Shown one piece after another: positions 1 to 21,880 of a DNA stretch of 21,880 nt (within the stretch, counting starts at the first letter, position 1; the number at the start of each line of letters is the position of its first letter). The stretch is taken from the IMG/VR virus record IMGVR_UViG_3300023184_000574, positions 1-21,880 of that record. One strand, written 5' to 3'. Source of the DNA: a virus. The notes under the pieces were generated by a model. It had not been told where the DNA came from, did not search any database, and saw only the letters and a program-made list of their open reading frames with translations. Position numbers and translations under genes: made by a program.

Positions 1-61
1 ATTCAATCCATCCACGGGCGTTTTAACCGCCTCGGGCGGGGTCACAGGGGGCACATTCTGA
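1..61 (+). CDS. C-terminal end of a tail fibre-type protein (partial)
   Basis: An open frame enters from the left edge (first full codon at base 2) and stops with TGA at 59-61. The visible tail reads FNPSTGVLTASGGVTGGTF. The 'FNPsTGvLTA' phrase is typical of repeat units in phage tail fibre proteins, so a fibre or tail protein is likely. The stop overlaps the next start as TGATG, the usual sign of translational coupling in a phage operon. Only 19 residues are visible, so the identity is weak, but the frame and the overlap support a real gene end. Confidence 0.55.
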   Translation, partial: FNPSTGVLTASGGVTGGTF

Positions 62-336
62 TGTGGAAAATCTTGGAAATCCAAGCTGATGGCGACTTGA
101 TCACAGGCGCACGGTATTTCTGCGCTAAAAACGGGGTGGAAACTGAAGGATGGTGGAAGTTTGCCGAGCCAAAGCTGATCGTGCCATTTGCTGATGTGAC
201 CGAAGATATTGTGATCGGCTGGGTGACTGCCGACATTGGCGCACAGGTCGAGGCCAGATTAGATGAACAAGCTGCGGCAACCCAACGGGTAGTTGTCGCC
301 CCCTGGTTGCCCCAGGTCTTTACACCGAGCATTTGA
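61..336 (+). CDS. Small phage protein, DUF7936-like tail-region accessory
   Basis: A 91-residue protein of unknown function. It has the pattern of a family common beside phage tail genes: a short N-terminal beta stretch, a VETEGWWKF-like core, then 'IVPFADVTEDIVIGWVTADIG' (residues about 40-60) and a helical end rich in Ala, Gln and Arg. I recognise the 'aDvTEdivIGWV' phrase as the hallmark of this family (DUF7936-like, by memory). The ATG at 61 overlaps the previous stop (TGATG), and an AGGGGG ribosome site lies at 46-51. The next gene starts 9 bases after its stop. A structural or tail-assembly role would be inference only. Confidence 0.75.
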   Translation: MWKILEIQADGDLITGARYFCAKNGVETEGWWKFAEPKLIVPFADVTEDIVIGWVTADIGAQVEARLDEQAAATQRVVVAPWLPQVFTPSI

Positions 337-345
337 GGAATCAAT

Positions 346-843
346 ATGGCAGTATTTTTATCACCAATTGGCGGGGCTGGGTGGCAGTTTTTCAATAACG
401 ATGGCACGGTGTTATCGGGTGGAAAACTTTACACATATGCAGCAGGAACAACAACCCCAAAGGCAACATACACAACATCCGCTGGAAATATTGCTCACTC
501 CAATCCAATTATTTTGAATTCCGCTGGTCGTGTATCAACTGGGGAAATTTGGTTAACAGTATCAACTTATAAGTTTGTTTTAAATACATCAACTGATGTG
601 CTTATTGCAAGTTACGACAATATTTCGGGAATTGGTGCGGCAGAATTTCAAGTTCAAAACTTTACTGGTACAGGTTCGCAAACTGTATTCACGTTAAGTT
701 CTGCATCATTGGGCGAAAACTTCACCTTTGTGTATATCAATGGCGTGTATCAGCAGAAAAACACTTACACGGTGTCAGGCACAATGTTGACGTTTTCACA
801 AGCGCCGCCGCTTACTTCATCCATTGAAGTCATGTTCAATTAA
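346..843 (+). CDS. Tail fibre/spike protein with head-binding-type N-terminal domain
   Basis: A 165-residue receptor-binding-apparatus protein. The first 100 residues match a widespread phage fibre module: 'GWQFFNNDGTVLSGGKLYTYAAGTTTPKATYTT', then 'NPIILNSAGR', then 'YKFVLNTSTDVLIASYDNISG'. In related phages this module leads longer fibres and attaches them to the tail. The C-terminal 65 residues form a small beta domain (GTGSQTVFTLSS ... FVYINGVYQQKNTYTVSG) that is common in adhesion parts of fibres. Here the protein stops after that domain, so it may be an adaptor that carries the next two proteins. The GAGG at 335-338 precedes the ATG. The gene belongs to the AT-rich fibre cluster and is followed by the next gene after 8 bases. 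Confidence 0.75.
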   Translation: MAVFLSPIGGAGWQFFNNDGTVLSGGKLYTYAAGTTTPKATYTTSAGNIAHSNPIILNSAGRVSTGEIWLTVSTYKFVLNTSTDVLIASYDNISGIGAAEFQVQNFTGTGSQTVFTLSSASLGENFTFVYINGVYQQKNTYTVSGTMLTFSQAPPLTSSIEVMFN

Positions 844-851
844 GGTAAAAC

Positions 852-1811
852 ATGGCACAAACAGGCTTCACCCCAATCCAACTGTATTCTTCAAGTACAG
901 CAACCAATGTGCCATTGGCGGCAAATCTTGCCACGGGCGAATTGGCAATCAACATCACCGATGGAAAACTGTTTTACAAAGACAATGCGGCTGCGGTTCA
1001 AGTTATTGGATGGAAAGTTGTCCCAGCTACGGCTGGCGGTACGGGGCAAACGTCTTATGCGGTGGGTGATTTGCTTTATGCGGATACCACCACAACCCTT
1101 GCAAAACTTCCTGATGTAGCCACGGGTAATGCTCTTATTTCTGGTGGCGTTGGGGTTGCGCCAAGTTGGGGCAAGATTGGTCTTACAACCCATGTATCTG
1201 GTGTTTTACCTGTTGCCAATGGTGGGACAAACGCATCCACCGCCAGCATCACATCGTTCAACAACATCACAGGTTATTCAGCATCAGGTGCAACAGGAAC
1301 AACCACTACAAATTTGGTATTTTCCACAAGCCCAACGCTTGTAACGCCAACTTTAGGTGCGGCACTTGCCACTAGCATAAAATTTGGTTCGGGTACTGTT
1401 TTATCAACATATGAAGAAGGTACATGGACACCAAATTTAACTGGTGATGGCGGCGGTAGTGGTCAGACATATACATCACAAACAGGAACATACACAAAAA
1501 TTGGTAGAGTTGTTACTGTTAATTTTTACATTAATCTAAGCGCCAAAGGAACTATTACTGGAAATGCAATTATTAGTAATTTGCCTTTTACTGTTTTAAA
1601 TACTGGGTCACTTATTGCTGGCGGCGCTTTGGCGTTATGGTCAAATTTAGCAGTCAATCACAATGTTATTGGTATGTTTTGCAACACTAATAGCACAAAC
1701 ATTTATCTTTGGGGAAGCATAGTTGTTGCATCAACGCCCCCATATTTAACAACAACTGATATTGCTAACAACACCCGTTTTTGGGGTTCAGTTACTTATA
1801 TGACCGCATAA
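852..1811 (+). CDS. Tail fibre protein with GGT repeats
   Basis: A 319-residue fibre protein. Residues 1-55 are the common fibre N-terminus ('FTPIQLYSSSTATNVPLAA', then 'GELAINITDGKLFYKD'). The middle carries spaced GGT turns ('ATAGGTGQTSYAVGDLLYA', 'LPVANGGTNAS') typical of the shaft of many phage fibres. A 'TYEEGTWTPNL' joint near residue 190 introduces a C-terminal beta domain (YTSQTGTYTKIGRVVTVNFYINLS ... NLPF). The same joint-plus-domain occurs at fibre tips of unrelated phages and probably contacts the host surface. AAGG at 842-845 precedes the ATG. The second half is markedly AT-rich compared with the capsid genes, suggesting exchange. No intramolecular chaperone protease is visible. 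Confidence 0.8.
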   Translation: MAQTGFTPIQLYSSSTATNVPLAANLATGELAINITDGKLFYKDNAAAVQVIGWKVVPATAGGTGQTSYAVGDLLYADTTTTLAKLPDVATGNALISGGVGVAPSWGKIGLTTHVSGVLPVANGGTNASTASITSFNNITGYSASGATGTTTTNLVFSTSPTLVTPTLGAALATSIKFGSGTVLSTYEEGTWTPNLTGDGGGSGQTYTSQTGTYTKIGRVVTVNFYINLSAKGTITGNAIISNLPFTVLNTGSLIAGGALALWSNLAVNHNVIGMFCNTNSTNIYLWGSIVVASTPPYLTTTDIANNTRFWGSVTYMTA

Positions 1812-1820
1812 AGGAAAATC

Positions 1821-3278
1821 ATGGCGCTTACCAAAGTATCTTATTCAATGATTACCAGCGCACCAGCTAATGTGTTGGATTACGGCGCTGACCCAACAGG
1901 GGCGACAGATTGCACTTCTGCCATCAATGCGGCATTAGCTGCATCCAATCAAGTTTTTATGCCGCCAGGAACTTATTTGGTATCTACTGGGACAGCAAGT
2001 ATTGCCATTCCTTTAAATACAGGTAATAAATTATTTGGCGTTGCTGGAAAAACCATTATTAATGGAACAATAGCAGGGTATGTTTTTCATGTTAACGCAG
2101 TAACTGATGTAGAAATCAATGGAATTACTATTAATGCAGGTTTTGTAAGTAGACCAATAACTATTACAAATAGCAGCAAAGTAATAATTCAAAATTGCAC
2201 ATTGAACCAAGGCAATAATGATACTCTTTACATTAGCGGCGGTAACGGCATTTCTATTTTAGATTGCTACATCAATGACGCAGTAAGAAATGGCGTATCT
2301 GTTATTGGTGGCACGAACATTACTATTGATGGATGTGAAATTGTCGGTACTAATGCTTCCCGCACGGGTGGTTCGCCTTATTCGGGAATTGATGTTGAAC
2401 CTGACAGCGGAAATACAGTAGATGGAATTGTTATCAACAATAACTATATTTATAATTGGGCTGGGCATGGTTGTGCATTTGCTGGTATTTCCCCCAATGC
2501 AGTTAAAGATGCTAAATGCACCAACAACACAATCATTAATACAGGGTTTGATTGCATTGGCGTGTTTGGAGATAATGCACAAAACGTTGTTATAGATTCA
2601 AATACTATATACACAGGCAGCAGGGGTGTTTTTAGCAATAACGTAGGTGCTACACCAGCAAGGCTTTTGATAAGCAACAATTCTATTTACCCAAGATCAG
2701 GTGTAACGACTGCATTGGGCATTGAATTTCAAGTTGACACACAAGCGGTAATTGTCGGCAATAAAATTGTTGGCATTGACACACCGATTAAGATTTCTAG
2801 TTGTATATCAGGCGTTAATATTGTTGGAAATCAAATAAGTGACGTTACAAATCCGCTAACTGTTTTTTCTTCTTCATTTGTTAACATTGTTGGCAATCAA
2901 TTTAAAGTTTCATACGGCATTGATTTGCAAACTGTTAACGGCGTATTAGTGTCGGGCAATCATTTTGCCGATATGCAAACCGCTGCCACACAAGTCATTG
3001 CGGCAAGAATTTCGTCAACAAACGTCAATGTCACCAACAATGCTTTTTATGGCGCTGGCGCTGGACTGACGGCATATTTCACCGCCAATGGTGCTGGTGC
3101 AAATGTGCGCCAAGCAAACAACAATTGGCAGTTAGTGACCGCCGCCCCAACAACAGGGTATTGGGTTCAAGGTGACATTGTGTATAACACCGCCCCCGCA
3201 AGTGCTGGATATATTGGTTGGGTTTGCACGGTGACAGGTTCACCTGGAACTTGGAAAACATTTGGATTGATTTCTTAA
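1821..3278 (+). CDS. Beta-helix tailspike (pectate lyase-like fold)
   Basis: A 485-residue protein with the standard tailspike opening: 'SAPANVLDYGADPTGATDCTSAINAAL' (residues about 13-40), then 'VFMPPGTYLVS'. This is the start of the pectate-lyase 3 / right-handed beta-helix fold. The body is a series of parallel coils of about 22 residues, seen as repeated 'IVGNK', 'IVGNQIS', 'IVGNQFK', 'VSGNHFA' at roughly 66-base spacing from 2751 to 2960, plus earlier 'INNNYI', 'TNNTII' and 'ISNNSI' coils. Such spikes bind and often depolymerise host surface polysaccharide. I cannot place catalytic acids, so enzyme activity is inference. The last 55 residues (NNNWQLVTAAPTTGYWVQGDIVYNTAP...GWVCTVTGSPGTWKTFG) are a short terminal domain frequent in phage spikes. 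The gene is AT-rich (17 of 60 bases G or C at 2101-2160). Confidence 0.85.
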   Translation: MALTKVSYSMITSAPANVLDYGADPTGATDCTSAINAALAASNQVFMPPGTYLVSTGTASIAIPLNTGNKLFGVAGKTIINGTIAGYVFHVNAVTDVEINGITINAGFVSRPITITNSSKVIIQNCTLNQGNNDTLYISGGNGISILDCYINDAVRNGVSVIGGTNITIDGCEIVGTNASRTGGSPYSGIDVEPDSGNTVDGIVINNNYIYNWAGHGCAFAGISPNAVKDAKCTNNTIINTGFDCIGVFGDNAQNVVIDSNTIYTGSRGVFSNNVGATPARLLISNNSIYPRSGVTTALGIEFQVDTQAVIVGNKIVGIDTPIKISSCISGVNIVGNQISDVTNPLTVFSSSFVNIVGNQFKVSYGIDLQTVNGVLVSGNHFADMQTAATQVIAARISSTNVNVTNNAFYGAGAGLTAYFTANGAGANVRQANNNWQLVTAAPTTGYWVQGDIVYNTAPASAGYIGWVCTVTGSPGTWKTFGLIS

Positions 3279-3284
3279 CCCGTA

Positions 3285-3330
3285 CCAGTTCGGACAACTG
3301 GAAACCTTAATGCCACGGTGGATGCCGTGG
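3285..3330 (+). other. Two tandem RNA hairpins between tailspike and next gene
   Basis: Two perfect inverted repeats lie back to back after the tailspike stop. CCAGTT/AACTGG occupies 3285-3290 and 3296-3301 with a 5-base loop. CCACGG/CCGTGG occupies 3313-3318 and 3325-3330 with a 6-base loop. Neither is followed by a T-run, so they are not standard intrinsic terminators. They could be RNA processing sites or stabilise the 3' end of the tailspike message. Confidence 0.5.
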
Positions 3331-3350
3331 CTGGAAACAAGGAAAATATC

Positions 3351-3593
3351 ATGGCTTTAGAGAAACAAATTGTTGTTGACTTGATTGAAACCATTGAAAA
3401 CGGTTGTGTTCAAGTTCGCACTTGCACCCGCATCATGGAAAATGGCGAGCAAATTAGTGGTTCATTTCACCGCCATGTCATTGTGCCTGGCGCCGACTAC
3501 AGCGCTGAAGACGCCAAAGTTCAAGCTATTTGCGCTGCGGTGCATACGCCTGAAGTGATTGCTGCTTACCAAGCGGCCCAAATTCCAGCATAA
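3351..3593 (+). CDS. Small conserved phage protein, function unknown
   Basis: An 80-residue protein (MALEKQIVVDLIETIENG..., 'VRTCTRIMENGEQISGSFHRHVIVPG', 'EDAKVQAICAAVHTPEVIAAYQA'). I know this type as a recurrent small gene next to tail fibre or structural genes, with no assigned role. The start at 3351 is preferred over an in-frame ATG at 3318: the later one has AAGGA at 3339-3343 with 7-base spacing, while the earlier one falls inside the second hairpin. The protein has an N-terminal beta-hairpin pattern and a C-terminal helix, with no signal peptide or membrane segment. It is followed by 54 non-coding bases before the scaffold gene. Confidence 0.75.
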   Translation: MALEKQIVVDLIETIENGCVQVRTCTRIMENGEQISGSFHRHVIVPGADYSAEDAKVQAICAAVHTPEVIAAYQAAQIPA

Positions 3594-3647
3594 TGCTGAC
3601 AAAACCTTACCGGCGAGGTTCACCGGGGAATCTTAGGATTCATTGAA

Positions 3648-4430
3648 ATGACTGAAGAAGTCCAACAAAACCTAGCGGAAGTAGACTCCGCGCCAGCAAC
3701 GGAAGTGACGGCCACTCCTGAGACTGTTGAAAGTACGCCGGTAGTCGCTGATGAGCAGAAAGAATCTTCTAGGGTTTTTACCCAAGAAGAACTGGACGCA
3801 GCCATTGGCAAACGCCTTGCAAGAGAGCAACGTAAGTGGGAACGAGAACAAGCGCAGCGTCAGTCTGAACAACAGACGCTACAAGCAGCCCCAGCAGCAT
3901 CCGCTGACCAGTTTGAGTCTACTGAAGCCTACGCGCAAGCATTGGCCCTTCAGAAAGCAGAAGAGCTGATCGCCAAGCGTGACCAAGCCAGGCAGCAATC
4001 GCAAGTTCTTGAGAGCTACCACGATCTTGAGGAAGAAGCGCGGAGTAAGTACGACGACTTTGAACAAGTTGCCTACAACCCCAAACTTCCAGTCACGAAC
4101 GTGATGGCTGAAACGATTCAGTCTTCGGAGATTGGCCCTGAGTTAGCGTACTACCTCGGGTCTAACCCTAAAGAAGCGGAACGTATCTCACGCATGACGC
4201 CCTTGAGCCAGGCGAAAGAGATTGGGAAAATTGAAGCCAAATTGGTTTCAGCGCCCCCGGTCAAGAAAACAACGTCTGCGCCAGCACCGATTTCTCCCGT
4301 GACGGCTCGCTCCTCTGGAGCACCGGCTTATGACACTACTGACCCACGGTCTACCAAGACCATGAGTGCCTCAGAGTGGATTGAAGCCGAAAGAGCCCGA
4401 CAGATGAAAAAGATGCAGGCAACCCGCTAA
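3648..4430 (+). CDS. Capsid scaffolding protein
   Basis: A 260-residue, highly charged helical protein directly ahead of the capsid gene, the standard place for a scaffold. It has an acidic, Thr/Ala/Pro-rich N-terminus, then 'FTQEELDAAIGKRLAREQRKWEREQAQRQ' (about residues 44-72), a phrase found in many phage scaffolds, followed by a long Gln/Glu/Ala coiled-coil region. The end is basic ('EWIEAERARQMKKMQATR'). In P22 the basic C-terminal helical segment binds the coat protein, and this end could do the same (inference). P22 scaffold is somewhat longer (about 300 residues). It directs procapsid assembly and leaves before or during DNA packaging. No protease domain is fused to it. Confidence 0.85.
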   Translation: MTEEVQQNLAEVDSAPATEVTATPETVESTPVVADEQKESSRVFTQEELDAAIGKRLAREQRKWEREQAQRQSEQQTLQAAPAASADQFESTEAYAQALALQKAEELIAKRDQARQQSQVLESYHDLEEEARSKYDDFEQVAYNPKLPVTNVMAETIQSSEIGPELAYYLGSNPKEAERISRMTPLSQAKEIGKIEAKLVSAPPVKKTTSAPAPISPVTARSSGAPAYDTTDPRSTKTMSASEWIEAERARQMKKMQATR

Positions 4431-4450
4431 ATTTTTAAAGGACTTTTTCC

Positions 4451-5650
4451 ATGGCTAACAGTATCTTAACCATCGACATGATCACGCGCAAAGCGCTTGA
4501 GATTCTCGAAAACAACCTTGTGTTGACCCGTAACGTGAACCGTCAGTACGACGACAGCTTTGCTGTTGAAGGTGCCAAGATTGGTTCAACCCTGCGTATT
4601 CGCCTGCCTGATCGTGCTTTGGTGACCGACGGTGCCGCCTTGCAAGTTCAAGACGACAACGAGCAGTTCACCACCTTGACCGTGTCAACCCAAAAGCACA
4701 TTGGTGTCAACTTCACATCTGCCGAATTGACCATGCAGTTGGATGACTTTGCAGAGCGTGTGTTGAAACCTCGTATCAGCCAGTTGGCCAGCTCCATCGA
4801 CGCTGACGTTGCCAATGCGTACAAGAGCATCGGTAACACCGTCGGCACGCCTGGCACCACTCCTTCGACTTCTTTGGTGCTGTTGCAAGCCCAGCAGAAG
4901 CTGAACGAGAACGCCGCTGTGATGAACCCCCGTTATGCCACCGTCAATCCTGCCGCTAACGCTGGTTTGGTCGAAGGCATGAAAGGTCTGTTCAACCCCA
5001 CCGATACCGTGTCACGCCAGTTTAAAAACGGCATGATGGGCATGGGTGTGTTGGGCTTTGACGAAGTCAACATGTCTCAGTCAATCAAGCAGCACACCAC
5101 CGGCACCCGCATTGCTACTGGCAACACCACTGGTGCTGCGGTAACAACTGAAGGTTCTTCTACCCTCACGTTGACTGTTGGCTCTGGTGAAACCCTTACC
5201 GTTGGTGACGTGTTTACGATTGCTGGTGTTTACGCTGTAAACCCGCAAACCCGTGAATCCACTGGTTCGTTGTTCCAGTTTGTGGCTTTGGCGTCAACGA
5301 CTGCCACCACCACTGCTACCGTGACCGTGGCTCCTATGTACTCAGCAGCTCACGCTCTGGCTACTATGTTGACTTTGCCCGCTAACTCTGCCGCTGTGGT
5401 GTTTGTGGGTGCTGCTTCAACCCAGTATCCCCAGAACTTGGTCTATCACAAGGACGCCATCACGTTCGCTACCGCTGACTTGTTGCTGCCCCAGGGCGTA
5501 GACATGGCTGCGCGCGCCGTTCACAACGGCATCAGCTTGCGTGTGGTTCGTCAGTACGACATCAACAACGACCGTATGCCTTGTCGTATTGATGTACTCT
5601 ACGGCTATTCCACCATTCGTCCTCAGATGGCTTGCCGTCTGTGGGGTTGA
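4451..5650 (+). CDS. Major capsid protein, P22 gp5-like
   Basis: A 399-residue coat protein with the HK97 fold expected for the P22 coat family. Recognisable parts are 'ITRKALEILENNLVLTRNVNRQYDDSF', 'IGSTLRIRLPDRA', 'KHIGVNFTSAELTMQLDDFAERVLKPRISQLAS' and 'NPAANAGLVEGMKGLFNPTDTVSRQFKNGMMG', all typical of the family. An insertion-like beta region rich in Thr/Val/Gly (about residues 225-300) fits the accessory domain of P22-type coats. The C-terminus 'PCRIDVLYGYSTIRPQMACRLWG' is also typical. P22 coat is 430 residues. AAAGGA at 4437-4442 precedes the ATG. A hairpin right after the stop (5654-5676) probably ends or trims the abundant coat message. Confidence 0.93.
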   Translation: MANSILTIDMITRKALEILENNLVLTRNVNRQYDDSFAVEGAKIGSTLRIRLPDRALVTDGAALQVQDDNEQFTTLTVSTQKHIGVNFTSAELTMQLDDFAERVLKPRISQLASSIDADVANAYKSIGNTVGTPGTTPSTSLVLLQAQQKLNENAAVMNPRYATVNPAANAGLVEGMKGLFNPTDTVSRQFKNGMMGMGVLGFDEVNMSQSIKQHTTGTRIATGNTTGAAVTTEGSSTLTLTVGSGETLTVGDVFTIAGVYAVNPQTRESTGSLFQFVALASTTATTTATVTVAPMYSAAHALATMLTLPANSAAVVFVGAASTQYPQNLVYHKDAITFATADLLLPQGVDMAARAVHNGISLRVVRQYDINNDRMPCRIDVLYGYSTIRPQMACRLWG

Positions 5651-5653
5651 TCT

Positions 5654-5676
5654 GAAACGGGGCTTCGGCCCCTTTC
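5654..5676 (+). terminator. Terminator-like hairpin after the capsid gene
   Basis: GGGGC (5659-5663), a TTCG tetraloop and GCCCC (5668-5672) form the core. GAAA at 5654-5657 pairs with TTTC at 5673-5676 across a single bulged C. The T-run is short (three), so termination is probably partial, which suits a point just after the most abundant late product. Confidence 0.6.
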
Positions 5677-5706
5677 GTCGTAACATCTTTTTCAAGGAAA
5701 TCTATC

Positions 5707-6132
5707 ATGGCTACTCTTCCCAATGGCGCAGGCGGTTACCAAGTTGGTGACGGCAACATCAATGAAATGCAAATTGAGACCCAAGCTACCCCAGCAACGG
5801 CAACTGTCACGGCAACGCTGACAACTGCTCAAGTGCTGAACGGTATTATTTTGGGCACTCCCACCACAACCGCAGCGGCTTATACCCTGCCTTTGGCTAC
5901 TGATCTGGACGCAGCCTTGTCCAGCGCTAAAGTCAACAGCAGCTTTGATTTCGTTGTGGTGAACACCAACGGTTCTGGCAGCGGCGTGATTACCATTACG
6001 ACCAACACCGGTTGGACCATCGGTTCTTCTGGCTCACAAGGCTTGATGACCGTCACCACCGCTGGTACTTCCCAAATGTATCGTGCAGTGAAAACTGGCG
6101 ACGGCGCTTGGTCTTTGTATCGCATTGCCTAA
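5707..6132 (+). CDS. Putative head decoration/fibre protein
   Basis: A 141-residue, Thr/Ala/Gly-rich beta protein between capsid and head-completion genes. It opens with 'LPNGAGGYQVGDGNINEMQI'. The core has 'AAAYTLPLATDLDAAL', 'VNSSFDFVVVNTNGSGSGVITITTNTGWTIGSSG' and ends 'YRAVKTGDGAWSLYRIA'. This beta-sandwich pattern is common in small proteins encoded after phage capsid genes and called head decoration or head fibre proteins. Position and composition support a virion surface role. The exact function is inference. CAAGGAA at 5693-5699 precedes the ATG. The gene lies between two terminator-like hairpins, so its level is likely set separately from that of the capsid protein. Confidence 0.65.
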   Translation: MATLPNGAGGYQVGDGNINEMQIETQATPATATVTATLTTAQVLNGIILGTPTTTAAAYTLPLATDLDAALSSAKVNSSFDFVVVNTNGSGSGVITITTNTGWTIGSSGSQGLMTVTTAGTSQMYRAVKTGDGAWSLYRIA

Positions 6133-6137
6133 ACCTA

Positions 6138-6161
6138 ATGGGGGCTTTGGCCCCCATTTTT
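6138..6161 (+). terminator. Intrinsic terminator
   Basis: A perfect 8-bp stem ATGGGGGC (6138-6145) / GCCCCCAT (6150-6157) with loop TTTG, followed by a T-run at 6157-6161. This is the best intrinsic terminator in the window. It sits 6 bases after the stop of the first decoration candidate. Confidence 0.8.
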
Positions 6162-6172
6162 AAGGAACAATC

Positions 6173-6589
6173 ATGCCAAATACCCAAGCAGTAGGCGTTG
6201 CGTATAGCGACCCCGAATTTACTACCTGTTACGCAAGCCAAGAAATTGGCTACAGCGCAGCAGCTCAAGGTGCTGTCACTCAGTTGACCAGCAAATCCAC
6301 AGGCGTGACGCTGAACAACAGCGCTGGTCGCATCACCATGAACGGCGCCGCTTTGGCTGCTGGCGCTGCTGTTTCGTTTGTTTTGACCAATTCATTGATT
6401 TCCATCAATGACACAATCATTGTGAATGTCTCCAGCAATACCACTGGCAGCGCACTTGGCGCGTACACTACTTACGTTTCGTATTTGGCTGCTGGTTCTG
6501 CCTTGATCACTTTGCGCAATTTGACTGCTGCAACTTCTTACTCAGAAGCTGTCATCATCAACTTTGCGATCATTCACGGCGCAGCCTAA
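6173..6589 (+). CDS. Putative capsid decoration protein
   Basis: A 138-residue beta-rich protein. 'AAQGAVTQLTSKSTGVTLNNSAGRITMNGAALAAGAAVSFVLTNS', then 'INDTIIVNVSSNTTGSALGAYT' and 'LITLRNLTAATSYSEAVIINFAIIHGAA', follow a pattern I know from many phages and prophages, where the gene sits just after the capsid and is predicted to be structural. It resembles the neighbouring decoration candidate only in overall style (small, Ala/Thr/Ser-rich beta protein). TAAGGAA at 6161-6167 precedes the ATG, right below the preceding terminator, so it is either read through or starts from an unseen promoter. It is followed by its own terminator-like hairpin. Confidence 0.7.
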   Translation: MPNTQAVGVAYSDPEFTTCYASQEIGYSAAAQGAVTQLTSKSTGVTLNNSAGRITMNGAALAAGAAVSFVLTNSLISINDTIIVNVSSNTTGSALGAYTTYVSYLAAGSALITLRNLTAATSYSEAVIINFAIIHGAA

Positions 6590-6595
6590 CCAACC

Positions 6596-6621
6596 AGGGG
6601 GCTAATCACCCCCTTCTTTTT
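6596..6621 (+). terminator. Terminator-like hairpin abutting the next start codon
   Basis: AGGGGG (6596-6601) pairs with CCCCCT (6609-6614) around a 7-base loop and is followed by TTCTTTTT (6614-6621). The ATG of the next gene begins at 6622, directly at the end of the T-run, where a ribosome site would normally lie. Confidence 0.7.
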
Positions 6622-6819
6622 ATGCCAGTTATTTACATGTCGCATGAAGTCCACGGCGCCAAAGTTGCAACGATGGAACTTGAAGCTGTAGAAGATGAAA
6701 AAAATGGCTGGACACGCTATACTCTTGACACGCCCGATGTTGTTGAAGAGGCGGCTCCACAGGAAGTAAAACGTAGACGTGGCCGTCCTACTATTGAGGC
6801 GGTCGAACAAGGAGCGTAA
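6622..6819 (+). CDS. Small phage head-region protein with basic RGRP tail
   Basis: A 65-residue protein: 'VIYMSHEVHGAKVATMELEAVEDEKNGWTRYTLD', an acidic linker, then KRRRGRPTIEA. Short proteins with 'HG.KVA...EA..DEKNGWtRY' occur regularly just before head-tail adaptor genes in phages. Their role is unknown. The end contains an AT-hook-like core (RGRP), which suggests nucleic-acid contact, but the motif is short and could be chance. No Shine-Dalgarno sequence is visible: the start codon touches the T-run of the preceding hairpin. A later in-frame ATG (6637) has no ribosome site either. The next gene starts 2 bases after its stop and has GGAG at 6811-6814. Confidence 0.7.
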   Translation: MPVIYMSHEVHGAKVATMELEAVEDEKNGWTRYTLDTPDVVEEAAPQEVKRRRGRPTIEAVEQGA

Positions 6820-6821
6820 AG

Positions 6822-7538
6822 ATGGCCACCTATTCTGCTGCCGATCAGATCAACCGGGCGCTGCGGCTGCTGGGCGTGCTGGCCGAAGGCGAAACCCCTT
6901 CTGCGTCAGTGTCTCAAGATGCGTTGATGGCCCTTAACCAGATGATCGACTCATGGAATACTGAGCGTTTGTCTATATTCAGCACCCAAGATCAGGTGTT
7001 TACCTGGCCTGCTGGATTTATCAACCGAACCCTTGGCCCCACTGGCGACTTTGTAGGCAACCGGCCAATACTGTTGGACGACGCTACCTACTATCGTGAC
7101 CCAGGCACCAACGTGTCGTTTGGTATCAAGTTTATCAATCAACAGCAGTATGACGGCATTGCTGTTAAGACGGTAACGTCTACGTACCCGCAAGTGTTGT
7201 TTATCAACATGAGCTATCCTAACGTTGACATGTACATCTACCCCAAGCCCACACGGGACTTGGAATGGCATTTTATTTCGGTTGATGAGTTGGATCAGCC
7301 CGCTACTTTGGCAACCAACATTTTGTTCCCGCCTGGGTATTTACGTGCTTTCACGTACAACTTGGCCATGGAGTTTGCGCCCGAATTTGGTGTTGAGCCC
7401 AGCCCCCAAGTGCAACGCATTGCCATGACCAGCAAGCGCAACTTGAAGCGCATCAACAACCCCGATGACGTCATGTCGATGCCTTACGCCATCGTGGCCA
7501 CTCGCCAGCGCTTTAACATCTATGCCGGCAATTACTGA
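6822..7538 (+). CDS. Head-to-tail adaptor, P22 gp4-like
   Basis: A 238-residue protein of the P22 tail accessory factor gp4 family. The opening 'AADQINRALRLLGVLAEGETPSASVSQDALMALNQMIDSWNTERLSIFS' is the family's signature helical region. 'QVFTWPAG', 'RPILLDDATYYRD', 'YPNVDMYIYPKP' and 'ELDQP' follow in the expected order. The C-terminal helices (YLRAFTYNLAMEFAPEFG...) are also typical. In P22, gp4 binds under the portal and begins tail assembly. P22 gp4 is shorter (166 residues), and longer versions are common in environmental phages. The stop overlaps the gp10-like start (TGATG), fitting the stepwise assembly of the two partners. Confidence 0.85.
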   Translation: MATYSAADQINRALRLLGVLAEGETPSASVSQDALMALNQMIDSWNTERLSIFSTQDQVFTWPAGFINRTLGPTGDFVGNRPILLDDATYYRDPGTNVSFGIKFINQQQYDGIAVKTVTSTYPQVLFINMSYPNVDMYIYPKPTRDLEWHFISVDELDQPATLATNILFPPGYLRAFTYNLAMEFAPEFGVEPSPQVQRIAMTSKRNLKRINNPDDVMSMPYAIVATRQRFNIYAGNY

Positions 7539-9076
7539 TGAAAACGCCTATCCTTGGCTCGACCTACGTGGCCCGCAGCGTCAACGCTGCGGATGCCCGC
7601 ATGGTCAATTTGTTTCCAGAAGTTATTCCCGAAGGCGGCAAAGAGCCTGCGTTCTTGCAGCGTTGCCCAGGCTTGACGCTTTTGTCAACGGTGGGTTTTG
7701 GCCCAGTTCGTGGTCTATGGGCGTTTTCATCCAATGACGGCGTGGGTTTTGTGGTGTCGGGCACCCAGCTTTACAAGATCAACAACTCCTACACACCCAC
7801 GTTGATCGGCACCGTGGCGGGTTCTGGGCCGGTCAGCATGGCCGACAACGGCACGCAATTGTTCATTGCAGCCAACGGCCCCAGCTACATCTACAACGCC
7901 ACCGCCAACGCCTTTGGCCAGATCACTGATCCTGACTTTCCTGGCGCAGTGACGGTCTGTTATCTGGATGGCTATTTCGTGTTCAATGAGCCTAACAGCC
8001 AAAAGATGTGGGTGACTGCCCTTTTGGACGGCACGTCCATTGACCCGCTTGAGTTTGCCAGTACTGAAGGATCACCTGACGGTTTGCTGGCTGTGGTGTC
8101 CAACTTCCGCGAGGTCTGGGCTTTTGGTACAAACTCAATTGAGGTTTGGTACGACTCAGGCGCCACAGACTTTCCCTTGCAACGCATCCAAGGCGCGTTC
8201 AACGAGCTTGGTTGCGCGGCCCCTTACTCGATTGCCAAGATGGACAATGGCCTCTTCTGGCTGGGCCGGGATCGTCGGGGCCAAGGCATCGTCTACCGAG
8301 CCAACGGATACCAAGGCCAACGCATCTCGACCCATGCGGTCGAATGGCACATCCAACAGTACAGCGACATGTCGGACGCCATTGCGTACACTTATCAACA
8401 GGATGGCCACAGCTTTTACGTGCTGATCTTCCCCACGGCCAACACCACTTGGGTGTACGACGCGGCCACCCAAGCCTGGCATGAGCGGGCGGGCTTTATT
8501 GATGGCGCGTTTACCCGACACCGTAGCAACTGCCAAATGGCGTTCAACAACAAGATTGTTGTTGGCGACTTTGAAAACGGCAACATCTACGCCTTTGACC
8601 TTGATGTGTACGCCGACAACGGCCAGATTCAGAAGTGGCTGCGCACCTGGCGGGCATTGCCTACGGGGCAAAACAACCTCAAGCGCACGGCCCATCACAG
8701 CTTGCAATTGGATTGCGAAACGGGCGTTGGCTTAAATGGGTCAATGATTGCCGAAACCATATACCTTCAAACTGAAAACGATAATTATTTAATTACCGAA
8801 AGCGGTAACTATTTAATTTCTGACGACACCACTCCTATTACCCAAGGCTCATACCCCGAAGCCATGTTGCGTTGGTCGGATGATGGCGGCCACACTTGGT
8901 CAAACGAGCATTGGTCGCCGCTTGGCAGGATTGGCGCGTATGGCCACCGGACGTTTTGGCGGCGGCTGGGCATGACGCTCAAGCTGCGAGATCGCGTTTA
9001 TGAGTTGTCTATGACTGACCCGGTTAAAGTGGCCATCATGGGCGCCGAGTTAATCATTAGCCCGACCAATGCCTAG
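7538..9076 (+). CDS. Packaged DNA stabilisation protein, P22 gp10-like
   Basis: A 512-residue protein whose N-terminus ('TPILGSTYVARSVNAADARMVNLFPEVIPEGGKEPAFLQRCPGL') is characteristic of the P22 gp10 family. It continues with beta-propeller-like strands: 'GVGFVVSGTQLYKI', 'DNGTQLFIAANGPSYIYN', 'VCYLDGYFVFNEP' and 'EVWAFGTNSIEVWYDSGATDFP'. gp10 forms the hexameric tail hub below gp4 that holds packaged DNA and carries the tailspikes. P22 gp10 is 472 residues. Part of the extra length is a 24-residue repeat tract at codons 407-430 (see separate entry) that is AT-rich inside an otherwise GC-rich gene. The start overlaps the gp4-like stop. The stop overlaps the next gene by 8 bases. Confidence 0.88.
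   Translation: MKTPILGSTYVARSVNAADARMVNLFPEVIPEGGKEPAFLQRCPGLTLLSTVGFGPVRGLWAFSSNDGVGFVVSGTQLYKINNSYTPTLIGTVAGSGPVSMADNGTQLFIAANGPSYIYNATANAFGQITDPDFPGAVTVCYLDGYFVFNEPNSQKMWVTALLDGTSIDPLEFASTEGSPDGLLAVVSNFREVWAFGTNSIEVWYDSGATDFPLQRIQGAFNELGCAAPYSIAKMDNGLFWLGRDRRGQGIVYRANGYQGQRISTHAVEWHIQQYSDMSDAIAYTYQQDGHSFYVLIFPTANTTWVYDAATQAWHERAGFIDGAFTRHRSNCQMAFNNKIVVGDFENGNIYAFDLDVYADNGQIQKWLRTWRALPTGQNNLKRTAHHSLQLDCETGVGLNGSMIAETIYLQTENDNYLITESGNYLISDDTTPITQGSYPEAMLRWSDDGGHTWSNEHWSPLGRIGAYGHRTFWRRLGMTLKLRDRVYELSMTDPVKVAIMGAELIISPTNA
8756..8827 (+). repeat. Three 24-bp in-frame repeats within the gp10-like gene
   Basis: Three consecutive 24-base units (8756-8779, 8780-8803, 8804-8827) encode TIYLQTEN, DNYLITES and GNYLISDD. 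Units two and three share the bases ATTTAATT and an AACTATT/AATTATT core. The tract is strongly AT-rich within a GC-rich gene. Similar 'NYLITESG' strings occur in other phage proteins (from memory), which suggests a small mobile or slippage-expanded module. Confidence 0.8.
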
Positions 9077-9761
9077 CCCCAACGCAAACCCGACGCCTAT
9101 TACGCCCCCTAGGGTGCCATTGATTGACCCGCGCACCGGGTTGATCGACCGGGCGTGGTACTTGTTTTTTCTGTCGCTCAATCAAATTGCCACGGCGGTT
9201 GTTGACATTGTGGATGTCGGCCCCAGCCCCGAATCGCTGCTTGCGTCGTATGACGCCGCGCTTCTTGCGGTCAATCAGGAACTGCAAACGCTGCCGCCGG
9301 TTGTTACCTTACCGGTTCCTGACGTGTTGACCGACTGCTGTTCTGCCTTGGTGTCTCAGATGGCTGAGATGCAAAAGCAGATCGAAGGGTTGCAATCGCA
9401 ACCCATTCTTGACATCGGCGCGGTCAGTGCATCTATTGCAGCGCTTTCAAGCGCGCCCGTGACTGTAACGGCAGACTTTACAGTGGGCACCAGCAACTGG
9501 TACATCAACAATAAGTCGGGCTCGACCTGTACAGTAACTTTGCCAACTGCATCCGCATGGCCCGGTCGGTATTTGACTTTTCAAAACTATCAAGCCCAGA
9601 CGCTGGTGTCAGCGTCCAGCAACGTCGTCCCCCAAGCCGGTGGGGCAGCGGGCACCGTAATCCTCTTGGCAGTTGCGGGCAATTGGGCGACAATGGTGTC
9701 TGACGGCACCAATTGGGTCATCATGCAAGCTGCCGCTAACAATTGCCTTTTACTGGAGTAA
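9069..9761 (+). CDS. Virion protein, possible tail needle or short fibre
   Basis: A 230-residue protein. A proline-rich N-terminus leads to 'VPLIDPRTGLIDRAWYLFFLSLNQIATAVVDI', a motif common at the N-termini of phage structural proteins. A short coiled-coil ('LVSQMAEMQKQIEGLQSQPIL', about residues 95-115) follows. A C-terminal beta domain (VTADFTVGTSNWYINNKSGSTCTVTLPTASAWPGRYLTFQN...) resembles fibre tip domains. It lies right after gp10, where P22 encodes its tail needle gp26 (233 residues), and the anchor-coil-knob layout fits such a plug. This is inference from position and shape, not recognised homology. The ATG overlaps the gp10 stop by 8 bases without a clear ribosome site, so coupled translation is likely. 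Confidence 0.6.
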   Translation: MPSPNANPTPITPPRVPLIDPRTGLIDRAWYLFFLSLNQIATAVVDIVDVGPSPESLLASYDAALLAVNQELQTLPPVVTLPVPDVLTDCCSALVSQMAEMQKQIEGLQSQPILDIGAVSASIAALSSAPVTVTADFTVGTSNWYINNKSGSTCTVTLPTASAWPGRYLTFQNYQAQTLVSASSNVVPQAGGAAGTVILLAVAGNWATMVSDGTNWVIMQAAANNCLLLE

Positions 9762-9764
9762 CCC

Positions 9765-10100
9765 ATGACAGTCACCGTCAAAGTCCTTGTCCCCGCCAAG
9801 ATCGTCGAGGCCAGCCAAACTACCCAATACACAGCTACTGGCGTCACGGCCATCATCGACAAATTCACCGCGACCAATTACAGCGCCAGCGCTGCGACCA
9901 TCAGCGTCAACTTGGTCACGGTGTCTGGGTCTGCCGGCAACTCCAACTTGATCACCAAGACCAAAACGCTCCAAGCGTCTGAGGTCTATACTTTCCCCGA
10001 GTTGGTGGGCCAGGTGCTGGGCGTGGGCGACTTTATCAGCACCATTGCAGGCACTGCCACAGCTATCAACATGCGCGTCAGTGGCCGTGAGGTGACTTAA
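9765..10100 (+). CDS. Conserved beta-rich virion protein, unknown function
   Basis: A 111-residue protein of alternating beta strands: 'AKIVEASQTTQYTATGVTAIIDKFTATNYSASAATISVNLVTVSG', then 'KTLQASEVYTFPELVGQVLGVGDFISTIAGTATAINMRVSGREV'. This pattern is familiar from small phage proteins that sit among tail or fibre genes and are described only as structural. It has no signal peptide or membrane segment. GGAG at 9755-9758 precedes the ATG. The stop overlaps the next start (TAATG), coupling it to the cupin gene. The pair could act together on the particle surface, but nothing in the sequence proves it. Confidence 0.65.
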   Translation: MTVTVKVLVPAKIVEASQTTQYTATGVTAIIDKFTATNYSASAATISVNLVTVSGSAGNSNLITKTKTLQASEVYTFPELVGQVLGVGDFISTIAGTATAINMRVSGREVT

Positions 10101-10462
10101 TGAAGTTTATCGAGCCTGACATCCAGCATCATTTTGGCGGCGGCGTTTACGCCAAGGAAACATTCATTCCCGCCGATAAATGGTTGGTTCAGCATACGCA
10201 CAAGTTTGATCATTTGTCGGTGCTGGCTAAAGGCTCAGTTGAGTTGATTGTTGATGGTGACTCTACCGTGATGCACGCTCCGGCTTGCATTACGATTAAG
10301 GCTGGTAAGCACCACGGCATTCGCTCTTTGACAGACGTTGTTTGGTACTGCATTCACGCAACTGATTGCACCGACGAAAATGAGATTGATGACGTAATCA
10401 TCGCACCTGTGGATAATCGGCAAGTGCATAAAATTGCACAGCTTTTAAGCGAAGGAGTTTGA
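10100..10462 (+). CDS. Cupin-fold protein in the virion gene block
   Basis: A 120-residue single-domain cupin (RmlC-like barrel). Motif 1 is readable as H32-T-H34, then three residues, H38, six residues and G45; the classical Glu of the HxH...E pattern is replaced by His38. Motif 2 is 'APACITIKAGKHHGI' with H71 or H72 as the third metal ligand. The C-terminal 'VWYCIHATDCTDENEIDDVII' is typical of a phage cupin group I have seen among tail genes. A metal site is likely, but the reaction (if any) is unknown. It could also be a structural barrel that binds a small ligand or sugar. The TAATG overlap and GAGG at 10090-10093 mark the start. It lies in the late operon, so a virion or assembly role is inferred. 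Confidence 0.75.
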   Translation: MKFIEPDIQHHFGGGVYAKETFIPADKWLVQHTHKFDHLSVLAKGSVELIVDGDSTVMHAPACITIKAGKHHGIRSLTDVVWYCIHATDCTDENEIDDVIIAPVDNRQVHKIAQLLSEGV

Positions 10463-10463
10463 T

Positions 10464-11231
10464 ATGCCTTGGATGATACCCGCCGCCATTATTGGTAGCT
10501 CATTATTAGGTAGCAGCGCATCGCGCAGCGCGGCCAGCACTCAGGCAGACGCTGCCAGCCGCGCATCAGATGCGCAATTGCAAATGTTCAGAGAACAAGC
10601 TGCGTTGCAAGAACCGTTTCGCCAAGCCGGCGTTCGCGCGTTGCCCCAGCTTGAGGCACAGCGCAACATGATGCCGGGAGCGTTTACTGGCCAAGTTAAT
10701 TTGGGTCAAGACCCAGGCTATGCGTTTCGGTTGTCGGAAGGCCAAAAGGCGTTGGATCGAAGCGCCGCCGCTAGGGGCGGGCTGATCTCTGGCGGCGCAT
10801 TGAAGGCCGCGCAACGGTTTGGCCAAGACTTGGGCAGCCAAGAATATCAAAACGCCTACAACCGGGCGCTAACGGGTTACAACGCCGAAGTGGCGCGTGA
10901 GGCCACGGGCTACAACCGTCTGGCGGCTCTTGCAGGTATTGGTCAAACGGCCACGGGTCAAATTGGCGCGGCGGGACAAAACGCTGCGGCTAATATGGGC
11001 AACCTGATGACATCAGGCGCAGCCGCAAGCGCGGCGGGTCAAGTCGGTGCGGCCAATGCTTTGACCGGCGGCTTGAGCACATACTTGAATTACAACCAAG
11101 GCAACAATTTGGTTAACGCGCTAAACAACCGTAATGTCAGTATGAACCCCTACTATGGTGGTGGCGGTGGATACGGCGGCGGCGATTACGGCACTGGCAG
11201 CCGCGCTGGAATGATTGACACACCTTTTTGA
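10464..11231 (+). CDS. Putative DNA ejection/internal virion protein (P22 gp7-type)
   Basis: A 255-residue protein. A short hydrophobic start ('WMIPAAIIGSSLLGSSASRSAAS') leads into Ala/Gln/Ser-rich helices with the phrases 'AALQEPFRQAGVRALPQL', 'DPGYAFRLSEGQKALDRSAAARGG', 'SGGALKAAQRFGQDLGSQEYQNAYNRAL' and 'YNRLAALAGIGQTA'. These are hallmarks of phage proteins annotated as DNA transfer or ejection proteins. The end is glycine-rich ('YYGGGGGYGGGDYGTGS'). P22 gp7 (229 residues) is ejected with DNA and helps form the conduit across the envelope. Position after the tail hub genes and before two long helical proteins matches the P22 gp7-gp20-gp16 order. GAAGGAG at 10451-10457 precedes the ATG. 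Confidence 0.75.
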   Translation: MPWMIPAAIIGSSLLGSSASRSAASTQADAASRASDAQLQMFREQAALQEPFRQAGVRALPQLEAQRNMMPGAFTGQVNLGQDPGYAFRLSEGQKALDRSAAARGGLISGGALKAAQRFGQDLGSQEYQNAYNRALTGYNAEVAREATGYNRLAALAGIGQTATGQIGAAGQNAAANMGNLMTSGAAASAAGQVGAANALTGGLSTYLNYNQGNNLVNALNNRNVSMNPYYGGGGGYGGGDYGTGSRAGMIDTPF

Positions 11232-11239
11232 GGTAAACC

Positions 11240-12751
11240 ATGGCACTTGAACCAAACATTGCATTAGGCGTCCGAGGCGTTGAAGTGGCCAACCCGTTGG
11301 CCCAGTACGCCCAAGTTGCGCAGATTCAATCAATGCAAAATCAAAATCAAGTTAGCCAAATGCAACTTGATCAGATGCGCCGCGATGAAGCAACGCTCCA
11401 ACAAATTCAAGCCAAAGCGATGGAGCATGGCGGCCCGGCTGACCTAAACCAAATCGCCGACGCCTACCTTAAATCAGGCAATCCCAAGTTTGTTGAGTTT
11501 GGTGTTGGTTTGCGTCAAAAGTTAGACGAACGTGCGCAGTTTGCAAAAATTATGAGTATGGGCGAAACTCCAACTGCCATGCCTTCCGCGCCTGCTTCTG
11601 CCGCGCCCGCGACCAATTCGCTGGCCCCGACCATGCAATCTGGCGCGTTAGGTTCAGGTACATTTGGCATGGCTCCCGAGCCTGTCAATCGACTTGCGCC
11701 TGCGCCCGTTGCAACCGCTCCAGTTGCAAATGCTTTAGCTGCGCCTCCAATGGCGGCGCCTGCTATGGCAACGCCGGCGGGGCCAGATGTAAGCATGCTG
11801 CGGAATAAACGTAACGCTTTCTTAGCTATGGGCACGCCTCAATCTATCGCGGCGGCGCGCGCCATAGACGCCGATATTGCTTTGGCGTCTAGACAACAGC
11901 CAGAAACAATAAGAGAAATGCAGGCCTTCGGCCTTCCTATTACTCCCGAAGGATTTGCTAAATATACGGCGCTAAAACAATCCGCACCTCAACCTGTTGA
12001 ATTGACTAGAGCAATAGCTGATCGAGATAGGCTAATAGCGCTAGGAAGACCAGTTAACGACCCTGACGTAGCGGCGTATACAAAGTTGATTAACAAATTA
12101 AGTACCCATGCACCCGCTACAACAGTTAACGTTAGCACTGAAAAAGCATACGGCGGCGCATTTGGAGGCAAATTGGCCGATACTGACATAAACAAATTGA
12201 CTACGGCAGAAAAAGCGCCTCAGTTGGCTGAGAGCGCTAACCGGATTATTGGTTTGGTCAATCAAGGCAATGTATTTACTGGGCCTGCTGCTGAAGTCAA
12301 AATGAACATTGCGCGAGTACTAAATGTGGCTGGTGCTAGTAACGATGAAAAAATTGCGAACACCGAAGCGCTTATTGCTGCTACAGGTCAAAGCACGCTT
12401 GACGCAATTAAAGGCGCAGGTTTGGGTACGGGCCAAGGATTTACAAACAAAGACCTTACTTTTTTGCAAGGCATTGCAGGTGGCACGATTGGTCTCACTG
12501 CAAAAACTCTTACCGACTTAGCTACGTTGCAACACCGTGTTGCAGTCCGCAGCGCAGATGCGTGGAATAAACGAGCTGGTGAAATACCTAAAGAAGTGGT
12601 GCAAGGCACTGGCTTATCTACCGTGCCTATCAAAGTACCTGAGTTGTCTGCTGTTGGCCCAATTGCAATATTTGCGGTAAACCCTCAGACGGGCGCTCGT
12701 ATTCAGTCTACTGATGGCGGCAACACATGGAAACCAGCAGGAGCTAAATAA
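11240..12751 (+). CDS. Putative internal virion/ejection protein (P22 gp20 position)
   Basis: A 503-residue Ala/Gln-rich protein. The N-terminus (NPLAQYAQVAQIQSMQNQNQVSQMQLDQMRRDEATLQQ) is a strong coiled coil. Residues about 113-190 are a low-complexity Ala/Pro/Met/Thr linker. The rest is helical, ending 'VGPIAIFAVNPQTGARIQSTDGGNTWKPAG', an ending I recognise from other phage proteins in this slot. In P22 the second ejection protein gp20 has similar length (471) and similar composition. The assignment rests on position, size and composition, not on a clear conserved domain. GAGG at 11230-11233 precedes the ATG. The stop overlaps the next start (TAATG). Confidence 0.6.
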   Translation: MALEPNIALGVRGVEVANPLAQYAQVAQIQSMQNQNQVSQMQLDQMRRDEATLQQIQAKAMEHGGPADLNQIADAYLKSGNPKFVEFGVGLRQKLDERAQFAKIMSMGETPTAMPSAPASAAPATNSLAPTMQSGALGSGTFGMAPEPVNRLAPAPVATAPVANALAAPPMAAPAMATPAGPDVSMLRNKRNAFLAMGTPQSIAAARAIDADIALASRQQPETIREMQAFGLPITPEGFAKYTALKQSAPQPVELTRAIADRDRLIALGRPVNDPDVAAYTKLINKLSTHAPATTVNVSTEKAYGGAFGGKLADTDINKLTTAEKAPQLAESANRIIGLVNQGNVFTGPAAEVKMNIARVLNVAGASNDEKIANTEALIAATGQSTLDAIKGAGLGTGQGFTNKDLTFLQGIAGGTIGLTAKTLTDLATLQHRVAVRSADAWNKRAGEIPKEVVQGTGLSTVPIKVPELSAVGPIAIFAVNPQTGARIQSTDGGNTWKPAGAK

Positions 12752-14691
12752 TGGCTTTACCACCCGGATTTGAACTTGAGCAAGCCGCGCCGCCGCAACA
12801 ACCCGCCGGCATGAAATTGCCGCCAGGGTTTCAAATGGAATCCGGTAATGGTGGCGTGCCCGGCCCACGCCGTGCTTGGTCTGACGTGCCCGGCGAAGCA
12901 CTGGCAAATGTTGGCACAAGTGCTGCGGCGTTCTACAAAGGTTTGAAAGAAGCAATTACTAACCCAGTACAAACCGCGACCGGCATCCTTGATATTGGTG
13001 CAGGCGCTTTGCAAAACGTATTGCCTAAAAGCGTTGTTGATTTGGTCAATCAAATTGACACCAATCCTGACGCGGCCAAACGCGCAATTGAAGCGGCAAA
13101 CGCTGCTGGTGGCATGATTAGCGAACGGTATGGCAGCATAGAAGGTTTAAAGAACACCTTGGCAACTGACCCCGTGGGGGCAGCCTCTGATCTATCGTCT
13201 TTGCTGACCGGCGGTGCAGGCTTAATTAAAGCCGCGCCTCGCTTAACAGCAGGCGCGTTAAGCCGTGTGGCCCCCTCAGCAGCGCAAGCAGTTGCGGGCG
13301 TTGCCCCAATTGCGGAAAAGATTGCCGCGCCCTTGGCCGCTATAGGCACGTATACCAATCCCCTGGCGCCCGTTACCACGGCGGCGGGATACGGCTTGGC
13401 GTTAGGCGCTAAAGGCGCAGGCAACGTAATTGACGCGTTGGCCGGGCAACGCGCTGCGGCGCGGGCGGGCAACATCGTTCGCAACGCGTTGACTGAAGAA
13501 GGCAGATCACCACAAAATTTAGCCGCCGCTAGAAATGCGTTGGCCACTGCGCCGCCAGGCATGACTGTGCGCCAAGCATTGGCCGACGTAACTTCGCCAC
13601 AAGTGCAATATCTTGGTGAATCGGTTGAAGCTAAAACTGCACCTGGGCGTGCATTGGCAGTACAAAACGCGCAAGAGGCAGATCGCATGGCGCGTTTGCA
13701 AGCCGCCACGCCTGATTTGCAAACCGCAGAGGCAATGCGTGCAAACGTAAGCGGGCCGTTGTACACGGCAGCTACGCAACCAGGTATGGCAATCAATGTT
13801 GCGCCTTTGACGCAACAGATTGATACGCTGCTTGCCGCCAACCCAGGCAACGCAAAGTTGGTGTCTGCGTTGAATCAAGTGAAAACTGGTTTGGAAAGCA
13901 GTGCTGACGCGCAGCAAGTGTCTTCAGTTTTGGACAACTTAAAAGATTTGATTGCATCCAAAGACAATAAATTTATTGTCAAGAATTTAATTGGCGTCAA
14001 AAGTACGATTGAACAAGCGCTGCCGGGGTATCAAAAAGCGCAGCAAGTATTTGCTGCTGCTTCGCCGCCGGTCAATCAGGCCAAAGTCTTGGGCGCAATG
14101 CAGAATGTTCTTGAGCAACCGCTTGGCGTAGGCGAACGAGCCGGCCCATTTATGACCGCCATAGGGCGTGGTGAATCAGCGCTGCTTAAAAAATCTACCG
14201 GCGTGCCTCGGTATGAAGAATTGAGCCAAGTGCTGTCACCGCAACAAATGAACGTGGTCAAAGGCGTTGAGTCTGAGTTAAAACGCAACGCTGAAGTTGT
14301 GCGTCAAACCCAAGCTGGCGCGGAGGCCATGAAAATAATTTTGGACGCCAACCAATCTAAGTTTCGCTTGCCCAGCTTTTTGGACGTCAAGGTCACATTG
14401 ACCAATCAGATGCTTGACATTCTTAAAGACAAGATGAGCGCCAACGTAATGAAAGAGTTGGAAAAAGGATTTCAATCAGCCAAGAGTTTTGAAGACCTTA
14501 TGAACAAGGTGCCTGCGTCTGAGCGCTTAGATGTGCTGCGGGCGTTGGGCCAAGCGCACAATCAATTGAGCCCCGCCAAGTTAAACGTCTACACACAAGT
14601 GCAAAACGCTTTGGCCCCCAGCCAAGAAAACCGCAACGCATTGGCCCCGCCGTACTTTGAAGTTCGCGGTGTCGGATCAACAGGCAAATGA
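12751..14691 (+). CDS. Putative internal virion/ejection protein (P22 gp16 position)
   Basis: A 646-residue Ala-rich helical protein. It opens with two copies of a short motif, LPPGFELEQ (residues 3-11) and LPPGFQMES (residues 23-31), split by a Pro/Gln linker. This LPPGF opening is frequent in large virion proteins of environmental phages. A central hydrophobic Gly/Ala region (about 130-235) could insert into or cross a membrane, as expected for an ejected protein. Later parts are coiled-coil helices ('VTLTNQMLDILKDKMSANVMKELEKGFQSAKSFEDLMNKV'). No lytic transglycosylase or protease motif is evident. P22 gp16 (609 residues) is the size and position equivalent. The function is inferred. The start overlaps the previous stop (TAATG) with AGGAG just upstream. 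Confidence 0.6.
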   Translation: MALPPGFELEQAAPPQQPAGMKLPPGFQMESGNGGVPGPRRAWSDVPGEALANVGTSAAAFYKGLKEAITNPVQTATGILDIGAGALQNVLPKSVVDLVNQIDTNPDAAKRAIEAANAAGGMISERYGSIEGLKNTLATDPVGAASDLSSLLTGGAGLIKAAPRLTAGALSRVAPSAAQAVAGVAPIAEKIAAPLAAIGTYTNPLAPVTTAAGYGLALGAKGAGNVIDALAGQRAAARAGNIVRNALTEEGRSPQNLAAARNALATAPPGMTVRQALADVTSPQVQYLGESVEAKTAPGRALAVQNAQEADRMARLQAATPDLQTAEAMRANVSGPLYTAATQPGMAINVAPLTQQIDTLLAANPGNAKLVSALNQVKTGLESSADAQQVSSVLDNLKDLIASKDNKFIVKNLIGVKSTIEQALPGYQKAQQVFAAASPPVNQAKVLGAMQNVLEQPLGVGERAGPFMTAIGRGESALLKKSTGVPRYEELSQVLSPQQMNVVKGVESELKRNAEVVRQTQAGAEAMKIILDANQSKFRLPSFLDVKVTLTNQMLDILKDKMSANVMKELEKGFQSAKSFEDLMNKVPASERLDVLRALGQAHNQLSPAKLNVYTQVQNALAPSQENRNALAPPYFEVRGVGSTGK

Positions 14692-14912
14692 TGGACTACC
14701 AAGTACTCTTTAACATCGCCGTGGCCATTGCCGGGTTCTTCGGCGGGTGGACGCTCAACCGCATTTACATCGCCATCGACCGGCTAGACGGCGACGTGCG
14801 CAGCATGCCCCACGACTACGTGAGCCGCGACGACTACAAGGCCGACATCCGCGACATCCGCGACATGCTGGGCAAGATTTTCGATAAACTTGACAACAAG
14901 GCTGACAAGTGA
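14688..14912 (+). CDS. Small membrane protein at head of lysis cassette
   Basis: A 74-residue protein with one N-terminal membrane segment ('VLFNIAVAIAGFFGGWTLNRIYIAI', about residues 6-30) and a charged, helical C-terminus ('YVSRDDYKADIRDIRDMLGKIFDKLDNKADK') with coiled-coil character. Small proteins with this plan often begin phage lysis regions, where they may be holins, antiholins or holin partners. I cannot tell which. The start overlaps the previous stop (ATGA), and a second ATG follows immediately at 14691. The stop lies 1 base before the probable GTG start of the next gene. Confidence 0.7.
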   Translation: MMDYQVLFNIAVAIAGFFGGWTLNRIYIAIDRLDGDVRSMPHDYVSRDDYKADIRDIRDMLGKIFDKLDNKADK

Positions 14913-14913
14913 G

Positions 14914-15471
14914 GTGGATCCCATCACAGCCTTCGCCCTGTGCAAAGGCGCCTACGAAGGCATAAAGGGGTGCATATCGGTCTACCAAGACCTAAAGAAG
15001 ACAGGCAACGACCTATCCAAGATCACCAATGAAGTCGGGGGCGCCCTGTCCAGTTTTTTCAAGGGCCACGCCGAACTTGAGGCCAGCCATGAGAAAGCGC
15101 AGGCTCAACGTGAAGAAGGAGTCAAAGACGACCTAGCCACACAAGCCATAGACAATGTGATGTATCTGCGCCAGACCAAACAGTTTTACGCCGATTTGGA
15201 GAGAATGGTGCGCTGGGAGATGGGAATGCCCGATCTCTGGCACGACATTGTGGAAGAATACCAGCGCTTGCTGGATCAAAAATCGGAACAAGCGGCGCGT
15301 GAGTTGCACGAAAAGCGGGTAAAGGCATGGCGGCGACAAAGATTAAAAAATCAAATAGCGGACAGAGCACTGGAAACGGTGCTGGTTCTTTTCGTGGCCG
15401 CTTACCTGATCTGCCTAATGTGGATAATCAGTCTTCATCATCGGGGCCGCTTGGCTACGTTTTTGTCCTGA
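14914..15471 (+). CDS. Lysis-region protein with C-terminal membrane anchor, unknown
   Basis: A protein of about 185 residues. The opening VDPITAFALCKGAYEGIKGCISVYQDLKK is typical of a phage family with 'DPiTAFa.ck.Ay..ik' and no assigned role. A long charged helical middle (FFKGHAELEASHEKAQAQREEG..., LWHDIVEEYQRLLDQKSEQAARELHEKR) precedes a C-terminal membrane helix ('ALETVLVLFVAAYLICLMWIISL'), so it should be a tail-anchored inner-membrane protein facing the cytoplasm. GTG at 14914 is chosen because the family begins with this DPITAF phrase. An in-frame TTG at 14890 lies inside the previous gene, and the ribosome site (AAGG at 14898-14901) is rather far. Its last 145 bases also encode the next gene in another frame. 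Confidence 0.7.
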   Translation: MDPITAFALCKGAYEGIKGCISVYQDLKKTGNDLSKITNEVGGALSSFFKGHAELEASHEKAQAQREEGVKDDLATQAIDNVMYLRQTKQFYADLERMVRWEMGMPDLWHDIVEEYQRLLDQKSEQAARELHEKRVKAWRRQRLKNQIADRALETVLVLFVAAYLICLMWIISLHHRGRLATFLS

Positions 15472-15674
15472 TACTATTTGTGATTGTGTTTGCGTTAATC
15501 ATGCCTGTCATCGGCCTGATGTACGTGGACACCATGGTGGTGAAGCGAGAGGCCAAGGCCCAAATGGAAAAGACCGAAAAACTGCGCAAGCAAATTGAAG
15601 AGGAACGAAAAAATGCTAACCCTGTTCTCCAGCCTAATCAGTTTCCTGATGGGCGGCCTACCAAAAATCCTTGA
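15327..15674 (+). CDS. Single-span membrane protein overlapping two neighbours
   Basis: A 115-residue protein: a polar Ser/Gly/Asn-rich N-terminus, 'SFRGRLPDLPNVDN', one strong membrane helix ('YVFVLILFVIVFALIMPVIGLMYVDTMVV', about residues 44-72), then a charged coiled coil ('KREAKAQMEKTEKLRKQIEEERKN') and a proline-rich end. I have seen this 'GrLPDLP' plus membrane helix plus 'GLMYvDt' layout in lysis regions of other phages without a known role. It overlaps the preceding gene by 145 bases and the holin gene by 62 bases, both in other frames. The nested layout recalls spanin pairs, but no lipobox cysteine is present, so a classical spanin assignment is not supported. Confidence 0.7.
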   Translation: MAATKIKKSNSGQSTGNGAGSFRGRLPDLPNVDNQSSSSGPLGYVFVLILFVIVFALIMPVIGLMYVDTMVVKREAKAQMEKTEKLRKQIEEERKNANPVLQPNQFPDGRPTKNP

Positions 15675-16119
15675 CTTCATTCAAGACCGCGCCGACAAGA
15701 AGCATGAGCTGGCGCTGGCCGCCATGCAAACCGAGCGTGAATTGACGCTAAAGAAAGCTGGCCTGGAAGCGCAAGAGCGCATTGAGCACATCCAGACTGA
15801 GCAAATTCAGATCAACGCCGAGGTCACCAACAACCAGACGGCCATGCAAGAGCGCCAGGCGCTTTATGCGCATGATGTAGCCTTGGGCCAAGGGGCCAGC
15901 ACCTGGGTGATTAACATGCGCGCTGCGACCCGCTCAGTGATCACCTACGGCATGTTCGTAATGTTCATGTTTGTCGAGGTGTTTGGCTTTTATTACGCCT
16001 GGCACACAGACGTGGCGTTTACGGTAGCGCTTGACCAATTGTGGGACGATGAAACCCAGATCATCTGGTCTTGCATCGTTAGCTTTTGGTTCGGTGGCCA
16101 AGCATTCAAGTCGAAATGA
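15613..16119 (+). CDS. Holin of the 3TM (GTA-release) type
   Basis: A 168-residue protein. A hydrophobic N-terminus (LTLFSSLISFLMGGLPKILDFIQDRADKKHELALAAMQTERELTL) runs into a charged coiled coil. Two C-terminal membrane segments follow ('SVITYGMFVMFMFVEVFGFYYAWH' and 'IIWSCIVSFWFGGQAF'). This matches the holin family named for gene transfer agent release (3TM_holin). It would open the inner membrane to let the lysozyme out. The ATG at 15613 is chosen over an in-frame TTG at 15595 because GAGGA at 15599-15603 gives a 9-base spacing. The stop overlaps the lysozyme start (ATGA), the usual holin-endolysin coupling. Confidence 0.8.
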   Translation: MLTLFSSLISFLMGGLPKILDFIQDRADKKHELALAAMQTERELTLKKAGLEAQERIEHIQTEQIQINAEVTNNQTAMQERQALYAHDVALGQGASTWVINMRAATRSVITYGMFVMFMFVEVFGFYYAWHTDVAFTVALDQLWDDETQIIWSCIVSFWFGGQAFKSK

Positions 16120-16595
16120 ACGCCAGCGCTGATGCGATCAAGATGATCCAGCACCATGAGGGCATCAGGTACAAGGCGTATCGGTGCCCGGCAAAACTTT
16201 GGACAGTAGGAATCGGACATGTACTTTACCCAGATCAAGCAAAGCTACCAATCGATCAAAGAGATGCTTACCCGCTTCGCCCAGAAGACAATCGCACGTT
16301 TTCAAAAGACGAAGTAGATGGAATTCTCAGAAGCGATCTCCAGCGCTTTGAGCGCGGTGTGGAGCAACTCATTCCCATCAAACTTACCCAAGGCCAATTC
16401 GATGCTTGCGTCAGCTTTGCTTTCAATGTTGGTCTGGGAACGCTACAGCGCAGCACCTTCCGTCAAAAGGTTCTTCGCGGGGAAAAAGACGCGGCCGTAG
16501 CGTCGTTGTTGCAGTACTGCAAAGCCGGCGGCAAGGTGCTCAAAGGGCTTGAGAACCGCCGCAAAGACGAGGCCGCATTATTCCTCCATCCATAG
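16116..16595 (+). CDS. Endolysin, GH24 lysozyme
   Basis: A 159-residue muramidase that cleaves the glycan strand of peptidoglycan. The GH24 catalytic triad pattern E-x8-(D/C)-x5-T is readable as E15, C24 and T30 in 'HHEGIRYKAYRCPAKLWTVGIGHV', with Cys in the second place, as in some phage lysozymes. 'LTQGQFDACVSFAFNVGLGTLQRSTF' and 'GLENRRKDEAALF' are the conserved later motifs. There is no N-terminal signal or SAR anchor, so export through the holin is expected. The ATG at 16116 overlaps the holin stop (ATGA) and is preferred to an earlier in-frame TTG (16086) inside the holin gene. The last 18 bases overlap, tail to tail, the end of a minus-strand membrane peptide gene. Confidence 0.92.
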   Translation: MNASADAIKMIQHHEGIRYKAYRCPAKLWTVGIGHVLYPDQAKLPIDQRDAYPLRPEDNRTFSKDEVDGILRSDLQRFERGVEQLIPIKLTQGQFDACVSFAFNVGLGTLQRSTFRQKVLRGEKDAAVASLLQYCKAGGKVLKGLENRRKDEAALFLHP

Positions 16596-16673
16596 CAATA
16601 TCTGAACAAATAGCCAACCAACTACAATTGAAATAGCAGCGCCCAGGCACAAAATTAAAAACAATCCGATCAC
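16578..16673 (-). CDS. 31-residue single-span membrane peptide
   Basis: A short frame starting with GTG at 16673 and ending TAA at 16578-16580. It encodes (M)IGLFLILCLGAAISIVVGW followed by LFVQILLWMEE, a near-continuous membrane helix with a charged end. The GTG overlaps the stop of the upstream gene (GTGA), following the rule seen throughout this minus-strand operon. Codons are sensible and no stop interrupts. A role in lysis control or membrane modification is possible but unsupported. It is the last gene of the operon and converges on the lysozyme gene, overlapping it by 18 bases. The ribosome site is weak (GGGG upstream). Confidence 0.65.
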   Translation of the reverse strand: MIGLFLILCLGAAISIVVGWLFVQILLWMEE

Positions 16674-16822
16674 ATCACACCCCGCATCTCCCAGCCTGCC
16701 AAAAAGTAGTTCCAACGCCCTTGCATAGCGGGGTTGGTGTACTTGTCGCCGGTCATGGCCAAGTCAGCCTCGGTGTAACCCTTTGATGACATCAGGGCGT
16801 GAAATACTTTACGTGCTTTCAT
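16670..16822 (-). CDS. Small phage protein, unknown (50 residues)
   Basis: A 50-residue protein, MKARKVFHALMSSKGYTEAD... ending 'GRWNYFLAGWEMRGVM'. I recognise the '(Y)..paMq.rWnyF..GWemR.' ending as common in small phage proteins of unknown function. The ATG at 16822 is chosen because GGAG lies at 16830-16833 with a 7-base spacing. A longer version from ATG 16864 would add a Lys-rich piece that is simply the upstream gene read in another frame. It overlaps the upstream gene by 14 bases and the downstream membrane peptide at GTGA. Confidence 0.75.
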   Translation of the reverse strand: MKARKVFHALMSSKGYTEADLAMTGDKYTNPAMQGRWNYFLAGWEMRGVM

Positions 16823-16967
16823 TTTTCTTCTCCAGTTCTTTCCATGCTTCTTCTTCGGCGTCATCGATTTGTTTCTTGCGCCAGCCAGAGCGCTTCTGGC
16901 ACTCTTGCTTGCAGTCGTGCAGGCAAAGCTGCGCGTGCGGGTAGGTGCAGTCCTGTGGGTCTTTCAT
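16809..16967 (-). CDS. Cysteine-rich small protein (52 residues)
   Basis: A 52-residue protein with four Cys and two His in its first half (C7, H11, C15, H17, C19, C23 in 'CTYPHAQLCLHDCKQEC') and a charged helix in the second half ('IDDAEEEAWKELEKKN'). The spacing could bind a metal ion or form disulfides. No named family is recognised. The start overlaps the upstream stop (ATGA), and the end overlaps the next gene by 14 bases. It is below the usual length cut-off and easily missed. Confidence 0.7.
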   Translation of the reverse strand: MKDPQDCTYPHAQLCLHDCKQECQKRSGWRKKQIDDAEEEAWKELEKKNEST

Positions 16968-17113
16968 TTAATCAGCTCCCGGTATGCGTTGATCGCGGTT
17001 TTTAAATCGTTTTGCAACTGCTGGATGCGCTCGTCTTGCTCTTGCATCTTGGCGTAGGCTTCCGCAGCAAATTTGGCCAAGTTCTCTTGGCTCCATGTGT
17101 CAAACGCTGGCAT
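16964..17113 (-). CDS. Small coiled-coil protein (49 residues)
   Basis: A 49-residue protein, MPAFDTWSQENLAKFAAEAY then AKMQEQDERIQQLQNDLKTA and INAYRELIK. Most of it is one amphipathic helix with heptad spacing, so it is probably an oligomer. 'W..e.LakFA.eay.kl' openings are frequent in small phage early proteins of unknown role. GAAGGA at 17122-17127 precedes the ATG with 8-base spacing. The start overlaps the end of the upstream gene by 14 bases, and the stop overlaps the next ATG. Confidence 0.75.
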   Translation of the reverse strand: MPAFDTWSQENLAKFAAEAYAKMQEQDERIQQLQNDLKTAINAYRELIK

Positions 17114-17258
17114 TGCGTTGTTCCTTCAAACTTTTGGAAAGCTGCTGGCGCAGCCACACAATGCCGCCCAAGCGCTTCCACTCGGCGTAATGCGCCGGGA
17201 TCAACCGGGCGCTGACTGTGATGGCCACAAACGTCATCTCTGATTTTGGTCTGGGCAT
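17100..17258 (-). CDS. Small MPRPKSE-type phage protein (52 residues)
   Basis: A 52-residue basic protein: MPRPKSEMTFVAITVSARL, then 'HYAEWKRLGGIVWLRQQLSKSLKEQR'. The strand-then-helices pattern, with 'RPKSE' at the start and 'EW.RLGG..WLR..L' later, is one I recognise from many phages and resembles a ribbon-helix-helix DNA-binding plan. Regulation of DNA or transcription is therefore possible but unproven. GAGG sits just upstream of the ATG within the end of the preceding gene. It lies 3 bases downstream of that gene. Confidence 0.75.
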   Translation of the reverse strand: MPRPKSEMTFVAITVSARLIPAHYAEWKRLGGIVWLRQQLSKSLKEQRNASV

Positions 17259-17261
17259 GGC

Positions 17262-17456
17262 TTACCTCACCCGCCGCAAGGGCTCAATCACCTTCTCAGG
17301 TGGGGGCGGGGGCAACCCCGCGCTGGGTGCAGTCCAGCCCTGCTTGCGCCAGGTTGCTTGCACGTCTGAGCCTCGGCTGGGTTTGAATTTAGCGTTTGTC
17401 ACTAAAAGACTTGGCATCACAATTTTGGTGCCTGGGGGTGGTGTCCAATGGTTCAT
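17262..17456 (-). CDS. Small phage protein, unknown (64 residues)
   Basis: A 64-residue protein: MNHWTPPPGTKIVMPSLLVTNAKF, then 'SDVQATWRKQGWTAPS' and a proline run. The 'DVQaTWRK.GWtpPS' phrase recurs in small phage proteins of unknown function. The first ATG is preferred over an internal one at residue 14 because AGGAGG lies 10 bases upstream. The start overlaps the previous stop (ATGA). No membrane or signal segment is present. Confidence 0.75.
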   Translation of the reverse strand: MNHWTPPPGTKIVMPSLLVTNAKFKPSRGSDVQATWRKQGWTAPSAGLPPPPPEKVIEPLRRVR

Positions 17457-17644
17457 GGTCGTCTTGCCTCCTGTAGGATTTCAATCCGCTCGCGGGATGC
17501 CCGCAAGGCCGTGTAGCGCTGGTGCAGTCGCTCCAGCACAGACACTCTTTTTGCTGACTCACGTTCATGGGTCAGCATCTCCAGAACCTTGGCCTCATTC
17601 AAGGTCTTGAGTTCAGCGTTTAGTTTTCGCCAAGTGATGTCCAA
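17453..17644 (-). CDS. Small helical phage protein with TTG start (63 residues)
   Basis: A 63-residue, charged, all-helical protein: (M)DITWRKLNAELKTLNEAKVL, then 'MLTHERESAKRVSVLERLHQRYTALRASRERIEIL'. The pattern 'W..L..eL..L.E..vl.ml..Er...kR...lerlHqRy..LR..RERieil' is familiar from phage early genes, with no known role. The start is TTG, supported by GGAG with 7-base spacing. It overlaps the upstream gene by 32 bases and the downstream start at ATGA. Confidence 0.75.
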   Translation of the reverse strand: MDITWRKLNAELKTLNEAKVLEMLTHERESAKRVSVLERLHQRYTALRASRERIEILQEARRP

Positions 17645-17780
17645 TTTTTGTCTCCAGTTTAGCTATCAAGTCAATCGTGTGCTGTAACGTCCGCGCGGCA
17701 GCGTTGGCGTCTTTGCGGTGAATTTTCAGTATGGATCGCGCCGCTTTAAGTTGCGCTTTCCACAGGTCTAGTCTGGTCAT
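17613..17780 (-). CDS. Small basic helical protein (55 residues)
   Basis: A 55-residue basic protein, MTRLDLWKAQLKAARSILKI then helices ending 'IGHHLAKTKR'. The ATG at 17780 is chosen over a much longer in-frame extension to 17930 because AAGGAG precedes it at an 8-base spacing and the upstream stop overlaps it (ATGA). The extension is the upstream gene in another frame. Function unknown. It could bind nucleic acid by charge, but no motif supports this. Confidence 0.7.
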   Translation of the reverse strand: MTRLDLWKAQLKAARSILKIHRKDANAAARTLQHTIDLIAKLETKIGHHLAKTKR

Positions 17781-18040
17781 AAAAAATACTCCTTGTCTAA
17801 CATTCGGTCTAGTCTGCTTTTTCTTTTCTGAAACGCCGCCGCCCAAATGATGTGTTCTGCGTTGTTGCGCGCTTGATCCAACCATGAAGGGCCATCCCAA
17901 AGCAATCCTTCTTTTGGCGTCTCGCGCCATACCGCTTCGCGGTTTCTGTATGACTCAGCGGCCTCGCGGGCATCCGCTTCTATGGCCCGCACCCGCGTTT
18001 CGCCAATCAACGCTTTGCATGATTCCAAATCAAAATTCAT
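17777..18040 (-). CDS. Unknown phage protein (87 residues)
   Basis: An 87-residue helical protein, MNFDLESCKALIGETRVRAI..., 'SYRNREAVWRETPKEGLLWDGPSWLDQARNNAEHIIWAAAFQKRKSRL'. I do not recognise a family. It has no membrane segment. Both ends overlap neighbours as ATGA, so it is clearly part of the operon. The upstream AAAGGG serves as a weak ribosome site. Confidence 0.7.
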   Translation of the reverse strand: MNFDLESCKALIGETRVRAIEADAREAAESYRNREAVWRETPKEGLLWDGPSWLDQARNNAEHIIWAAAFQKRKSRLDRMLDKEYFL

Positions 18041-18396
18041 TTCAACCCTTTGACGTACGGAAAAAATGCTTGAGTAACCACAATTTTTTCCAACTTGCTT
18101 TGGTTGTGCAGTTTTTGCAACCGCGTTTGTAGAAATTCAGCTTTGCAAAAGTCGCCGCTAATAATGCCTTCGACCCACATAGACACTGAAAGATCAACGC
18201 ACCACTTGCCATACGCAAATCCATTTCGGCTCTTGTCTACGCGGCCTTCGCCCCGAGACTCCCAGTCAAACAGATCGCGCAACGCTTTCTCACTAAAGTC
18301 TAGCCCGCTGACGTTTTGGCTTCGGGCAACGCGCCGGTAATGCGCGGCTCTGAGAGCGTATTTTTTTGAGATGCCGTTTAGTTTAAATAGCTTCAT
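18037..18396 (-). CDS. Unknown phage protein directly after the helicase (119 residues)
   Basis: A 119-residue basic protein: 'KYALRAAHYRRVARSQNVSGLDFSEKALRDLFDWESRGEGRVDKS', then 'NGFAYGKWCVDLSVSMWVEGIISGDFCKAEFLQTRLQKLHNQSKLEKIVV'. I do not recognise a named family. The first third is Lys/Arg-rich and helical. The ATGA overlap with the helicase stop and with the next gene places it firmly in the operon. A helper role for the helicase is conceivable from position only. Confidence 0.7.
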   Translation of the reverse strand: MKLFKLNGISKKYALRAAHYRRVARSQNVSGLDFSEKALRDLFDWESRGEGRVDKSRNGFAYGKWCVDLSVSMWVEGIISGDFCKAEFLQTRLQKLHNQSKLEKIVVTQAFFPYVKGLK

Positions 18397-19730
18397 TTCA
18401 ATTCTTCCATTGCAATATCCGACACCGCCCGCTTGTCATGTAAGGCGGCAAAAATTTTCTCATCCACAGTTTTGTTGGTCAGCATCACGTAGCACCACAC
18501 AGCGTGTGTTTGGCCTGAGCGGTGCAAACGACCAATGGTCTGTTCGTACAACTCCAGACTCCACGGCAGGGACAGAAACACCATGTGACACCCACCGTGC
18601 TGAAGGTTGAGCCCGTGGCCGGCTGACTTTGGATGGACGGCCAGTAGCCTGACTTGTCCAGCATTCCATCGCTCAATGGCTCGGTCGTCGTCAAGAGTTG
18701 TGGGGTTGAACCGGCGCTTGAGCTCGGCGAGCTCTTCCTGGTACTGGTAAACAATAATGGTATTTGCGTGCTGGTTTTCATCAAGCAACTCCTCCAAGCG
18801 ATCAAATTTGTGCGGGCTAAACCACACCGGCGTCTGTGTGACAATGAACTTGCCGGGTGTTTCGGAGGCTTCCTTGCGTGTGTCGTACACGAACCCGCTG
18901 GCCATTTGTTGCAGCTTGCTGGTCACCACGCCCGCATTTATCGCAGTGACGTCCAGCGCTTGAAAGTCCTTCTTCATCTTTTCGTAGGGCTTGCGGTCGC
19001 TCAAGTCGCAACGCACCTCGACGACGTGCAGCGGGGGCAGCTTGTCTTTGTATTCGCCTGGCTCCAACACAAACGTCGCCGGCTTGATCTTGTCCATGAC
19101 CTTGGCCAGCGAGCCAACCCGTGGCGCCCACTCGCCAAACTCCTTGTTGATCAGCACAAAATACTGTTGCATGAACGCGCCCTTGGCGCGGCCCAGCAAC
19201 GTCTGGTCAACGATCTTGCACTGGCCGAAAACGTCCTCCAGGCCGTTGCTGGTGAACGAACCGGTCAGGCCCCAGCGAATGGGCACGTCTTTAATGATTT
19301 TGTCAAACGCTTTAAAGCGTGCGCCTGATGGGTTCTTAAGTTTGGTGAGCTCGTCAAACACCAGCCCGTCTACAGGCAAGCCATCGCCAGTAACGTCGCA
19401 CAGCCCGGCCAACCATTGCAAGTTGTCGTAGTTGATGACGATTACGTTGGCGTCGCTGCTGAACACATCGTTGCGCTGCTTAGGCGTGCCCACCGCTATG
19501 GCCAGCTTTAAGTGTTTGCTCCACTTGGCGGCTTCGATGGGCCACACGTCGGTACAGACGCGCTTGGGTGCCACAACCAACCAACGCTTGACGTGGCCGT
19601 CTTTGATCATGGCGTCCATGGCGGTCAGCGTGATGGCCGTCTTGCCAGCACCCACTGGCGCCAGCACCATGGCGCGGTCGTGTTCAAACAAAAAGTCAGC
19701 GGCCTGCTCTTGGTAGGGACGCAGTTTCAT
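18393..19730 (-). CDS. SNF2-family helicase/translocase
   Basis: A 445-residue superfamily 2 ATPase of the phage SNF2 type. Motifs in order: LRPYQ (residues 3-7); Walker A APVGAGKT (24-31); motif II FDELTKLKN (125-133), with DELT in place of DEAH as is usual in this phage group; motif III LTGS (155-158); motif IV TIIVYQ (324-329); motif V SAGHGLNLQ (369-377); motif VI QTIGRLHRSGQ (398-408), the arginine-finger motif of Snf2 proteins. It should use ATP to move along or remodel duplex DNA. Phage SNF2 genes commonly neighbour a VRR-NUC gene, as here, and belong to replication or recombination modules. GAGG precedes the ATG, which overlaps the upstream stop (ATGA). Length is typical for phage versions. 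Confidence 0.93.
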   Translation of the reverse strand: MKLRPYQEQAADFLFEHDRAMVLAPVGAGKTAITLTAMDAMIKDGHVKRWLVVAPKRVCTDVWPIEAAKWSKHLKLAIAVGTPKQRNDVFSSDANVIVINYDNLQWLAGLCDVTGDGLPVDGLVFDELTKLKNPSGARFKAFDKIIKDVPIRWGLTGSFTSNGLEDVFGQCKIVDQTLLGRAKGAFMQQYFVLINKEFGEWAPRVGSLAKVMDKIKPATFVLEPGEYKDKLPPLHVVEVRCDLSDRKPYEKMKKDFQALDVTAINAGVVTSKLQQMASGFVYDTRKEASETPGKFIVTQTPVWFSPHKFDRLEELLDENQHANTIIVYQYQEELAELKRRFNPTTLDDDRAIERWNAGQVRLLAVHPKSAGHGLNLQHGGCHMVFLSLPWSLELYEQTIGRLHRSGQTHAVWCYVMLTNKTVDEKIFAALHDKRAVSDIAMEELK

Positions 19731-20176
19731 TTTTCTTCCTCGTATGGCAAAACATAAATCATTTCGCCCTTAAAAAGAACCCTCTCAGCCGGCACAAACC
19801 TACCTGTGTTGTAGACATGCTCTTTGTAGATCCAAGACAGTGTTTTTGCAAAAAAAAGGGGGTTTCGCCAAGCTCCTGGTTTTGTCTCAATGTCGTAATT
19901 AGGCAAAGCGTAGCCGGCGTCAAAAATATCTTGCACACGGTCAAACTTTTTCATTTTTTCTTTTGCGATAAGTTTTCTTAATTCAATTACTTCGTCCCAT
20001 ACTTTGTTTTTTGCAATGTCGTATGCAAGCAATTTTGCGTGCGCATCATGATAAGCGGCGGGGTTTTCTTTAAACGTAGCAAATGTGTCATCCCATGCGC
20101 GAAAAACCTTTGGCCTGCCAGCGACAATTTCTTTAAGCTGTGTTTCGGCTTTGTCAAGTTGTTCTTGTAGCGTCAT
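19727..20176 (-). CDS. Unknown phage protein (149 residues)
   Basis: A 149-residue protein. A charged coiled-coil N-terminus ('MTLQEQLDKAETQLKEI', ... 'KVWDEVIELRKLIAKEKMKKFDRVQDIF') is followed by a mixed region 'ALPNYDIETKPGAWRNPLFFAKTLSWIYKEHVYNTGRFVPAERVL'. No family is recognised. It is more AT-rich than the helicase gene beside it. Start and stop overlap both neighbours as ATGA. It lies between an unknown gene and the helicase, so a role in replication is possible only by position. Confidence 0.7.
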   Translation of the reverse strand: MTLQEQLDKAETQLKEIVAGRPKVFRAWDDTFATFKENPAAYHDAHAKLLAYDIAKNKVWDEVIELRKLIAKEKMKKFDRVQDIFDAGYALPNYDIETKPGAWRNPLFFAKTLSWIYKEHVYNTGRFVPAERVLFKGEMIYVLPYEEEK

Positions 20177-20499
20177 TTTTTAAATCCAAAAAAAGTATCC
20201 AAGTGAATTACGCCGTCGCACCACCACAGGAAATGCTCCAGCCAATACGCGGCAGCGTCGTCGCCGGCAACTAAGGCGCGGTCGCAGTAGTCATTGATCT
20301 TTGTTGCAGCCGTGTGCAAATGGCACAAAGCGGCAACGTAATCTTTATCTTCAAGTGCTCCTTCGTGGGCCAATCGGTAATTTGACTGAGATGCCGCAAG
20401 CGTGTGTTTGTCAAACGATGGCCTCCACGCTATGTGTTGGCCCATCGACGTACATCGTTTGAGACATCGCCGAATTGGTTCAAAATTTCGCCCATCCAT
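20173..20499 (-). CDS. Unknown helical phage protein after the nuclease (108 residues)
   Basis: A 108-residue protein, MDGRNFEPIRRCLKRCTSMG... with a helical C-terminus 'DKDYVAALCHLHTAATKINDYCDRALVAGDDAAAYWLEHFLWWCDGVIHLDTFFG'. The His/Asp-rich helices are suggestive of a metal-binding bundle, but I cannot name a family. The ATG at 20499 is chosen because GGAG lies 7 bases upstream. A longer frame to 20529 has no ribosome site and lies inside the nuclease gene. It overlaps the nuclease gene by 20 bases and the next gene at ATGA. Confidence 0.7.
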   Translation of the reverse strand: MDGRNFEPIRRCLKRCTSMGQHIAWRPSFDKHTLAASQSNYRLAHEGALEDKDYVAALCHLHTAATKINDYCDRALVAGDDAAAYWLEHFLWWCDGVIHLDTFFGFKK

Positions 20500-20749
20500 C
20501 AATTTGCTCCTTAGTCCACAAACACGCATAGCGCTGGTTCAGCAACGCCATGTCCGACATAAACATCTTCTGCAAAGGCGACAACCTGCCGCCCTTGGTC
20601 TTCAACTCCACAAACCATGTGCTGCCATCAGGCAGGCAGGCGATCCTGTCAGCCACACCTTTGCGCCCAGGCGAGGTGAACTTCCACGTCTTGCCGCCCA
20701 TGCGTTCCACAGTCCAGACGAAGTATTTTTCGATTTCTTTTTCAAGCAT
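20480..20749 (-). CDS. VRR-NUC domain nuclease
   Basis: An 89-residue stand-alone VRR-NUC nuclease of the PD-(D/E)XK superfamily. Readable active-site parts are 'GRKGVADRI' with D34, 'FVELKTKGG' with E48 and K50, and 'LSPLQ' with Q60, all in canonical order. Full length is typical of the phage stand-alone form, which is thought to cut branched or structured DNA during replication or recombination. It is the first gene of the long minus-strand operon that also encodes the SNF2 helicase, a familiar phage pairing. No Shine-Dalgarno is present. The ATG lies about 8 bases below a predicted extended -10 box, so the mRNA may be leaderless. Confidence 0.92.
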   Translation of the reverse strand: MLEKEIEKYFVWTVERMGGKTWKFTSPGRKGVADRIACLPDGSTWFVELKTKGGRLSPLQKMFMSDMALLNQRYACLWTKEQIDGWAKF

Positions 20750-20756
20750 GTCAAAA

Positions 20757-20789
20757 AGTTTAGCACACTTTTATTTTTTGTGCTACAGT
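20757..20789. promoter_or_regulatory. Face-to-face divergent promoters built on an inverted repeat
   Basis: The 68-base gap between the divergent operons holds a perfect 7-bp inverted repeat, TAGCACA (20761-20767) and TGTGCTA (20779-20785), with an 11-base AT-rich spacer. Each arm forms most of an extended -10 box facing outward: TGTGCTACAGT on plus (20779-20789, hexamer TACAGT) and TGTGCTAAACT on minus (20767-20757, hexamer TAAACT). At 17-base spacing the -35 position of each promoter falls on the other's arm (TAGCAC, a poor -35). Expected starts are near 20796 (plus) and 20750 (minus). It may also serve as an operator for a dimeric regulator. Confidence 0.6.
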
Positions 20790-20817
20790 CAAGGCTCATT
20801 AACTAAAGGAGATTTAA

Positions 20818-21099
20818 TTGAAGATCAAAACCACAATCCACATTCACTATTGCAAATACGCATGGGAAGACAGAGGCGAATACGAAGCCTATAGCTGCAA
20901 ACTGGAAGATACCGACGCGCGCTTCTACATTGGCGAGCAAAAAATTGTGCTTGAAGTGCCAGATGACTTTGACCCACGCGCCCGGCAGATCGCCGCTTTG
21001 GAGGCCGAAAAGAAACGGGTTATGGCCAGCTACCAAAAGAGGGTCACCGAAATCAACGACCGCATCAGCAAACTGCAAGCACTGGAGTACACAGCATGA
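20818..21099 (+). CDS. Conserved phage early protein with coiled-coil tail, TTG start
   Basis: A 93-residue protein: 'KIKTTIHIHYCKYAWEDRGEYEAYSCKL' (beta strands), 'DARFYIGEQKIVLEVPDDFDPRARQIAALEAEKKRVMASYQKRVTEINDRISKLQALEYTA'. The 'VPDDFDPR..QIAALEa.k..v.a.yq.rvteI...IseLqaLE' end is familiar from early genes of many phages. Its role is unknown. The C-terminal half should form a coiled coil. The start is TTG at 20818 with a strong AAAGGAG at 20805-20811. It is the first gene of the rightward operon below the divergent promoter. The stop overlaps the next start (ATGA). Confidence 0.8.
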   Translation: MKIKTTIHIHYCKYAWEDRGEYEAYSCKLEDTDARFYIGEQKIVLEVPDDFDPRARQIAALEAEKKRVMASYQKRVTEINDRISKLQALEYTA

Positions 21100-21386
21100 A
21101 ACATCTTCTTCTGACTTTGTTGGCCGCTGCCACAGTAGCGCACGCCGACAACTTTGCCGAAACCGACAACCAAGCGGGCGGCAAAATCACCATAATGACC
21201 GACGTGTGCGAGGCTGACAAAAATCTGTCCCGCGCTTACTTCTACACCCGTGACGGGCTGACTGAAGAGGGCTGCTGGAAATACGACGCTGAAACAATCG
21301 TCATCGTCTGGGAACGCCAGGGCAAGCGTCGCTATCCCATCAACATGTTCTCGCTCATGGGCGGGTATCGTAAATTTAAAGGTTGA
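21096..21386 (+). CDS. Small exported protein with signal peptide
   Basis: A 96-residue protein with a clear signal peptide: 'MKHLLLTLLAAATVAHA' and predicted cleavage after AHA (residue 17). The mature part has 'NQAGGKITIMTDVCEAD', 'RAYFYTRDGLTEEGCWKYDAETIVIVWERQGKRRYPINMF' with two Cys (C40, C62) that could pair in the periplasm. This small secreted type is frequent in proteobacterial phages, with no known role. It could act on the envelope of the infected cell. It sits between an early cytoplasmic gene and a nuclease, so it should be made early. The start overlaps the previous stop (ATGA). Confidence 0.78.
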   Translation: MKHLLLTLLAAATVAHADNFAETDNQAGGKITIMTDVCEADKNLSRAYFYTRDGLTEEGCWKYDAETIVIVWERQGKRRYPINMFSLMGGYRKFKG

Positions 21387-21388
21387 AC

Positions 21389-21880
21389 ATGCAGCACAGT
21401 AACATCGTCGGCGGCTCGACCGCCAAGCGCGTCATCAACTGCCCAGGCTCCGTGGCCTTGGTGCAAAAAATGCCGCCCCAGCCCAGCAACAAATACGCCG
21501 ATGAGGGCACGCTGTTGCACAACGTCATCGCCGACATTGTGATGAGCGACAACCCGCCAGAGCACTATCTGGGCACCAAGTACGAAGACCAAGTGCTCAC
21601 GCAAGAGTTGATTGATAACAAGCTCAAAGTGGCCATGGCCGCGCTTGATGAGATCGACCCGACCAAGGAGATGGAAATTGAAGCTGAAACACGCGTTGGG
21701 TTTGGTGATTTGCTCCCTGGTGTGTTCGGTAGTACTGATCTTATTGGTCGGAGTGGACAACGCGCTGTCGTTTTGGATTGGAAGTTTGGCGATGGTGTTA
21801 TGGTTGACGTGGTGGAAAATCCGCAGTTGATGTTCTACGCCGCAGCGGCCATGCGCACTGAAGCCGCCAAGTGGGCCTTT
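21389..21880 (+). CDS. DUF2800 nuclease, RecB/Cas4-like (partial, runs off right edge)
   Basis: The first 164 residues of an open frame that leaves the window. It begins 'MQHSNIVGGSTAKRVINCPGS', a typical DUF2800 opening. Nuclease motifs of the RecB/Cas4 PD-(D/E)XK group are readable: GTLLH with H44, GSTD with D117, LDWK with D130 and K132, and Q146-LMF-Y150 (the QxxxY motif). The family is thought to be a recombination exonuclease, often followed in phages by a DUF2815 single-strand binding protein and a DNA polymerase. The ATG is 2 bases after the previous stop, with a weak AAAGG upstream. The frame is intact to the last base. Confidence 0.9.
   Translation, partial: MQHSNIVGGSTAKRVINCPGSVALVQKMPPQPSNKYADEGTLLHNVIADIVMSDNPPEHYLGTKYEDQVLTQELIDNKLKVAMAALDEIDPTKEMEIEAETRVGFGDLLPGVFGSTDLIGRSGQRAVVLDWKFGDGVMVDVVENPQLMFYAAAAMRTEAAKWAF

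Follow-up and report, generated by a model that had tools for sequence, protein, structure and literature searches.

What a short, perfect inverted repeat does between two diverging gene blocks is the question raised by the window, the whole 21,880-base virus contig analysed here, which comes from a freshwater phage and encodes a P22-type coat gene. The leftward block comprises an endonuclease, two genes of unknown function and an SNF2 helicase, and the rightward block comprises two small genes leading to DUF2800 (Table 1). The blocks diverge at a 68-bp gap, where a 46-bp stretch holds both predicted promoters. Within this stretch, TAGCACA (20761–20767), an 11-nt spacer and TGTGCTA (20779–20785) are symmetric about base 20773, and the coordinates, arms and spacer agree exactly with those given by a sequence-only reading of this DNA. 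As a full explanation of the gap, we consider two overlapping divergent promoters of the host sigma70 type highly probable. As part of that whole reading, and with the same high probability, the repeat would be a by-product of two similar TGTGCTA boxes facing in opposite directions, not an operator. The window nuclease was named by PHROGs but not by Pfam or NCBIfam profiles, and its homologue in Staphylococcus phage QT1 bears the annotation ‘VRR-NUC domain’.

Table 1. Coordinates of the features at the divergent locus in the window.
Feature	Position	Strand	Basis
SNF2-type DNA helicase, leftward block	18393–19730	-	PF00176, PF00271, phrog_62
First leftward gene, 89-aa VRR-NUC-like endonuclease	20480–20749	-	phrog_93 endonuclease, E 1e-24
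Nuclease ATG, predicted leftward transcription start (leaderless mRNA)	20747–20749	-	-10-to-ATG distance, no Shine-Dalgarno (SD) site
Leftward extended -10, TGTGCTAAACT; hexamer TAAACT at 20762–20757; includes left arm of the repeat	20757–20767	-	Sequence and conservation
A/T-rich inter-arm spacer, CTTTTATTTTT	20768–20778	.	Length 11 in most relatives, otherwise 12, 6 or 1
Rightward extended -10, TGTGCTACAGT; hexamer TACAGT at 20784–20789; includes right arm of the repeat	20779–20789	+	Sequence and conservation
Predicted rightward transcription start region	20796–20798	+	Inferred, 7–9 nt past the -10 hexamer
SD site AAAGGAG of the rightward transcript	20805–20811	+	Sequence; conserved AAAGGA(G)-type site
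First rightward gene, 93 aa, TTG start	20818–21099	+	ORF with SD; phrog_2479 (unknown function)
DUF2800/PD-(D/E)XK exonuclease-like gene, rightward block, runs off the window	21383–21880	+	PF10926, E 1e-23

Nuclease queries against IMG/VR and GTDB genomes found 320 loci in addition to that of the window; many shared a contig. When the stretch between -60 and +40 relative to the nuclease start was compared and duplicates were merged, 114 distinct sequences remained. The arrangement of overlapping start signals was kept in more than 100 related sequences. Two promoter classes were distinguished: class I, the type of the window, with 78 gap sequences and 33 distinct cores, and class II, with 31 distinct cores. 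All conservation counts are drawn from metagenomic, mutually related phages and are not independent. Genome-wide profile and repeat searches used 26 long relatives, all of which contained DUF2800 diverging from the nuclease (from strand and locus orientations). Some nuclease relatives lay on small contigs of metagenome-assembled genomes (MAGs) assigned to Armatimonadetes (L162), Mucilaginibacter (L166) and Betaproteobacteria/Burkholderiales (L163–L165, L167); these are most likely phage contigs placed in bacterial bins and do not fix the host.

Taken by itself, the inverted repeat is statistically weak and unremarkable. Of dinucleotide-shuffled versions of the 68-bp gap, 14% carried a perfect 7-bp inverted repeat with a spacer of 0–20 (1.2% when the arms were required to hold at least three G/C), and the window contains 42 inverted repeats with at least three G/C per arm. 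This particular repeat has no second copy in the window, even at three mismatches. It gains significance only because it is conserved once per genome at the nuclease–DUF2800 junction: a search with spacers of 1–20 matched 14 of the 26 long related genomes at a single place each, and the matched sequences were the gap between these two genes.

The conserved element appears to be promoter sequence. The two arms complete extended -10 boxes, TGTGCTACAGT on the plus and TGTGCTAAACT on the minus strand, as the sequence-only reading had proposed, and these boxes are under selection. Extended -10 promoters follow the pattern TRTGn-TAnAnT, with tolerated positions. The class I rightward box reads TGTGCTAYAGT, and T-15, G-14, T-12, A-11 and T-7 are unchanged in all 33 distinct cores; G-16 is replaced by A in eight and C-13 by A, G or T in six, and the bases found are T, C or A at -10 and G, A or C at -8. 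With the TRTGn-TAnAnT form, the TG at -15/-14 and the key hexamer bases T-12, A-11 and T-7 constrained in this way, the variation matches the tolerance pattern expected of an extended -10 sigma70 promoter. The leftward box is invariant in the same 33 cores except at -13, which is changed in two. In the window both hexamers match the consensus at 4/6 positions and the -35 matches are weak, with the sigma preferences of the host assumed; a simple consensus promoter scan of the window listed neither extended -10 site. That scan also offered a leftward TTGACA-18-AAAAAT (20754–20725; 10/12), which was rejected because its start would lie within the nuclease gene.

Of the 78 class I sequences, 63 have the arms 11 bp apart and 13 have them 6 bp apart; single sequences show 12 bp and 1 bp. 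The identity of the -35 hexamer shifts with this spacing, so neither class I promoter would rely on a conserved -35. An alignment of the gap across relatives, proposed earlier to see whether both arms and the 11-base spacer are conserved, thus bore out the arms in class I, but not a fixed spacer, nor a left arm in class II. Three oddities on single contigs may be assembly errors. At L079, the A/T spacer found 90 nt before the nuclease ATG has the opposite orientation (GTTTTATTTTC in place of GAAAATAAAAC) between flanks that match close relatives, and looks flipped through the inverted repeat. At L220, on a contig shared with L303, the arms are 1 bp apart and the -10 boxes 10 bp closer, possibly through an assembly error. 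The third, L020, is described below with the rightward leader.

On the leftward side, the -10 keeps a nearly constant distance from the coding sequence. In the window, 7 nt separate the hexamer from the nuclease ATG, and 105 of 114 gaps have a leftward -10 at 6–7 nt from it. The best leftward -10 occupied this position in 37 of 39 class I cores (shuffles: mean 2.3, maximum 9) and in 28 of 31 class II cores (shuffle mean 1.8), the distance being the same in both classes despite different hexamers. No SD 4-mer was found within 20 nt of the leftward start in any of the 70 cores of classes I and II. Because the -10 stands 6–7 nt from the ATG and the SD is absent from these 70 cores, the leftward nuclease mRNA is probably leaderless; a -10 ending 6–8 nt before an AUG that has no SD is the sequence signature of leaderless genes. 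At L102/L153, an XF1762-family gene (NF045478) is the first leftward gene, and its ATG again lies 7 nt past the box; this gene, 416 nt before the nuclease, overlaps the nuclease start region. At L106/L196, the nuclease ATG is changed to ATC, and an N-terminally extended nuclease begins downstream after an SD-like AGGAAAG.

The rightward transcript would be SD-led. In 101 of 114 gaps an SD-like site on the right is followed by an ORF; these ORFs fall into 12 unrelated first-gene families, the most numerous of them starting like DUF2800. Genes have therefore been replaced repeatedly just beyond the promoter and SD, and the position immediately 3' of the rightward ribosome-binding site, with its roughly one dozen unrelated first genes, is a mosaic breakpoint. 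At L020, the rightward -10 is fused directly to the interior of the right-hand gene with loss of the SD and start codon; its leftward promoter is intact.

Class II relatives are without the leftward arm and keep an overlapping promoter pair. Their predicted leftward promoter combines a -35 with a -10 (e.g., TTGTCA-16-TATTAT, TTGTGC-16-TATACT), and the rightward -10 is retained, usually in extended form. The two promoters share a -35, in that leftward TTGTCAA is rightward TTGACAA (e.g., L038, L166, L248 and L293). Of the 29 cores scored, 28 have the two -35s sharing 3 nt or more, and eleven cores combine rightward TTGACA with leftward TTGTCA or CTGTCA; the TTGTGC and TTGTAC forms are poor matches to the -35 consensus, and their assignment as -35 is weaker. 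Loss of one arm had been named in the sequence-only reading as an outcome that would count against it. The left arm is indeed gone in class II, but a shared--35 overlapping pair replaces it. By eye, TGTGCTAAACTTTTTGAC of class I can be aligned well with TGTGCAAAACTTTTTTAC of class II. The leftward box of the former class and the -35 of the latter therefore probably descend from one ancestral stretch of DNA, with ca. 16 bp probably lost or gained ahead of the ATG. In the nuclease tree the promoter classes cluster, and at least two changes are forced for class II, with rough support from a short gene.

The predicted starts, at ca. 20749 leftward and ca. 20796–20798 rightward, lie about 47 bp apart in the window, and the -10 hexamers (20757–20762 and 20784–20789) are separated by 21 bp. 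Predicted start distances are about 36–47 bp in class I and about 61–65 bp in class II. These starts diverge, and the description of the promoters as face-to-face has to be replaced by back-to-back. The overlap itself was described correctly: in class I each -35 region lies on the other promoter's -10, in class II both -35s are the same bases, and at the level of sequence this geometry of overlapping occupancy is conserved in relatives. Because the -10 and -35 regions of the pair coincide, only one promoter would be occupied at once, and steric exclusion is likely to be conserved, since class II keeps an overlapping pair after losing the left arm. Each class I promoter would act through its extended -10, with no conserved -35, and a polymerase on one would cover the -10 of the other. 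The leftward promoter would start at or adjoining the A of the nuclease ATG, giving a leaderless nuclease–helicase mRNA, and the mRNA of the rightward promoter, covering the DUF2800 replication block, would be SD-led; as firing is divergent, elongating polymerases would not collide. We infer promoter activity, start sites, steric exclusion and leaderless translation alike from sequence.

Such exclusion might suggest a true either/or switch, in which one operon is transcribed early and shuts off the other until a signal arrives. This is the built-in choice between operons that the sequence-only reading had envisaged, and the probable exclusive occupancy, kept across two promoter architectures, would suit it. 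However, a polymerase quits its promoter fast, so exclusion alone yields alternation, not choice, and both blocks hold DNA metabolism genes that are plausibly needed together. In E. coli bidirectional promoters, polymerases bound in opposite orientations do exclude each other, but the basal activity of the five tested was too low for interference; when one side was made stronger, the other was repressed (PMC12825309). Strong phage promoters could fall in this latter regime. A search for regulators with HTH_3, the only such profile used, found none in the 26 long relatives, and the only lysogeny marker searched, phage integrase PF00589, was likewise absent from them; controls matched in both searches, and a temperate control region was discarded on these grounds. 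The T7-type RNA polymerase profile PF00940 had no match in the 26 relatives, and its control likewise matched nowhere. The built-in choice is thus not supported and was rejected for lack of evidence, and a switch of this kind appears improbable. That the family maintains exclusive promoters as such, in two architectures, with alternate firing balancing the leaderless against the SD-led transcript, is a speculative and rather unlikely extension.

The symmetry had also been taken as a good dimer operator, that is, a site for a dimeric phage or host repressor controlling both operons. Perfect 7-bp symmetry between divergent operons is what such a site would present, and its overlap with the promoters would work well. 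The arms, however, differ in 18 of the 33 class I cores with a matched change in none, and arm distances of 11, 12, 6 and 1 bp, with spacer shifts of 5 and 10 bp, would turn the half-sites by half or whole turns. These uncompensated changes and the variable spacing argue against an operator, as do the single site per genome, the lost left arm of class II and the lack of HTH_3 and integrase matches in the 26 long relatives, and we consider it decidedly improbable. The same arm changes, together with the 1-bp spacer of L220, break the stem-loop design that would be needed if a DNA or RNA hairpin, acting as a bidirectional terminator or replication origin element, were the selected feature. An inverted repeat with an A/T loop between divergent operons invites that idea, but the repeat precedes both predicted starts and would not be transcribed, and we give the hairpin almost no credence. 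There is also little likelihood that the repeat arose by chance in an A/T-rich gap, with only the rightward promoter real and the left gene served from elsewhere. Its frequency in shuffled gaps and the mere 4/6 match of TAAACT would allow this; against it, 78 gap sequences retain both TAAACT and its spacing from the ATG, class II has a better promoter (e.g., TTGTCA-16-TATTAT) at an equal distance, and the unrelated XF1762-family gene has the same start geometry.

Two overlapping divergent promoters therefore remain our preferred reading, and they resemble several known systems in part. Among phage genes, lambda cI, whose promoter is PRM, offers a comparison for the leftward side. Its leaderless mRNA likewise begins at or close to the AUG, lacks an SD and has a -10 located 6–8 nt upstream of the AUG (PMC9031893); unlike cI, the phage nuclease comes first in an operon for DNA metabolism, across from an operon that is SD-led, an arrangement kept across the family. 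The closest annotated genome, Podoviridae sp. ctNMl277 from Manatee Spring (MW202483.1), also has a nuclease and SNF2 helicase diverging from a gene at the DUF2800 position, with a P22-type coat and portal, but its nuclease is 63% identical and its 63-bp gap, with TTGCACAA, fits neither promoter class clearly. Plasmid pLS20 Pr/Pc are likewise overlapping back-to-back promoters of divergent genes (PMC4207663); in pLS20 a tetrameric regulator and DNA looping also take part, whereas the HTH_3 search found no regulator in the phage family. A literature search returned nothing apt on divergent promoters with a shared -35 or on phage back-to-back or extended -10 pairs. In bidirectional promoters as defined by Warman, a -10 is shared and divergent starts lie 7–25 bp apart, with 10, 18 and 23 common (PMC10268837). 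The window falls outside this definition, with two separate -10 hexamers and starts predicted ca. 47 bp apart. As in the Warman/Grainger promoters (PMC12825309, PMC10268837), symmetry would give two exclusive orientations of sigma70 polymerase at one short site and divergent RNAs, but those promoters share one -10 and the phage has two extended -10 boxes or a shared -35. Bidirectional bacterial promoters have been recognised through shared -10 symmetry, and this phage family would supply other natural geometries between the same gene blocks, namely pairs of extended -10 boxes at distances of 1, 6, 11 and 12 bp, plus a shared -35. With such a series one could ask whether selection maintains the exclusive binding of polymerase or whether it merely follows from genome compactness, and the leaderless side opposite the SD-led side would be a simple natural pair for testing phage protein ratios from one site.
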